From contig NZ_CP047024.1 of assembly GCF_009796745.1 (NCBI RefSeq), forward strand, positions 2,294,001 to 2,358,000: a stretch of DNA of 64,000 bases, written 5' to 3'. A program made the translations under genes and the position numbers. The first letter of the stretch is position 1. Every line of letters begins with the position of its first letter. The notes beneath the pieces are model-generated. The model ran no database searches and was not told the origin of the DNA. It worked only from the letters and a program-made list of their open reading frames with translations. The stretch comes from Paraglaciecola sp. L1A13. GTDB lineage: Bacteria; Pseudomonadota; Gammaproteobacteria; Enterobacterales; Alteromonadaceae. Below, piece by piece: positions 1 through 64,000 of the stretch.

Positions 1-117
1 CAATAACGGAGGCATTCCACCATAGCGGGCCGCAGCCGCAGCGCCGTCAACAAACCGATCGGCGCTCCACACCAAAAGTCCTAGGCCAAATATTAACGCC
101 AAAACTGCCAGTAACAT
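1..117 (-). CDS. Partial CaCA-family Na+/Ca2+ antiporter (N-terminus only)
   Basis: The reverse strand opens with an ATG at 117 and reads 39 codons to the window edge without a stop. The peptide starts MLLAVLALIFGLGLLVWSAD and continues with a run ending GGMPPLL. A first hydrophobic helix followed by W-S-A-D-R and then a G-[IM]-P-P segment is characteristic of the N-terminus of YrbG-type calcium/sodium antiporters, inner-membrane proteins that exchange Ca2+ for Na+ or H+. The rest of the gene lies outside the window, so the ion-binding alpha repeats cannot be checked. The family call rests on this short stretch only. Confidence 0.6.
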   Translation of the reverse strand, partial: MLLAVLALIFGLGLLVWSADRFVDGAAAAARYGGMPPLL

Positions 118-553
118 CAAGGGTATTCCTATTCTATATTATGGGCTGCAGCTTAGCAGTTTGCACAAGTCCAGCAAGATAATAGTTAGGGCTAACCTAT
201 ATAAATCAATAGTTATCTAACTCTATATGATTTTTGCAATAAACATTAGAAACTAACAAGTTTATTTGCATTTACCGCATCGCTCCAGCTGGAATGGCAA
301 AAAATACCGAGACAAATATTGCGCGTCGTGCACCACTGTAGCTAAATCATCTGATCGTATTCTTGACTAAGCTGCTGCCACTCACTTTTACGCTTTAATT
401 CATTTTTATAACTTAACGCAGCGCGGCTTCTACTAGAATATAAAATATGGCGGAGTTGGTTTCTAGTGTGTTTAAAGGTCCAATCAATGTACCCATAGAT
501 ATTGGCTCATTGCGCCACTGTGACTCTATTCCAACGATGATTGAGTAATCTAT
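118..553. other. Intergenic region, no clear gene
   Basis: This 436-base stretch is AT-rich and holds the upstream region of the antiporter gene. A short perfect inverted repeat (GTTAG-GG-CTAAC) lies at 185-196 and could be an operator. On the minus strand a reading frame ending with TAG at 342 is open back to about 510 and encodes a basic, helix-like peptide (ending SQEYDQMI), but it has no ATG, GTG or TTG at a useful place, so it may be a decayed gene end. No convincing promoter, RNA or terminator is visible. Confidence 0.4.
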
Positions 554-994
554 TTAGCGGCCAATTTCAGCTTTGCGCATCGGCATCAAATCAACGTCAG
601 CAAACACCTGCTCCAAGCTAAAGTCTCTTAATGGGTAGACTTCTTTAATACCTCCGTCTAAGCCGATTAATAACACGGTATCAGGATGTCGATCGAGCAG
701 GGCGAGTATATCTTGGCGTAAATGCACAGATGTAAATTGCGCTTGCTCTGGGGTCAGTCGATAGACAGTCTTATCAATTTGTACAAATGCAACTAGTTTA
801 CGGGCCGCAAGGTCGGGTTGTTGATAGGTAAAATATGCCCGCCATTTTGCCAGCGCGTCTTTAGAAGGCAATTGAGTGATCAAGACTCTATGCTGCCATT
901 GAAAGTCAGCCAACTTGTCTTCGGCGCTGGTATTACCTATTGATAACGCCCCTGTAAGAAACATCAGCCAGCTAACATAACCTCGTTTATTCAT
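554..994 (-). CDS. DUF4174-type exported protein
   Basis: The 146-residue product begins with a positively charged N-terminus and a hydrophobic stretch (residues 6-22) that looks like a signal peptide ending near NTSA-ED, so it is probably periplasmic or surface-located. The mature part has the pattern of the DUF4174 family: an early W-x-x-R-v-L-I-T segment, a central acidic/hydrophobic stretch, then LLIGLDGGIKEVYPL and a closing DLMPMRKAEI motif. DUF4174 proteins are short thioredoxin-fold-like proteins of unknown role; no CxxC pair is present here. It is transcribed away from the antiporter and appears monocistronic. Confidence 0.7.
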   Translation of the reverse strand: MNKRGYVSWLMFLTGALSIGNTSAEDKLADFQWQHRVLITQLPSKDALAKWRAYFTYQQPDLAARKLVAFVQIDKTVYRLTPEQAQFTSVHLRQDILALLDRHPDTVLLIGLDGGIKEVYPLRDFSLEQVFADVDLMPMRKAEIGR

Positions 995-1100
995 TTAAGT
1001 ACCATGCCTCGGTGTTTGTCCATTTAAAGTAGATTATAGCAAATAAGCATAATGTTAGGTCGTTTAGGTTAATACGCTCAAGGCCATATATTCGAGCAAC

Positions 1101-2366
1101 TTAACAAATGATTTTCGGAATGTCGCTCCATTTTGTGGTGTATTGGGGGGACAGAAAAGCGCGTCGCATAGCAAATTTTTGTTCAAATCCTTTGGCCGCT
1201 ACATGCACAGTTGCCCGACCATATTTGGCGTTAATGGTGTCCATACAGGCCATCAGTTGAGGGTTGTCATTTGACGGATTAAACATATCAAATTGAACCA
1301 AGCCTTGGTCGTGTAAATCGATTAAGCCTACGCCGCATTTATAGTAACGTACCCCGGATTTAAACAGCTGTGACATGGCAGCTTCGACGACTTTGATAAT
1401 ATTGCGGGTATCACTGGTGGGCGCAATAAAGTGATGAAAATATGAGCGCCTGAAATACCCTTCATCGTCATGGGGGGAGCTGGTCGCAAACAACGTCATG
1501 CTACCCGCCAAGCTTTTTTGTTTACGCAACTTTATTGCGACGGTTTCACCATGGCTTGCTAACGCGCTGCGTAACTGTTGATAGTCAGTGATGCGTTGTC
1601 CGAAACTGCGCGTGCTGTATATTTCTTTTTTGGCGGCGCGCACCGTATCCCAGCTGTGGCGAACTTCACCGTTTAGCTCACGCACTGTGTTTTCAACGAC
1701 AATCGAAAACTCTTTTCTGATTTGGGATGGGTCTCGATTGGCTAGCTCCCACGCGGTATGAATACCTAATGCATTTAAGCGTAAGCCTAAGCGCTTGCCG
1801 ATGCCCCATACATCGGTAACGTGCATTTGAGAGAGTACAGCTTTACGCATATCTTCCTTATCGATTACCGCTACGCCTTTGAAGCCCTCAATATTCTTTG
1901 CCGCATGGTTCGCTACTTTCGCTAGAGTAGGCGTAGGGCCCACGCCTACGCATATGGGTAACCTGACTTCTCGCCATACCGTTTGCCTGATCTTTTTCGC
2001 TAGGGTTTCCCAGCCAACTGAGGGGGACGAGGCATGTTTACCATAATACAAAAAACATTCATCAATAGAGTAAACGTTGATGTCAGGGGCAAAGCGCGCG
2101 CAGGTGTCCATCATGCGCTGACTTAAATCCGCGTACAGCTCATAGTTACTGGAGCGAATAACAGCACCGACGGCCTCAAGTTCTTTTTTGACCTGAAAGT
2201 AGGGCACGAACTTCTTTCCCACACCCATGCGCTTGGCAATGCCACAAGCGGCGCAGATACAGCCGTCATTGTTGGTCAGTACCACTACCGGTTTATTGCG
2301 AATGCTTGGGTCAAAGACCTTCTCGCAGGCCGCATACATACTATTTACATCACACAGGGCATACAT
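1101..2366 (-). CDS. umuC: DNA polymerase V catalytic subunit UmuC
   Basis: Y-family translesion DNA polymerase, the catalytic subunit of Pol V made during the SOS response. Starting at the ATG at 2366 gives 421 residues beginning MYALCDVNSMYAACE, the same start as known UmuC; a longer frame reaches 2417 but would overlap umuD. Metal-binding acidic residues are visible at D6 and at D102-E103 (YSIDECFL), and Y11 sits in the steric-gate position. A beta-clamp-binding motif of the Q-x-x-h-F kind (QFDMF) is at residues 358-362. The gene starts one base after the umuD stop codon, so the two are translationally coupled, and it should be controlled by the LexA box in front of umuD. Confidence 0.96.
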   Translation of the reverse strand: MYALCDVNSMYAACEKVFDPSIRNKPVVVLTNNDGCICAACGIAKRMGVGKKFVPYFQVKKELEAVGAVIRSSNYELYADLSQRMMDTCARFAPDINVYSIDECFLYYGKHASSPSVGWETLAKKIRQTVWREVRLPICVGVGPTPTLAKVANHAAKNIEGFKGVAVIDKEDMRKAVLSQMHVTDVWGIGKRLGLRLNALGIHTAWELANRDPSQIRKEFSIVVENTVRELNGEVRHSWDTVRAAKKEIYSTRSFGQRITDYQQLRSALASHGETVAIKLRKQKSLAGSMTLFATSSPHDDEGYFRRSYFHHFIAPTSDTRNIIKVVEAAMSQLFKSGVRYYKCGVGLIDLHDQGLVQFDMFNPSNDNPQLMACMDTINAKYGRATVHVAAKGFEQKFAMRRAFLSPQYTTKWSDIPKIIC

Positions 2367-2367
2367 A

Positions 2368-2772
2368 TTACAGCTGTTTCTTGAATGGTCGGTGTAATCG
2401 GATAGAGCGCGTGACAACGCCCTCTATTTGAAACTCATCTTCTTCGCTCAGAAAATAAGGTGGGAAGTGTTTGCTAGAAGATCTTAGGCAACCTTGTACC
2501 TTGTCGATTTTCTTACAGACAAAAACGCCGTTTAGATTAGCCACAACCACGTCATGATCTTTAATCTCTTGGGCACGATCAACAATCAATAAGTCTCCAC
2601 AGAAGATACCATCGCCCATCATCGACTTTCCTTGTGCAATACCAATATAGGTAGCAGACGGATGATCAATAAGCAGCTGGTCTAAATCTAGACTTAACTG
2701 GGTGTACTCTGTGGCAGGTGATTCAAAACCGACAATACCTGCAGAGGCCTTAATAGGGATAAATTTCAACAT
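2368..2772 (-). CDS. umuD: UmuD, self-cleaving Pol V accessory protein
   Basis: The 134-residue protein is a LexA/UmuD-type S24 peptidase that RecA filaments trigger to cut itself, giving UmuD' that joins UmuC in Pol V. The catalytic serine is S50 in GKSMM and the lysine is K87 (FVCKKID); their spacing of 37 residues equals S60-K97 of E. coli UmuD. The segment corresponding to the E. coli cleavage site (CGFPSPA) reads VGFESPA here, so the scissile bond would be V14-G15 rather than the usual Cys-Gly or Ala-Gly, and the N-terminal arm is about ten residues shorter. The start codon lies directly beside the LexA box, leaving no room for a normal ribosome-binding site. Confidence 0.95.
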   Translation of the reverse strand: MLKFIPIKASAGIVGFESPATEYTQLSLDLDQLLIDHPSATYIGIAQGKSMMGDGIFCGDLLIVDRAQEIKDHDVVVANLNGVFVCKKIDKVQGCLRSSSKHFPPYFLSEEDEFQIEGVVTRSIRLHRPFKKQL

Positions 2773-2773
2773 A

Positions 2774-2793
2774 TACTGTAATTATATACAGTA
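2774..2793 (-). promoter_or_regulatory. LexA (SOS) box of umuDC
   Basis: The sequence TACTGTAATTATATACAGTA matches the gammaproteobacterial LexA operator CTG-N10-CAG with the flanking TA and an AT-rich core. On the coding strand it contains TATAAT, a perfect -10 hexamer, so LexA would cover the promoter itself. The box ends one base before the umuD ATG, so transcripts from that -10 would start at or almost at the start codon. Confidence 0.93.
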
Positions 2794-3384
2794 TTGGTGT
2801 TTTTTAAATCAACTTTATGATTATTTTTTCGGATTTGGTTATAGGGTTACAGCAACATCGTAATTTTGTATCTCGTAGCTAAACCGTGGCGTTATTCTGA
2901 ATTTAATATTGCCCATGGCATAAATAAAACTGACGCGAGTCACTAAGGGATGGCAGCATTAATTATCTGGAAGAAACGTGCCATTTAGGTATTCCCATTA
3001 ATCTATACGAACATGTTAAACGGATAGCAGACCAAGACATATATGTTAGTGTTTCGAATTAGGAAGAGAAAGCATTGGACAGAACCTTTGGCAGGAATGA
3101 GCTAAACCCCCAAAATAACTAGGTTATCTTTTGGTCTTCAGATCCCATGCGATGTCTAGTCTTCAGTAGCCAAAATAGTAACCATCAGACTTGTTATTTA
3201 TTGAGTATTTATCTTGGGTGGGATACATCGAGGATGAAGATTAACAAACCACATTTGTTAAATTTGGTAAAATCCACAGCGAAAATGTTTATAATTGCAA
3301 GCCAGATAAGCCTGCCCAGAGGCCCTAGCTCATTTTCTGATCAATCGGCAATGCGAAGTTGTTAAAGTTGAAAAGGGTAATTAA
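2794..3384. other. Intergenic region with a possible gene remnant
   Basis: About 590 bases separate umuD from the next gene. On the plus strand a frame ending at the TAG around 3060 is open for about 40 codons and encodes a protein-like peptide (LGIPINLYEHVKRIADQD), but it lacks a start codon and is preceded by a stop, so it may be the tail of a decayed gene. A 72-codon frame at 3147-3365 has unremarkable composition and no good ribosome-binding site, and I do not call it. The last 15 bases hold the ribosome-binding site (AAAAGGG) of the gene at 3385. Confidence 0.35.
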
Positions 3385-3780
3385 GTGATATCAAAAAAAA
3401 CACGTGAACTGTTTGCTTCATTAATGGAAGCAAGCAGCAATAACAGCATGGCTGTTGTTGATTTTGACCCTGAAACCGAGTTTTACACGGGATCGTTTAA
3501 CGAAACATTGCTCAACAAGTTCGTAAACGAAGGTGTTTTTGAACTTGTGAAAAGTGGTGAGGGTGCTACGAGTATAACGCTACACAACCGTGAAGACTTT
3601 TTAAGTGGCTTCGCCTCGGGCGTGAATGAGGCTCGTTTAGGGCGAGATCAATATTACGCTGATTACAACGCTAACCCATTTGCTTTTTCCATCGGCTTTG
3701 AGCACTTCTTGTATATGAATAAAAATCCCAAACGGCTCGCTGGGTATATTTGTTATGGCTTTGTGGATAATGAAAATTAA
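3385..3780 (+). CDS. Hypothetical protein, 131 aa
   Basis: I do not recognise the family. The gene starts with GTG, preceded by AAAAGGG seven bases upstream, a good ribosome-binding site. The product is acidic and soluble, with no signal peptide or membrane segment. Its centre (LHNREDFLSGFASGVNEARLG) looks helical, followed by an aromatic stretch rich in Tyr and Phe and a closing GYICYGFVDNEN. It stands between umuD and the GST-like gene with no obvious partner except a tiny frame just downstream. The clean ribosome-binding site and codon use support a real gene. Confidence 0.6.
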   Translation: MISKKTRELFASLMEASSNNSMAVVDFDPETEFYTGSFNETLLNKFVNEGVFELVKSGEGATSITLHNREDFLSGFASGVNEARLGRDQYYADYNANPFAFSIGFEHFLYMNKNPKRLAGYICYGFVDNEN

Positions 3781-3785
3781 TAGTA

Positions 3786-3923
3786 GTGACTAAACGTGTA
3801 TTAGTGCGATTAGGAAATGAAAGGAACTGGGACTTTCATAAACACAAACCATTTTTCGAGATTGCTAAAAGTGCAACGATATACATTGATTGGTTAAATT
3901 GGTCTTATTTACGTATAGCGTGA
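3786..3923 (+). CDS. Possible small protein, 45 aa
   Basis: A GTG five bases after the preceding stop codon opens a frame of 45 residues (starts VTKRVLVRLGNERNWDFHKH). The peptide is basic and aromatic-rich. The close spacing to the 131-residue gene would fit translational coupling, but there is no independent ribosome-binding site and no family is recognisable. It could equally be a chance frame or the eroded end of a longer gene. The 255 bases after it hold no further gene. Confidence 0.25.
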   Translation: MTKRVLVRLGNERNWDFHKHKPFFEIAKSATIYIDWLNWSYLRIA

Positions 3924-4178
3924 AAGTAATGTTTTGGGCTGCGCAGCCGTGGATGGATATTTCATCTGCGGCTTCTATTCAGTAAAAAAAATTCGCGTAG
4001 GTGTTTTATATGTGCCGATTGAGCCAATTCTTGCGTTATTTTGTTTAACTTCACTATTGTCTGTATCAATAATCGATTATTCAATGTTTGAATGAGTCTT
4101 CACCGCACGCTCACGTTATAGTCAATCACTAATGTAATCTGGTGCGATGCGTCAGAATAATCAAAAAGGTTACTGTCG

Positions 4179-5114
4179 ATGAATGATTTTATTTTACATC
4201 ACTATGACGCCTCTCCCTTTGCGGAAAAAATTCGTATTCTGTTAGGGTATAAAAATGCGCGCTATAATGTTGTTAACATACCGATAATTATGCCCAAACC
4301 AGACCTTGTTGCGCTTACGGGAGGGTATCGTAAAACACCCGTACTGCAGCATAATAAGCACATTTATTGTGACACCCGTCTAATGGCCCGAGTGATTGAT
4401 GAACAATTTTCCACGCAGAGCATTTTCCCGAAAGAATTATCACTAACGTCAAATATCTTGGCTCAATGGGCTGATCAACACTTGTTTAGTGTTGCTGCAG
4501 CGCTTGCATTTTCTCCCGCAGGATTTGAAGCGTTTCGTCAACGGGTTCCCGAAAAATTTGTCGCAGCCTTCGTTGACGATCGAGCGAAAATGCGTGAGGG
4601 TGGCACCGGCTTATCAATGGATGCTAATACTGCGTTGCAGCTAATACCCATTTATTTACAACAGTTTGAGCAACAACTTAGTAATGCAGGTCCTTATGTC
4701 TGTGGCGAACACATTAGTATTGCAGATTTTTCAATTTATCACTGCCTCTGGTTTATCAATAATAACGCGGGCGTTAGTCCATTATTAGAAGGTTATCCAA
4801 ACCTTAAGCAGTGGTTTGAAATGATAAAGGCCATTGGGCACGGGTCACAAACCCATATCGATGCAACTGCTGCAATTGATATCGCGCGGTTGGCACAGAA
4901 GGGCGTGTTTTCAAAAGATAATTTTTTAGTGATTAACGGCTTTACGTTTGGTGATCGTGTTGAAATTGTACCCAATGACTACGGTATTGCACCCGTTATC
5001 GGCAAATTGGTCGTTTCAAAGACTGATGAAGTTGCGATTAAACGAATTGATGAAATAGCGGGTGAGGTTTACGTTCACTTTCCACGCGTTGGCTATAAAA
5101 TTATTGCAATATAA
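4179..5114 (+). CDS. Glutathione S-transferase-like protein with C-terminal extension
   Basis: Residues 1-80 form a GST N-terminal thioredoxin-like domain: HHYDASPFAEKIRILLGYK carries the S/C-PF-x-x-K/R-v-R segment of GSTs, and KTPVLQ has the cis-proline. Residues 90-230 match the helical GST C-terminal domain, including ISIADFSIYHCLWF with the conserved Asp. Most bacterial GSTs are 200-230 residues; this one is 311. The extra 70 residues (INGFTFGDRVEIVPNDYG to the end) look like a small beta-barrel of SH3 type. The protein should be cytosolic, either conjugating glutathione or using it in reductive chemistry. It is monocistronic. Confidence 0.8.
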   Translation: MNDFILHHYDASPFAEKIRILLGYKNARYNVVNIPIIMPKPDLVALTGGYRKTPVLQHNKHIYCDTRLMARVIDEQFSTQSIFPKELSLTSNILAQWADQHLFSVAAALAFSPAGFEAFRQRVPEKFVAAFVDDRAKMREGGTGLSMDANTALQLIPIYLQQFEQQLSNAGPYVCGEHISIADFSIYHCLWFINNNAGVSPLLEGYPNLKQWFEMIKAIGHGSQTHIDATAAIDIARLAQKGVFSKDNFLVINGFTFGDRVEIVPNDYGIAPVIGKLVVSKTDEVAIKRIDEIAGEVYVHFPRVGYKIIAI

Positions 5115-5432
5115 TATAACGCTCAATTATTCAAAATATAAACACTTCTAAGTAACTGAATAATTTCATAATAGAAAGCGATGAACGGTTTTACAGCGCC
5201 TTTATAGGCCTGATTAAAGCAGAAAAATGTTGACCGATAAAGGCACACGAAGGTTACTCGCGGGCCTTTATCGGTCGAAGTGGCAAGTAGTTAAGGAAAG
5301 AATATTTGCTTTAGTTGATTAAATCATTGCGCCTTACCCCAAAGGTTTGACATCATTCATCACATTACCTGTAACAAGCATACTTCTTTGCTTCTCGTCG
5401 CTATCGGCTGTTTATTGCCAATTGAAACCGCT
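5115..5432. other. Intergenic region between convergent genes
   Basis: This stretch separates the GST-like gene from the alpha/beta-hydrolase-OsmC gene on the opposite strand. Its one clear structure is the long inverted repeat listed separately. No gene is visible. Confidence 0.5.
5232..5276. repeat. Inverted repeat, 12-bp arms
   Basis: GACCGATAAAGG at 5232-5243 is the exact reverse complement of CCTTTATCGGTC at 5265-5276, with a 21-base loop. It lies between two convergent genes and could work as a transcription end or RNA-stabilising hairpin, but neither strand has a U-tract after it, so it is not a classical intrinsic terminator. Confidence 0.7.
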
Positions 5433-6638
5433 CTATTTCAACAATTGACTTTTTACCATCACGCTGTTGTGCAACGTTTTATGTACTGGGCACTTGTCGG
5501 CAATTTCTAAAAAGCGTTTTTGTTGTTGCTCATCTAAATCACCTACATAACTAATACTGCGAACAATAGCTTCAATACCCTGCGCTTTCGTTTCACAGTC
5601 TACACAATCTTGCTGATAATCCCGGGTGTGAGTAAGTTCTACTTTGATATGTTGCACGGGTAGTTGCTTGCGCTGGGCATACATTCGCAACGTCATCGCG
5701 GTGCATGCACCTAACCCAGCAAGAAGATGTTCATAAGGATCAGGGCCTGCATTTTTGCCGCCCACTTTTAGTGGTTCATCGGCCAGCCAATAGTGGCTAT
5801 TTGTGCTTACGTGTTGCATAAAATTATGGTCTTTTTCTTCTACTAAAACGTGACCTTGACGTACATTCGCGTGGTAGCTTTCATTTTCAGTTAGCACATA
5901 TCTCGATGCCCAGGCTGAGATGACCTCTGCCACATACTCAGAATCACGTTTGTTGCTAAGTAAGTGGTCTGCATTTTCTAAACTAACAAAACTTTTTGGG
6001 TGCATTGCAGCACGATAGAGCTTTTCGGCCTCGGTTATTTTCACTGTCGTGTCGACCGGTGAGTGCATCACCAATAGCGCTTTTCTAAGTTGACGCAGGT
6101 GGTTGGTGTCATAACTGTTAATGTCGTCCAAAAACTGTTTTTGGATGGTGAACTTACGCCCACCTAAACTCACTTCGGCTTGACCTTTTTGCTCTATTTC
6201 ATCGATATGCATGGCAAAATTGTGGGCGACATGGGCTGCTTCAAATGGGGCGCCAATAGTGATCACGGCAGTCGATTCCGGCACATCTTTGGCAGCACCC
6301 AGTACCGCTGCGCCCCCTAAACTGTGTCCAATCAATATTTTAGGTGCTTGATAGTTTGCGCGTAAAAAATCAGCCGCAGCGACTAAGTCTTGAATATTGG
6401 AAGAGAAATTACTATTGGCAAAGTCACCGTCGCTGTTGCCTAGCCCCGTAAAATCAAAACGCAGTACTGCTATTCCTTTTGCCATTAATGCGCGGCTGAT
6501 ACGCGATGCCGCCGCCACGTCTTTTCCACAGGTAAAACAATGCGCGAATAAGGCATAGAATTTAATGTCTGTTTCTGGTGTCTCTAGCAAACCACTTAAC
6601 TGATTTTTCCCGCTGGTAAACTCTATTTTTTGTCGCAT
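5433..6638 (-). CDS. Alpha/beta-hydrolase-OsmC fusion protein
   Basis: Residues 1-255 form an alpha/beta hydrolase: the nucleophile elbow is GHSLGGA, and a late Asp (SPVDTTV) and His (ENADHLL) complete a plausible triad. Residues 265-401 are an OsmC/Ohr-type domain with the two conserved cysteines in [17 protein letters not shown] and in DKCPVHKTL; OsmC proteins reduce organic peroxides through such a pair. This two-domain architecture is known and is annotated as bifunctional alpha/beta hydrolase/OsmC family protein. The protein has no signal peptide and should be cytosolic. A role in hydrolysing and detoxifying acylated or peroxidised compounds is inference. It is transcribed alone. Confidence 0.9.
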
Positions 6639-7168
6639 TAATACACCTTTGAAGAATGACTCTATGAGTTACTTGACCGTGCGCAGGCGCTTAAAATTTC
6701 TTTTTGCGTAAAAGGTAAATGGTGTTTCCATTAATTTACCCCTTATATTTTAAACCGTCATATTTTAAGTCCTGTATTTTAGATTAGTCCGCGTATCTAT
6801 ATGCTGGCAACCATGACGTAAACCCAACTTCTTGTTACTTCAAATAATAATTCTAAATTGCTAATCTATCTGCATAACATGAACGATAAGCATAAACCGA
6901 ATTTAGTAATAGGTGGTGGTCATCTAGCTAAGGTATCCCTATAATTTCATGGTGGATTTGTATGGGCAGTTTAGGGTAAGACGATTATTCTATTTACGTT
7001 ACCAAAGGCACTAAGATAAGTGCATGGCAATAACGTTATTGTCCCTGTTTATAGCAAATTAGGTAAAAGTAACACTAGCTTGTTAATTTGGTTTTTTAGT
7101 GTCGCACGAAGGCTTAAACAGCATTTTAGCAATACAAGCACATTCATTTAGTTAAAAGAGAAAACACC
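6639..7168. other. Intergenic region between divergent genes, no gene seen
   Basis: The 530 bases between the hydrolase-OsmC gene and the RNA methyltransferase gene hold both promoters in principle, but no strong hexamer pair, operator or RNA structure stands out. The only ATG frames are very short. It is AT-rich throughout. Confidence 0.4.
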
Positions 7169-7717
7169 TTGCAGTCAAAAATACAACTTAGCAAAGACGA
7201 ACTTCGAAAAAATAAACCTACCCGTAATGAATACCTCGGCAAGCGTAAAATCCCATTAGTGGTGGTGTTAGATAATGTGACTAATAGCTATAATATTGGG
7301 GCGTTTATTCGCTTGGCGGATGCATTTGGGATTGAGAAGGTTATTGTCTGTGGCTCGCTAACCATTTCTGACAAAAAGTTTAAAAAAGCCTCTAGAAATG
7401 AAGCCAAATGGGTGTGTGTTGAATACAGCGACAGTGCCACTGAAAGCTTGCAAATCCTATTGGATGAGGGTTACGGCATTTACAGTGTTGAGCTTTGCCA
7501 AGCATCAGTGGATTACAGCGAGGTTGCTTACCCTTCACCTTGCGTTTTGGTGTTAGGCAATGAACGCAAGGGCGTCAGTGAAGGGGTATTGAAGTTAAGT
7601 CATCAACATATCCATATTCCCATGTTTGGCATGGGTAACTCGTTAAATGTGGCCACCGCTGGGGCGATTGTCTTAGCCGAATGCGCCAATCAAATTCGAA
7701 GACTGCCTCAGGCTTAA
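7169..7717 (+). CDS. SpoU (TrmH)-family RNA 2'-O-methyltransferase
   Basis: The 182-residue protein shows all three SPOUT motifs of the TrmH class. Motif 1 is DNVTNSYNIGAFIRLADAFG with the Asn and catalytic Arg, motif 2 is VLGNERKGVSEGVL, and motif 3 is PMFGMGNSLNVATAGAIVLAE, which forms the S-adenosylmethionine knot. It lacks the N-terminal RNA-binding extension of larger rRNA enzymes, so it is a minimal enzyme of tRNA-TrmH or YjtD/LasT-like size; the target nucleotide cannot be told from sequence. The start is TTG with a weak purine stretch (AAAAGAGAAAA) upstream. It has no operon partner. Confidence 0.88.
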   Translation: MQSKIQLSKDELRKNKPTRNEYLGKRKIPLVVVLDNVTNSYNIGAFIRLADAFGIEKVIVCGSLTISDKKFKKASRNEAKWVCVEYSDSATESLQILLDEGYGIYSVELCQASVDYSEVAYPSPCVLVLGNERKGVSEGVLKLSHQHIHIPMFGMGNSLNVATAGAIVLAECANQIRRLPQA

Positions 7718-7965
7718 GCTATTTTAGAACGGTAACTACAGGGACATGCTGAGTTTCTTTGGTCATTGGTATATCGTCTTTACGACAAAATAACCGTGGC
7801 CAACTTCTGTTTTAAAATTCACGGTTTTGCTTAAAGAGTACTGTGCGTATACCCCCTAGTAACTGCTACAATAGCGCGTGATATCTATAGCCTTTGGGCT
7901 GAACGTGGTGATCACCACAGATTAATTTTCCGCTAAACTCAACACCATTATGAAGTAGGTTACCT

Positions 7966-10900
7966 TTGCGTTCGAAACCCACCCCAGTTATTACCTCGGC
8001 GAGTACGAAGCAGCAGTCCACCAAGCAAGCAAATAGTACTCAACATGACGCAGCCGACTGTAGCATTGCATTGAGCTGGTTTGGCCGCTGGTTTTCAGGG
8101 CAACGAGGCTCGGTTGTCTTTAATTCACAAGGTATTACCTTACCTGATGGAAATGCGGTTAGCCGCCAAGCGAATGGCCAGTCTTTATCGTGGCAGCAAC
8201 TGGACTCGCCACCCCAGTTCGAGTGGCGCTGGTTGGGGGTTACGATGATCATTAGGGCAAAAGGTGTCGTTTACGAAAACCACTTTTTGGGTTATCGCAG
8301 CACCGCACGGTGCGCCAAGCAAGTTCAGCGATTATGGGCGGCGTATCATCAACATACGTTGCTCACGTTAGTGGGCAAAATTGAGCAGACGATTGAAACG
8401 CGCTATTTGCGCCAGTCTCGGCTAACTGCAATCAAGGGGCGAGTGGCTAGAGAATATAAGCGTTGGTTGCCATGGGGCGAAAACGCAGTCGTAAGCGAAG
8501 AGGTTAAAACGGCTTTGCGTAAACTTACCGCTATGCACTGCTGGAATGATGAGGCGCTAGAAAGTATTCGGCAAAACTTTATAAACACGCAACTTGTCCG
8601 TTACGGCGATTATTTTGATCAGGTGGAATCAAATCCGTTAACGGATAAACAGCGCCGTGCGTGCGTGATAGATGACGATAATAATCTGTTGTTAGCCGGT
8701 GCCGGTACAGGTAAAACCAGTGTTATGGTCGGGCGGGCTGGTTATTTACTGGCAAGTGGGCAAGCCGAGCCACAGGAAATATTATTGCTAGCCTACGGTA
8801 AAATAGCCGCCAGTGAAATGGACGAACGTATCAAAGCTAAACTGGGCATTGATAATATTAAAGCCAGCACCTTTCATAGCTTGGGCCTGAAAATTATCGC
8901 CGAGGTAGAAGGGCGAAAACCCAGCATGTCTGCCTGGGTGAATGACGAAAAAGCCAAAAATGTATGGATACAAAGCATCCTTGAAACTTTGCTTAACGAG
9001 CCAACTTATCGTCAGCAGTTATTTGAATACTTTAGCCACTATTATTACGTGCAAAAGAGCCCTTTTGATTTTGTTACCCAAGGGGAGTATTACGCTTACC
9101 TAACCGACAATGATATTCGCACGTTCAAAGGGCAGCGTGTTAAGAGCTTTGGTGAATTATATATTGCTAATTGGTTGTTCAGAAACGGCATTGAATATTG
9201 CTATGAAGCTAAATATGAATTCGATGTAGCCAGTACTGATTTTCGCCAATATCAGCCTGACTTTTATTTACCTGAATACGGCGTTTATATCGAGTATTAC
9301 GGCATTGATGAAAAGGGTAATACGGCCGACTATATCGATAAAGATGCTTATCACGCAGCAATGTGTTGGAAGCGCCAATTACACCAGAGCAACGGCACCA
9401 CTTGTATTGAACTGTTTTACCACCAACATGTTTTAGGCCAGTTGATACCCGAGCTTGAGCGTGCGTTGCAAGCCTATGAAGTGGTGTATTCACCCTTACC
9501 CGATGAAGCCATACTCGCCACTTTGCACGAATTAAACAGGATCACCGAACTGGCATCATTATTCGGCCAATTAATTGGCGTGTACAAAGGGGCATGTCTG
9601 GACGAGCAGGGTCTTAAAAAGCGGATTGCCAATGCAACTGATAGTGAACAAATACGCATGGCATTAACTTTACTCAACCCGGTTTACAACCGCTACCAGC
9701 AGCATTTGTCGAGAAATAGCGAGATTGATTTTGAAGATATGATCGCCAAGGCTCTAACATACGTTCAGCAAAAGCAATACGTACCCACGTGGCGCTATAT
9801 TATGGTGGATGAATTTCAAGATATTTCAGAGCCGCGTGCACGCTTAGTGCGCGCCCTGCGAGATGCTAGCGGCCAGAACACAACGTATCCTGCATCACTT
9901 TTTTGTGTAGGGGATGATTGGCAAGCTATTTACCGCTTTAGCGGTGCAGATGTCAGTTTAACAACCCACTTTACACAATATTTTGGTGCAACCACTGGGA
10001 GCGTGTTAGATGTGACGTTTCGTTTTAATAACCAAATCGCAGAGGTCGCTACCGCGTTTGTGAGCCAAAATCCAGGCCAAATCAATAAAAACATTCGCTC
10101 ACTGGTACAGGTTTCCGAGCCGGCTGTATCGATATTACGCCGAGGCGCGCAGCAAGGCCCTACGTCCCAAGAGCCAAGCTCAGATGCGCTGTCCCAAGCG
10201 TTGGCAGCTATCACTAAGCGGATTAACGAGAACACGCAGCCCGCGCAGGCTGAGTTTGAACCCAACCCTGTTAGTCATCACCTCAAACCGACCGTGTATT
10301 TGTTGGCGCGTTTCTGGTTTCAATTGCCGGACGCATCAGCCTTACGAGTATTGAATGCCCAGTTTCCAAGCATGCATATTAGCTGTTTAACCTTTCATGC
10401 CGCTAAAGGCAAGGAAGCGGATTATGGGGTGATCATGGGTATGACCAAAGGAAAAAATGGGTTTCCGTCCAGCAAAGTGACTCCGCCATTGCTTGATGCT
10501 TTGTTACCTCAGGCTGAAGTCTACCCGTTTGCAGAAGAACGACGATTGTTTTATGTTGCGCTTACCCGAGCCAAACATAGGGTGTACGTGTTAGCGGATA
10601 TGACCAATGCGAGTGCATTTGTGGTGGAGCTGACTGAACAAGCCAGTCAAGCCAACGTGGGCAATGGGACGGGCGGAGTAGAATTAGCGGAATTCACATG
10701 CTCGTTGGTGCAGCGCTTATTCGCTGACATTAACTGTGCAAGTTGTGAAACTGGGATCCTGAATGAGAAATTAGGAAAATTTGGCACCTTTTATGGTTGT
10801 TCTCACTTTCCTATTTGTGACCATACGGAGCCGAGTTGTGCGCAATGTCAAAGCCCCATGACGCGTACTCGTTATATGGGTTTTAAAGTGTGCTTGGATA

Positions 10901-11076
10901 TAAGTTGTGGACATAGTGTGCCGCTGTGCCCTGAGTGTGATGGCGACATGCAATTGCGTAAAAGTGCCCGAGGGGCATTTTGGGGCTGCGTCAATTATCG
11001 CGGCAAAGAGCAACCCAGTTGCCAACATACTGTAGACCAAAATGCGCTGCGTTTGCCGGCTGATTGTGTGGAATAA
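7966..11076 (+). CDS. DNA helicase IV-like UvrD/Rep helicase with nuclease-like insert and zinc-finger tail
   Basis: Superfamily 1A 3'-5' DNA helicase. Residues 35-130 resemble the N-terminal domain of E. coli helicase IV (HelD). Walker A is AGAGTGKTS with K250, and Walker B is VDEFQD with D615-E616. GDDWQAIYRFSGAD, TFRFN, TFHAAKGKEADYG and RRLFYVALTRAKH are the further UvrD motifs. Between motifs Ia and II there is an insertion (about 380-490) with the shape of a PD-(D/E)xK nuclease core: E397, then QPDFYLPEY with D432, then IEYYG with E443. Residues 923-1025 carry three clusters of CxxC-type cysteines like topoisomerase C4 zinc fingers. At 1036 residues it is about 350 longer than E. coli HelD (684). 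The TTG start at 7966 is uncertain. A role in DNA repair is inferred from the family. Confidence 0.88.
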   Translation: MRSKPTPVITSASTKQQSTKQANSTQHDAADCSIALSWFGRWFSGQRGSVVFNSQGITLPDGNAVSRQANGQSLSWQQLDSPPQFEWRWLGVTMIIRAKGVVYENHFLGYRSTARCAKQVQRLWAAYHQHTLLTLVGKIEQTIETRYLRQSRLTAIKGRVAREYKRWLPWGENAVVSEEVKTALRKLTAMHCWNDEALESIRQNFINTQLVRYGDYFDQVESNPLTDKQRRACVIDDDNNLLLAGAGTGKTSVMVGRAGYLLASGQAEPQEILLLAYGKIAASEMDERIKAKLGIDNIKASTFHSLGLKIIAEVEGRKPSMSAWVNDEKAKNVWIQSILETLLNEPTYRQQLFEYFSHYYYVQKSPFDFVTQGEYYAYLTDNDIRTFKGQRVKSFGELYIANWLFRNGIEYCYEAKYEFDVASTDFRQYQPDFYLPEYGVYIEYYGIDEKGNTADYIDKDAYHAAMCWKRQLHQSNGTTCIELFYHQHVLGQLIPELERALQAYEVVYSPLPDEAILATLHELNRITELASLFGQLIGVYKGACLDEQGLKKRIANATDSEQIRMALTLLNPVYNRYQQHLSRNSEIDFEDMIAKALTYVQQKQYVPTWRYIMVDEFQDISEPRARLVRALRDASGQNTTYPASLFCVGDDWQAIYRFSGADVSLTTHFTQYFGATTGSVLDVTFRFNNQIAEVATAFVSQNPGQINKNIRSLVQVSEPAVSILRRGAQQGPTSQEPSSDALSQALAAITKRINENTQPAQAEFEPNPVSHHLKPTVYLLARFWFQLPDASALRVLNAQFPSMHISCLTFHAAKGKEADYGVIMGMTKGKNGFPSSKVTPPLLDALLPQAEVYPFAEERRLFYVALTRAKHRVYVLADMTNASAFVVELTEQASQANVGNGTGGVELAEFTCSLVQRLFADINCASCETGILNEKLGKFGTFYGCSHFPICDHTEPSCAQCQSPMTRTRYMGFKVCLDISCGHSVPLCPECDGDMQLRKSARGAFWGCVNYRGKEQPSCQHTVDQNALRLPADCVE

Positions 11077-11179
11077 ACCCGAGATTTGCTAATAGTAGAA
11101 AAAATAGTGGCTAAACGTCGCTTTAAGATAGCGAATGTATAAATATGATTTTAGGCAAAACGAATCTACGGTAAGTCAT

Positions 11180-11209
11180 AAAAAAGGAGCCCGTGGGCTC
11201 CTTTTTTTT
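11180..11209. terminator. Bidirectional intrinsic terminator
   Basis: An A-run, then AGGAGCCC, a two-base GT centre, GGGCTCCT and a run of T. The stem is GC-rich and flanked by A on one side and T on the other, so it can end transcription from both the helicase gene and the convergent pullulanase operon. Confidence 0.92.
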
Positions 11210-11211
11210 AT

Positions 11212-14200
11212 TCACTGCGCTTGCTCAGTCACCGTTAGGGTGGGGCTAGCCAGATCGCTGGCATCTAAGGTGAACACCCATTCGGCGCTATTGAATAAAT
11301 TGATAAACAGGTTATCGCCAGAGTCTGGGTAAAGGGTGATGGTAGTGGCCAGTGCGACATCTATATCGGCCCCCAAATTTAAGCCCCCGCTACCGCCCCA
11401 ATCTTGATCGGCAATTTTAAAGTTATAGCCACCAGCATCCAGTGTAAACCCCCCTTGATATATACCGTTACCTTCATAGTTTAGTGGCGAAGTAGTGCCC
11501 CAGCCGTTCATGTCGCCTCTTAATAATGGCACATGATTGCCATAGGGGGGCGGCACCGCATTAGGATCATCAGGAATAATTGTTAATGTGGGATTAGCGC
11601 TATTGGCAGCATCTAATACAAAATGATAGTTACCATCAGCAATTAAGCTCAAGCTTAAATTATTGGCTCCGTTACTTAGGATTGCTGACTCTGCGACAGG
11701 TACGGTAAATTCTCCACCTATATTGACCGCGGCAAAGTCTAGATCGGCAATTTTGAATTGATAATCTCTTTGTAATAGGTTTGTATCCACCGCATAGGTG
11801 TCGTTACCTTGGTAACCAAAGGGTAAGGACGTGTCCCACTCATTAAATTCACCCCGTAAATAGATAGGTTGTTCGCCGTAAGGGGGCAACGCAGATAACC
11901 CATACCCTTGTGCGCCATTTTGTATTTTAATAAAAACAGCCGTGGTTAGCGCCGGTACGTTAAAGGTGCCGCTGCTAAACGTTGCGCTTTGTAGTGTGGT
12001 ATCAGCGGATTGCTGTTGGCTTTGATGTAATGCAAACCCGTTGGCGTTAGGCACCGTAAAAGATTGCGCCGAAGCACTGCCATTGATAAGCACAACGATG
12101 GCGTCATTGTTACTGTCTATATCATCTAAGCCAATACCATCGTCAAGACTCATTACAATCAGGCCTTGGATTTGCTGACTGCCGGTATTATAAAATTTAA
12201 TGCGCTGGGCGATATCCTCGGCGCTGTTTAATCGAAACAACTTACTGGCACTGCGAATATGCAGAAACTCTTTAAACAATGCAGCTGAGAGCTCAACGTC
12301 TGTGGTGGTAAAGTCACTATTTGGGTTGGCACTAACCTCACTAATGGTGGCCCAATTGTTCTGATTGTCTTGAGCTAGCGGTAAGCCTTTATTCCAGTTG
12401 TTGGTTTCGAAAGTGAAATCAACTTGATTAAACCAGTCGCCTGCGTCATAGGTATTGCGGTCCATGGATTTAGAACGAATGAAATCTGAGCCCATGTGTA
12501 AAAAAGGAATACCTTGGCTTAACAAAGGGATAGACAGAGCCACGTTTTGAATACGGACTCGGTCTTGTATTGTTAAATCAGCAGGCAAAGCGTATTGCAG
12601 TTTGTCCCACAAGGTTTCGTTATCGTGTTTCGATATGTAGTTGATAGTATCAGCGGGATCATCACTGTAACCCGCTGGTTGTCCGTTCCATTGGTAATCG
12701 TAGGTCGATATATAAGCATCGCTAGCGGCCACGAACTGATAACTGGCTACATTACCCACCAAACCAACACGGATGACGTCTTGCTGGTTAATACTGCCGC
12801 CAGTAAATAAGGCACCATCACGCACCGCATCGCGTTGACGATCTGAATAGGTCCCAATCTCGCTGCTAGCCATATTCAGTTGTGACGCTTGTTCAAAGCG
12901 ACGGTTATCAGCGACTTCACCAAAGTTCCAGCCTTCACCATAAAAGTAGGTGTCTGCATCTACGGCGCGCACAGCTTCACGCGCATCCATAATCGCTTGT
13001 TTAGGAATATGCCCCATCAAGTCAAAACGAAAGCCGTCAAAGCCAAAATGCTCAGCAAAACTAACCAATGAATCATTCATCAATTTCGCCATCATTTTGT
13101 GTTCGGTGGCGGTGTTTTCGCAGCAGGTGGAGTTTTCAATTTGGCCACTGGTTTCGTTTAAACGGTGGTAATAGCCAGGTACGACTTTGTCTAGCACTGA
13201 ATTATCATACAGGCCAGATGAAGCGGCGTGGTTATATACTACATCAAGCACCACTCGTAGGCCGATTTGATGCAAAGATTGGTTCATGGCCCGCATTTCA
13301 ATGATACGGCTAACCCCATCTGGATCCGTTGCATAGCTGCCCTCAGGTGCAGCGAAGTGCTGAGGATCATAACCCCAGTTAAACCCGTCCATAGCGCGCA
13401 TAGATTCTACGAGTGCTTGAGCATCGGTAGTTGAGGGGGCGTAACTTTGCAGCACCTGTAAGAGGGTATCTTGGTCGTTTTGCACCCCACAAACGGGCGC
13501 CGCGCTATAAAGTTGGCATAATTTAGCAACCGTGTCGGTTAAATCTACCCGTTGGTTGATATCTTCTTCGACTGAGGAAATATCATTGGCAGGCAATACA
13601 TGAAAGTGGGTTAACCCCGCCGCCTGTAAACTTTGCAAGTGTTGCATGGGCACAGAGTTGAGTTCAGTAAAGGCTAGATACTTTCCCCGATGAGCTGCAC
13701 TAGTGCTTTGATCGAGAATACTGAAATCGCGAATATGTCCTTCATAGATAATCGCATCTTCTGGGTCAATGATAGTGGGTACTGTGTGCGCGTCCCAGTT
13801 AGTGGGTTTCAAGTCTTCGTCGAGCAAATCAACAAACTGACTATAACGGCCGTTAGTAGACAAACTAACGGAGTAGGGGTCAGTAACGGCTAATTGTTCA
13901 TTCTGTTGGGTAAGTGGGTGATAAACCGTTATATCGTACTGATAAAACTGACGATCAAGCGCTGCTCTAGCCCCACTGTATGACCAAACACCACTTTGCG
14001 TATTGAAGGTCATAGCATGAGTGGCAATAGCTTGCTTACGACTGTTGTAAACCACTAAATTGATGGCCGTGGCAGTGGGCGACCAAAGCGCTGTGGTAAT
14101 GGTGCTACTGGTATAGGTTACACCAAGCTCTGCTTCATCTGCGTCATGTGCCCCATTGGTATAAAGACTATCTATTAGTCTTGGGATCTGAACTCGGGTC

Positions 14201-15264
14201 GCCTCGATCATTTCGCCCTGCGCATCGAATGCTACGGCAAGTAGTTGCTGTTTGGCCCATTGCCTTGCTTGGGCATCGGTGAGGTTTAAGGTAAAGCCAC
14301 TAAAGCCGTTTAGTTGTGTGTCTTGTGCATATATTGCTGAGTCCACATTCGCCATGATTAAGGGAGTAAAGCTAGCGTTGGCTAAACTGTCAGTATTGAC
14401 ATTGGATAAAGCGGCATCGGCTGATGTATATAAGCGATATTCGGCGGCGTTACTAGAAGTGAGCCACACTAAGGCATTCGGGGTCACCCAGTGTGCCTTA
14501 GCGCCATCAATGGCAAAAGGGCGAGACTCAATAGGCTCATACCAAAGCTCTGGGTAGCCATCAAACACAAATGCTTGCTGACCATTGCCTGGTTCAAAAC
14601 GACTGTTACTGTTACCCAAAGCTTTGTTGTCACCGTTATGCACAATAACGTTATAACAGGATGCACCAGGGGTAATGGTCAGAATATAATAGGCGCCGTA
14701 TATAGGGTGTTCGCCATCAATTGGGTAGGGATCGGCCCAATTGGCAAAGTGGCTATCATCAGTGGTTGGTGCGCCATAATCGCCACAGCCTTCACCATTC
14801 CAAAGGTGTAATCCCCAACCTTGGTAATTAGCATCTTCGCGCTTATAAAATAAAGCGATTTGATTATCCGCTAATGTAAGGTCTGTGCTTGGGGGTAGGT
14901 CTGCTTGTAATCGCATGTCCATGGCGAGTGCGGCGCGGGTTAAGCTAAGTTTAACCGTGAACTTGTGGGATGCGCCAGGAGCGAGTTCATTGATGTTTAA
15001 GACAATAAAAGGTGCATCGTTTTGCGTACCTTGGCTGTTCATAATGTTATGACTACTGGCATCGAACAGCACACGCATAGGACCACTGATATCATTCCCT
15101 GTATTCGTCAGGGTAACTATGGCGCTGTATTGGCGATTAACGCGATCATAAACGGGTCGCGATGCGTAACTAAAATTACTGCTGTCGGTATTTTGCCAAG
15201 CAGCATCGGCCAAAGGCGCTAAAAGCAGCATCAATAATACATTTATACGAATAAGTAGTTTCAT
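11212..15264 (-). CDS. Secreted pullulanase-type alpha-1,6-glucosidase with extra C-terminal modules
   Basis: Debranching enzyme that cleaves alpha-1,6 links in pullulan, starch or glycogen. From the ATG at 15264 (MKLLIRINVLLMLLLAPLADA, a signal peptide) it has 1350 residues. Then come a beta-rich domain, a pullulanase carbohydrate-binding domain (starting near IALFYKREDANYQGWGLHLW), an N-terminal CBM48-like domain and the GH13 barrel. GH13 signatures are DVVYNH, GFRFDLMGH with the nucleophile Asp, YFYGEGWN with the acid Glu, and KHDNETLWD. Two tandem C-terminal modules follow, each opening with PPYG and then an L-R-G-[ED]-x-N-x-W stretch, probably starch-binding. A frame to 15318 exists, but this start sits one base past the stop of the PEP-CTERM-like gene upstream and heads a signal peptide. 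Confidence 0.93.
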   Translation of the reverse strand: MKLLIRINVLLMLLLAPLADAAWQNTDSSNFSYASRPVYDRVNRQYSAIVTLTNTGNDISGPMRVLFDASSHNIMNSQGTQNDAPFIVLNINELAPGASHKFTVKLSLTRAALAMDMRLQADLPPSTDLTLADNQIALFYKREDANYQGWGLHLWNGEGCGDYGAPTTDDSHFANWADPYPIDGEHPIYGAYYILTITPGASCYNVIVHNGDNKALGNSNSRFEPGNGQQAFVFDGYPELWYEPIESRPFAIDGAKAHWVTPNALVWLTSSNAAEYRLYTSADAALSNVNTDSLANASFTPLIMANVDSAIYAQDTQLNGFSGFTLNLTDAQARQWAKQQLLAVAFDAQGEMIEATRVQIPRLIDSLYTNGAHDADEAELGVTYTSSTITTALWSPTATAINLVVYNSRKQAIATHAMTFNTQSGVWSYSGARAALDRQFYQYDITVYHPLTQQNEQLAVTDPYSVSLSTNGRYSQFVDLLDEDLKPTNWDAHTVPTIIDPEDAIIYEGHIRDFSILDQSTSAAHRGKYLAFTELNSVPMQHLQSLQAAGLTHFHVLPANDISSVEEDINQRVDLTDTVAKLCQLYSAAPVCGVQNDQDTLLQVLQSYAPSTTDAQALVESMRAMDGFNWGYDPQHFAAPEGSYATDPDGVSRIIEMRAMNQSLHQIGLRVVLDVVYNHAASSGLYDNSVLDKVVPGYYHRLNETSGQIENSTCCENTATEHKMMAKLMNDSLVSFAEHFGFDGFRFDLMGHIPKQAIMDAREAVRAVDADTYFYGEGWNFGEVADNRRFEQASQLNMASSEIGTYSDRQRDAVRDGALFTGGSINQQDVIRVGLVGNVASYQFVAASDAYISTYDYQWNGQPAGYSDDPADTINYISKHDNETLWDKLQYALPADLTIQDRVRIQNVALSIPLLSQGIPFLHMGSDFIRSKSMDRNTYDAGDWFNQVDFTFETNNWNKGLPLAQDNQNNWATISEVSANPNSDFTTTDVELSAALFKEFLHIRSASKLFRLNSAEDIAQRIKFYNTGSQQIQGLIVMSLDDGIGLDDIDSNNDAIVVLINGSASAQSFTVPNANGFALHQSQQQSADTTLQSATFSSGTFNVPALTTAVFIKIQNGAQGYGLSALPPYGEQPIYLRGEFNEWDTSLPFGYQGNDTYAVDTNLLQRDYQFKIADLDFAAVNIGGEFTVPVAESAILSNGANNLSLSLIADGNYHFVLDAANSANPTLTIIPDDPNAVPPPYGNHVPLLRGDMNGWGTTSPLNYEGNGIYQGGFTLDAGGYNFKIADQDWGGSGGLNLGADIDVALATTITLYPDSGDNLFINLFNSAEWVFTLDASDLASPTLTVTEQAQ

Positions 15265-15265
15265 G

Positions 15266-15940
15266 TTAGATAGTCCGGTTAGATTGTTTGCGTCGTATAA
15301 ACAACGCTGTAGCGCCAAGTAATATCAACGCCACCATAGGGGGAGCAGTCACATTTGTAGGGACAGATCTAAGAGCCACATTGTCGATCAATAACGTTGA
15401 TGAAAATGAGTCTGGGGTGAATCCGCCCTCTAGGTTGAAATCTAAATACCAACCTGACTGATTAATGAAGCTATTATCGAGCATGATCGAATAGGTACCC
15501 GAGCCGTAGGTGCTGGTGGGCCCGAGCAAAAATCCAGGGCTAGCATCAGCGTCGGTTATATCACCGAGATTATTAGTGAAGTTGACAAAAAATACGTCGG
15601 CTAAGTCTGAATCATCATCAAGACCGCTAAATAGCCAGTCAAAACTGAGCCATAATTGGGCATTACTCTGAGCAGTAAAATCCATTTTGGTTGATAAGGT
15701 ATTGGCAAAAAATGCACTGGCACCACTTGCCAAATTGATACTGATTTCCCCTTGGCACGCCCCAGCATTATTCACCATAGCGAAATCAGCACTGGGGCTG
15801 GTATGACTTACCCCATCGGTATATCTTTCCCAGTCGGTAAAGTCGCAACTTTGAAAGTCGCCATTGGTCACCAATGCAGACTGAGCGCTAGTAGCAAGTA
15901 ATAAGCACAATAATGGTAATATTTTTGGAGTGGTTTTCAA
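15266..15940 (-). CDS. PEP-CTERM-like sorted exported protein
   Basis: I choose the TTG at 15940, giving 224 residues: AGAGG lies seven bases upstream and the start leads straight into a signal peptide (MKTTPKILPLLCLLLATSAQSA). The mature domain is acidic, Asn/Asp/Ser-rich and beta-type, beginning LVTNGDFQSCDFTDW, a galactose-binding-like opening common in PEP-CTERM proteins. The tail has the tripartite sorting form: a short motif (NVTAPPM in place of VPEP), a hydrophobic helix (VALILLGATALFI) and a basic end (RRKQSNRTI). Exosortase would recognise such a tail and anchor or release the protein; no exosortase gene is in this window. It is the first gene of an operon with the pullulanase, one base apart. 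Confidence 0.75.
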   Translation of the reverse strand: MKTTPKILPLLCLLLATSAQSALVTNGDFQSCDFTDWERYTDGVSHTSPSADFAMVNNAGACQGEISINLASGASAFFANTLSTKMDFTAQSNAQLWLSFDWLFSGLDDDSDLADVFFVNFTNNLGDITDADASPGFLLGPTSTYGSGTYSIMLDNSFINQSGWYLDFNLEGGFTPDSFSSTLLIDNVALRSVPTNVTAPPMVALILLGATALFIRRKQSNRTI

Positions 15941-16368
15941 TGGTCGGCCTCTTTGGGTAAAAGTGATAACGCACTTGCGCAACAAAATATTGACAAGTGG
16001 TTTACATAAAACTTTAATTGAAAAAAAACTTATGACCATAGAATTTGACCCAAAAAACCATGAATACGTATGCAGTGAAAATATGATAATGATTTATTAA
16101 GTAGTCGATTTTGCTGTTATAGATGACAAATTAACGCGTTATTTGCGTTGATGATTACACCCTTAGGGAAGGATCTGATTTCGTGGGCAATTACCTTTAA
16201 ACAAGCCTAGTGACAAACAAGTTTCCCATACATTTTTTTGAACATATCGAGCGGACGTGTAACGTTCATACTGAAAGACCAAGTAAACACTATCCCTTGA
16301 TGCATTTGACTTGCTATGATCCTATGCTTGATTTTAAGTATTAAAAACGAATAATTCAGAGGGGTCGT
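15941..16368. other. Divergent promoter region
   Basis: The 428 bases between the PEP-CTERM-like gene and the RidA-like gene should carry the promoters of both. A TTGACAAG stretch on the plus strand at about 15990 and AT-rich tracts are present, but I cannot define hexamers with confidence. No gene is visible. AGAGGGG just before 16365 is the ribosome-binding site of the next gene. Confidence 0.35.
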
Positions 16369-16722
16369 GTGACTATAATCGAACGTAAAGAAATAAAGCA
16401 ACGAATGAGCCGGGTTGTAATACACCAAGGTACGGTCTACCTGTGTGGGCAAGTGGCGGCCGATGCCAGTAAAGGCATCGAAGAACAAACACAGACCATG
16501 TTGGACAAGGTTGATGCGTTGCTACTGAGTGCGAATAGCTCTCGAGAGCACATGTTGTCAGCGACTATTTATATTAAAGACATGGCCGATTTTGCAGGGA
16601 TGAATTCGGTCTGGGATGCTTGGGTACCCGAGGGACAAGCACCTGCAAGAGCTTGCGTTCAAGCTGCTATGGCGAGACCTGAACTTTTGGTCGAAATTTC
16701 AGTAGTTGCAGCGCAAAAGTAA
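16369..16722 (+). CDS. RidA/YoaB-like family protein
   Basis: The 117-residue protein has the RidA (YjgF/YER057c/UK114) fold signature: an early [10 protein letters not shown] strand, a central [23 protein letters not shown] and the closing [19 protein letters not shown]. The sequence is closest to the YoaB-like branch rather than canonical RidA. Family members hydrolyse reactive enamine/imine intermediates such as 2-aminoacrylate in the cytosol; activity of this branch is less certain. The start is GTG after a strong AGAGGGG. A GntP-type permease follows 180 bases later on the same strand, so the two may act on the same metabolite. Confidence 0.85.
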
Positions 16723-16734
16723 AATATCATGCTA

Positions 16735-16757
16735 GCGACTTTTTTCCTGAAAGTCGC
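16735..16757 (+). other. Stem-loop after the RidA-like gene
   Basis: GCGACTTT at 16735-16742 pairs with AAAGTCGC at 16750-16757 across a seven-base loop. There is no T-run behind it, so it may be an RNA 3' end or an attenuator between the two genes rather than a full terminator. Confidence 0.5.
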
Positions 16758-16902
16758 AAAGAATTTCGCCAAAAATAGAACGTCAATCTGCACTAATTTT
16801 AGCCCTTAAAGTCTTTTTGCCACCAAAGCGCTGACATAGGATGAATTCACCTTCTTTTGGTGTTAATTTATTGTTAAATAACAACAAGTCAAAAGATGAA
16901 CA

Positions 16903-18285
16903 ATGCAAAACCTACCTTTTGTGCACGAACCTTGGTATTTATTAACCGTCGCGTTAGGCGCTGTAGTAGCCCTTTTATTGTTGATTGTACGTCTGCGCTT
17001 GCATGCGTTTATTGCCCTTTCTTTGGTCAGTTTAGTGACTGCACTGATAGCTGGCATTTCAGTGACGAACGTAGTGCCTACTTTAATGAGCAGTTTTGGT
17101 GGGACATTGGCATCAGTTGCCTTGCTTGTAGGGCTAGGAGCGATGATCGGCAAACTCCTAGAAGTTTCAGGAGGAGCACAGGTACTCGCGGATAATTTAG
17201 TTAATCGCTTTGGGTCTGACAAAGCCCCGCTTGCATTAGGCATTGCTTCTTTGTGCTTTGGGTTTCCGATATTCTTTGATGCTGGTTTAATTGTGATGAT
17301 GCCGATTATTTTCAGCGTAGCACGTCGTTTCAATGGGTCAGTATTAACCTATGCGTTACCTGCCGCTGGAGCGTTTGCCGTTATGCACGCGTTTGTTCCC
17401 CCTCATCCAGGACCTGTGGCGGCGGCTGGATTTTTGGGGGCTGATATCAGTTTATTGTTGTTGGTCGGTTTGATTATCGCAATTCCAACCTGGTATTTGG
17501 GCGCTTATCTGTACGGTCAATATGCGGGTAAACACTTTAATATACCTTTGCACTCTTTGTTCAGTTCAAATACAGATAATCCTTCTAGTGAGCAGACGGC
17601 TTTACCCAGTTTTTCTAGCGTTATTTTGATTTTGCTACTGCCGGTATTTTTAATTTTTATGGATACGGGGTTAAATACATTAATAGCAGCCAATGTGATT
17701 GCAGGGGACAGTTCAGTGGTGCATATCCTGCGCTTATTGGGCAAAACACCGGTGGCATTATTGATTACGCTTTTAGTCAGTATCACCATTTTCAGTCGTC
17801 GTTACGGTATGGACAAAATAGAGTCTTGGTGCGGTGATTCTTTAGCCCCTATTTGCGGGGTGATTTTGGTCACTGGGGCTGGTGGTATGTTTGGTGGTGT
17901 GCTGCGCGCCAGTGGAATTGGCGATGCACTTGCTGGACTATTGGCTGATACTGGCATGCCGCTGATAGTCGCGGGTTTTATCATTTCTGCTAGTTTACGT
18001 GTAGCGCAAGGCTCCGCTACTGTTGCATTGACGACGACTGCTGCGTTATTAGCCCCCATGGTTGCTGTTACCACAGATTTGTCGGCGGTTGACCTGTGCT
18101 GTTTGGTTATTTCAATTGCGGGTGGCGCAACGGTACTCTCACATTTTAATGATTCAGGCTTTTGGTTAGTGAGTCGCTTACTCAACATGGACGAAAAAAC
18201 CACCTTACGAACCTGGACCGTAATGGAAACATTACTGGGTAGTATCGCCTTTATTTTTGCCTTAACACTGAGCTGGATTTTCTAA
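16903..18285 (+). CDS. GntP-family permease
   Basis: The 460-residue polytopic inner-membrane protein has about twelve hydrophobic segments and the GntP signatures: GFPIFFDAGLIVMMPIIF, the HAFVPPHPGPVAAAGFLGAD segment and QGSATVALTTTAALLAPM. GntP-family members are proton symporters for gluconate and related sugar acids, or for D-serine (DsdX). Substrate cannot be read from the sequence. The RidA-like gene upstream would suit an amino acid that yields an enamine when deaminated, such as serine, but no dehydratase or kinase gene is adjacent. The ATG start has only a weak upstream purine stretch. Confidence 0.9.
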   Translation: MQNLPFVHEPWYLLTVALGAVVALLLLIVRLRLHAFIALSLVSLVTALIAGISVTNVVPTLMSSFGGTLASVALLVGLGAMIGKLLEVSGGAQVLADNLVNRFGSDKAPLALGIASLCFGFPIFFDAGLIVMMPIIFSVARRFNGSVLTYALPAAGAFAVMHAFVPPHPGPVAAAGFLGADISLLLLVGLIIAIPTWYLGAYLYGQYAGKHFNIPLHSLFSSNTDNPSSEQTALPSFSSVILILLLPVFLIFMDTGLNTLIAANVIAGDSSVVHILRLLGKTPVALLITLLVSITIFSRRYGMDKIESWCGDSLAPICGVILVTGAGGMFGGVLRASGIGDALAGLLADTGMPLIVAGFIISASLRVAQGSATVALTTTAALLAPMVAVTTDLSAVDLCCLVISIAGGATVLSHFNDSGFWLVSRLLNMDEKTTLRTWTVMETLLGSIAFIFALTLSWIF

Positions 18286-18295
18286 CGCATATATA

Positions 18296-18323
18296 AAAAC
18301 AGCAGCCTAAGCTGCTGTTTTAT
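18296..18323 (+). terminator. Intrinsic terminator of the GntP gene
   Basis: AAAACAGCAGC, a CTAA loop and GCTGCTGTTTT form a perfect hairpin with a U-run. The A-tract in front means it could also serve the convergent DUF2750 gene. Confidence 0.9.
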
Positions 18324-18368
18324 AACACGCGATTAAAGGTTTATTTTATTGCTCGTGCGTTAAATTAC

Positions 18369-18728
18369 TTAGAACGCTTCGACTTCAGCAAGCATTTGGC
18401 TGAAGTCAGCTAGGTCTACTTCTAGGTATTCGCCGCCGTCACGCCATTCAATGCCGATGACAACGTTATCTTCAGCTAAATCTTCAATCCAAAATTCTAA
18501 CCAGTCAGATACGGTAATGGCTTTAGGTACGTAATCGGCCCATTCGTCAATGCAGTGCTCTTTCGCTAATTCAGCATTGGACCAAAGAGGCATGACGTCT
18601 GTTTCTTCAAAGTTAATGGAATCTAAAATCACCCAGCCTTCACTGGTTTTGTCCTGCAATGCCCACAAGATTTGGGTGTTTTTTACTTGGGCCATAAAAT
18701 CGGCTGAATCGATATGGGTATCTGTCAT
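18369..18728 (-). CDS. DUF2750 domain protein
   Basis: The acidic 119-residue protein, read from the internal ATG at 18728 (MTDTHIDSADFM), has the DUF2750 pattern: an early helix, ILWALQDKTSEGWVILDS, then VMPLWSNAELAKEHC and a closing DWLEFWIEDLAEDNVVIGIEW. Family members are small cytosolic proteins of unknown function. A frame extending to 18782 is possible, but the family alignment starts near the internal Met. It is convergent with the GntP gene and shares its terminator region. Confidence 0.82.
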   Translation of the reverse strand: MTDTHIDSADFMAQVKNTQILWALQDKTSEGWVILDSINFEETDVMPLWSNAELAKEHCIDEWADYVPKAITVSDWLEFWIEDLAEDNVVIGIEWRDGGEYLEVDLADFSQMLAEVEAF

Positions 18729-19553
18729 GATGAGCTCTGTGTGGCTGGTTTGTGGCGCCATGATACGGAGTAAATAAGCCACTCACAACGGCTGATTGAA
18801 GATTCTCCTCAAAGCCTCTATAACATTAGGCTTTAGGGATCAGTCAGGGGGATTTTGAGCTTATTTAGTAGAGAGGGATCCTTAAGCAAATACTCATGTA
18901 AGACTCAAGCGGTTAATTTGATATCGGTATGCTGACAGGCTTTTTCAAAGCGTTGTTTGACCATTGCAGGCTGAGTCATCGTATGCCGTGCCTTGAACGC
19001 TTTGTATAAGCCAAATAGAAACCAACTGTTCGCAGGAAAATGTCTAGGTCGTGCTGTTAAATCTTATTCAACTGCGTGCAAATCTGCTGGCGCGGCGTGC
19101 GGCGCTCGGCGCTCGGCCGTGACAGTGCACACATTAGATCGGTGTATTTCATTGTTAACATTCATTGTTGTACTGCGCTAGGTGTCATTGCGATGCCAAT
19201 CATCTCGGCAGAAATGACTCAATGTGTGGGGACACATGACTAGATATTGCGAGCTGATGACTTAGGGCGACCAGTATTCTATGTACTTATTACGTGCCAA
19301 ATGATCTGCAGTTGTTTTGGTGTAATGACCAAGCCATGAGATTAGTCTTCAGTGGAGTCATAAGTGCAAAATGCCCTGGTGGTAATGAACATCATTGCTT
19401 TGCGCCACTTCTAATCACGTGGACATAGGGGAGCCTTGGGTTTATTCTACTTATATCCCAAGGTGTAAAAAATAACGATTGTAGTTCCATTTTGTTATAA
19501 GTTTGTTAGTGGTATGTATACTTCACTGTAAATGCATTATAGATAGGCTAAGT
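18729..19553. other. Long intergenic region, no intact gene
   Basis: About 825 bases lie between the DUF2750 gene and the antiporter gene. A gene remnant on the minus strand (18905-19063) is listed separately. A local GC-rich stretch at 19080-19130 contains the direct repeat GCGCTCGGCGCTCG. An inverted repeat (CCTTGGG at 19434-19440, CCCAAGG at 19457-19463) lies 90 bases before the antiporter start and may be an operator or a transcript end. No RNA gene is recognisable. Confidence 0.4.
18905..19063 (-). pseudogene. Possible C-terminal gene remnant
   Basis: On the minus strand 53 codons are open between a stop at 19066-19064 and a TGA at 18907-18905. The peptide reads protein-like, with PANSWFLFGLYKAFKARHTM followed by a basic helix ending DIKLTA. 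There is no start codon upstream; the only ATG (18979) would leave 24 residues. I do not recognise the family. A truncated gene end is the best reading, a chance frame the alternative. Confidence 0.3.
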
Positions 19554-21209
19554 ATGGATTCGATTTTACTGATTATTTTTATTTCATTGGCTATAGCCAG
19601 TGTGTTGAACATAGTGCTGAAAAAGTTTTCGGTGTCGCACATTATCGGCTACATCATTACCGGTACAATTATCAGTAATATTTTCCATTTTAACGACAGT
19701 GAAAAATTGCACTCTTTGGATCTAATTGGTGAATTTGGCATAGTGTTTTTAATGTTCACCATTGGCCTTGAGCTGTCGTTTAATAAATTGAAAAAAATGA
19801 AAGAGTTGGTCTTCTTTAATGGATTTGTGCAAGTTGCGGGTAGTGCCTTGTTTATTTTTGCCATCGCCTATTACCTTTTTTCTCAGACCATCACCGCATC
19901 TGTCATTATCGCGTTGTCGTTCAGTTTATCGTCAACCGCTATCGTTCTGAGTTACCTTAAAAAGTCCAAAGATGTCGTTACCCCTTACGGTGAAAAGTCG
20001 GTGGCGATCCTTATTTTTCAAGATTTAGCGGTTATTCCTATATTACTATTGATTAGTTTTTTGGCTAACAGTGAGTTGTCGATGGGTGATGTACTTTTAA
20101 ACACGTTACTCTCAGCGACACTGGTGATCTTATTTATGTTCACATTGGGCAAAAAACTGATCGAGTGGTTACTGCATTTTTCAACCAATGCGAAGTTAGA
20201 AGAACTGTTTTTAGGCTCCGTTTTAACCATAGTGATTGGTGCTTCGATATTGGCTCATGAAATGGGTTTCACATACTCGTTAGGAGCTTTTATCGCAGGT
20301 ATGATCATCGCTGAAACTAACTTTCATGTGAAAGTCGAATCGGATATAGCATCATACAAAGATATATTGCTTGGTGCGTTCTTTTTCTCTATTGGTACCA
20401 AAATAGATATTGCTTATTTTTACCAAGAGTTTTTCTGGGTGATGATCGTTTTGGCATTAGCTATGTTGGTTAAAGGATTGTTTATCTTTGCGCTGATCCG
20501 CCGCAAGTCGAATAAAAGTGATGCGGTTAAAACGGCTATAGCCCTTTGTCAGATAGGTGAGTTTTCCTTTGCTATTTTCTCTCTCGCTATCAGTGAAAAC
20601 ATTATTTCCTATGAGCTGGGTAGTTTCTTAATTTTGGTGACTGTGTTATCGATGATCGTTACCCCCTTTATGGTTAACAATATCTACAAACTTGCTTCTT
20701 ACTTTGTCGTCGAGTTTTTCGAGTCAGATAAAATCACCCCCATCGATGCACATCATCATACGGTTATTTGCGGCTTCGCTATCGTGGGGCGCATAGTTGC
20801 GAAAGAGCTAACGGAGAAGGGGATACCTTTCGTCATTATTTCTGACAACTTACAACATGTATTGCTCGCCCGAGAGCGGGGCTATATGGCATATTTTGGC
20901 CATTTGGATAAACGCCCAGTGCTTGAATCGTTGAAGATAGAGCAATCCACCAGCGTGATTTTAACGGTGAAGTCTTTGGTCAGTAAAAAGATCATTTGCA
21001 AGGCAGTATTAGATTACTTCCCGGGTGCGAAGGTGATTGTGAAGATAAATAGTTTAGAAGAGAAAAAGGCGTTAGATGGGTTAGGCATTAATGCATTCGT
21101 GCATGCTGATCGTGAAACTGCGCGTCTATTGGTCAAAAAGAGTATAGCCTTAGATAACAGTGGCAATCGGGATGAATTTGAAGCGTCAAGTGATACCGTA
21201 TCTGGCTGA
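19554..21209 (+). CDS. CPA2-family monovalent cation/H+ antiporter with TrkA-N domain
   Basis: I start at the ATG at 19554, which leads directly into the first membrane helix (MDSILLIIFISLAIASVL); the longer frame to 19503 adds an unlikely Cys-rich prefix. Residues 1-385 are the twelve-helix Na+/H+ exchanger domain with FGIVFLMFTIGLEL, SFSLSSTAIVLSYL and FTYSLGAFIAGMIIAE. Residues 405-525 are a TrkA-N (RCK) nucleotide-binding domain opening HTVICGFAIVGRIVAKEL; the usual G-x-G-x-x-G reads G-F-A-I-V-G. The architecture matches KefB/KefC-type K+/H+ antiporters, but at 551 residues it is slightly shorter. It sits in the inner membrane and is probably gated by NAD(H) or a ligand. Confidence 0.88.
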   Translation: MDSILLIIFISLAIASVLNIVLKKFSVSHIIGYIITGTIISNIFHFNDSEKLHSLDLIGEFGIVFLMFTIGLELSFNKLKKMKELVFFNGFVQVAGSALFIFAIAYYLFSQTITASVIIALSFSLSSTAIVLSYLKKSKDVVTPYGEKSVAILIFQDLAVIPILLLISFLANSELSMGDVLLNTLLSATLVILFMFTLGKKLIEWLLHFSTNAKLEELFLGSVLTIVIGASILAHEMGFTYSLGAFIAGMIIAETNFHVKVESDIASYKDILLGAFFFSIGTKIDIAYFYQEFFWVMIVLALAMLVKGLFIFALIRRKSNKSDAVKTAIALCQIGEFSFAIFSLAISENIISYELGSFLILVTVLSMIVTPFMVNNIYKLASYFVVEFFESDKITPIDAHHHTVICGFAIVGRIVAKELTEKGIPFVIISDNLQHVLLARERGYMAYFGHLDKRPVLESLKIEQSTSVILTVKSLVSKKIICKAVLDYFPGAKVIVKINSLEEKKALDGLGINAFVHADRETARLLVKKSIALDNSGNRDEFEASSDTVSG

Positions 21210-21385
21210 TAGATTACGTTTACTCAGGTGTTTTACTGATTGAAGTATAAGCAATTGGAATAAATGTTTATGAACTGTTTTATTTTTAATCTAGTGAGGC
21301 GGGTGATATTTCTTTACATAGGTGTCGTAAAATAGTTACCATAAGGAGTCGAATTAATTAACCGCTTTCTTTAGGCTTTATATTT

Positions 21386-21658
21386 ATGGATTTACACAGT
21401 AGTGAATTGCCTGTTATTTTAAGAAACCTCCGAAAAGAGGCGGGCTACACGCAGGGGGAACTCGCGCTGCGCGTAGGGTTAAGTAGAGAAACGGTTTCTG
21501 CCATCGAAAACAATAAGCCTGAATCTTTACGCACGCTACAAATTGAAGTTGTTAAAAAGTGGTGGTCTGTTTGTCGTAGTAAAGCCAAAGAAGAAACCCG
21601 CAACAATTTCGTTAATCAAATCGTAGGCTACTTTAAATTTATCACCGATAGACTCTAG
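21386..21658 (+). CDS. Small XRE-type helix-turn-helix regulator
   Basis: The 90-residue protein is essentially one Cro/C1-type DNA-binding domain: LPVILRNLRKEAGYTQGELA, then LRVGLSRETVSAIENNK, with the Gln of the first and the Ser-Arg-x-T-V-S-x-I-E of the recognition helix in place. The tail has a second basic helix (VKKWWSVCRSKAKEETRNNF) instead of a known ligand domain. Its stop codon overlaps the GTG start of the membrane protein gene by one base (TAGTG), so the two are an operon and probably translationally coupled. It could control the exported repeat-peptide gene 840 bases downstream. Confidence 0.85.
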   Translation: MDLHSSELPVILRNLRKEAGYTQGELALRVGLSRETVSAIENNKPESLRTLQIEVVKKWWSVCRSKAKEETRNNFVNQIVGYFKFITDRL

Positions 21659-22368
21659 TGTTCTTTAGCTCGACCCGCATACCCAAATTCATTGGTTCTG
21701 TTCTATTTGTTTGCGCCGGATTTTTAACTTACGGCGACAGTCTGTTATTTGAAAAAATCTATCTTGCGTTACTAGGCTTTGTTGCTGTGTTATTCATTCG
21801 CGACATAAATATAGTCAGTATTATTGTTATATCTGCTGCTGCGAATTTATCATCCGAAATTTTGTATCCTCTTGTTATCAGTGAGCATTTCCAACTTATA
21901 TTGAAGCTGCTTACCTATTTAGCTGTCTGTTATACCCTGTATAAAGTTTCTGAAGATAGTATGCGTTTGCCGACGGTAATTGTTGTGGGTTTATGTTTAA
22001 CCACAGAGTGCTATTGGTACTTGACGAGTCAAGAAGCGCCAATGATTTTTTGGTACGTATTATTACTTACGATAAATCTTTGGGTACGCCATTTCTTATT
22101 CGCTCGCGTGTTCATTATGGCGAAATATTTCCCAACCCAATATCGTTCACTGAACTTAGATCACACTTTGTATCAATTAGTTTTCTTCTACATTTTACTG
22201 CACCAACTCGTTTTAGTGGAGTATATATTACGCCGTGTATTTGATGTATCAAGCACACACATTTACTATGCTGCACCTTATATCTTCCATGGTCTAACAA
22301 CTTATTCTGCGCTTTTGGTTTTAATCCAAGGCTACATTCTGATATCAAAAAACTGGTTTAAAGCCTAG
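21658..22368 (+). CDS. Polytopic membrane protein of unknown function
   Basis: I do not recognise the family. The 236-residue product starts with GTG inside the stop codon of the XRE regulator. It is almost entirely hydrophobic, with about eight predicted helices, for example FIGSVLFVCAGFLTYG, VSIIVISAAANLSS, MIFWYVLLLTINLW and YSALLVLIQGYILIS. It has no P-loop, protease motif or obvious transporter signature. A regulator-membrane protein pair directly before a small exported repeat protein suggests a sensor, processing or immunity role, but that is inference from position only. Confidence 0.7.
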   Translation: MFFSSTRIPKFIGSVLFVCAGFLTYGDSLLFEKIYLALLGFVAVLFIRDINIVSIIVISAAANLSSEILYPLVISEHFQLILKLLTYLAVCYTLYKVSEDSMRLPTVIVVGLCLTTECYWYLTSQEAPMIFWYVLLLTINLWVRHFLFARVFIMAKYFPTQYRSLNLDHTLYQLVFFYILLHQLVLVEYILRRVFDVSSTHIYYAAPYIFHGLTTYSALLVLIQGYILISKNWFKA

Positions 22369-22497
22369 TCGTTTAATTCTATAAAACGATTTTTTTTCAC
22401 GTTCATTTTAACCTTCTATGTGACATTGCCGATATATCCTTGATAATCACTTTGGTGGAAATTCGTCCATCATAAATTTGTTATTAGGATATATATC

Positions 22498-22785
22498 ATG
22501 AAAAAATTCACTCTTGCTGCCACTTCTGTATTATTTCTTCTCGCTTCTAGCTCTGCTTTCGCAATAGGAACAGGTGGCAAAATGGTTCCTCCTAGCTTTA
22601 TTGGTACCGGTGGCAAAATGGTTCCTCCTAGTATTATTGGTACGGGCGGTAAAATGGTTCCCCCTAGTATTATCGGTACTGGCGGTAAAATGGTTCCCCC
22701 TAGTCTTATCGGAACTGGCGGTAAAATGGTTCCCCCTAGTCTTATCGGAACAGGTGGTAAAATGGTTCCTCCCTCACAGCTATAA
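22498..22785 (+). CDS. Exported repeat peptide with six GTGGKMVPPS units
   Basis: The 95-residue product has a typical signal peptide (MKKFTLAATSVLFLLASSSAFA) and then nothing but six copies of the 12-residue unit IGTGGKMVPPSx, where x is F, I, I, L, L, then QL at the end. The 36-bp units differ mostly at synonymous positions (GGT/GGC, CCT/CCC), so selection keeps the peptide; units 4 and 5 are nearly identical, pointing to recent duplication. AGGA lies about ten bases before the ATG and an intrinsic terminator follows. The mature chain has no cysteine, no charge except one Lys per unit, and strict Gly-x-Gly-Gly and Pro-Pro elements. It could be a surface or matrix repeat protein or a precursor cut into identical peptides. 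I know no family for it. Confidence 0.85.
   Translation: MKKFTLAATSVLFLLASSSAFAIGTGGKMVPPSFIGTGGKMVPPSIIGTGGKMVPPSIIGTGGKMVPPSLIGTGGKMVPPSLIGTGGKMVPPSQL
22564..22782 (+). repeat. Six tandem 36-bp coding repeats
   Basis: In-frame minisatellite encoding IGTGGKMVPPSx six times, beginning directly after the predicted signal-peptide cleavage site. Copy number could vary between strains by slippage or recombination without breaking the frame. Confidence 0.95.
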
Positions 22786-22837
22786 CTTCAAAAATCCAGT
22801 AAGTCTTAGTTTTACTGGGGTAAAGATATGCCGTACG

Positions 22838-22868
22838 AAACGCCTCAATCGCTGTGATTAGGCGTTTT
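22838..22868 (+). terminator. Intrinsic terminator after the repeat-peptide gene
   Basis: AAACGCCT-C-AATC, a GCTGT loop and GATT-AGGCGTTT form a long hairpin with one bulged C, followed by TTCTTTT. It would end the repeat-peptide transcript about 55 bases after the stop codon. Confidence 0.85.
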
Positions 22869-22922
22869 CTTTTGCTTATTAATTAACGGTAACTTTTAAA
22901 ATTAATCCGATAATACATATTA

Positions 22923-22941
22923 AATAAGAATTATTCGTATT
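22923..22941 (+). promoter_or_regulatory. Weak Fur-box-like sequence
   Basis: AATAAGAATTATTCGTATT matches about 13 of 18 informative positions of the 19-bp Fur consensus (by eye) and lies 65 bases before the siderophore-interacting protein gene. The gene's role makes iron control likely, but the match is imperfect in an AT-rich region. Confidence 0.3.
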
Positions 22942-22964
22942 AAATGTTGACGCTGTGAATTAAA

Positions 22965-22989
22965 TTGATATAGTTGACTATATCAACTA
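22965..22989 (+). promoter_or_regulatory. Overlapping palindromic operators
   Basis: Two dyads overlap here. TTGATATAG and CTATATCAA (22965-22986) flank TTGA; TAGTTGA and TCAACTA (22971-22989) flank CTATA. They lie 17-40 bases before the ATG at 23007, in the place of a repressor site. The core TAGTTGACTATATCAACTA agrees with TAGATGATTATATCAACAA in front of the MarR gene (32110-32128) at 16 of 19 bases. Confidence 0.65.
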
Positions 22990-23006
22990 GTTAATTTGGA
23001 GTAGTT

Positions 23007-23768
23007 ATGAAACCTAAAGCGCGATTAGTTAAAATTATTCGTATTGAATCTTTGTCACCTCATTTGCGGCGCATTGTTTTTTCCTCAGATGAGCTCGCAA
23101 ATTTCCCAGTCGCTCAAGATGGGGCGCACGTCAAAGTGCTGTTGCCACATGGAGGGGAACACTTACCTCAGTTGGCATTTGATGGGCCAACACCGGCTAT
23201 TAAACGCTCGTATACTATACGAAGCTTCGATAGCGAAAGCCGCGAATTGACTATCGACTTCGTCATTAATCTTCATGAAGGCCCGGCCACAAATTGGGCA
23301 AAGAGTGCCAAGATCGGGGACTATGCTGGTATAGCAGGCCCGGGTCCGAAAAAGTTAACGGATTTTAGCCAAGACAATTATTTAATGATTGGCGACATTA
23401 CCTCAGTTAACGCTGTGAATGGTTTTGCAAAGTTTATGCGCCCTGAAGCGACGGTAAATTCAATTATAACAGTGCCTACACGGGCTGACATAATTCATAT
23501 GGACGCGGGTAAGCATTTGCAAATCACCTGGCATATTGAAGATGAAACGACACAATCGTTAGTAGATATAGTAAAAGAAATTGCGCAAGATATGCCCAAA
23601 ACAAGCCATATTTTTTTCGGGTTAGAAGCGCGAAGCGTACGAGAAATTAAAAGCCTGTTGTTGCACGATCTTGAATTTGATCGGCTTAAGCTTTTCTCTT
23701 CGGGATACTGGAAAAAGGGTGTCGATGCTGACAAGTTCAACCGCCAGAAACAGCAGAATCCTTTGTAA
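23007..23768 (+). CDS. Siderophore-interacting protein (ferric-siderophore reductase)
   Basis: The 253-residue protein has the FAD-binding domain of the SIP/ViuB family: residues 1-110 form the barrel with the flavin motif RSYTIRSFD, and a C-terminal NAD(P)H-binding-like domain ends in FSSGYWKKGVDADKFN, the usual close of this family (G-Y-W-r-x-G). These cytosolic enzymes reduce Fe(III)-siderophores to release iron. It is convergent with a TonB-dependent receptor gene and shares a terminator with it. AATTTGGAGTAG before the ATG gives a good ribosome-binding site. The upstream operator suggests control by a MarR-type regulator, perhaps with Fur. Confidence 0.88.
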   Translation: MKPKARLVKIIRIESLSPHLRRIVFSSDELANFPVAQDGAHVKVLLPHGGEHLPQLAFDGPTPAIKRSYTIRSFDSESRELTIDFVINLHEGPATNWAKSAKIGDYAGIAGPGPKKLTDFSQDNYLMIGDITSVNAVNGFAKFMRPEATVNSIITVPTRADIIHMDAGKHLQITWHIEDETTQSLVDIVKEIAQDMPKTSHIFFGLEARSVREIKSLLLHDLEFDRLKLFSSGYWKKGVDADKFNRQKQQNPL

Positions 23769-23804
23769 ACCTTGTTGACGTTTCAACTTTCAGAACGTGA
23801 TATC

Positions 23805-23831
23805 AAAAACCACCTGCGAAAGGTGGTTTTT
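23805..23831. terminator. Bidirectional intrinsic terminator
   Basis: AAAAACCACCT, a GCGA loop and AGGTGGTTTTT form a perfect hairpin with A and T tracts on both sides, between the convergent siderophore-interacting protein and TonB-receptor genes. Confidence 0.92.
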
Positions 23832-23882
23832 ATGATTTTACTTATATTTCTAGTGCCTAGAAAGGCCCTTATTTACCTGATA

Positions 23883-26003
23883 TTAAAAGGCATATAGTGC
23901 ACCAACATAAACCGCTCTAGGCTGCCCACCAAAATAGCGATAAGAGCCAAACGCGTAGTCAGCGCGGCTGGCGTATTTCTCGTCAGCGATGTTTTCCAAT
24001 TTAACATTCAGGCTTAACCGCTCATTTACTTGCCATTGTCCGCGCACATTTAATAAGTCATGCCCCGCATATTCATGGGCATTCGCCGGATCAAGATAAT
24101 AACTGCTAATGTGCTGCCACTCTAATTCGAGATCGATGTCACTAGTGGGTTGCCAGTTAAGTCTAGCATTGCCTTGCTGTCGAGGCGCGGTGTCGATATC
24201 GTTGCCTTTCACTACGCCGCTACTGGCTCGATTGAAATCATATTTATGCTCAGCATAGGCGTAATTAGCTGATAAACTCAGGTTAGCGAGAAGCTGATAA
24301 ATGGCATTGAGTTCGATGCCTTTGTGGGTTGTTTCGCCATCGGTTACATTTAATCCGTCGTCATCTCTAAAGAAGAAATTATCTTTTTGCATATTATAAA
24401 CGGTTACTTGCAGTTGCAGGTTTGTATAGGCACCTCTGATCCCAGCTTCGATACTAGTGATTTCTTCCGAATCTATGGTGCCGATACTTTGTTGATTCTG
24501 CAGACGATATAAGTCGGTAGTTTGCGGTGCTCTAAAGCCATTAGCCCAATTGGCAAAAATCGATAAGTTATCGTTTAAACGATAATTCGTGCCTACTTTA
24601 GCACTGGTATTGTTGAATCTATCGTGGCGATCGCTAGGACGTTGATATAAGCAATCAACAGCTTGTGCATTACTGTTGATACACGATGAACCGTCAGCTT
24701 TCGTTGTACCATCAGCGATTAAATTGTCGTAGCGGTATTCAGTGCTATCGAAACGTAAGTTGCTGCTAAAGCTAAGCGCTTGGTTATATTGCCAATTTAG
24801 CTGAATAAATGGCGAGATAGTTGTGGCGTCAACGTCATAATCAAAGTGTACGCCTTGCTGACGAGCCTTACCAAAACTAAACATATCAGCTTGTTGTTGG
24901 GTTTCGGTTAATTCTCCTTGAGTCCAGTCAATATCGGCACCGACGACCAATGAGAGAGCGTCATTGACTTGCCATTGATAATCAGTGTTAACACCTAGGC
25001 TGTGGTGACTATTTTCTTCAATAGCTCGGGAAGGCAGGTAATGCTGGCGAAACTCCATGCTGTTGCTACGAAAATATGGGGTAATGTTGATTTGTTCGTC
25101 TGCACTTAGTTGATAGCTGACGTGACTAGCACCGCGAATAGACGACCATTGCCTGTAGGCGTCGGTATCACAGTTCTTTTCCATGGCCGAGCGGTCTTTA
25201 TATAAAGCGTCGGGGGCATAATTTGAATTAAAACAACCTTCACCATTGTCTCCTGAAGCAATAAAGCCCGCGGTATTTTGCGCAAGATCAAAGCCCGACA
25301 AGGTGCTACTAACGGTAAATTTGTTGCGCTGGTAATCATGACGCAATCCCAATTTGCTTGATGTATAGCTACTGTCATCCTGATAGCCCCCATCATCAAT
25401 GATTTGCAAGTTTAGGCCTATTTTTTGTTGAGCAGAACTTTGATTGTCAACTTGTCCAACCGCACCATCGAATTGCACACGGTCATTAGGACCAAAGGTA
25501 ATGCCAATATCGGCGCCATCTCGTGGCGTCAAGCTGAGCACATTGACCACACCATGCACGGCATTTGAGCCGTAAACTGCGCTGCTCGGGCCTTCAATAA
25601 TTTCAATAGCATCCGCTTGAGCAAAGTTAAGCTCGGCTAAGGCATTATTATTAGCAAAGCCTGCTGCTCTTGTCGCTACACTATCTTGCATAAATAAGAA
25701 GGCGCCAGCGGCACCTGGACCGGTTAAGATTGGTGAGCGCAGAGAGGGCAGGTTTTCAACACCGTTATTGGCTTGTACATACACGCCACTGGCACGATTA
25801 AGTATGTCACTGGCAAGCGCTGCATTGACGCGTTCGATATCGTCTTCGTCTATGCGGTTAATATTGCTATCAAGCGCCATAAGGTTGGTTTTTTGATGAG
25901 AGCCACTAACGACGATAACTTCAATAGGTGACTGTTCGGCCAATACAAACGTACTTTGTATTGCGATGGTTAGTATGGCGATTGGGAATATAGCAAGACG
26001 CAT
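23883..26003 (-). CDS. TonB-dependent outer-membrane receptor
   Basis: The 706-residue protein has a signal peptide (residues 1-22, ending FVLA-EQ), a TonB-box-like EVIVVSG just after it, a plug domain (about 45-165; NRASGVYVQANNG, and IEIIEGPSSAVYGSNAVHGVVNV) and a long 22-strand-barrel region ending YVGALYAF with the terminal Phe needed for assembly. It imports a bulky substrate across the outer membrane using TonB energy. The siderophore-interacting gene facing it suggests iron complexes, but no Fur box is clear upstream, and vitamin B12-like or other substrates remain possible. Confidence 0.9.
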   Translation of the reverse strand: MRLAIFPIAILTIAIQSTFVLAEQSPIEVIVVSGSHQKTNLMALDSNINRIDEDDIERVNAALASDILNRASGVYVQANNGVENLPSLRSPILTGPGAAGAFLFMQDSVATRAAGFANNNALAELNFAQADAIEIIEGPSSAVYGSNAVHGVVNVLSLTPRDGADIGITFGPNDRVQFDGAVGQVDNQSSAQQKIGLNLQIIDDGGYQDDSSYTSSKLGLRHDYQRNKFTVSSTLSGFDLAQNTAGFIASGDNGEGCFNSNYAPDALYKDRSAMEKNCDTDAYRQWSSIRGASHVSYQLSADEQINITPYFRSNSMEFRQHYLPSRAIEENSHHSLGVNTDYQWQVNDALSLVVGADIDWTQGELTETQQQADMFSFGKARQQGVHFDYDVDATTISPFIQLNWQYNQALSFSSNLRFDSTEYRYDNLIADGTTKADGSSCINSNAQAVDCLYQRPSDRHDRFNNTSAKVGTNYRLNDNLSIFANWANGFRAPQTTDLYRLQNQQSIGTIDSEEITSIEAGIRGAYTNLQLQVTVYNMQKDNFFFRDDDGLNVTDGETTHKGIELNAIYQLLANLSLSANYAYAEHKYDFNRASSGVVKGNDIDTAPRQQGNARLNWQPTSDIDLELEWQHISSYYLDPANAHEYAGHDLLNVRGQWQVNERLSLNVKLENIADEKYASRADYAFGSYRYFGGQPRAVYVGALYAF

Positions 26004-26194
26004 TTACATGAATACCTTTAGGAAAATATAGCACAGGCAGTCATTCTACCTGATATCAATAAAACCTTAAACTTACCAGTAGCTTAGGAAAAAATATTAG
26101 GTGTAATTTGTGATGTAGCGATAATGCGCTATTAAGGCTTAATTTTATATTTTGCAATGACTTGCGACTTTGCCATGCAACTGCAAAATAACAG

Positions 26195-29100
26195 CTATAT
26201 GCCTTTTTCAGGGGATACGTTGACGTCTATTGGTGACGTCATACTGAGATGAACATCTTGCTGAGGAAAGGCGATTTCAACACCTGCCTCTCTAAAGGAT
26301 TTTTCAATTCTCATATGTAATTCATGGGTTACCATGGCGCGATCGACGACGGCCCGGGCAAATACTCGTAGCTCAAAATCTAAGCTGCTGGCGCCGAATG
26401 CTAAAAATAGCGCCGCTGGAGCAGGATCATCAAATACGTTATCACTTTTATTGGCGACATCGATTAATAATGAAACAACTTTTTCAGTATCGCTACCATA
26501 AGCGACGCCCACAGGGATAACAATTCGCGTAACGGGATCGGAGAGTGTCCAATTGACGAAGTCTTGGGTAATAAAGGTTTTGTTGGGGATAATAAGTTCT
26601 TTTCGATCCCAATCGCTCACTGTAGTTGCGCGGATACGAATGCGGGTTACAGTGCCACTGTGACCGGCGATAGTGATAGTATCGCCAAGCCGGATAGGGC
26701 GCTCAAATAAAATCACTATCCCTGATACAAAGTTAGCGACAATTTCTTGTAATCCAAACCCTAACCCAACTCCCAATGCGGCGATAAGCCATTGCAGTTT
26801 TGACCATTGTGCGCCGAGGATATTGACAGAAACGATTATGCCTATGATCACAATACTGTACTTAAGCATGGTAGTGATGGCATAACTAGTGCCGGGTGAT
26901 AAGCTAAGGCGACCCAGAACGGTCATTTCGAGTAGCCCAGGTAAGTTGCGTACACCAATGAAACTTACAACCAAGATAATCAGACTTATTAAACAGTTCC
27001 ATAGGGTGATCTGCTGCGCCTCAACGTTGGGTTCATCACTACTTATTTCCCACATGACGATGTCATCAAGCGAATATGCTATGGGAGAAATGTCTTGCCA
27101 TACCACTGATAAGGCACCGATTAAAACCAGCCAAATGACCAGTCGTATAACCGCTTTGGTTTGATTAGTGATGGTATGTCGGTCGAGTTCCTGACTATCA
27201 ATAATTTCAGGTACACCTTCACCGGATTGTTCAGCGGCTTCTTGTTGGGCATTGGCAGCTATGATGGCGGCGCGTTTAGCACGGATTTTTTCAAGGGCGA
27301 TGCGCCTAGCATTGACTGATATAGCACGTTCAGCTGTGTAGTAAACTAATAGCGCGACAGTGCATAATACGGTAGTTTCTAATAGCAATACCAGTACGCG
27401 CTGTGCACTGTATTGATAACCAATAGCGGATAACACTATAAGACCAGCCGGTATTAAAATTAATAATGAATATAGAAAATATGAAAAGCGCTTTGACGTA
27501 TGCACTGATGCCCTATAGCGATAGTAGGCGTTACGCGTAACTCTTGTGCCTGCTATGGCGAGGGAAGTACAAAGTATTATCAGCGCAAATTGGCCTAGGT
27601 CTTCCCGAATCTCTACACTGGCCTGGTTGTTTAGCAATGTCATGATGATACCTACAGGAATGAACACCGCTATGAGTAGACGATTGTTCTTCCTTAGTAA
27701 CGCCAGGTTTGATTCGCTCCATTTAAAATGTACTTCTCCTAAACCATCTTTGCGGACTAGTTGTAGCATGAATTCTAGAAATATCATCATCAATCCGCCA
27801 ACAAAAAAGGCGTTACTTAGGCTGTTGGCAAACCCCATGTTTGCATCACATAAAAGTGCTAAACCAAATAAAACTAATGTAGGTGGTAAGGACAATCCAA
27901 AGGTGATGGCTAACGCTTCTAAAGTAAGTTTAAATTCATCACTTTGTACTCTGCCGACATTAGGGGCGATATCACTTAAGCGTTGCTTCAGACGTTTGCG
28001 CAGCAGCAGTGCTAATATGAGCAAAACGAATAAGGCTACAAGCGCTAGTGTGCTGTGTTCAATATTAGCTTTTATGGCTTCTAATACATTCTGCCAATGC
28101 GCCATGCGCAGTAACCATGCTGCTGAATCACCTGCAGCGGTGACAGTGGATAAATCAAACGGGGTGGCGCTGGGTATCCAAAATAAATTGCTTTCTAGCA
28201 AATCGCTGTAGGTTTGCGTACGTTGAGTTAAGTGACGTAGTTTATCGAGTAAAACCGATAACACATCCACGTGTTGCGTATAGGCTGCGCTAAGTTGTGA
28301 AATCAGCTCACGGCGCTGACTTACCAAATTGTTTGCCGCATCGTGCCAGCGTTGATTGTCGTTATCAATTTGCTGCATTATTGCGTCTATATCTGGGATA
28401 TCAAACGGGGCTCGGCGCTGATTGATACTAAACATAGCAACACGATTATCGACTAAAGACGTTTCAGTTAGACCGATCAAGTCCCGACCATCTACAAAAC
28501 GCGATGCTTGTTCCCACTCATCTCTGAGTGCGTTTCCGAATACAGCGGATGATTCGTAAATTTCCAGTTCCAATAAACGATTAAGGGAGGAGAATTTGTT
28601 GTTTAAATCGGATATTTGAATTTGGATGTCACTTAATTCTTGACTGGTTTTGTCGTGCTGCTCAGCTAACACGGCCGAGCTTTTGGCTAACTCCTCATTA
28701 TGCTGGGCTATTGCTTGTAAAACCTGAGGTGCGTTTGCGAGGGACGCTGTGGTCGCTTCAAGCCGGGCGAGCAAAGATGCGTTTACTTTTTCATCTAATT
28801 GATTTTGCAATGCTGTCATTTCGTTAAGCATTTGCACTGTGGCGTCTAGTTTTTTTTCTTCCAATGCGACTTGGGCTTCGATTATAGCCAAATGGGAGGG
28901 GCGATAGGCCAGTCGCTGTTTAAGGGCACCAATTTTTGCCTGCAGCATTCTGCGCTGAGCCGTCTGTGCGATATTTTCAGCCAGTTTTGCTGGATTGCTA
29001 TCTTCATCGGTGCTGAGGTTGTTATTGGTCGCGTCTATGGCAGTTTGGGTTTCGCTAATAATTTGACGTAACAGTAATCGACGTTCGTCATCGAGGGTGG

Positions 29101-29539
29101 CCTTTAACTCTGACAATCGAGCACGACCACTGGTTACGTCGCCTTCTGTATTGGTGACTTCAATGAGTAGTTTTTTTAGACTTATAGAGGGACTGGGCAC
29201 TGTTGGTGGTGAAAAAGACCCTAAGCGATTTTCCAAATCTGCGAGATTCTTTGCAGCATCTTCTATTGCTTTATTGTACGTATTCGTTTGATCTTCAAAC
29301 TGTTCGGTGGCACGTATATTATCGATGGCTTGCTGGTAAGATTTTTCAATTTGAGCTTTTTCTGTATCGGAAATATCAACGGCATCTGACAAGGTTTTCA
29401 ATCGCTGCTGTATCTCTTCAACCTCAGGCAGTAAATGCTCATCCGCAAACACGTAAAAGTTAACCATTAAGCCTATGACTAGCAGATATTTACCGAGGAC
29501 GCTAAACAACGATTTTCTGGATGGTGGGTTACTTGGCAT
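26195..29539 (-). CDS. MscK/KefA-like mechanosensitive channel
   Basis: The 1114-residue protein starts with a membrane/signal segment (about 15-32), has a long periplasmic coiled-coil region (about 35-480), then a multi-helix membrane part (from about 500) and a C-terminal MscS domain. The pore helix is LQWLIAALGVGLGFGLQEIV, followed by FERPIRLGDTITI and the beta domain with KELIIPNKTFI. This is the MscK/MscM-type giant MscS architecture, which opens under membrane tension on osmotic downshock. E. coli MscK has 1120 residues, so the length fits. It is monocistronic. Confidence 0.93.
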   Translation of the reverse strand: MPSNPPSRKSLFSVLGKYLLVIGLMVNFYVFADEHLLPEVEEIQQRLKTLSDAVDISDTEKAQIEKSYQQAIDNIRATEQFEDQTNTYNKAIEDAAKNLADLENRLGSFSPPTVPSPSISLKKLLIEVTNTEGDVTSGRARLSELKATLDDERRLLLRQIISETQTAIDATNNNLSTDEDSNPAKLAENIAQTAQRRMLQAKIGALKQRLAYRPSHLAIIEAQVALEEKKLDATVQMLNEMTALQNQLDEKVNASLLARLEATTASLANAPQVLQAIAQHNEELAKSSAVLAEQHDKTSQELSDIQIQISDLNNKFSSLNRLLELEIYESSAVFGNALRDEWEQASRFVDGRDLIGLTETSLVDNRVAMFSINQRRAPFDIPDIDAIMQQIDNDNQRWHDAANNLVSQRRELISQLSAAYTQHVDVLSVLLDKLRHLTQRTQTYSDLLESNLFWIPSATPFDLSTVTAAGDSAAWLLRMAHWQNVLEAIKANIEHSTLALVALFVLLILALLLRKRLKQRLSDIAPNVGRVQSDEFKLTLEALAITFGLSLPPTLVLFGLALLCDANMGFANSLSNAFFVGGLMMIFLEFMLQLVRKDGLGEVHFKWSESNLALLRKNNRLLIAVFIPVGIIMTLLNNQASVEIREDLGQFALIILCTSLAIAGTRVTRNAYYRYRASVHTSKRFSYFLYSLLILIPAGLIVLSAIGYQYSAQRVLVLLLETTVLCTVALLVYYTAERAISVNARRIALEKIRAKRAAIIAANAQQEAAEQSGEGVPEIIDSQELDRHTITNQTKAVIRLVIWLVLIGALSVVWQDISPIAYSLDDIVMWEISSDEPNVEAQQITLWNCLISLIILVVSFIGVRNLPGLLEMTVLGRLSLSPGTSYAITTMLKYSIVIIGIIVSVNILGAQWSKLQWLIAALGVGLGFGLQEIVANFVSGIVILFERPIRLGDTITIAGHSGTVTRIRIRATTVSDWDRKELIIPNKTFITQDFVNWTLSDPVTRIVIPVGVAYGSDTEKVVSLLIDVANKSDNVFDDPAPAALFLAFGASSLDFELRVFARAVVDRAMVTHELHMRIEKSFREAGVEIAFPQQDVHLSMTSPIDVNVSPEKGI

Positions 29540-29566
29540 ACTAATCCTACGGGTTGAGACAGCACA

Positions 29567-30478
29567 TCATACCTTAGTTGCTGTGCGCGCGTCTTGTGCC
29601 GGAGGCACTGAAAATAAGCGACGATATTCGCGGCTAAATTGAGATGCGCTGGTGTAACCGACTTCGTATGCAGCAGTGGTCGCGTTATGATGTTCAAAGA
29701 GCATTTTTCGTTTTGCCGCATGCAAACGGATGGTTTTAATATATTGGATAGGTGAGGTATTGGTTGCGGCTTTAAAATGTTGGTAAAACGAAGACTCACT
29801 CATATTGGCCTTGTTGGCCAATGCCGTTATACCCATATTTGAAGCATAGTGTCGGTTGATATACTGCAAGACATTGGCGATTTGGTATTGTTGCCTGTCT
29901 TGGCTGGCAAAGCTTCTTAGTAGGGCACCGTGCTCAGCATCTAACACGTGATATATCAATTCTTTTAGGGCCAGTTGCCCCAGTATATTGGCTTTGGTTT
30001 TTGAATGTGCACAGCTGAGTAATCTTGATAGGGTGCTTTGTATCTCGTCATTAATTTCACTGACGTAAATTCCTCTTGCCGTGCTGCTGTTATTTAACAT
30101 TTCTAAGGAAGTCGATGTCCGCCGAGGTTCAGGGGGCATCTGCACCAGTAGTTCATTGACCAGTTGGGCATCTAAACTGATGCGGGCGGCTAAATATGGC
30201 GTATCTGTGCTGGCTTCTAACACCTGTCCCTCTAATGGCAAAGGTACACAACTGACCAAATAGTGCATGGCGTCATACTGATAACGCTCTTTTCCTAAAA
30301 ATGTCGCTTTAGCACCTAGCAGCACCATATAGATACTCGGTTGGTATATCACCGGTATTGGCGACGGCATCGAGCTGTTTCGGCGAAATAAACTAAGGTG
30401 AGGAATGCTTGTACTAAAGTCACCCTCATGGGGTGCCAGCTCTAACACTTTTTCAATTAACCCACTCATACCTGCCAC
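29567..30478 (-). CDS. AraC-family transcriptional regulator
   Basis: Residues 1-190 match the AraC-type N-terminal domain (PF06719-like), with a cupin core around PVIYQPSIYMVLLGAKATFLG. Residues 200-300 hold two helix-turn-helix units: MGITALANKANMSESSFYQHFK and the family signature A-A-Y-E-V-G-Y-T-S-A-S-Q-F-S-R-E-Y-R. Regulators of this subfamily often stand divergent to an aldo/keto reductase or alcohol dehydrogenase and activate it in response to an aldehyde or other toxic carbonyl, and here the aldo/keto reductase gene is 180 bases away on the other strand. The start could be Met1 or Met4. Confidence 0.92.
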   Translation of the reverse strand: MAGMSGLIEKVLELAPHEGDFSTSIPHLSLFRRNSSMPSPIPVIYQPSIYMVLLGAKATFLGKERYQYDAMHYLVSCVPLPLEGQVLEASTDTPYLAARISLDAQLVNELLVQMPPEPRRTSTSLEMLNNSSTARGIYVSEINDEIQSTLSRLLSCAHSKTKANILGQLALKELIYHVLDAEHGALLRSFASQDRQQYQIANVLQYINRHYASNMGITALANKANMSESSFYQHFKAATNTSPIQYIKTIRLHAAKRKMLFEHHNATTAAYEVGYTSASQFSREYRRLFSVPPAQDARTATKV

Positions 30479-30659
30479 CTTAGGTTATATTTTATTTTTT
30501 GATAGCGTTAGTATGCCATGTAGCGGATAAGACGAAAGGTGCTGGGTGGATGATTGTAGGATTAGGCAAACTTTTCACGGTATTACCCAACTTAACTACG
30601 CTTATTCAGCGCTAGTATCTTAACTTGTCTTTTTTTACACCATTGAACGAGGTAATAGT

Positions 30660-31651
<992 letters not shown>

Positions 31652-31655
<4 letters not shown>

Positions 31656-32086
31656 TCATTCACTTTTGGCTGCAGGTTATCTGCAATAAGTCTTGCGGTT
31701 TCTTCAAATTGGCATATTTGAGCAGGCGTTAGACCTTGCGTTATTTGCTCGTTTATTTTTGCCTTAGTTGTGTGCATTTTGTTCATTAAGCTTTGACCAT
31801 TTTTGGTTAGGCTTAGTATTTGACTGCGCTTATCATCTGCATGAGCGCATTTTTGGATTAAATTAGCGCTGACCAATTCTTTGACGATACGTGCGACTTG
31901 GGCTTTATCACGGGCAAGCTCGCTAACGATAAAATTGGCGGTACAGGCGGGTGATTTAGCGATAACTGCCAGGCTGCGGATATGTATAGCACCTATACCA
32001 AGTTCACTGGCGTTAATGGCACTGCGGATTGCAACCCGATAGCGCTCGGAAATAATGATAACCTGCTCGATAAACTGAGACTGCAT
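31652..32086 (-). CDS. MarR-family transcriptional regulator
   Basis: The 144-residue winged-helix protein shows the MarR pattern: a dimerisation helix, then HIRSLAVIAKSPACTANFIVSELARDKAQVARIVKELVSANLIQK with the recognition helix, and the wing DDKRSQILSLTKNGQSLM. MarR proteins are dimeric repressors released by phenolic or oxidising ligands. Its own promoter carries a near-palindrome at 32110-32128 that resembles the site before the siderophore-interacting gene, so both may be its targets. The gene overlaps the aldo/keto reductase gene tail to tail. Confidence 0.9.
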
Positions 32087-32109
32087 ATTAGGGGCTCCAA
32101 TAAATACTT

Positions 32110-32128
32110 TAGATGATTATATCAACAA
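32110..32128 (-). promoter_or_regulatory. Probable MarR operator (autoregulation)
   Basis: TAGATGATTATATCAACAA lies 24 bases before the MarR start codon. It is an imperfect dyad and matches the better palindrome TAGTTGACTATATCAACTA at 22971-22989 at 16 of 19 positions. Confidence 0.5.
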
Positions 32129-32198
32129 AATAATTACCCTAGCTAATATCTTATTTATCTTTTAAGTCTTTGCTGCATAGCAAAGGTGAATTTGGTAA

Positions 32199-34541
32199 CT
32201 ATGGTGTATTCTGTTTTGCCAAAAGAATACCAAAATCATGATGTTTCAGCGGTTTTGCAAAAAAATAACCTTGTCCAAATTCACAGCCCATTTGTTGTAA
32301 TATATGGCGCTGCTCTTGTGTTTCTATGCCTTCAGCTACCACTTTAATTCCCAGCTTTTGCGCCATAACGATAATCGCTTCACACAATACTTTATCGTGA
32401 CTGTCTTCACTCATTGAATGGACAAAGGACTTGTCGATTTTTAAAAAATCAGTGGGATATTTTTTTAGGTATGAAATTGAAGAATATCCCGTCCCGAAAT
32501 CATCCAGAGCAATTTCGATTCCGGCCTGACGAAATTGAAATAATTTATTAGAAACGCTGCTTTTAGCGTCCATCAAAAGGTTTTCGGTAATTTCTAACAA
32601 GATAGCTTCTGGTGGTGTTCGCGTTTCCAATAATACGTCTAGCCACTGAGTAATACAGCGATCGGCATCGGTGTAGTGAACGGGTGAGGTGTTTATACTT
32701 ATTTGCAAGGTAGGGCACAAGCCACTGCGCCATGGGTTTACATCTTTACAGACCTGCTCAAATACCCAATTGCTGATATCTATAATTAAGCCTGTTTCCT
32801 CAGCTATTGGAATAAAGTCTAAGGGACCAATTAGCCCTTTTGTTGGATGCTGCCAACGTATTAGCGCTTCGGCTTTAGTTATTTGCCCATTATGTAAATC
32901 GACAATAGGCTGATAAACAATAAAAAACTCCTCATTTTCAAGAGCAAGCTTAATATCAGCCACTAACGTTAAGCGCTTTAATGCCTCATCACGCATGCTT
33001 TTGGTGTAAAAATGAAAGTTATTTTTACCTAAGTCTTTTGCGCCATACATGGCTTGATCGGCATTTTTCAACAGGCTGACGACATCTCTGGCATCGTCAG
33101 GGTAGATGGTAATACCGATACTGGCACTGGTATGAACAATTTCATTTTGTAAGTAGTAGGGTTGGGCTACTGTTTTGAGAATTTTCTGAGCTGTTTTTTC
33201 TACTCCAGTAAAGTCTGAAAAATCATTGATGATCATAACAAATTCGTCTCCCCCAAGACGAGCCACTATGTCTTTTTGCCGAATACATTGGGATATACGT
33301 TTGGCACAATCGATAAGTAAATCATCTCCGACGCTATGACCGAGTGTATCGTTGATATCTTTAAAGTTATCTAAATCTAAAAATATAACGGCTACTTTTG
33401 TGTTATTGCGTGCTGCGGTATGTAAGGCTTGCTTTAAGTGCTCTCCCATAACATTGCGGTTAGGAAGCTTAGTGAGATCATCAAAATTTGCTTGTCGCCA
33501 TATGAGATCGCTTGTTTGTTGTCGTTCGATAGCAATGCTAGTGATATGGGCAAACTGTTTTATCCGTATCAGCTCTTCATCGGAGGGTGTCGCCGGGGTA
33601 TTATGGTAAATGGCAAATGTACCCAATACTGATCCGTTAGACGATTTAATGGGCTCAGACCAACAAGACCCTAATTTGGCTTGATCAGCAAGTTCACTCC
33701 AAACGGTCCAGTAGGGATGTGTGCTGATGTCTTCGACAATGGTACGCACCCCCGTAAATGCCGTTGTACCACATGAACCTTGGCCAATTCCAATCTCCAC
33801 TCCATCTATTGCGTTGTTGTAAAAATCAGGTAACGATGGGGCAGCCCCAAGAAGCAAATGTGTGTCATCGAGCAGTAATATGCTGCAATATTGCCCCGCG
33901 TATTCAAGTTCGATCGCTTCAACAATATCCTGTAAGACAGATTGCAGGGATTTTGAACTGACTATCTTTTCTAAAATTACGTTGCGGACGCGGGTAAGTT
34001 TTTGCGATTCAGTTAGCTGATCTTGGTAAATTTGCAACGTGCGACTAATATTGCTCAATTCTTCTTTTTGTAATTCGCTTTCTACCATAGTCGCAAGATC
34101 ACGCAATATGGCCTTGTCATCGTCATTTAAAGTATGAGGTCGGCTATCAAATATACATAGTGAGCCAACAGCATAACCATCGATCATAATTTTTACCCCA
34201 GCATAGAAACGCACAAAGGGGGGATCTGTGACAAATGGATTATCTTTAAAATCAGCATCTAGGTGGGTGTCGTTAACGATAAGTAAGTCGTCATTGATTA
34301 TGGTATGGGCGCAAAAAGCGATATCTCTTGGCGTTTCACTGAGGCTTAAATTCAATATAGATTTAAACCACTGGCGATTTTTATCGATAAATGTAATGGA
34401 TGAAAATTCACAATCAAACGTATGGGCGGCTACTCGGGTGATCCGATCAAAACGCGCCTCAGCTTTGGTATCTAATATATCAAGAAGATGCAATGCTTCT
34501 AGGCGTTGTTTGTCGTTTAATGGGATCGGTGCCGATTTCAA
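32199..34541 (-). CDS. GAF-GAF-GGDEF-EAL signalling protein
   Basis: The 780-residue cytosolic protein has two GAF domains (about 25-155 and 190-340), a diguanylate cyclase domain (about 350-510) with an intact ARLGGDEFVMII site, and a phosphodiesterase domain (about 525-775) with intact EALIRWQHP, EITENLL, DDFGTGYSS, KIDKSFV and AEGIET motifs. Both enzymatic halves therefore look competent to make and break c-di-GMP. GAF domains would let it respond to a small molecule, redox state or light-related ligand; no conserved Cys for bilin is obvious. There is no membrane segment. Confidence 0.93.
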   Translation of the reverse strand: MKSAPIPLNDKQRLEALHLLDILDTKAEARFDRITRVAAHTFDCEFSSITFIDKNRQWFKSILNLSLSETPRDIAFCAHTIINDDLLIVNDTHLDADFKDNPFVTDPPFVRFYAGVKIMIDGYAVGSLCIFDSRPHTLNDDDKAILRDLATMVESELQKEELSNISRTLQIYQDQLTESQKLTRVRNVILEKIVSSKSLQSVLQDIVEAIELEYAGQYCSILLLDDTHLLLGAAPSLPDFYNNAIDGVEIGIGQGSCGTTAFTGVRTIVEDISTHPYWTVWSELADQAKLGSCWSEPIKSSNGSVLGTFAIYHNTPATPSDEELIRIKQFAHITSIAIERQQTSDLIWRQANFDDLTKLPNRNVMGEHLKQALHTAARNNTKVAVIFLDLDNFKDINDTLGHSVGDDLLIDCAKRISQCIRQKDIVARLGGDEFVMIINDFSDFTGVEKTAQKILKTVAQPYYLQNEIVHTSASIGITIYPDDARDVVSLLKNADQAMYGAKDLGKNNFHFYTKSMRDEALKRLTLVADIKLALENEEFFIVYQPIVDLHNGQITKAEALIRWQHPTKGLIGPLDFIPIAEETGLIIDISNWVFEQVCKDVNPWRSGLCPTLQISINTSPVHYTDADRCITQWLDVLLETRTPPEAILLEITENLLMDAKSSVSNKLFQFRQAGIEIALDDFGTGYSSISYLKKYPTDFLKIDKSFVHSMSEDSHDKVLCEAIIVMAQKLGIKVVAEGIETQEQRHILQQMGCEFGQGYFFAKPLKHHDFGILLAKQNTP

Positions 34542-34653
34542 ATTTCACTCCTAAAATTTTACTCCCGATTGCGCTAACGTGAACGGTATGCAAACAACAA
34601 GGTTGTGTAAATATGGCTTTAGTATGAGCTATATCGGCAGAAACTCCTTAATC

Positions 34654-35943
34654 TTATGGATTAAAATCTACTTTGACTTGGTAAAATCCCGGTAGATCTT
34701 TGATTTTATATTGCCAGTTATGACGCTGAATGATTTTTTCACTGAGTTGTAAGCCTAAACCATAACCAAGTTGACTTTTACTATTGTCTTTTTGCAGCTC
34801 GGTTAATTTCACATCGTCAATGTGCGAGCTATTGGTAATGGTCACGCAGCTGCCTTTTTGTAATATCTGCACACGGCCATGTTGTGTATGTTGATAAGCA
34901 TTACGGATCAAGTTACTCAGAACGATGTGACACGCAGTTGCAGCTGTATCAAATTGGTAGGCTTGGTATTCTAAGTCCACCTCGACGTTTTTACCATTAA
35001 GTAAATAGGCCAATTCTGATGACAGATTCTGAATTTGCTCGCTAAGTTTAACTGGCTCAAGGTGAATGGGTTCATCGTCCTTGTGACCTAACCAGAGTAA
35101 GGTTTCCGTTAGATCACTCATCGTCAACCCCGCCCGTTCAATGCGCTCGAGTGTCAATTGTTGCTTAGACGTTAGAGGAGACTGTTCACTTAGGCGCTTC
35201 AAGAGCTCCACATTACTGCGAATAACAGTAATAGGGGTTCTTAGCTCGTGGCTTGCGTAACTGAGAAACGTTTGCTCTCGAGCCAGACTCTGGTGCGCAG
35301 AATCAAGGCTACTTTTAATAATACTCGCCAACGTGTTGAGCTCGTTGTAGATAAAATCAGGTGGCGGCAGCTGAACATTTTCATGATTAAGTGTTTTAGC
35401 CCAATTACCCAAGGACTCAATTGGCTTGGCGACTTTACCCATAACAACAACTAACAAACCCGCAAAAATTGTCATAACACTCAAGCCAATGATAATGATC
35501 CAATAGAAACGGGAAAAATGTTTTTTACTTTTAAGTTGAACGTCAGACTTAGCTAACATAACTTTCGTAACATAGCGCGGCTCGCCTTTTGCGTTACGTA
35601 TCATGGCTACAAAAAACATATTTCTTGGTAACGAAAAAAAAGACTCTTGATCTTTAAATTTTAAAAGATCATTTTCTATTGTCGGCGGAGAACGAAAACG
35701 TTGCTGAATAATAGCCGGTGTATCTTGCCACCTGCTTGCAATTTGAAAGTCCGCAAAATCCACTGGTTGTCCATCTTGAGCGTCTGTTGTCATGACCAGT
35801 TCGTGCATAACGCCATTTAGTCCACGGTCTAATCCATCGATATAATAGTTAACACTGAGAACTGAAAACCCCACCGTCATGCCAGTACCCAGAAGCGCGA
35901 TGCTGATGAAAAAATATAAGCGTAAACTCGGGCGGATCTTCAT
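34654..35943 (-). CDS. Sensor histidine kinase
   Basis: The 429-residue inner-membrane kinase has two transmembrane helices (about 8-30 and 147-169) framing a periplasmic sensor of about 115 residues. A HAMP-like linker follows, then the HisKA helix with H232 in ASHELRTPITVIRSN. The ATPase domain has the N box NLIRNAYQHT and a G2 box YGLGLQLSEKI; the G1 box is weak, which is common in this subfamily. The gene overlaps the upstream response-regulator gene by four bases (ATGA), so they form a two-component operon. The signal is unknown. Confidence 0.92.
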   Translation of the reverse strand: MKIRPSLRLYFFISIALLGTGMTVGFSVLSVNYYIDGLDRGLNGVMHELVMTTDAQDGQPVDFADFQIASRWQDTPAIIQQRFRSPPTIENDLLKFKDQESFFSLPRNMFFVAMIRNAKGEPRYVTKVMLAKSDVQLKSKKHFSRFYWIIIIGLSVMTIFAGLLVVVMGKVAKPIESLGNWAKTLNHENVQLPPPDFIYNELNTLASIIKSSLDSAHQSLAREQTFLSYASHELRTPITVIRSNVELLKRLSEQSPLTSKQQLTLERIERAGLTMSDLTETLLWLGHKDDEPIHLEPVKLSEQIQNLSSELAYLLNGKNVEVDLEYQAYQFDTAATACHIVLSNLIRNAYQHTQHGRVQILQKGSCVTITNSSHIDDVKLTELQKDNSKSQLGYGLGLQLSEKIIQRHNWQYKIKDLPGFYQVKVDFNP

Positions 35944-36626
35944 TTATTGTTGCCTTCACTAGAGACCTTAATCGCGAAACCTACTCCTGCTATTGTTTCA
36001 ACGTTAATGCCCCCGTTGTATGTGTCTAGCTGTTTTCGCAGATGATGTATATGTACTTTTAAACTATTACTGTCTGGTTGATTTTCCCCCCATACTGCTT
36101 CAATAATATCTAGTCTGCTGATCGCTTTTGGACTGGAGCGCATTAACACTTCCAATATTTTCAGCGCCGTAGGCGAGAGTTTCAGGGGCTGATGAGCTAT
36201 AAACGCACAGCGCTGACTCAGATCGAGTTCTAATTCACCTAATACAAAGCGTTTAACTTCGCCACTTCGTCGCCTTGCTAATACGTGCAGCCGCGCAACC
36301 AATTCTTGCATGGCGAACGGTTTGACTAAATAGTCGTCGCTACCGGCATTAAAACCCTGCAATTTGTCGTTTAGTGTATCTCTGGCAGTAAGCATTAGTA
36401 CGGGCGTGTCGATTCCTTGTTCTCTTAACAACGCGCACAAGGTTAAACCATCCATTTTGGGCATATTAATATCCAAAATAATGACTTGATAAGGCTGCCT
36501 TTCTATAAGGTTAAGGCCCATTAATCCGTTGCTGGCGTGATCGCAATCAATGGATTCCAATTCAAGGTAATCCACTATCGTACTTGCCAAATCAATATCA
36601 TCTTCAACTAACAGAACGTTTATCAT
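35940..36626 (-). CDS. OmpR-family response regulator
   Basis: The 228-residue protein has a receiver domain (1-115) with acidic pocket E8-D9-D10, phosphoacceptor D52 (ILDINMPKMDG), Thr in LMLTARD and Lys in DDYLVKPFA, and a winged-helix DNA-binding domain (about 130-225; LSPTALKILEVLMRSSPKAISR, VHIHHLRKQLD). It is the partner of the kinase that overlaps its 3' end. No repeated binding site was identified in its promoter. Confidence 0.94.
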   Translation of the reverse strand: MINVLLVEDDIDLASTIVDYLELESIDCDHASNGLMGLNLIERQPYQVIILDINMPKMDGLTLCALLREQGIDTPVLMLTARDTLNDKLQGFNAGSDDYLVKPFAMQELVARLHVLARRRSGEVKRFVLGELELDLSQRCAFIAHQPLKLSPTALKILEVLMRSSPKAISRLDIIEAVWGENQPDSNSLKVHIHHLRKQLDTYNGGINVETIAGVGFAIKVSSEGNNK

Positions 36627-36809
36627 TTTTTAAGACTCCATTGACCCGATCGCACGCTAATTTAAGGGATGGTAACACGCAAGATATAAGGGGTTTTATA
36701 TCCCGTGGGACACGCGCAAAAGAACATTGGCAGTAGGTATAATCAAACATTAAGCCGTGTCCAATTGATGCAAGCTTAATATAGACAGAGTTAAGACTGG
36801 GTTAAGGCT

Positions 36810-37277
36810 TTATAATTGACAATCGAGATATTGATTAAGCAATGGCTTAATTGAATCAATAGGAAAATTACTGTGGATCACAATACTTTGACCACTGTTA
36901 AGTATAATTTGAATTGCCTCACGGGTAGAGCCAGCTTTGACTAGGCGAATGCTGTGCATATCGCGAAAGTAAGCCGTTTCGTGCACATCGCCGTCAGTTA
37001 AGCACAGGTGATTTTCATCAATCGATAAGGTTGGGAAAGTGCGTTGGCGAAACTGGCTAGACCAATAATGAAGAGCAACGAATGCTACACAAAGAAGTAA
37101 CAATGGTCCGAATACTACGAGGCCATTGCGGGCAATTAGCCATAGTTCCTGGGTTGAAAAGCGATTGAGGGTCCACGCAATATAAAAGCCTGACAACACA
37201 AATAGTGCTAAAGGAATATATAGCCGTTTAAGAATTTGAAGTTTGTGTTTGTTCTGTTGGTATTCGAAATGCTGCAT
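36810..37277 (-). CDS. Two-helix membrane protein of unknown function
   Basis: The 155-residue protein has two membrane helices (about 21-38 and 50-72: LFVLSGFYIAWTL; LVVFGPLLLLCVAFVALHYW) and a C-terminal cytosolic domain with alternating strands (FPTLSIDENHLCLTDGDVHETAYFRDMHSIRLVKAG) and a closing amphipathic helix. This resembles membrane-anchored PH-like or YcxB-like domains, but I cannot assign a family. It is monocistronic, between the two-component operon and the MHYT kinase. Confidence 0.7.
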   Translation of the reverse strand: MQHFEYQQNKHKLQILKRLYIPLALFVLSGFYIAWTLNRFSTQELWLIARNGLVVFGPLLLLCVAFVALHYWSSQFRQRTFPTLSIDENHLCLTDGDVHETAYFRDMHSIRLVKAGSTREAIQIILNSGQSIVIHSNFPIDSIKPLLNQYLDCQL

Positions 37278-37524
37278 GTTTTTCCGATAAATCTTGATAT
37301 TAATGTGGTGATAGTGTGGTCATTTTTTCTCTTAAATCACTCACTAAGCACTGGATTATAAATGACATTTTACTTTTTGGAAGGGCAATTTTATCATCTT
37401 TTACCTAAGTATGATTGATAGAAATAGTATTTAGTTCTAAATTTAAAATTAAAACTGGCCTTATCCGTAATAAAGTCGATATCTTAATACGTTCATTCTC
37501 ACAGAAATTACCAATTGCCACATT

Positions 37525-40500
37525 ATGTTTGAAGCTGTAACTGCTCTTTTTTCGCCAGTCGATGATAATTTACTCATAGTAGGGGATTTCGATCCTCTGA
37601 TGGTTATCATTTCTGTTGCTCTGGCAATATTTGCCTCCTTTATGGCTATGCAAGTCGCCACCCAAGCTGCGCAACTGAAGGATTCATCCAAGCGTAATAT
37701 ATTGACGCTTGTGGCCAGTCTTGCCTTAGGAGGTGGCGTTTGGTCTATGCACTTCTTGGGGATGCTGGCGCTTTCTCTTTGTACACCTATCTCTTATGAC
37801 GGACTAACAACCGTTATTTCAATCGTGCCAAGTATTGCGGCGTCTTGGGTTGCATTGAATATTATTATCAAAAGGCATGTGTCAGTATCGCAGTTAGCTG
37901 TCGGTGGTATTCTTATGGGCGCAGGCATTGGCACGATGCATTATGTTGGTATGGCTGCGATGGAAATGGCGCCACTACTACGATACGACATGACAATTTT
38001 CTTGTTGTCATTAGTGGTGGCCATTTTACTCGCTATTTTAGCTTTATGGATCCGCTTCAGCTTGGCTTTTTTAGGCAAAGTGAAGTTCGGTGAACATTAT
38101 CGCAACGGTGCAGCTGCGCTCGTGATGGGGTTAGCTATTTCCGGTATGCACTACACTGGAATGGCGGCAGCGCGATTTGTACGTCCACCAGGATTCGAAT
38201 TTTCAGACCAAAATGAATACGTCTCACAATATCTTGGTTTTACCATCGCACTTATCACCATCGGCCTTATTGTGTTGGTACTGGCCATTAATATGGTACT
38301 AAAATATAAAGAGCTATCAGACCGTGCAAAGTTAAATGAAACGCGTTTGCGTGCCACAATTAATGCCTCAGTTGATGGTGTGCTTGGATTCGACAGTACA
38401 GGTAAGATTGAAAGCGCGAACAATGCTATTTGTGGACTACTTGGTTGGCGTGAATATGAGCTTCTTGAACAGAATGTACACATGCTGGTTACCGAGCCGT
38501 ATCGACAAGAATTTGATCAATATGTTGCTGGTCACATAACAAGCCAGAGAACAACTCAAGGGAAAGGGAGAGATGCCGCAATTAAAAATCGCGATGGAGA
38601 CGCTATTCCGGTGCGCGTATCAATAGGGCATGTGAAACAGTCGGGGCACAACTCTTTTGTGGCGTTTGTTTCAGATTTACGTTATCGCCTAGATATGGAA
38701 AGTGCGCTACGTAAAAGCGAAGCGCAGTTTCGCTCACTGCTCAGTAATATTCCTGGTATTGCTTTTAGGTGTCTGGATAATGAAACACGCCCTATGCTTT
38801 TTATTAGCGACGCGGTAGAAAGTATTTCAGGTTACCCAGCAAGCGATTATATTGGCGACCCACCAAAACGCTACTTTCATGACCACGTACATCCGGATGA
38901 TATCGGTACAGCGCTGCAAATAGTTGATGAAACTCAAGTCTTCAAACTTGAATACCGAATTTACAATGCTTCAGGAGAAATCCGCTGGCTATTGGGATAC
39001 GGAGCTCATTCAGGAGATAGCTATTCAGACGAAAAATGGCTCGATGGGTTTATCATGGACATTACCGAGCGCAAAGAAATGGAGCAATCGTTAGTGATTG
39101 CTAAAGAAAAGGCGGAACAGGCTGCATCAGCCAGAGCCGCATTTTTAGCCAATATGAGTCATGAAATTCGCACGCCAATGAATGCCGTTATCGGTTTTAG
39201 TGACATATTGCTGGATGATGTAGTTGAGCCTGAACATCGTAAATACCTAACGACGATTAATAAATCCGCTAAATCCTTGTTGCATCTGCTTAATGATATT
39301 CTCGATAGTGCAAAATTAGATAAAGGTAAGTTTCAATTGGAAATGCGCGACTTTTCCTTAATTGAAGAAGTTGACTCTGTTGTATCTACATTATGGTTGC
39401 AGGCAAATAAAAAAGGCTTATACCTTAATGTCAATATCGCCCCTGAAGTAGGTGATTTATTCAATGGTGCACCAGATAGAATTCGTCAGGTTTTGACGAA
39501 TTTAATTGGTAATGCGATTAAATTCACCGCCAAAGGCGGTGTAAAAATTACCGTGGGTGTTAAGCCTAGTGGCTGTATTGAGTTTTCAATAATCGATACG
39601 GGTATTGGTATGACGCCAGCACAATTAGAATTGGTATTCGATGCATTTGGCCAAGCTGATGCCACTATGAGCAGACGTTTTGGAGGAACTGGCTTAGGTA
39701 CAACTATCAGTAAGCAATTGGTTGAACTTATGGGAGGAAGAATATCGGCTTCGAGTTGTTATGAACAAGGTAGCTGTTTTACATTTTCACTGCCTTTGGA
39801 AGCACCTAAATCTAAGGTTAAACCCCAGTCACTCAATCAACGCTGCACCTTACCGCCTTTAGACATATTGATAGTGGACGATATTCAACAAAATATTGAT
39901 TTGCTAACATTACTGATGACTCGCCAAGGGCATAGTATTACTACTGCGCGTGACGGTAAACAAGCACTTCTGCGTATGCGCTGTGACAAAATTGATGTGG
40001 TGTTAATGGATATACAAATGCCTATTATGGATGGTTTGACGTCGTCAAAAGAGCGCCGAAAAGAAGAACAAAAACAGCAGTTATCACATTTGCCCATTAT
40101 TGCGTTAACAGCAAGTGTGTTACCTGAAGACCGCCAAGCCGCGCTAGATGCAGGAATGGATGGTTTTGCTAACAAGCCAGTTGATACAGAGCTATTAAAT
40201 ATAGAAATTGCGCAGGCGTTGGGAATTGATTTAACGTGCGAAGTTATTGCGGTCGAACCAGATGATAACAGTGATTTTCATATCGTTAATGAACGAAAAG
40301 GTATCCAGTTGTGGGGCGACAAGAACACATTACTCAAAGAAATTTCGTTATTTGTGCAAAAAAATGAACCATTAATTTTGGACTTTGGGACGGCTTTAGA
40401 CTCTCCTGTATGGTCAACGATACAAGCACAATTACATACCCTCAAAGGATTAAGCGGTAACTTAGCGCTGACACAGCTCAGCCAGTTATTAAATGACGCA

Positions 40501-40854
40501 GAGCGCTGCGCCATGCGCGCCTCAATCGATGAGCTTTCCAATGTGTTTGGCGCTATTTTAACAGCGATAACGAATATTAAAGTTTATCTATCTGCTCAAG
40601 ACGTGGCCGCCAACGAGAGAGAAGAAAGTCAAAATATTGTGTTGGTAGACTCGCAGGTAATTAACCTTACCGAAAAACTGTTAAACTCTGCGTTAAATAA
40701 TGAATACGATGAAGAAACTCTTGAAATGTTAGTTGCAGGTGTTAATAGTGAATTGCTTGAAAGATGCAAGAAAATTCAAAATGCCTTCGACGACTTTGAA
40801 TTTGAGCACGCTGTGAATGAACTCCAGTTGCTCAATAAGAAACTTACTCAGTAG
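37525..40854 (+). CDS. MHYT-PAS-PAS hybrid histidine kinase with REC and HPt domains
   Basis: The 1109-residue membrane protein opens with an MHYT sensor of about seven helices. Its three motifs MHFLGM, MHYVGM and MHYTGM are thought to bind copper and sense O2, CO or NO. PAS domains follow at about 270-385 and 395-520. The HisKA helix has H546 in NMSHEIRTPMNAV, and the ATPase domain shows NLIGNAIKFT and GTGLGTTISKQL. The receiver has D829 in VLMDIQMPIMDG, and an HPt domain has H971 in LHTLKGLSGN. The complete phosphorelay chain is therefore in one protein. A REC-HD-GYP gene follows after 33 bases and is the likely final phosphate acceptor. Confidence 0.95.
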   Translation: MFEAVTALFSPVDDNLLIVGDFDPLMVIISVALAIFASFMAMQVATQAAQLKDSSKRNILTLVASLALGGGVWSMHFLGMLALSLCTPISYDGLTTVISIVPSIAASWVALNIIIKRHVSVSQLAVGGILMGAGIGTMHYVGMAAMEMAPLLRYDMTIFLLSLVVAILLAILALWIRFSLAFLGKVKFGEHYRNGAAALVMGLAISGMHYTGMAAARFVRPPGFEFSDQNEYVSQYLGFTIALITIGLIVLVLAINMVLKYKELSDRAKLNETRLRATINASVDGVLGFDSTGKIESANNAICGLLGWREYELLEQNVHMLVTEPYRQEFDQYVAGHITSQRTTQGKGRDAAIKNRDGDAIPVRVSIGHVKQSGHNSFVAFVSDLRYRLDMESALRKSEAQFRSLLSNIPGIAFRCLDNETRPMLFISDAVESISGYPASDYIGDPPKRYFHDHVHPDDIGTALQIVDETQVFKLEYRIYNASGEIRWLLGYGAHSGDSYSDEKWLDGFIMDITERKEMEQSLVIAKEKAEQAASARAAFLANMSHEIRTPMNAVIGFSDILLDDVVEPEHRKYLTTINKSAKSLLHLLNDILDSAKLDKGKFQLEMRDFSLIEEVDSVVSTLWLQANKKGLYLNVNIAPEVGDLFNGAPDRIRQVLTNLIGNAIKFTAKGGVKITVGVKPSGCIEFSIIDTGIGMTPAQLELVFDAFGQADATMSRRFGGTGLGTTISKQLVELMGGRISASSCYEQGSCFTFSLPLEAPKSKVKPQSLNQRCTLPPLDILIVDDIQQNIDLLTLLMTRQGHSITTARDGKQALLRMRCDKIDVVLMDIQMPIMDGLTSSKERRKEEQKQQLSHLPIIALTASVLPEDRQAALDAGMDGFANKPVDTELLNIEIAQALGIDLTCEVIAVEPDDNSDFHIVNERKGIQLWGDKNTLLKEISLFVQKNEPLILDFGTALDSPVWSTIQAQLHTLKGLSGNLALTQLSQLLNDAERCAMRASIDELSNVFGAILTAITNIKVYLSAQDVAANEREESQNIVLVDSQVINLTEKLLNSALNNEYDEETLEMLVAGVNSELLERCKKIQNAFDDFEFEHAVNELQLLNKKLTQ

Positions 40855-40887
40855 CGGGTAAATAAACATACGGACAAATTTAGTACG

Positions 40888-41871
40888 ATGTTAAGTAATC
40901 AAAAAATACTTGTGGTAGATGACGAACCAGCAAATTTGCGGGTGCTGAAAAAAATACTCGGCGAATTGTATCGCCTGACGTTTGCTAAAAGTGGTGAAGA
41001 GGCGCTGCGTTTGGTTGCTCGCGAACAACCTAATTTGATCTTATTGGACGTTATGATGCCAGGCATGACAGGTTTTGAAGTATGCCAAACACTGAAGAGT
41101 AATCCGCTTAGTAAACGTATTCCAGTTATGTTCGTTACAGCATTAAATGACGAGGTTGATGAAGCAAAAGGTTTTGAGGTTGGGGCAGTGGATTATATTA
41201 CCAAGCCCGTTTCACCCGCGGTGGTGAAGGCGAGGGTACGTACCCATTTATCTTTAGTTCAGGCAGATGAGTTGCGACGCACTCGGCTACAAGTAATACA
41301 GCGCTTAGGCAGGGCGTCAGAATATAAGGATAATGAGACCGGCACACATGTTTTGCGCATGAGCCACTTTTCTCAAGTGTTGGCATTGGCATACGGTCTA
41401 TCAGCTAATGCAGCAGATGATTTGTTGCATGCTGCGCCGATGCACGACATAGGCAAAATAGGTATACCCGATAGTATTATGCTTAAGCCAGCTAAGCTCA
41501 CTGATGAAGAGTTCGCTATCATGAAGACGCATCCAGAAATAGGTGCTGAAATTCTTGGTGACTCAGATTCTGACTTGATTGAACTAGCAAAGATTGTGTC
41601 CTTAACGCACCATGAAAAATGGGATGGTTCAGGGTACCCTAAAGGATTAAAGGCGGAAGAGATTCCTTTAGAAGGACGTATCGTTGCCATTGCAGACGTT
41701 TTTGACGCATTGACGAGTAAACGCCCTTATAAGGAAGCGTGGCCCATTGAAAAAGCCGTTGAATTCATTTCTTCTCAGAGTGGGATACATTTTGATCCTG
41801 CGTTAGTGATTTTATTTGAAAAATGCCTGCCTCAACTCATCGAAATTAAAGATCGTTGGCAAGACGAGTAA
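40888..41871 (+). CDS. REC-HD-GYP response regulator (c-di-GMP phosphodiesterase type)
   Basis: The 327-residue cytosolic protein has a receiver domain (1-120) with D54 in LILLDVMMPGM and K in DYITKPVSP, joined to an HD-GYP domain (about 145-320). The metal-binding HD is in HAAPMHDIGKIGIPD, the later His pair in LTHHEKWDGSGYPKGL, where the GYP triad is also intact, and ADVFDALTSKRPYK follows. HD-GYP enzymes hydrolyse c-di-GMP to GMP. It forms an operon with the MHYT hybrid kinase, so phosphorylation from the HPt domain probably switches the phosphodiesterase. Confidence 0.95.
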   Translation: MLSNQKILVVDDEPANLRVLKKILGELYRLTFAKSGEEALRLVAREQPNLILLDVMMPGMTGFEVCQTLKSNPLSKRIPVMFVTALNDEVDEAKGFEVGAVDYITKPVSPAVVKARVRTHLSLVQADELRRTRLQVIQRLGRASEYKDNETGTHVLRMSHFSQVLALAYGLSANAADDLLHAAPMHDIGKIGIPDSIMLKPAKLTDEEFAIMKTHPEIGAEILGDSDSDLIELAKIVSLTHHEKWDGSGYPKGLKAEEIPLEGRIVAIADVFDALTSKRPYKEAWPIEKAVEFISSQSGIHFDPALVILFEKCLPQLIEIKDRWQDE

Positions 41872-41883
41872 CACCTTCGTTAG

Positions 41884-42117
41884 ATTGTACATCACTCATC
41901 AAATGACGTTTCTCTGAAACTGGCTGAACGTAGGATTTCACCTTTTGGTTTTACTCAATTTATTGCGCGGCTTGCACGACATCATAAAGATCAACTTACT
42001 GCTTTATATTTAGACAATAAAAGGCATCCGATAGATATTTTTAGGCATAAATATCATCAAAATTTAGACTTTAGTTTAATATATTCAAACCTGGCCGATA
42101 TAGAAATTAATAATTAA
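41884..42117 (+). pseudogene. Open frame without a start codon, possible gene remnant
   Basis: Between a TAG at 41881-41883 and a TAA at 42115-42117, 77 codons are open and read like protein (KLAERRISPFGFTQFIARLA, later ALYLDNKRHPIDIFRHKY), but there is no ATG, GTG or TTG in frame; only CTG codons are available. It follows the HD-GYP gene closely. It may be the tail of a gene truncated by a past deletion. I do not recognise the family. Confidence 0.3.
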
Positions 42118-42251
42118 TTCTCGTCATAGTTGGGTTATTGAGTCCCTGTGGATTTTTCGGCCTTATTAGCAATAGCATCAGTTTATATTTGAATATTGCA
42201 TGAGCTTATATACTAAGTAGTAAATTGGCGCTTAACTAAAATGGAGTAGGT

Positions 42252-43787
42252 ATGAGTAAAGTGGTATCGAGTAATGCTGAACACGAAGTAGCGGTAGATG
42301 TTGGGCAAGAACTAGTGTCAACCACTGATACTCAGGGTGTTATTCAGTATGTAAATGATCATTTTTGCACAGTATCAGGTTTTACCCGTGAAGAGCTTAT
42401 TGGTCAGCACCATAATATTGTGCGACACCCAGAAATGCCCAAGGCTACATTTGCTGATATGTGGAGCAAGCTTCAATCAAGGCAAGCGTGGCGTGGCGCA
42501 GTAAAGAACCGCTGTAAAGGCGGGGGATATTATTGGGTTGATGCGTTTGTAACGCCTTTATATGAAAATGGTCAATTAATTGGCTTCCAATCAGTGCGCA
42601 CCAAGCTTACTACCCCATTTAAAGATAAAGCCCAGCGTTTATATCCAAAATTGAATGCTGGAGGACGCGCATTTAATTGGTTTGACGACAAGGAAAGGGT
42701 GAAAGACGCGCTGTTTTTTTTACTAAGTGCGGTATTCATAGGGCTAACATTTTTATCACCTTTTTTTGCGTTTATTATGGTTGTTCTGCCTTATGTTGTT
42801 TTTAAAGGTGAGTTAGTTGATGTTCGCCAACACGCAGTTACGTTAAAAGGTAAATACGACAGTATTTCGCGAGCTATTTTCGCAGGAGATGGTGCAAAAG
42901 GAGTCAACGAATTTGCCTTAAAAATACAAGAAGGCAAAGTAAATACCATTTTAGGCCGCGTGATCGACAGCACCGCTATATTAGATGAAGGTGTTAAATC
43001 ACTGCAGCAAGCGGTAGCAAAGACTAAATCAGGCGTTGAAGAGGAAACCGCAGAGCTAACCGAAGTGGCGACTGCAGTTGAACAAATGGTGGCATCAATC
43101 AACGAAGTGACGCGTAACATTGGACACACATCTGATAAAGTCGCCAGCGTTCATCAGGATTGTCGCCAAGCAACAAATTCAATGTCTAAAACGATGGAAA
43201 AAGTCGGAGTATTAGCAACTGATGTGGCTAAATATGCAGGGTCCGCATCTTCACTCGCAGATGAAGCAAATCGGATAAACGGTGTTATGCAGGAAATTCA
43301 GGGCATTGCTGATCAAACAAACTTATTAGCACTAAATGCGGCAATAGAAGCGGCAAGGGCGGGTGAGCACGGACGTGGATTCTCAGTGGTTGCCGATGAA
43401 GTCCGCGCGCTCTCAAGTCGTACCCACAAAGCCACAACACAAATACAAACCTCAGTGTCTGAAATACAAAGCACATTACTGCAATGGTCTAAAAAATTAG
43501 AGGAAGGAAAGTCGTCTGCCGAGTCTTGTGTTGAAGAAACCAGGCAGACTCAGGAGTTAGTCAATAAAGTGTACGACGATGTTAGTGATATCGCCGATTC
43601 AGCCAATCAAATGAGTGTGGCCTCAGCTGAACAAAGCTCAGTTTCTGTTAGTATCAGTCGTAATATTTCCAATATTAGTAATGCGTCGAAACAAAACTTC
43701 GAACAAGTCGAAAAAGTTGAGCATGAAGCTCAGGGGATCTCTATTCGTTCAAAAGCATTAGCCGCTATGGGATTAACGTTTGGTTAA
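42252..43787 (+). CDS. Aer-like PAS methyl-accepting chemoreceptor
   Basis: The 511-residue chemoreceptor opens with a PAS domain (about 20-125) of the Aer kind: [26 protein letters not shown] and [15 protein letters not shown] membrane anchor of two close helices (about 152-190) follows, then the cytoplasmic signalling rod with the hairpin tip [31 protein letters not shown], diagnostic of MCPs. It lacks a periplasmic ligand domain and so should sense an internal cue such as redox state through PAS-bound flavin. GGAGTAGGT precedes the ATG. It is monocistronic. Confidence 0.94.
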
Positions 43788-43967
43788 GTATTATATTCCC
43801 AAGAAAAAGATAATCTTTTAACGATTGAGATTCAAGAATATCACCTCTCACTTATAATTATTTGTCAACATTGGCATAAGGAAAAGCCGAGTGAGGCGAA
43901 CCAAAGGTACAGGTTTGAGTAGTACAACCGCTACTCTTATCTAACCGATGCCAACAATCCGCCTTAG

Positions 43968-46271
43968 TTAATCGTTATTTATACTTGCGTTACGTTTAGT
44001 AAGGGGTAGCTTTACGTTTGCTGCTGATTCAATATCCATGAGCTTGGCTATATTTTCCTTCAACATAGGGCGCGCGAACACAAAGCCTTGAAAGCTGCTG
44101 CATCCCATAGCTAACAAACAGTCAACTTCTTTCAAATCTTCAACGCCTTCAGCTAATACATCAATCTTAAATACTTTACACATGGCAATAATGGCTTCTA
44201 CTACTTGCGCATTTTTTTCGTTTTTATGAATATTAGCGACAAATTGTCGGTCAATTTTTACGCGTTGTACTGGAAATTTAGTAAGTTTCGATAGTCCTGA
44301 ATAACCAACACCAAAATCATCAAGCGTGATACAAAATCCAAAACTAGCCAGATAACTGACTGCTGCAATTGCTTCAGGAATGTTATGAGTTTTAGCTGAT
44401 TCTGTTAGCTCAAGTTCAATGAAATAAGGCTTAATATCGTGTTCAACAACACTATTGATAAGGTGTTTCTTAAAGTCTTTTTGGTCAAGATCCGGGCCGG
44501 AGATATTAATCGCTATTGGTACAATGTTGAGTCCGTCATTCTGCCATGTTTTCAGTTGACTGCAGACGTGATTGACCAACCAATGGGTAAGTTTTAAAAC
44601 GAGACCTGACTGCTCGGCAATAGGAATAAACACCCCAGGCGATACGCGGCCGATCACCGGTGAGTTCCATCGCAACAGCGCTTCCATGCCGATAAGGGTG
44701 CCGTCGCCACGTACTTTTGGTTGGTATTCCACATGAAGCTCATTATTTGATAAAGCCTCGTTGAGCAGAATGCTAATTTCTTGATGTTCAATAAACCGTT
44801 GTTGACTGCCGGTTTCGTAGTAGTTAATCGCAGACTCACTGACAGTAACCGCATGCAATGCATTATTAATCAATTGTGAGGGCGCTTCAGGTAGCTGATG
44901 GGATGCGATAGCGACACCCGCTTTGCAATCAAGATGGATACAATGTTCATTGATTTTCAAGCTGCTCGGCAATGATGAAAGCACATGCTGTATGGTGTTT
45001 TTAGTATTGGTTTGATCGATAATAGGGACAATTAGCCCAAGACTATACTTATCAAGTACGGCAATTAAGCTGCGCTCTCCTAAGTGTTCAGTAAGCGTCT
45101 CTGCCAATTTTTTTAGTGCTTTAGGTAGATATAAAAAACCAAATTTTTGTTCGATAAAGTGGGCATTGCGTACCCGAATTGCGCAAAGGGAAATAACCCC
45201 TCCAAATTGCGGACTGAGCTGAACTAATTTGTTTTCCAACCATTGCCTGTTAGGTAGCCCAATACTCTCGTCATATAATTTGAGGCGTTGTCTCGCTTGC
45301 GTTTGCACTGCGAGAGTTTTATGCAGCAATGCTTTTGCACTAACATCTTCTATCGTTAAAATTGTATGCTGCTCGTCATTGAGCGAATCAATACTAAGTC
45401 TGAACACTTTCATTCTCGCACCTAGTGTACGATTAACTACTAATTCACTGATCCCTTCAACGAATTCAGGAAATACGCGCTCTATACCCAAACCGATAAA
45501 TTGCTTAGGTAGGCTCGTTAATAATAATGATTGTGCAGCTTGGTTTGCTTCAATGATATTGCGCTGACGGTCAATTAAAATTTTAGCCGTTTGGGCATTA
45601 ACAAATAACGCATGATATAACTGAGTTTGATTACTTAAAATTTGATTTCTTTCTATATTAAATTGATTCCCTCGTTTTGCTGCAATGCTTGCTCGGGCAA
45701 TAGCAAACGGAATACATAAATTGAAAAAAACAAATAAGATGGTATGCAAATAGTAGTTAGCGTTGGTTAATACGGGGATTGGTGGTAGGTATTCGGTCAG
45801 CGATATTTCGTTAATTAATATATAAAGAGGGAGCAGATTAATGCAAATACATACCAAACCAGCCTTCCAGCCAAGTAATATAAAAGCCACAAATGGCGTC
45901 GAATACATTACGATAGGGCCAAGCATAGATAGTATTTGATTTGGTTGAGTAACATTAAAGCTGATGCCAGCTAATACTATTAATACGAGTAGACCGATTG
46001 CACTCACATAGTAATAACGTTTCGACATCACCAGTAGTAACGCGAGAGCCGTATAAAAAAATAATGCAATCGGTACAATATAATCTATCTGCTCAAGCAT
46101 ACTTTGCCACGCACTTTGAACTACAAAGACCGCACACAACAGTAAAACAGAAACCAATATTATGCGCAGCGAACTGATGCGCCATGCCTCAACATTGGTC
46201 ACAGGGTGATAGTCATCTTGTAAGTAAAAATATTCTTTCAATTGCAGCTTAAGGCGGGCGATAAAGGGCAT
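43968..46271 (-). CDS. Membrane GGDEF-EAL protein with degenerate GGDEF site
   Basis: The 767-residue protein has about six N-terminal membrane helices (about 30-205), a PAS-like domain (about 215-315), a GGDEF-fold domain (about 335-490) and an EAL domain (about 505-755). The cyclase site is destroyed: the position of GGDEF reads AVLDKYSLGLIVP. The EAL domain keeps MEALLRWNSP, ELTESAK, DDFGVGYSGL, KIDRQFV and AEGVED, so it should be a working c-di-GMP phosphodiesterase, with the dead GGDEF perhaps a GTP sensor. The membrane part does not match a named MASE domain that I can recognise. Confidence 0.92.
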   Translation of the reverse strand: MPFIARLKLQLKEYFYLQDDYHPVTNVEAWRISSLRIILVSVLLLCAVFVVQSAWQSMLEQIDYIVPIALFFYTALALLLVMSKRYYYVSAIGLLVLIVLAGISFNVTQPNQILSMLGPIVMYSTPFVAFILLGWKAGLVCICINLLPLYILINEISLTEYLPPIPVLTNANYYLHTILFVFFNLCIPFAIARASIAAKRGNQFNIERNQILSNQTQLYHALFVNAQTAKILIDRQRNIIEANQAAQSLLLTSLPKQFIGLGIERVFPEFVEGISELVVNRTLGARMKVFRLSIDSLNDEQHTILTIEDVSAKALLHKTLAVQTQARQRLKLYDESIGLPNRQWLENKLVQLSPQFGGVISLCAIRVRNAHFIEQKFGFLYLPKALKKLAETLTEHLGERSLIAVLDKYSLGLIVPIIDQTNTKNTIQHVLSSLPSSLKINEHCIHLDCKAGVAIASHQLPEAPSQLINNALHAVTVSESAINYYETGSQQRFIEHQEISILLNEALSNNELHVEYQPKVRGDGTLIGMEALLRWNSPVIGRVSPGVFIPIAEQSGLVLKLTHWLVNHVCSQLKTWQNDGLNIVPIAINISGPDLDQKDFKKHLINSVVEHDIKPYFIELELTESAKTHNIPEAIAAVSYLASFGFCITLDDFGVGYSGLSKLTKFPVQRVKIDRQFVANIHKNEKNAQVVEAIIAMCKVFKIDVLAEGVEDLKEVDCLLAMGCSSFQGFVFARPMLKENIAKLMDIESAANVKLPLTKRNASINND

Positions 46272-46601
46272 TTAAATCCTGACCAATAAATAGTAGTACT
46301 TGGTTACAACATCTGATTTCGTGCCTATGTTACTGATTAAAAGTTATATTTTATAGTCTCAACGGTAAATAAAACGCTCAATCAGTGAGAAAAGTGTAAC
46401 AATATGAAAATAGTGTTAAAGAATGTAAGTCCCCGCTGGGCATTATAAATTCGAGTTTATTGGCTATTGGTATTTTCTCTAGGCAGTGATGAGCTCGCAT
46501 CTTTATTGATTGCTGCTGTGTAATGAGAGGCGACTGTGCATCGTAAAATAACCCTCATTGTATAAATACCCATCGTTTGATTCATATATCTTAAATTGTA
46601 C
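46272..46601. other. Region before the tRNA-fMet cluster, no gene
   Basis: This 330-base stretch between the GGDEF-EAL gene and the first tRNA promoter contains the promoter region of the former. I see no supported gene. A minus-strand frame at 46457-46717 reads into the antisense of the tRNA and is an artefact. Confidence 0.4.
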
Positions 46602-46628
46602 TTGCAATACGAAGGTAAGCTATATAGA
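46602..46628 (+). promoter_or_regulatory. Promoter of tRNA-fMet copy 1
   Basis: TTGCAA and TATAGA are 15 bases apart and are followed by AGTGCGCC, a GC-rich start region of the kind found at stringently controlled tRNA promoters. The same layout, TTGyAwTAC then TATAGAGTGC, occurs before copies 2 and 3. Confidence 0.65.
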
Positions 46629-46643
46629 GTGCGCCACATCGGA

Positions 46644-46720
<77 letters not shown>

Positions 46721-46795
46721 ACCGATACCTCGTTAATTTCAAAGAATCTTAAAGAAAAAATTCGCCCTTTGGGCTCGCTCTTCATAGTCACGAAA

Positions 46796-46827
46796 GGTTG
46801 TAGGTTTAAATCCTGCTCCCGCCACCA
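46796..46827 (+). repeat. Partial tRNA-fMet 3' fragment after copy 1
   Basis: A 32-base copy of the variable loop, T arm and acceptor 3' strand with CCA of tRNA-fMet, with three changes (GGTTG, TTTAAA, GCCACCA). It is preceded by GGGCTCGCTCTTCATAGTCACGAAA-like sequence that resembles an interrupted anticodon arm. Confidence 0.85.
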
Positions 46828-46989
46828 ACGGATGCCTAGGTTTTAATTCAAAAGAATGAAACACAAACATAAAAATTAAAGCAATTCGCTTTAGGCTCCT
46901 TCTGCATAGTTATCAAAGATCTCGAGCTCAAATCTTGCTCTGAAAATCAGTCGATGCCACAGTTTTAATTAAGCATTATCAAATTCTAT

Positions 46990-47022
46990 CCGCCTATTGC
47001 TTATTCTTAGTTATTTAGGCGG
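46990..47022 (+). other. Hairpin upstream of tRNA copy 2
   Basis: CCGCCTA pairs with TAGGCGG over a 19-base loop, followed by CTTTGATATTT. It could be a weak terminator for transcripts coming from tRNA copy 1. An equal structure lies at 48197-48229 before copy 3. Confidence 0.45.
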
Positions 47023-47128
47023 CTTTGATATTTAGTGCTGATATTTCACGCATGAAAGCCCAAAACGTTTATTTTTAGTGCGATCTGTGGGATTAAACAG
47101 CAGTCAGACGCTGTTTTACATTTATGTC

Positions 47129-47155
47129 TTGTATTACCCATTAGGCCTCTATAGA
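47129..47155 (+). promoter_or_regulatory. Promoter of tRNA-fMet copy 2
   Basis: TTGTAT and TATAGA with a 15-base spacer, then GTGCTCC. The arrangement repeats that of copies 1 and 3. Confidence 0.65.
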
Positions 47156-47170
47156 GTGCTCCACATCGGA

Positions 47171-47247
<77 letters not shown>

Positions 47248-47323
47248 ACCGATACCTCGTTAATTTCAAAGAATCTTAAAAGAAAAAATTCGCCCTTTGG
47301 GTTCGCTCTTTATAGTCACGAAA

Positions 47324-48046
47324 GTTCGTAGGTTTAAATCCTGCTCCCGCAACCAACCGATACTTCAGTTTTAATTCAACACTTTCAAATTGAAAAGCTA
47401 AAGCAATTCGCCTTATGCTCGCTCTTTATAGTCACGAAAGGTCGTAGGTTCAAATCCTGCTCCCGCAACCAACCGATACCTCAGTTTTAATCCTTTTTTT
47501 AAATATAAAAACCAAAGCAATTCGCCTTAGGGCTCACTCTTCATAGTCACGAAAGGTCGTAGGTTCAAATCCTGCTCCCGCAACCAACCGATACCTCAGT
47601 TTTAATCCTTTTTTTAAATATAAAAACCAAAGCAATTCGCCTTAGGGCTCACTCTTCATAGTCACGAAAGGTCGTAGGTTCAAATCCTGCTCCCGCAACC
47701 AACCGATACCTCAGTTTTAATCCTTTTTTTAAATATAAAAACCAAAGCAATTCGCCTTAGGGCTCACTCTTCATAGTCACGAAAGGTCGTAGGTTCAAAT
47801 CCTGCTCCCGCAACCAACCGATACCTCAGTTTTAATCCTTTTTTTTAAATATAAAAACCAAAGCAATCGCCCTAGGGCTCACTCTTTATAGCCACGAAAG
47901 GTCGTAGGTTCAAATCCTGCTCCCGCAACCAACCGATACCTCAGTTTTAATCCTTTTTTTTAAATATAAAAACCAAAGCAATCACCCTAGGGCTCACTCT
48001 TCATAGTCACGAAAGTTCGTAGGTTCAAATCCTGCTCTCGCAACCA
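47324..48046 (+). repeat. Tandem array of seven tRNA-fMet 3'-half units
   Basis: The 32-base 3' end of tRNA-fMet (GGTCGTAGGTTCAAATCCTG and on to CCGCAACCA) recurs at 47324, 47440, 47555, 47670, 47785, 47900 and 48015. Five consecutive steps measure exactly 115 bases and the first 116. Between the tRNA pieces each unit has an AT-rich spacer (CTCAGTTTTAATCC, a T-run, AAATATAAAAACCAAAGC) and a GGGCTCACTCTTCATAGTCAC segment. Units 3-5 are practically identical, so the array was amplified recently. CCA is kept in every unit. Confidence 0.95.
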
Positions 48047-48335
48047 ACCGATACTTCAGTTTTAAATCATAATAATCAAAAACAAAAGCAATTCGCTTTA
48101 GACTCCCTCTGCATAGTTATCAAAGATCTCGAGTTCAAATCCTGCTCTGAAAATCAGTCGATGGCACAGTTTTAATTAAGCATTATCAAATTCTATCCGC
48201 CTATTGCTCATTCTTCGTTATTTAGGCGGCTTTGATATTTAGTGCTGATATTTCACGCATGAAAGCCCAAAACGTTTATTTTTAGTGCGATCTGTGGGAT
48301 TAAACAGCAGTCAGACGCTGTTTTACATTTATGTC

Positions 48336-48362
48336 TTGTATTACCCATTAGGCCTCTATAGA
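48336..48362 (+). promoter_or_regulatory. Promoter of tRNA-fMet copy 3
   Basis: TTGTAT and TATAGA with a 15-base spacer, identical to the promoter of copy 2 because it lies in the duplicated block. Confidence 0.65.
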
Positions 48363-48377
48363 GTGCTCCACATCGGA

Positions 48378-48454
<77 letters not shown>

Positions 48455-48522
48455 ACCGATACTTCAGTTATTTCAACGTTAAATTTCAATCGCCTTAGGG
48501 CTCACTCTTCATAGTCACGAAA

Positions 48523-48770
48523 GGTCGTAGGTTCAAATCCTGCTCCCGCAACCAACCGATACTTCAGTTATTTCAACGTTAAATTTCAATCGCCTTAGGG
48601 CTCGCTCTTTATAGTCACGAAAGGTCGTAGGTTCAAATCCTGCTCCCGCAACCAACCGATATTTCAGTTTTAATTCAACACTTTCAAATTGAAAAGCTAA
48701 AGCAATTCGCCTTAGGCTCGCTCTTTATAGTCACGAAAGGTCGTAGGTTCAAACCCTGCTCCCGTAATTA
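48523..48770 (+). repeat. Three tRNA-fMet 3'-half units after copy 3
   Basis: Fragments start at 48523, 48623 and 48739. The first two are exact copies of the tRNA 3' end and are spaced 100 bases, with a different spacer (ACTTCAGTTATTTCAACG) from the main array. The last is decayed, with CCCTGC in the T stem and CCCGTAATTA in place of the CCA end, and marks the edge of the cluster. Confidence 0.93.
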
Positions 48771-48875
48771 ATTGTTACTTCAGTTCGTCTCTATCTATTT
48801 TAAAGTTTAAGATTTCAAAAACGATTAGTTCAATCAAGTAGCCTTCATTCTTCCCCCATCTCTATTTTAAATAAC

Positions 48876-48908
48876 TGATTAACGAGTTTTTTATCAGCTC
48901 GTTAATCA
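48876..48908 (+). promoter_or_regulatory. Inverted repeat before the SMC operon
   Basis: TGATTAACGAG (48876-48886) and CTCGTTAATCA (48898-48908) are perfect reverse complements with an 11-base centre. The dyad lies about 165 bases before the SMC gene, after the last tRNA fragment. It could be an operator, or a hairpin that isolates the operon from tRNA transcription; no regulator gene is adjacent. Confidence 0.6.
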
Positions 48909-49073
48909 ACAAATTGTCACGCTGTCTTTGTAGAAAATTGTACTTATCCATCTACTTTGAATACTAAGACACATTGAAGGTGTTCAAGGCGGTTAAATCT
49001 AGGTAAAATTTACGATTGTTATTTTGCCAATTTAAGTTGGTCTGTTTTTCCCATCCCTGAGTAAAGGACAGCT

Positions 49074-52000
49074 ATGCCTGGGTTACACCGCATTATTTTA
49101 ATTAATTGTCATCTTCCTGGTTTTGTTGAACTGGATGTATCTGGGCACAGTAATATCTGTGGTACCAACGCTTCCGGTAAAACTACCTTACAACGCCTCA
49201 TCCCGGTTTTTTACGGTGAGTTACCCAGTAAAGTTGTGCCTAAAACGCGCAAAAAGTTTGATGAGTTTTATTTACCCCACGCGAACAGCTATTTAATTTA
49301 CGAATATCAGCGGGAAGATGGCCAAGAGTGTCAGGTTGTGCTGACGCGCAAAGGAAGTGATGGCGTTCAGTATCGTTTTATCGGTGCGGCTTATCATAGT
49401 GAACAAATATTAATTGGAATGGAAAACGGCGAAGCACAAGCCATGATGCCTGATCAGTGGATAAAGCAACTAAGACAACTACAAATTGATTTTTCTCATA
49501 AGATCCAAGCGACCAGTGAATTTCGCGGAATTATTCAAAATGATGCCAGTGTAGGTGGTGGCTCAGGGCGCGAAAACACCAAGCTTAGACAGTTAGCGAG
49601 TCGCTACAGCTTGGTGTCTAGTAAACACCGTATTCGTCATATGGAAAAACTCGTTAGTGCAGTGCATGCCAAAGAAGGCAAAATGGACACTTTGCGCACC
49701 ATGTTGGCTGCCATTTTCGAAGAAGATGGACTCATTCAACCCACCACCACGGTTAAAAATAACAAAGCGCGCGAGTGGATCACGCAAATGCGCCAAACCA
49801 TGCGTTTACAAAGCATGCAGGGGGATTACGAGAAAATTCAAGGACAAACAGAACAACTCAATATCGTCGAGCAACAGTTGTTGTTACTTAAACCCTTGTT
49901 AGAAAATGATTTACAAACCCTGACGACTGAAAAAGCAGATGGTCAGGAGCAACGTAATACTTTTAAGACACAGCAACGAGCTGAAAAAGATATTTTCGAG
50001 AAAGGGGAAGGGGAATTAAATAGCCGTATCAGTGAAACGAGTGAGCAGCTGGCGGCTAAGTCGTCTCGATTAGACCATTTACAGCAGCAATATGAAAAGT
50101 ACCAAGACTCTGATATTGAGCAACTTCAAAAAGACATGGATGCGTTGCCATTAAAACGTGAAGAGTATGAACAGATATTAGAGCAATATAATTTACTTAT
50201 CGAGCAACACAAAGATTTGCAGAGCCAACTCGAACAACAGAAGTTCAAATTATCAGAGTCTTTAGAGCGACTGTCGCGCAAGAATCAAGTTAGTGTGAAG
50301 GTCATCAGGCAACAAAAAGAAAATGCCCGCCAAACACATCATGATAAAGAAACTGATTTGCGTGGCCAATTTGAACAACGTAAAGAGCAGCAAGCGCAAG
50401 AATTTGAACAGCAGTTAATGGATGTTGAGCGCAGCATCGTGCGCCAAGAGCATCAAGCTAAACATGCCTCAGCGACAGAGCAAGAAGTCGAAAACGGTGC
50501 ATTAGCAGACAAGCGTTTAGAATTAGCTCAGCGGGCGTGGCAACAAAGTTCTAGCGCCAAAAAACAAGCTGAAACGATTTATCAACAATGTCAGCATAAG
50601 CGCGATGACGCCGATAAAAATTTACATCGAGCGAGGCTTGCTACTAGACAAGGGAAGGATCATTTACAGCAATTACATAAACAGCTTTCCCCAGAGCAAG
50701 ACAGTTTACGTCAATTTCTACGTGACAATAAGCCAGGCTGGGAGCACAGCATAGGTAAGTTAATTGTAGAGCCTTTGCTAGAGCGAAAAGACTTATCTCC
50801 TGAATTGATAGCAGCACACAGTAATGAGTACGCCAATAATCTATTGGGCGTTCAGCTAGACATGTCGGTGATTGATGCACCAGCTTACGCCCAAGACGAA
50901 ACGGCTTTACGGGTGGCGCTCGAGCATGCAACCAAACATTTACTGGGTGCTGAAAAACACCAGAAGCAGGCAGAGTCAGAGCTAGACCAGCTTCATCAAG
51001 AGTCAGAAATACAGCGTGAAATGGTGGCTGAATGCAATAGAGCCTTCGAACAAGCAGAGCAAGAAGTTAGTTATGCACAAAGTGCCAAACAGCGTTTTGC
51101 CGATGAACTAAAAATTGCATTGGAGAAGCGACGCAAACAAGCGCAACACGCATTGCAAACCCTTTTGCATGAAAAACAACAGATAGTCGAACAAAAAACG
51201 GCAGCTATTGCTTTACTTAAATCTGATTATGATGAGCAATTACTTGAGTTTAAATCCGGCTGGCAAGACGAACTGGCGAATTTAGATGAGCAAATTGAGG
51301 AGTTAGAAAAGCAAGTCGAGCAGAAGCGTCAGCAAAATCGTGATCAAATTAAACAATTAGAAGATGCGTTTAATCAAGAGTTGGCAAATAAAGATATTGA
51401 TCCGAACACGCTAAAAAACCTGAAAAAACAAATAGAAACTCTGAAAAGTCATATTCAACTTGTGACTAGTCGCAGGGAAGAGCTAAATGAATATAAAACA
51501 TTTATGCAGTCCGATTGGCTGAAACAACGGCCATTACTACTAGAACAAGAAGCTGATCTTAAAGCACTATCCCAGCAACTGGCTCAACAACAAACGACGT
51601 TGCAGCGCCAATATCAAAACAAGCGTGCTGAGCTAAATCAGGCGTTGTCTGTAATTGAGAAACGCTTAACTGCTTGTGGGTCCTTGGTAGCCGAAATAGA
51701 GCCTATGGTGCGGCAGTTGGCAAATATCGTATTTTCATTCAAGGCTAATGACGACCACGAAATTAATGTAGGCGATCAAGCAGAGCGCATTAGTCGTTGT
51801 ACAGAAGCACTTGAGAGCCGCAGTCGCGGCGAGAAAAAACTTAAAGAAGCGTTAACTGAGTTTGAAGCAAATCTCGGGAAAGATGCAGGAAAAGACTTTT
51901 TAGACACTATGCTGCAAGCTTTTGCCGTATTAGATGAAGATGCTAACGTGCGAGATAGGTTGCCCATTTTACAACGTTTATTGAGTATCTTGGCCTCACG

Positions 52001-52763
52001 TCAGCGACAGATTGTGGAGCAAGGTGAAACTATAGGTGGCGATTTGAATAAGTTCTTTACGGTTTTCAGTGATATTAACCGTAAAATTTCATTGCAAAGC
52101 AAACGCTTAACCGACGAAGTGTCAGATGATTTAACACTCGATGGCATCGCGCGTTCTGAAGTAAAAATCATCTCTACCGTTGACGAGCTAAATTTCTGGA
52201 CACCCCTTAAGCGTTTTGCTCAGCAATATGATAATTGGAATAAATCAGATGCTTTCCTACCGAGCGAAGCTTACTTAGATACGTTAGCTGATGTGGTAGA
52301 AGTACTGCCTAACGATGCAAATTACAGTATTGAATCGTTGCTGCGTCTCGAGCTGCACTTAAATGAAGGTGGCTCGGATTTAGTGATCAAGAATGACCGC
52401 CAGCTTTTAGAGTCATCAAGTCATGGAATGGCGTATCTGATTTTATGCAAGTTCTTGTTAGCGTTTACGCGTTTATTACGTAACGAAGCCAACATTGATA
52501 TTCATTGGCCCATCGATGAAATAGGTACGTTGGCCTATCATAATGTTGAAAAACTATTCACGGCTTGTGATGCCAATCACATCCATATTCTAGGGGCATT
52601 CCCTAACCCTGAGTCAGATGTACTCATGTTGTTTAAGCATCGTTATTTAATCGATAAACAACGACAACGCCTGGAAAAAATAGAACCTAAGCTCAGCCGT
52701 ATCGCCGAGCGTTTGCAGCAAAATACCAATACCACCCATGACAAATCGCAGGTGACAGTATGA
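49074..52763 (+). CDS. SMC/MukB-like ATPase (DUF3584-like), large subunit of a condensin-type complex
   Basis: The 1229-residue protein has split ABC-type ATPase halves at its ends and long coiled coils between them. Walker A is GTNASGKT with K36. Near the C-terminus the signature loop is SSHGMAYLI (S1116, H1117, G1118) and Walker B is IHWPIDEIG with D1148-E1149. Coiled coils run at about 225-530 and 600-900. The N-terminus, with LIPVFYGELPSKVVPKTRKK and FDEFYLP, recalls the DUF3584 family of SMC-like proteins. Its stop overlaps the next start (ATGA). With its two partners it should form a ring or clamp that acts on DNA, as MukB, MksB or JetC do. Which of these it resembles most cannot be settled by eye. 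Confidence 0.85.
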   Translation: MPGLHRIILINCHLPGFVELDVSGHSNICGTNASGKTTLQRLIPVFYGELPSKVVPKTRKKFDEFYLPHANSYLIYEYQREDGQECQVVLTRKGSDGVQYRFIGAAYHSEQILIGMENGEAQAMMPDQWIKQLRQLQIDFSHKIQATSEFRGIIQNDASVGGGSGRENTKLRQLASRYSLVSSKHRIRHMEKLVSAVHAKEGKMDTLRTMLAAIFEEDGLIQPTTTVKNNKAREWITQMRQTMRLQSMQGDYEKIQGQTEQLNIVEQQLLLLKPLLENDLQTLTTEKADGQEQRNTFKTQQRAEKDIFEKGEGELNSRISETSEQLAAKSSRLDHLQQQYEKYQDSDIEQLQKDMDALPLKREEYEQILEQYNLLIEQHKDLQSQLEQQKFKLSESLERLSRKNQVSVKVIRQQKENARQTHHDKETDLRGQFEQRKEQQAQEFEQQLMDVERSIVRQEHQAKHASATEQEVENGALADKRLELAQRAWQQSSSAKKQAETIYQQCQHKRDDADKNLHRARLATRQGKDHLQQLHKQLSPEQDSLRQFLRDNKPGWEHSIGKLIVEPLLERKDLSPELIAAHSNEYANNLLGVQLDMSVIDAPAYAQDETALRVALEHATKHLLGAEKHQKQAESELDQLHQESEIQREMVAECNRAFEQAEQEVSYAQSAKQRFADELKIALEKRRKQAQHALQTLLHEKQQIVEQKTAAIALLKSDYDEQLLEFKSGWQDELANLDEQIEELEKQVEQKRQQNRDQIKQLEDAFNQELANKDIDPNTLKNLKKQIETLKSHIQLVTSRREELNEYKTFMQSDWLKQRPLLLEQEADLKALSQQLAQQQTTLQRQYQNKRAELNQALSVIEKRLTACGSLVAEIEPMVRQLANIVFSFKANDDHEINVGDQAERISRCTEALESRSRGEKKLKEALTEFEANLGKDAGKDFLDTMLQAFAVLDEDANVRDRLPILQRLLSILASRQRQIVEQGETIGGDLNKFFTVFSDINRKISLQSKRLTDEVSDDLTLDGIARSEVKIISTVDELNFWTPLKRFAQQYDNWNKSDAFLPSEAYLDTLADVVEVLPNDANYSIESLLRLELHLNEGGSDLVIKNDRQLLESSSHGMAYLILCKFLLAFTRLLRNEANIDIHWPIDEIGTLAYHNVEKLFTACDANHIHILGAFPNPESDVLMLFKHRYLIDKQRQRLEKIEPKLSRIAERLQQNTNTTHDKSQVTV

Positions 52764-53383
52764 TAGAGAATGGTCCACTATTAGAACGTTTATTAGAAGG
52801 CGAGTTTATTTGCGCTGTTACCGATGAACACAGTTTTCATAAGCTGCAGAACGCACAATTAGTAGAGGATCTTAATCACTTCTTGCGTCCGTTAAATCGC
52901 CGCGTCGCCAAGAGTGAAGACGGTGCAGTGTATTTTTTAGCTTATTGTGATTTAAACCAGCATGCCCGTCATCAACTTAGCCAACAGTTTAATGCAACAG
53001 TGCAGTCATTGTTACCAATGCTGGAATGGATGCAGTTGGTGCAAGAAGCTATGGGCAGAGATGGTGCACTTGGGGCAGGCGATACCATAAAATTGCAGGA
53101 TTTTGAGTCTAAAGTGGTAGATAACCAATCACTTATTCAGCGCTTGGCGCAGTTATCAAACGATAAGCTGTTTAAGTCCACCAGTGATAAGTCTGATATG
53201 CAAATTAAACAAGTGTTTAAGCGTATTAAAGAACTCGGTTATTTGTATCAGCCCCATAAAGACCGTCTATTTTATATTGTTACCGGTAAGGTTGAGCAAT
53301 TGATTGAATTGGTGCGTTTCATTAAAGATGAAGAAAATGTGCCCATTAATGATGATGCACCTGAGCAAGAGGCGATGTTTTGA
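52760..53383 (+). CDS. MukE/MksE-like small subunit
   Basis: The 207-residue soluble protein starts in the ATGA overlap with the SMC gene. It has winged-helix-like segments: LERLLEGEFICAVTDEHSFHKLQ, a middle helical part, and a second unit ending KRIKELGYLYQPHKDRLFYIVTGKVEQLIELVRF. Position, size and the paired winged-helix form match the kite subunits (MukE, MksE, JetB) that sit on the kleisin. I infer the family from architecture and neighbours, not from a motif. The C-terminus is acidic. Confidence 0.65.
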   Translation: MIENGPLLERLLEGEFICAVTDEHSFHKLQNAQLVEDLNHFLRPLNRRVAKSEDGAVYFLAYCDLNQHARHQLSQQFNATVQSLLPMLEWMQLVQEAMGRDGALGAGDTIKLQDFESKVVDNQSLIQRLAQLSNDKLFKSTSDKSDMQIKQVFKRIKELGYLYQPHKDRLFYIVTGKVEQLIELVRFIKDEENVPINDDAPEQEAMF

Positions 53384-54666
53384 GTGCATCAGGTGAAGCC
53401 ATCAAAAACGCTAAAAGCGGTGCACAAAGTAATCCTTTGTTTCAGCTAGGTAAAGAGCGATTAGAGCTGATAGGAAAACATGCAGATGCCTTGATGCAGG
53501 GTTACTTGCAAGGCCATATTGACGAGGGCAGTTTTACCCAACAAGCCCTTGATAAATTAATCAATGGTCGTATTTTGTGGCGTCCTGATGAGCAACACCC
53601 GCTCAGTTTGCGGCCAAATATTAACGAACTCATTGCCGGTTTAACCCAGGATGAACGCAAGCGACAGATCAATTCTGATGTGGGCGAGCATCTTGATCTA
53701 ATTCACACTCGTGTACAGTCATTACAAGCTGCCAGACAAAAAGGTGATTATGCGGCCAGCGAGCACCATCTGCAGCTGTTAACTGAGCGGGTTCATGATA
53801 TGACAGGTCAGTTTGGCGATGCTATTGAAAGTCTTTGGCATCGACTAAATACTGAGTTTGGATTTGTCAGCAGTTTAGACGACAAAATATTAGAAATTGA
53901 ACTCGCCCAGCGTCAGCTACGGCGGATATTGGATGGATTTAAAATCATCAATTTTGATGATTTGATCCAACTAGCAGGCAGTGACGGCACTTTACGTAAG
54001 TTGCTGGTTAGCCAGTTGCAAGCACGTATTTCTGAGCATTCAGGCTCACTGTTTGAGGTACAAAAGCGTTTAATATTATTAATGGCACGTTTTCGACATC
54101 AACAAGAGCGCGCGCTTCTAGTGAATCGCATGAGCGCTTTTTTACGTCAACATCCAAATTTTAAAGTAGGTGATTATTCTAATCGAAGTAATGTGCCTGG
54201 GGTTATTAATCAAGCCCATGGGATCCACGCGCAGGGGTTTATTGCACTCGACAGACCTCAAGATAGCTACGCTTTAGCTGAACTAGCACGTGCCATACCC
54301 AGAGACTTAACTCCGCCACAGCATTCGGAAAAACAAACCCGAGGGTTTGATACCGGTATACAAGATTTAGTGGCGACGGAACAAAAACAGCTGGCGAAAG
54401 ACGTTGAAGATTTTTTCTTGCAGGTCATCGATTCAACTCAAGCCATTAGTGGTGTCGAATACCTCGCGGAAAAAGAATTACCCTGGGAGGCCGAGATGTG
54501 GTTATTCCAAATTGTGGCGGAATACGAAGGCTTGCCACAGCAAAACAAACAAAGCTTTATTCTGGAAAAAGACAGCGCGCGGAAAAGTCCGTTTAATCAT
54601 TTGCATATCATTCATGATGTCAACTTGGGTATGCGCTTCTTTGGTGATTTTCAGGCTGCAGGCTGA
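53380..54666 (+). CDS. MukF/MksF-like kleisin subunit
   Basis: The 428-residue protein starts with TTG overlapping the stop before it (TTGA), with AAGAGG six bases upstream. The middle (about 110-260) is helical, with heptad-like stretches LDLIHTRVQSLQAARQKGDY and LEIELAQRQLRRILDG; the C-terminus contains an aromatic segment ELPWEAEMWLFQIVAEYEGL. Position and size fit the kleisin role (MukF about 440 residues), linking SMC heads. It does not show the DUF3375 pattern of JetA/MksF that I know, so it may be a divergent branch. It ends the operon; no TOPRIM-type JetD/MksG gene follows. Confidence 0.6.
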   Translation: MSASGEAIKNAKSGAQSNPLFQLGKERLELIGKHADALMQGYLQGHIDEGSFTQQALDKLINGRILWRPDEQHPLSLRPNINELIAGLTQDERKRQINSDVGEHLDLIHTRVQSLQAARQKGDYAASEHHLQLLTERVHDMTGQFGDAIESLWHRLNTEFGFVSSLDDKILEIELAQRQLRRILDGFKIINFDDLIQLAGSDGTLRKLLVSQLQARISEHSGSLFEVQKRLILLMARFRHQQERALLVNRMSAFLRQHPNFKVGDYSNRSNVPGVINQAHGIHAQGFIALDRPQDSYALAELARAIPRDLTPPQHSEKQTRGFDTGIQDLVATEQKQLAKDVEDFFLQVIDSTQAISGVEYLAEKELPWEAEMWLFQIVAEYEGLPQQNKQSFILEKDSARKSPFNHLHIIHDVNLGMRFFGDFQAAG

Positions 54667-54969
54667 TAAGAACAATGGGCTCTATGGTTGTTGAATGCAA
54701 TAAAATAGAAAATATCTCAGCATCAGATATTATTTATTTCGCTAAAAAATCTGCGATCATTTAATCCAATTGAGCTTCTCCTGCCACTGTAAAATATCGA
54801 ATCGATAGCCAATATTTTAATATTATTTATATTGGAGTTAACTGCTAGCGTTATTATCGATGTTTTGACGTCAGATTAATTCGTTTTTAAGGGCTGGCGA
54901 ATTTAGAACTTACTTTCTGATTTTAAGAGCAACGATACTTTATTTATAAAAGTTAAACAGGATTATGTG
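54667..54969. other. Intergenic region after the SMC operon
   Basis: About 300 AT-rich bases with no gene. No hairpin terminator for the SMC operon is visible. The last bases hold ACAGGA, the ribosome-binding site of the oxidoreductase gene. Confidence 0.4.
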
Positions 54970-55917
54970 ATGAAAACTATTCAAGCTCAGTACCATGGTG
55001 ATCAACTTCAATTAAATCAATGTGCAGATCTATTAGTAAGTGATCAAGAGATTTTAATTTCAGTTAAAACTGCGGGTATTAATCCTGTAGATACCTATAT
55101 TGTTGCGGGGGCTAACGGCTATACGGCGACTTTTCCACATACGCCCGGCATGAATGCAGCAGGAGAGATCATTGCATTAGGCACTAACGTTTCTGGCTTT
55201 AAGGTTGGTCAGCGTGTTTATTGTTCAGGTTCTATTACTGGCACCTGTGCTGAACTTGTATTAGCTAGCCCATCACAGGTTTTTCCGCTCCCTGATGCGC
55301 TTAGTTTTGAACAAGGTGCTTGTTTAGGTACTCCTTATGCGACAGCTTGGCGCGCTTTGTTTGTTCGAGCAAATTGTCAGGCAAGTGAAACAGTATTTAT
55401 TCATGGGGCTAGTGGTGGTGTTGGTTTGGCAGCACTTCAGTTAGCTAAAGCAGCAGGTTGTAAAGTCTTTGCAAGCGCTAGTTCTAAACAGGGAAGAGCG
55501 TTGTTGAAACAACAAGGGGCTGATCTCGTCGTAAACCATCATGACCCTAAGCATTATCAAGTTTTACAAGAAGCAGGTGCAATAGATGTTATTTTGGAAA
55601 TGCTTGCTAATCAAAATTTAGGGGATGATCTTCCTTTACTTGCTCTAGGTGGTAGAGTTGTGGTCATTGGCAGCCGAGGTTCGGTTGAAATTAACCCTCG
55701 TGATTTGATGTCTAAAGATGCTTGTATCATGGGAATGGCGATGGCACATGCTAGCCCAACCCAGTTAACAAAAATACATGCGGCATTATTCGCTGGTGCA
55801 GAAGCAGGATTTGTTAAACCTGTGATAGCCAAACGTTTTGTATTAGCGGATACCGCTGCAGCCCATGTCGCGGTCATGGAGTCTGGGGCAATGGGGAACA
55901 TCGTAATTAATGTTTAA
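54970..55917 (+). CDS. Zinc-free quinone oxidoreductase-type MDR protein
   Basis: The 315-residue NADPH-dependent reductase belongs to the medium-chain dehydrogenase/reductase superfamily. The N-terminal GroES-like domain has VKTAGINPVDTYIVAG and PHTPGMNAAGEI; the Rossmann motif is FIHGASGGVGLAALQLAKAAG. The zinc ligands of alcohol dehydrogenases are missing, as in quinone reductases (QorA, zeta-crystallin). I prefer the ATG at 54970 (AGGA eight bases upstream) to the GTG one codon earlier. It has no operon partner. Confidence 0.92.
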   Translation: MKTIQAQYHGDQLQLNQCADLLVSDQEILISVKTAGINPVDTYIVAGANGYTATFPHTPGMNAAGEIIALGTNVSGFKVGQRVYCSGSITGTCAELVLASPSQVFPLPDALSFEQGACLGTPYATAWRALFVRANCQASETVFIHGASGGVGLAALQLAKAAGCKVFASASSKQGRALLKQQGADLVVNHHDPKHYQVLQEAGAIDVILEMLANQNLGDDLPLLALGGRVVVIGSRGSVEINPRDLMSKDACIMGMAMAHASPTQLTKIHAALFAGAEAGFVKPVIAKRFVLADTAAAHVAVMESGAMGNIVINV

Positions 55918-56137
55918 TAATTAATGTTCAAAAATCAAATCTTCGTTATATAAAGATAAAAATATAGAGATATACCGTAATCAACCCCATGTAATTCTAG
56001 CTAATTTTCAAGCTTTTAATTACTAACCAGAGCAAAGATAGCAAGAGCAAAGTATAGCAAGAGGTAATGGGTAGTATTCTTTATAGATCCCCACAAGGTG
56101 GGGGGGTTAGGTTTTATATCCTTCTTGAGCCTTTATA

Positions 56138-56169
56138 CCCATGCGAGGCCAATATTAGCCTCACATGGG
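56138..56169. other. Hairpin at the 3' end of the ABC export operon
   Basis: CCCATGCGAGGC and GCCTCACATGGG pair with one mismatch across an eight-base loop, 25 bases beyond the stop of the last permease gene. A smaller hairpin (CCCCAC-AAG-GTGGGG) lies next to it at about 56090. There is no U-run, so this may be a transcript-stabilising end. Confidence 0.55.
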
Positions 56170-56193
56170 CAATAAATAATACCACGTTAAATA

Positions 56194-57420
56194 TTAAATA
56201 CTTCTCGTCGCCATAGCCGGTGAAATGCTCATGGCTCTGCACGCCGGTTTAATCACGGCAAGCTGACTGATCACAAGTAGAATAATTACTCCAAGTGGTA
56301 GGTAATATAGCGGCAGTGGGGTAAGCGCGTACGCGTTTACTAAAAAAATATTTAACGCTAATGTGAGTAGGGTTCCGAGCGAAGCACCCATGGTGCATAA
56401 CAGTGCATTTTCGAGCATGAAATGTTGTAAAATTTGTCGTTTACTCGCACCTAACGCTCTGCGAATGCCGATCTGTTGCCTGCGTTTGTCAATATTGAAA
56501 CTTGCCAAGCCTGCCACACCCATCGCTGTCACAAAGGCAAGCACCACGATTACAATAAGTAATATGCTTACGGTCGCTATATCTGCCGCATAAATTTCAT
56601 CTTTAGCTTGTTGTATGCTCTTAACTTTACGGATAACACGTTGGGTGTTTTCTTTGGCCAAGGTCGCAGGTAGGGTTTGCATTATCTCATTGAGTCGCCC
56701 TGGTTGTGTGCGAATAACGTACCGTGCTGAATTGTGGGTAACCCGGGCAGGCGAGATAATTGTTTGTTCAACATGAGGCCAGTCAACCCAAGGCGCGTGT
56801 AACTTTTCTACGATACCTTTAACAATAATGGGGGTATTTTGATTTACATAAATTGTTTTTCCCACCGCGATTTGCCATTGATTATCGCCAAATAAAGCCA
56901 TTGCGGTGGCTTTACTCAGTAACACGTGACTTGGCCACTGACTATCGGCTTCATTAAGCCAAAGCGTATCTTGTTGGTTAAAGTTGTCTCCTGCTACCAG
57001 TTTTAAACCAAAGGTATTGATACCGTGCTCATCAAATTTGTAACTGGCGGCAGGCACTAACTGCGCGTCATTTTTGGGGGTGGTTTGGATCTCATACCAA
57101 TTGCCACTATCAGATAGCGGAAATGAATTGGCTTGTACCCCATCAATAACACCTTGTGTAGAACGAATAAGCGCTAAATCCCGTTCGATACTCGCCCTTG
57201 GATTAAAGTCTTGCGTGAAGCCCGAACTGGTCATAAAGAAGGTATTTTGTTCATCAATACCACTGCTGCGCTCGATATGTAAATAGCGATCCCAAGAGAT
57301 GGCAATACCATTGGTAATAATGGCCATAGTGATCGCTATTTGAACGACCACTAATATTGCGCTAAAGCGCTGGCGTTTTAGAGCACGGAATATAGGACCG
57401 ATATTAAGCAACAAATTCAT
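56194..57420 (-). CDS. MacB/FtsX-type ABC permease, second
   Basis: The 408-residue inner-membrane protein has one N-terminal helix (about 20-42), a large periplasmic domain and three C-terminal helices (about 280-395). The FtsX-domain sequence GIRRALGASKRQILQHFMLENALLCTMGASLG is the conserved coupling helix and following membrane segment. This is the MacB-like four-helix mechanotransmission fold. It begins 15 bases after the first permease and is the last gene of the operon adaptor-ATPase-permease-permease. Confidence 0.9.
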   Translation of the reverse strand: MNLLLNIGPIFRALKRQRFSAILVVVQIAITMAIITNGIAISWDRYLHIERSSGIDEQNTFFMTSSGFTQDFNPRASIERDLALIRSTQGVIDGVQANSFPLSDSGNWYEIQTTPKNDAQLVPAASYKFDEHGINTFGLKLVAGDNFNQQDTLWLNEADSQWPSHVLLSKATAMALFGDNQWQIAVGKTIYVNQNTPIIVKGIVEKLHAPWVDWPHVEQTIISPARVTHNSARYVIRTQPGRLNEIMQTLPATLAKENTQRVIRKVKSIQQAKDEIYAADIATVSILLIVIVVLAFVTAMGVAGLASFNIDKRRQQIGIRRALGASKRQILQHFMLENALLCTMGASLGTLLTLALNIFLVNAYALTPLPLYYLPLGVIILLVISQLAVIKPACRAMSISPAMATRSI

Positions 57421-57435
57421 TTTGTATTGCCCTTA

Positions 57436-58743
57436 TTATTGCTTGAGTTGCATAGCGGGAACAGGGCGACATGCAGTATAAACCGGGACTAAACCGGCTA
57501 TAACTGTGCCCACTACAGCAAGTAGTATGACGCCTATAGTGATCGACACGTTTAATTCAATGAGCTGTCCGTAACCCGCATAAAGAGATGCCACTCCGCT
57601 TAGGCCTACTATGGCCAGCATCACTCCTAAAATGCCCCCACAAAGACCGACAATTATCACTTCAAGAGAATATTGCATAATGATTTGACCAAAATTGGCA
57701 CCTAACGCACGACGTAACCCTATTTCATTGTGCTTGGTATGTAGCTTCGCGCTGAGTAAACTTGCAGCATTAATCAAACAGACCAATAAGAACATCACTG
57801 ATAACCAAAACATGATTTGTATGTCTTGTTTAACCACTTGCTTGTAATCCAGCCATTGATGAACGTTTAGTAAGCGATTGTTCATTGGACGAGGGAAGCG
57901 GCCTAACGCTTTTTGCTGTTCTACATAGTGAGTAAGATAATCATTGAATTGTGCTTTTTCTTGAGCGTTATCTAGTTCAACCCAGAGCTGAAAATTTGTG
58001 CACTCTGAATGCAAAAATACCTCATAGTGCTCACTTTCCACAGGCTTCCAGCAATTGGTTATGCCGCCGTGGGGTAATTCAAAAATGGCCTTTAAACCAA
58101 AAGGTAAGTACATCTCTTCTGGATCGCTAAATGCGCCATAAGACAGATCATAAAACTTCGGCGACAGGTGCCAGTCGTTTAGTACGCCGACCACGGTAAA
58201 TGTGGCGCCCAACATGGTTAACGTTTGGCCAACGGAGTTTGCACCATTAAAAACTTGTTGATTGATTTCTTTACTTAAGACAACCACGTAATCATTATTT
58301 TGCTCTGCGGTTTCATCCCAACCAGCCCCAAACAAAAAAGGCACATCAAACATGGGAAAAAAGTCTTTGCCGGTGACGCGCATTAAAGCCAGAAAAGGCG
58401 TTAACCCTTGTTCGGCAGGATTAACCATACCCCATGTAATAGCACTGGCAACCTGACGTTTTGCTTGTTTGGCTTGCACGATATTTTGTGCATCGGTCCA
58501 GGTGACAAACTCAGGTGGCAAATCTGGTGATACGGCAGCTTGATTCGGATCCCAGTTGTCTAGTTGTACACGAAATAACTGCTCACTTTTATGCGCAATT
58601 GGATTAGACGACATACTATGTAAAAGGGTTAATACAATAGTGCAGGCGGCAATGCCTAACGCAACCGTGAGTATGGTAAGTGAACTATGAACTTTGGCTT
58701 GCAGAATACTGTTTAGGGCCAGCCTGCAATAATATCTAAACAC
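57436..58743 (-). CDS. MacB/FtsX-type ABC permease, first
   Basis: I start at the GTG at 58743, giving 435 residues; a longer frame to 58818 would overlap the ATPase gene by 80 bases. The GTG start overlaps the ATPase stop by eight bases, so translation is coupled. A first helix (LTILTVALGIAACTIVLTLLH), a long periplasmic domain and three C-terminal helices surround the coupling motif EIGLRRALGANFGQIIMQYSLEVIIVGLCGG. With the second permease it would form a heterodimeric MacB-like exporter. The two periplasmic domains differ in length. Confidence 0.88.
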   Translation of the reverse strand: MFRYYCRLALNSILQAKVHSSLTILTVALGIAACTIVLTLLHSMSSNPIAHKSEQLFRVQLDNWDPNQAAVSPDLPPEFVTWTDAQNIVQAKQAKRQVASAITWGMVNPAEQGLTPFLALMRVTGKDFFPMFDVPFLFGAGWDETAEQNNDYVVVLSKEINQQVFNGANSVGQTLTMLGATFTVVGVLNDWHLSPKFYDLSYGAFSDPEEMYLPFGLKAIFELPHGGITNCWKPVESEHYEVFLHSECTNFQLWVELDNAQEKAQFNDYLTHYVEQQKALGRFPRPMNNRLLNVHQWLDYKQVVKQDIQIMFWLSVMFLLVCLINAASLLSAKLHTKHNEIGLRRALGANFGQIIMQYSLEVIIVGLCGGILGVMLAIVGLSGVASLYAGYGQLIELNVSITIGVILLAVVGTVIAGLVPVYTACRPVPAMQLKQ

Positions 58744-59452
58744 GTGGAGTGCTAAGTTCTTGTGGTTGCATACCGTTCGTTGAGGTACTTCTGTCAGACA
58801 CTTTCCCGTCGCGCACAATAATCTGTCGCTGAGCTAGTTTGGCTAGAGCCTGATCGTGCGTAACCATGATAATCGTAGTGCCATTTTGATTGATTTCCTG
58901 CAAGAGTCCCATAACACTTTTGGCCATATCGCTGTCCAGATTACCGGTTGGTTCATCGGCTAATAAAAAGCGTGGTGAGCCTGCAAGTGCTCTAGCAATA
59001 GCGACGCGTTGTTGTTGGCCACCTGATAGCTGTGCAGGAAAATGCTTTAACCGCTTACCTAACCCAACTCGTTCTAGACTTTGTAATATGCGTTCTTTGC
59101 GCTGGGCGGCATTAAATCCTCTGTATCGCAGCGGTACATCTACATTATCAAATAAATTCAAATCGGGAATAAGATTAAAGCTCTGGAATATGAATCCTAT
59201 TTTTTCATTACGTAACTGACTACGTTGTTTATCGTTTAGACCTTTTATATCTTGTCCGTCTAAGGTGTATTGTCCACTATCAAATGTTTCAAGCAGGCCT
59301 GCAACATTCAAAAAAGTCGTTTTACCTGAGCCTGATGTCCCAGTAACGGCTAGAAATTCCCCTTCATCCACTTGCAACGTAAAGTCCTTTAGGGCGTGGG
59401 TTTGTACCACATCAGTAGTAAAGACTTTACCAATATTATTCATTGCTAACAT
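58736..59452 (-). CDS. LolD/MacB-type ABC transporter ATPase
   Basis: The 238-residue ATPase has Walker A GTSGSGKTTFL, Q-loop IFQSFNLIPDL, signature LSGGQQQRVAIARAL, Walker B FLLADEPTGNLD and the H-loop in MVTHDQAL. This is the LolD/MacB/FtsE branch that powers mechanotransmission rather than classical transport. It lies between the adaptor gene (53 bases upstream) and the overlapping permease gene. Confidence 0.95.
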   Translation of the reverse strand: MLAMNNIGKVFTTDVVQTHALKDFTLQVDEGEFLAVTGTSGSGKTTFLNVAGLLETFDSGQYTLDGQDIKGLNDKQRSQLRNEKIGFIFQSFNLIPDLNLFDNVDVPLRYRGFNAAQRKERILQSLERVGLGKRLKHFPAQLSGGQQQRVAIARALAGSPRFLLADEPTGNLDSDMAKSVMGLLQEINQNGTTIIMVTHDQALAKLAQRQIIVRDGKVSDRSTSTNGMQPQELSTPRV

Positions 59453-59505
59453 ACTTCACCTTATTCTTATCGTTCTATTAAAGTGCACGGCTCTAACTGC
59501 GTCGT

Positions 59506-60822
59506 TTAGCGAGCTAGCAACACGGTTTCTGCTCCCTTGAGTGAATCAGTGGATGAGATGATCACTTGATCACCATTTTCTAGGCCTGCCAGTATTTCAA
59601 CTTCACTCAAGCTACGCGCACCTATCGTAATCGGTTGACGTATTGCCATGTCATTTTTCACCACGTAGGCAAAGCGTCCATTGTCGCTTTGTAAAAACTG
59701 ACCTCGGGCAAGAGTCAGTACCGCGCGTTTATTTTCCATCAATATGCGGGTACTTAAACGCTGGTTTTGCCTTAAGCCTTTAGGTTGAACAAATGTATTG
59801 CCTTGGTCATCTTGTTTAGCAAAACGAACTCGACCGGTCACTTGATTATTTTCGATTTCAGGAGAAATAGTGACCAGAACAGCGGGGTATTGCTGTCCAT
59901 TTAAACTGACTTGTGCGTCCATACCAATTGCAAGATCGTCAGCATAGCTTTCGGGTATATCTACTTCTAACTCAAATTCTGATAGGTCAACCACACTCAA
60001 TATAGGTTGGTTTTTACTGACTTGATTTTTTTGCTGTACTGCGAGATTACCGACAATGCCATTGACTGGGGAGCGAAGTTGAAGTTGATCAACTTGTCGT
60101 TTTGTCTCTGCCACTTGCAGTGCTTGGCGCTCTATCATCAGCTGTTGTGTTTTCAGTTCGAAATCGAGACTTTCTTTATCAAGATTCGCATCCAGTACTG
60201 CATGTTTGTATACCAATTGAGCATTTTTAAGATCATCTTGTGCCTTTTCAAAATCAATTTCGCTAATGGCATGCGTGGTATAGGCACTGTCAGCCCGCCG
60301 CTTTTCACGCTCAGCGGCAATAGTCGCAATTTGGGATAAATCGGCTGCTTTTTGTTTTTCAAGGGCCAATTTTTTACCTTGTATACGTTGTCTATCTAAC
60401 TCTAATTTGTTGCGCTGTAGGTTTGATTCCTCTTGCTTGAGTTGATTGGTCAACTCAGGGCTATCGATATGGGCTAATACTTGACCTTTAACGACCTTGT
60501 CTCCGGCGTCGACTAAGAAGGTGATTGTGCCTTGTGCAGGGCTATATAGGCGTGGACTAACTGCCGCCACAACGCGACCTTGAACGGATAAGTCACGCAC
60601 AAAATCTTTTTCGGTCACTGAGGCGATACGCACGTTTTGCATAGACAAACTGGTATCTGCCGATGACCATCTAGCAAATGAGTCTTGAAATATAATGAAT
60701 AGCCCAGTCAGAATTAACGCGATTAATAAGACTATCCACAGATACTTTTTAGACGATGATTTTTCGAGCTCGGTGTCTTGAGAACTGGTATCGGTAATAT
60801 TCAATAGTGATCCTTGAGACAT
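59506..60822 (-). CDS. HlyD/MacA-like periplasmic adaptor
   Basis: The 438-residue protein has one N-terminal membrane anchor (about 28-47, LWIVLLIALILTGLFII), a lipoyl-like half (RVVAAVSPRLYSPAQGTITF and VDAGDKVVKGQVLAHIDSPEL), a coiled-coil hairpin (about 130-260), the second lipoyl half (LQLRSPVNGIVGNLAVQQ) and beta-barrel domains. It would link the ABC permeases to an outer-membrane TolC protein that is not encoded here. First gene of the four-gene export operon; substrate unknown (antibiotics, peptides or lipids are typical of the family). Confidence 0.92.
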   Translation of the reverse strand: MSQGSLLNITDTSSQDTELEKSSSKKYLWIVLLIALILTGLFIIFQDSFARWSSADTSLSMQNVRIASVTEKDFVRDLSVQGRVVAAVSPRLYSPAQGTITFLVDAGDKVVKGQVLAHIDSPELTNQLKQEESNLQRNKLELDRQRIQGKKLALEKQKAADLSQIATIAAEREKRRADSAYTTHAISEIDFEKAQDDLKNAQLVYKHAVLDANLDKESLDFELKTQQLMIERQALQVAETKRQVDQLQLRSPVNGIVGNLAVQQKNQVSKNQPILSVVDLSEFELEVDIPESYADDLAIGMDAQVSLNGQQYPAVLVTISPEIENNQVTGRVRFAKQDDQGNTFVQPKGLRQNQRLSTRILMENKRAVLTLARGQFLQSDNGRFAYVVKNDMAIRQPITIGARSLSEVEILAGLENGDQVIISSTDSLKGAETVLLAR

Positions 60823-60962
60823 TTGTCATAGGCGAGTACATTTAAGTGAAGTATCGGACCCTCAACGTCTTGTTAACTAAGGGTAAATTAATTGCGCCTG
60901 AGTGTCTACTTTACAGTTGAACATTTACTTACATTTACATTAAAAAAGGTTCAAAAGCTATC

Positions 60963-61271
60963 ATGTTAACCCTAAGACCCACGTGCGAACATTGTAATAA
61001 AGCCTTACTACCCGCGGCCGAAGACGCGATGATCTGTAGTTTTGAATGTACTTTTTGTGAGGTATGCGTAGCGCAAATTTTATCGAATGTATGTCCAAAT
61101 TGTGCAGGTGGATTTACCTATAGACCGATCAGACCTCAGAGAAACTATGTTAATCACAATTGCTTGGAAGATTATCCAGCTAGTAAGGATGTCGTGCATA
61201 AACCAGTCGATTTGAAAAAACATAAACTTTTGCTAAGTATGCTCAAAGGGTTGAGCCCCTATGCGCGATAA
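60963..61271 (+). CDS. DUF1272 cysteine-rich protein
   Basis: The 102-residue cytosolic protein has the DUF1272 signature in residues 1-60: LRPTCEHCNKALLP, DAMICSFECTFCEVCV and NVCPNCAGGF. Eight cysteines in CxxC-like pairs plus one Cys-x-x-x-Cys point to a double zinc-binding treble-clef-like fold. The remaining 40 residues are basic and variable. Function of the family is unknown. It lies divergent from the export operon and 94 bases before a molybdopterin oxidoreductase gene on the same strand. Confidence 0.9.
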   Translation: MLTLRPTCEHCNKALLPAAEDAMICSFECTFCEVCVAQILSNVCPNCAGGFTYRPIRPQRNYVNHNCLEDYPASKDVVHKPVDLKKHKLLLSMLKGLSPYAR

Positions 61272-61365
61272 GCTTTGCTAGGTATTGATAAATTTCGATG
61301 ATGCTTGTGTATAAGATGTTAAATAGATAACGTCTCATTAACCAAATTCAAAGGAATATGTTGTG

Positions 61366-63543
61366 ATGCAAGCACAGCCGAAAAAACACTACTCGACTTG
61401 TACTCTATGTGAAGCCATGTGTGGTATCGAAGTGACCATACAAGACCGAGAAATTTTATCGATTGCTGGGGATAAAAAGAATCCTCTTAGTGAAGGCCAT
61501 GTCTGTCCTAAAGCGGCTGCGATGAAAGACTTATATGACGACCCTCAGCGACTCCGTCAACCTATGCGCAAAACGGCCAGTGGCTTTGAACCTATCAGTT
61601 GGGATGAAGCGCTTGATACTGTTGCTACTCGTTTACACGATATTCAGAATCAACATGGAAATGATGCGGTAGGGGTATACTTAGGTAATCCTAACGCCCA
61701 CAACATGGGTAGTATTCTTTTCGGCCCTTATTTTTATCGGGCACTAAACACCCATAATCGCTTTTCAGCGACATCAGTTGATCAATTACCCCATCATATT
61801 GTCAGTCGCCAAATGTTTGGTCATCAATTGCAAATACCAATAGGAGACATAGATCACACCGATTATTTTATGATCATTGGCGGAAACCCGCTGGCGTCTA
61901 ACGGTAGTATTATGACGGTGCCTCATATTAAAAGGCGTTTAAAGGGTATTCAGAAGCGTGGCGGTAAAGTCGTAGTTATCGATCCGAAGAAGTCCGAAAC
62001 GGCTGATATCAGTTGTGATCATCACTTTATTAAGCCAGGTAGTGACGCCTTATTAATGTTGGCCATGCTCAATACTATGTTTGCGAAAAATTTGGTTAAT
62101 GCTGATGAATTGCTTACCCATGCGCCAGATTTACTACAAGTTGAATCGTTTGTAAAAGACTACCCACCTAAAAGAGTCGCAGAGCGGGTTGGGATCAGTG
62201 CTGATGACATCGAAACCATGGTCATTGAGTTTTGCGCTGCTGGCTCGGCTATTTGTTACGGCAGAATGGGCGCGAGTGTGCAGACGTTTGGTACATTAAC
62301 GCAGTACCTAATCATGTTATTTAATATGCTAAGCGGCAATCTTAATCGCCGTGGAGGCATGATGTTTACGCAACCTGCGGCTGACGCCTTGCCGCATTCA
62401 GGCCGTGGTACGTTAGGTAAGTACTTCTCAAGGGTGCGCAATTTACCGGGATTTGCAGGTGAGTATCCAGTTGCGGCGCTTTCAGAGGAAATTACCACGT
62501 CAGGAGAAGGACAGATAAAAGCCATGGTCATCGGTGGGGGGAACCCAGTGCTGACCACATCAAATGGCAAGCAGCTTGATAAAGCGTTCGAGCAACTCGA
62601 GTTTGTAGTTGCTGTGGATTTCTATGTGACCGAGACCAGCCGTCATGCAGATATTATTTTGCCTCCTGTTACCGCACTGGAGCGGGATCATTACGATGTG
62701 GTATTTCATAATTTTGCCGTGCGCAATAGCGCTAAGTTTTCACCAGCGTTGTTTACCCAATCAGCACAGACAAAAACTGATTGGCAAATATACTTAGGCT
62801 TGGCTGAGCGAATTGACAGGCTAAATGGTAAGGCTACCGAGCACTATGCAGCGCTGTGGCACAAAGAGCCTACCGGCGTTATAGATGACATGCTAAAAAG
62901 TGGTCGATATGCCAATGGTGAATATAACCTCAGTATTCAAACCTTGCGTGAGCAACCCCACGGTATTGATTTAGGTCCATTACAACCTGAGTTACCTGGC
63001 GCGATTTACCATGGCGATAAAAAAATTGATATGGCATTTGATTACTTCATGGGGGATTTACCACGACTCGAAAAGCACTTCTTTTCTGATGAATCGCCGC
63101 TTGATCAACACAATAGCGATACCTTGTACTTAATTGGTCGACGTCACTTGAAATCAAATAATTCATGGCTGCATAACAGCCCACGAATGATGAAAGGTCT
63201 TTCGAGCGACAAAAAAGGCCAAAATCCGCGTTGTAGTGCCCAATTGCACCCGGATGATGCAGCCCGTTTCAGTATTCAAGATGGGCAGTTAATCAGTGTG
63301 ACTTCACGCGTTGGCCAGGTTGAAATTGTGGCTGAATTAACCGATAAAATAATGCCTGGCGTTATCTCTATACCTCATGGATGGGGGCATAATAAAGCCG
63401 GTAGTAGTTGGAAATTAGCTGAGCAACATAGTGGTGTCAGTGTTAACGATTTAACCGATGAAATGTGTTTAGATGAGCTATCAGGCAATGCCGTGTTAAA
63501 TGGGGTACCGGTCACAATTGCCGCGCTAGATATTGGGCAGTAA
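61366..63543 (+). CDS. Molybdopterin-dependent oxidoreductase (formate dehydrogenase/nitrate reductase-like)
   Basis: The 725-residue enzyme has an N-terminal [4Fe-4S] site (CTLCEAMCGIEV, then GHVCPKA) and the three molybdopterin-binding regions of the DMSO-reductase family, for example GVYLGNPNAHNMG, DYFMIIGGNPLASNGS, RRLKGIQKRGGKVVVIDPKKSETAD and a C-terminal NDLTDE pocket. No Tat signal is seen, so it should be cytosolic. The residue at the metal-ligand position looks like neither a clear Cys nor selenocysteine, and no electron-transfer subunit or chaperone gene is adjacent. I prefer the ATG at 61366 over the GTG one codon before; AAGGA lies ten bases upstream. Confidence 0.88.
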   Translation: MQAQPKKHYSTCTLCEAMCGIEVTIQDREILSIAGDKKNPLSEGHVCPKAAAMKDLYDDPQRLRQPMRKTASGFEPISWDEALDTVATRLHDIQNQHGNDAVGVYLGNPNAHNMGSILFGPYFYRALNTHNRFSATSVDQLPHHIVSRQMFGHQLQIPIGDIDHTDYFMIIGGNPLASNGSIMTVPHIKRRLKGIQKRGGKVVVIDPKKSETADISCDHHFIKPGSDALLMLAMLNTMFAKNLVNADELLTHAPDLLQVESFVKDYPPKRVAERVGISADDIETMVIEFCAAGSAICYGRMGASVQTFGTLTQYLIMLFNMLSGNLNRRGGMMFTQPAADALPHSGRGTLGKYFSRVRNLPGFAGEYPVAALSEEITTSGEGQIKAMVIGGGNPVLTTSNGKQLDKAFEQLEFVVAVDFYVTETSRHADIILPPVTALERDHYDVVFHNFAVRNSAKFSPALFTQSAQTKTDWQIYLGLAERIDRLNGKATEHYAALWHKEPTGVIDDMLKSGRYANGEYNLSIQTLREQPHGIDLGPLQPELPGAIYHGDKKIDMAFDYFMGDLPRLEKHFFSDESPLDQHNSDTLYLIGRRHLKSNNSWLHNSPRMMKGLSSDKKGQNPRCSAQLHPDDAARFSIQDGQLISVTSRVGQVEIVAELTDKIMPGVISIPHGWGHNKAGSSWKLAEQHSGVSVNDLTDEMCLDELSGNAVLNGVPVTIAALDIGQ

Positions 63544-63603
63544 AAAGACACGAGTCGGCAGATAAAATGGCCTTGTTAGACGCTTATTCGGTAATATAAA
63601 GCA

Positions 63604-63636
63604 GCAGGCTAATTTATTGAGCCTGCCCCTTTTTTA
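63604..63636. terminator. Intrinsic terminator
   Basis: GCAGGCT and AGCCTGC pair across a nine-base loop and are followed by CCCTTTTTT. It ends the molybdopterin oxidoreductase transcript; the convergent RND pump gene stops 29 bases beyond. Confidence 0.85.
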
Positions 63637-63664
63637 TCTCATTGAGAAGTCTCATCTCAACACA

Positions 63665-64000
63665 TTAACTGCTGGTCTGGTCGTCTTGAGTGACCTTGAA
63701 AAAACTGGCGTATAAAACGGGTACTGCACCTAGGGTTAGCACGGTACCGACTGCCAAGCCGAAGGCTATTACGCAGGCCATACCATAAAATAAAGGGTCA
63801 TGACTTAAAATAAGGGGCAGTAAACCTGCCACAGTAGTAATGGTCGTCATGGCAATAGGGCGTACTCGAGTGATACATGCGTTAACGATCGCGTCATAGT
63901 CCGATGCACCTTCGCGACGTTCAATGTCGATACGGTCGATAAGCACGATGGCATTGTTAATAATAATGCCAGCCAAGCTGTATAGCCCTAGCGTTACCAT
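63665..64000 (-). CDS. C-terminal part of an RND-family efflux permease
   Basis: The frame is open to the window edge, so the true start lies outside; the last 112 codons are seen. They cover the final membrane helices of an RND (AcrB/MexB/CusA-like) permease: LAGIIINNAIVLIDRID, the RVRPIAMTTITTVAGLLPL signature after helix 11 and the last helix FGLAVGTVLTLGAVPVLYASFF. The pump works in the inner membrane with a periplasmic adaptor and outer-membrane channel. The short tail and the RR-x-G-A-S-D-Y-D-A-I stretch suggest the multidrug (HAE-1-like) branch, which cannot be confirmed from this part. Confidence 0.9.
   Translation of the reverse strand: MVTLGLYSLAGIIINNAIVLIDRIDIERREGASDYDAIVNACITRVRPIAMTTITTVAGLLPLILSHDPLFYGMACVIAFGLAVGTVLTLGAVPVLYASFFKVTQDDQTSS

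Follow-up and report, generated by a model that had tools for sequence, protein, structure and literature searches.

A gene for a small XRE regulator, a gene for a multi-pass membrane protein, and a gene for an exported protein built of one short repeated unit stand side by side in Paraglaciecola sp. L1A13. Do the three form one functional system and, if so, what does the repeated peptide do in it? The triplet, named as a candidate new system in the original prediction, is followed here through the stretch of 64,000 nucleotides that was analyzed (the window), the rest of its genome, and the genomes of related bacteria.

Organization of the Locus

The regulator gene xre (21386..21658, forward strand) encodes a 90-aa helix-turn-helix protein of the Cro/C1 type, which matches Pfam HTH_3 (39.4 bits against a cut-off of 23), HTH_19, and HTH_31 and contains this domain only. 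The HipB-type antitoxin models of NCBIfam score below their cut-offs (TIGR03070, 35.4 bits against 71.65; HipB, 26 against 79). The gene overlaps the next one by a single base (TAGTG), which lies at the GTG start of a 236-aa membrane protein, hereafter MEM (21658..22368, forward strand). Eight helices with both termini inside are predicted for MEM, and the loops of 52 MEM proteins carry on average 10.1 Lys and Arg residues on the predicted cytoplasmic side vs. 3.1 on the periplasmic side.

The peptide precursor ORF (22498..22785, forward strand; 95 aa) starts 129 nt after MEM. It opens with a signal-peptide-like stretch of 22 residues, MKKFTLAATSVLFLLASSSAFA (22498..22563, forward strand), as judged by eye and by a hydropathy rule, and continues with six 12-residue units of the form IGTGGKMVPPSx, a final Leu, and the stop codon (22564..22785, forward strand). 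The units start at 22564, 22600, 22636, 22672, 22708, and 22744, i.e., every 36 nt, and end in F, I, I, L, L, and Q, respectively. An independent detection by Tandem Repeats Finder places the array at 22579-22774 (period 36; score 271; 91% matches). Behind the ORF, an intrinsic-terminator-like hairpin with a U-run (~22837..22873, forward strand) is predicted to fold at -14.3 kcal/mol (z -3.4), and 1 of 200 shuffles folds as well; the hairpin is not listed by a simple terminator scan, whose loop limit is 8 nt. The layout given in the original prediction is thereby borne out: the coordinates agree with a regulator and a membrane ORF coupled by the TAGTG overlap, sequence and Tandem Repeats Finder agree on six copies following the signal-peptide-like stretch, and the eight helices (consistent with hydropathy and charge pattern) and the separate terminator stand as predicted features.

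Upstream of the module lie a Kef-like antiporter gene (Pfam Na_H_Exchanger and TrkA_N; the NCBIfam Kef models score below cut-off) and a DUF2750 gene. Downstream, a siderophore-interacting protein gene is followed by a 706-aa ORF, which, read by eye, resembles a TonB-dependent receptor. Elsewhere in the window, three tRNA-Met genes (46644-46720, 47171-47247, and 48378-48454) are accompanied by tandem arrays of ~115 bp in 7.5 copies (47287-48147) and ~100 bp in 2.5 copies (48421-48669), the unit of which appears to include a tRNA 3' half with CCA (region 46644-48669).

Selection on the Repeat Units

The DNA of the six units, summed over 15 pairs and 11 codons, differs at 70 of 127 synonymous sites (0.56) and at 12 of 368 non-synonymous sites (0.03). 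The same contrast is found in a larger set, composed of the window gene and six orthologous genes from seven genomes (two contig ends, L031 and L032, were taken as one gene in G002). This set contains 51 window-type units with 45 distinct DNA sequences, among which the difference per site is 0.70 for synonymous and 0.05 for non-synonymous sites. The ten leading residues are the same in 50 of the 51 units, the single exception being M to I, and this conservation arises in part by construction at G-T-G, K, and P-P, which are fixed in the protein pattern used for finding units; no units beyond those caught by the pattern were seen when the array proteins were checked by eye. The pN/pS values of single genes are affected in the same way and are not counted as evidence here. 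Since silent sites diverge so strongly, the identity of the units does not stem from recent DNA copying, and the claim that changes between the repeats are mostly synonymous, with the peptide under selection, holds for both sets. Units 4 and 5, which had been described as looking newly duplicated, are indeed nearly identical, with one base difference in 36. A chance or low-complexity repeat was considered and is ruled out by the silent and replacement counts and by recurrence of the repeat across loci.

The repeat protein has a single sub-threshold match (PHROG, E 0.037) in Pfam, NCBIfam, PADLOC, and PHROG, so that none of these libraries has a family describing it; the original prediction likewise knew no named family with this unit. 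When PADLOC models were compared with the repeat protein and three MEM-type proteins, 0 families were matched, and XRE matched generic helix-turn-helix regulators only.

Distribution and Linkage of the Three Genes

The triplet belongs to a larger, unnamed family that extends beyond the window. A MEM profile finds matches in 46 of 395 sampled genomes and 12 of 52 genera of the host family, which we take to be Alteromonadaceae because Paraglaciecola, Aliiglaciecola, and Aestuariibacter are among its named members. Copy numbers are lower bounds, as the best 7 candidates per genome were scored and the genome samples are partial. In a sample of the order, 6 of 394 genomes match, all within the same family, and in a sample of the class 3 of 369, one of them outside the family (G857), with a marginal E of 9e-4 and an internal stop; neither sample therefore holds a convincing match beyond the family. 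Protein searches return at least 103 (A1) and at least 25 (A3) MEM matches, each from the best 7998-7999 candidates, and all homologs from A1 are unnamed or hypothetical.

The 80 MEM matches listed comprise 73 single loci, five matches in one array (L134), one at a contig end (G012), and one in G328 (E 1.6e-4); the locus counts given here cover the 73 loci and leave out the array. At 69 of them, MEM is immediately preceded by an xre gene (68 by profile and L102 by eye), and none was found upstream at L111, L117, L121, and L127. For the peptide gene, the count is limited to the 63 loci whose downstream sequence spans 800 nt or more. A signal-peptide-like ORF (by hydropathy) with a GxKxxPP-type core lies within 350 nt downstream of MEM at 56 of these, vs. 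0/63 on the opposite strand, 0/59 upstream, and 3/62 further downstream, where the three matches are probably tandem copies. At L079, L129, and L130, a peptide is present and was rejected by the strict ORF rule, while no peptide gene was found at L097, where the XRE also looks degraded, L099, L124, and L127.

That the regulator and the membrane protein travel with the repeat peptide, the check named in the original prediction, is supported by these counts at several chromosomal sites. Another module lies in the window genome (G000) itself, at a distance of 1.1 Mb; its array consists of 19 units of the type AVGSKQVPP[ST]LL. As for homologs of the repeat protein standing without the two upstream genes, which the original prediction regarded as evidence against a system, a search of 60 genomes gave 12 with a repeat-protein match, of which 11 also contain MEM (in G012 as a contig-end piece only). 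The twelfth, G042 (E 3.4e-4), reads VGLPALLGFAEK and is devoid of the core, and no MEM was found in that genome.

Two other origins were considered and rejected. A mobile or phage origin finds no MEM match in plasmids and phages (searched with the window MEM) or in viral contigs (searched with alignment A1). A ribosomally synthesized peptide with modifying enzymes is not indicated either, as no flanking family of ORFs of at least 110 aa accompanies most sites; such families are mostly those of a shared site, and a few broad ones (such as clusters C6, C7, C15, and C16) span more than one site. Copy numbers in draft genomes are unreliable, since the contigs of L031/L032, L081, L083, L089, L094, and L096 end in or near the repeat gene.

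Variation of the Core and of Its Copy Number

Most cores follow the pattern [G/S]-x-[K/R]-x-x-P-P, as in AGSKQKPP, VGGKTKPP, SGGKKEPP, AGGKKVPP, and SSRRVPP, and a few stretch the rule (SGTKQPDP, SLGLKKPP, and AGSKQKPK). The core occurs in several formats. In single-core precursors of 40-75 residues, often with an aromatic tail, it immediately follows the signal-peptide-like stretch. In a tandem format, it is encoded by three to six small genes (L077, L079, L084, L085, L086, L091, and L120). Internal arrays hold up to 31 cores with a unit length of 11 to 24 residues, some with a spacer between the signal-peptide-like stretch and the first unit (L026 and L035). Two arrays are mixed: L028 (G009 C31:1-237) has GSKQVPP units, then units of the NNKMKPP and TGKSKPP types at its end, and the repeat gene of L021 finishes at its 3' side with a decayed copy, ATNNEMKSIIIA. 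Both arrays look as if one core type were replacing another.

The Membrane Protein

Families describing MEM are absent from Pfam, PADLOC, and PHROG, and the Pfam matches of MEM and of a divergent relative, MEM2, are stray, single-member ones. The one NCBIfam match is sub-threshold (E 0.002, far under the cut-off), and no relative in the PDB is found by sequence at E<=1. Conservation is highest on the predicted cytoplasmic side, where R150 and D168 (window numbering) occur in 52 of 52 proteins each. At the predicted outer helix ends, E188 and R192 are conserved in 51 of 52 proteins, W120 and Y189 in 48, and E117 in 45. Judged from these residues, a pocket of acidic and aromatic side chains in MEM could hold a Lys...Pro-Pro peptide.

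At the prfC-rimI site (locus 2; 24 loci), the mean identity is 0.82 for XRE and 0.44 for MEM. For the neighbors, which were named by reading their sequences, it is 0.47 for RimI (20 loci), 0.30 for HolD (17), and 0.90 for RF3 (17). MEM is hence not unusually fast-evolving, being about as divergent as its neighbor RimI. The predicted periplasmic loops are less conserved than the predicted cytoplasmic ones at locus 2 (0.39 vs. 0.53, p 0.007), a contrast without counterpart in the whole MEM family (cytoplasmic 0.26 vs. periplasmic 0.30).

The distance between MEM proteins follows that between cores when RimI is accounted for (n 19; partial Mantel r 0.44, p 0.0002). The same is seen with XRE as a further control besides RimI (r 0.38, p 0.0012) and with HolD added to RimI (n 16; r 0.43, p 0.0008). 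The relation is weaker with RF3 as the control (n 16; r 0.21, p 0.068). Nor is it confined to MEM, since the XRE distance tracks the core too (r 0.24-0.40).

Natural fusions of regulator and membrane protein are present in array L134 (G087 C13 ~118.5-124.8 kb). Of the six ORFs of 304-361 aa in this array that match the MEM profile, four have a match to the XRE profile as well; three were compared with Pfam, and two of these exceed a helix-turn-helix cut-off. By eye, the six ORFs form two sets of three, separated by transposase-like genes. No peptide gene was found in the fused array.

A Divergent Branch with Double-Glycine Leaders

MEM2 is a more divergent membrane protein found beside the MEM loci L107 and L108, with its own XRE and an adjoining signal-peptide-like protein, which bears two SGGTKGDP units near its end. 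A profile comparison (probability 97.9, E 3.5e-13, 168 columns) indicates that MEM and MEM2 are homologous, and both contain an E-x-x-x-R motif (E188...R192 in MEM). The MEM2 profile matches 16 of 390 genomes and 10 of 52 genera of the family, several matches being marginal. With a single MEM2 protein as the query, the class sample gave 0 of 340, a negative of little weight, since this query also missed the MEM genes of the window genome. At least 7 MEM2 matches are found in each of four genomes of the genus g13 (best 7 candidates per genome scored), and most g13 MEM2 loci (L142, L163, L169, and relatives) have their own double-glycine precursor nearby.

An ORF composed of a double-glycine leader and a core is encoded on the MEM2 strand at 25 of 35 loci, vs. 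2 of 35 on the opposite one. The cores, such as SGIHNGDDP and SGGYKGPDP, directly follow the leader, and eight precursors carry 2-5 consecutive leader-core units (L144, L163, L164, L169, L170, L173, L181, and L182), several of which look like mutual orthologs. The TIGR01847 leader cut-off is passed by three of six MEM2-branch peptides tested. Among 12 genomes tested for C39 peptidases, frames of 711-801 aa are present in G064, G125, and the g13 genomes G033, G104, G137, and G165; no frame is seen in G088 or G011, that of G034 is weak (350 aa), and those of the Paraglaciecola genomes G000, G007, and G006 are short (227-356 aa), with a weak 713-aa frame in G006 as well. This tally counts peptidase frames irrespective of an ABC domain.

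The cores of the MEM2 branch each follow a plausible cleavage site, so that these repeats likely include their cleavage sites. Of the proposal that the window precursor is cut at each I-G junction and releases one peptide in six doses, the cutting as such gains support: homologous double-glycine precursors speak for it, the leader-core units of MEM2 being, by homology of the system, the best evidence that the window array is a multi-dose precursor. The I-G junction is a putative site; no recognized cleavage or protease site is seen in the window units themselves.

Regulator and Control Elements

A 20-nt block upstream of xre, TGTCGTAAAATAGTTACCAT (21323..21342, forward strand), contains the dyad GTAA-N5-TTAC (21327-21339) and is identical in all seven locus-1 orthologs; it is a candidate autoregulatory operator. 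The related dyad GGTAA-N5-TTACC or variants of it were recognized by eye at many locus-2 xre promoters. A genome-wide search for GGTAANNNNNTTACC returned 21 places vs. 16 for a control pattern, a difference too small to outline a regulon.

The predicted promoter of the peptide gene, GTGACA-16-GATAAT (22420..22447, forward strand), agrees with the consensus at 10 of 12 positions and sits in a footprint conserved among the seven locus-1 orthologs; taken alone it is weak, as the scan found 12 promoter-like sites vs. 6.5 expected. Just 3' of the -10 element, an inverted repeat (22453..22472, forward strand; -8.0 kcal/mol, z -3.4) may be a 5' mRNA stem-loop or an operator. Among 51 intergenic regions with a -10-like element, 29 have such a dyad scoring at least 8, whereas 200 single-base shuffles gave 5.6 +/- 2.0 with a maximum of 12. 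The sequence of the dyad varies with compensation (TGTGGA...TCCACA, GTGTGAAA...TTTCACAC, and GGCG...CGCC), which suits a 5' RNA stem-loop and is equally compatible with a palindromic operator.

Several locus-2 sites carry another XRE-type gene (M[YF]I[NT]G.DLR.MR..AGLTT...) on the downstream side of the peptide gene, among them L021 (G000 C1 ~3422700) and relatives such as L034, L035, L075, and L080. The same XRE type partners MEM2 in L135 and L136.

Proposed Mechanism and Alternatives

We propose, with a slight leaning in its favor, that the triplet is a self-contained peptide-sensing module, in which a multi-copy exported precursor would be sensed by MEM, which would in turn control XRE. The third gene would give rise to the exported precursor, and the repeated core (GTGGKMVPPS here, GxKxxPP in general) would be the active peptide, either cleaved off as several separate copies or working as a chain of linked ones. 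MEM would bind the core on its outer face, at the nearly invariant E117, W120, E188, Y189, and R192, and would pass the signal to XRE, which is made together with MEM and fused to it in some relatives. XRE may control its own promoter and probably that of the peptide, which would close a feedback loop. Gene coupling, fusions, recurrence at many sites, selection on the core, and double-glycine leader-core units are features of the sequences themselves; export, cleavage, binding, the direction of control, and cell-to-cell signaling are what we infer.

The linkage of XRE (69/73) and of the peptide ORF (56/63, with controls of 0/63, 0/59, and 3/62) to MEM argues for peptide sensing, as do the fusions in L134, the constancy of the core (50 of 51 units) set against a silent-site difference of 0.70, the MEM2 leader-core ORFs (25/35 vs. 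2/35) with TIGR01847 leaders (3/6) and C39 frames, and the covariation of MEM with the core given RimI. Against it stand the weakness of this covariation given RF3 and its lack of specificity for MEM, a MEM divergence no greater than that of RimI, and periplasmic loops that are more variable at locus 2 only and not family-wide. XRE was also not found at 4 of 73 loci, nor the peptide at L097, L099, L124, L127, and L134, and the window units show no protease site.

The main rival, which we consider rather improbable, is a microcin-like bacteriocin module, in which the peptide would inhibit neighboring cells, MEM would confer immunity, and XRE would regulate production. The double-glycine leaders and C39 frames are shared with bacteriocins, the membrane protein adjoins the peptide gene and covaries with it to some degree, and the fusions without a peptide could be orphan immunity genes. 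However, double-glycine leaders are used equally by pheromones, an immunity protein has no need of coupling or fusion to a DNA-binding protein, and membrane-active bacteriocins are not known to resemble this short, hydrophilic, and strongly conserved core.

That XRE and MEM sense another cue, from the envelope or the environment, with the peptide as regulated output rather than ligand, is in our estimate quite unlikely. LytTR regulatory systems, in which a regulator is combined with an inhibitor in the membrane, govern bacteriocin genes (PMC6193735), and the 5' dyad conserved in the peptide transcript points to an mRNA that is regulated or stabilized. Nevertheless, the peptide is linked to the XRE-MEM pair at many sites, and the pair occurs far more often with it than without it.

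A structural, adhesive, or amyloid surface repeat protein with a local regulator would account for exported tandem repeats of constant sequence and for a window unit without a recognized cleavage site; its probability is very low, since relatives contain a single core in 40-75 residues or several small genes, homologous systems are double-glycine precursors with a core after each leader, and the repeat protein has no Pfam or NCBIfam match. Two prolines, present in most units, disfavor amyloid, and functional amyloids of the curli or Fap kind are not indicated at this locus, where the tested neighbors are the antiporter, DUF2750, and siderophore-interacting protein genes. It is just as improbable that MEM is an intramembrane protease of the CPBP/Rce1 type that cuts the precursor, XRE merely regulating the pair: eight predicted helices and the E-x-x-x-R motif of MEM and MEM2, which in our view resembles EExxxR of CPBP proteases, would fit, but 52 MEM and 32 MEM2 proteins have no CPBP match at E<=1, and the alignments show neither the expected second glutamate ahead of the motif nor the expected invariant histidines behind it.

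If the peptide-sensing reading is correct, tandem constant cores and a branch with one leader per copy would represent a new way of making peptide signals. We regard it as evenly balanced whether these systems form an undescribed Gram-negative peptide-communication superfamily, in which XRE would be coupled or fused to a new eight-helix receptor, with multi-copy ligands, two export routes (Sec and double-glycine), and several parallel channels per cell. Should the peptide be a bacteriocin, the class would still be new, with a regulator-coupled membrane partner. The helix-turn-helix domain aside, no component fits a described family in the searched libraries. Neighboring genes here encode what may be a ligand, its receptor, and a regulator, with two versions in one genome and many natural variants.

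Comparison with Known Systems

Peptide pheromones are well known in Gram-positive bacteria and little known in Gram-negative ones, and a module of XRE, MEM, and peptide was not found in the open-licence PMC literature. Agr-type cyclic-peptide quorum sensing likewise encodes an exported peptide, a membrane protein, and a regulator together. It differs in that the precursor here is linear and multi-copy, the host is Gram-negative, and an AgrB-like enzyme and a histidine kinase/response regulator pair are missing from the window locus, which consists of XRE, MEM, and peptide only. The receptors of RRNPP systems are cytoplasmic, contain a TPR peptide-binding domain, and bind re-imported peptide. 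In Rap-Phr, ComRS, and PlcR-PapR (for RRNPP systems, see PMC10075063), a helix-turn-helix regulator adjoins an exported propeptide that yields a short peptide. In contrast, the present module always has a membrane protein in between, and the Pfam and NCBIfam searches gave no TPR domain for the 90-aa XRE of the window.

Class II bacteriocins and microcins (TIGR01847) share double-glycine leaders with the MEM2 branch and C39 frames with its genomes. The window precursor, however, has a Sec-type N-terminus, no double-glycine leader, and no bacteriocin model match, and the cores GxKxxPP and SGxxKGxxP score above the cut-off of no curated mature-peptide family. Tandem peptide copies in one secreted precursor are a feature of yeast alpha-factor. 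The same is true of fungal Kex2-processed repeat proteins, which contain tandem copies of short peptides (PMC7329392). Unlike the present module, these precursors are eukaryotic, have dibasic sites, and lack a linked regulator and membrane protein.

Among the LytTR regulatory systems, HdrRM and BrsRM form two-gene units with the regulator upstream of a multi-pass membrane protein; they are linked to bacteriocin control in S. mutans, and autoregulation has been proposed from their promoter elements (PMC6193735). The order of genes is the same at 69 of 73 MEM loci. In contrast, the window regulator is of the XRE type and matches no LytTR model in Pfam, MEM has no family, and the module includes a peptide gene; the direct repeats upstream of the -35 element, described for LytTR systems (PMC6193735), are replaced by a dyad at the xre promoter. 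By analogy, the module may be described as resembling a LytTR regulatory system joined to a multi-copy peptide precursor, while being a member of neither kind.
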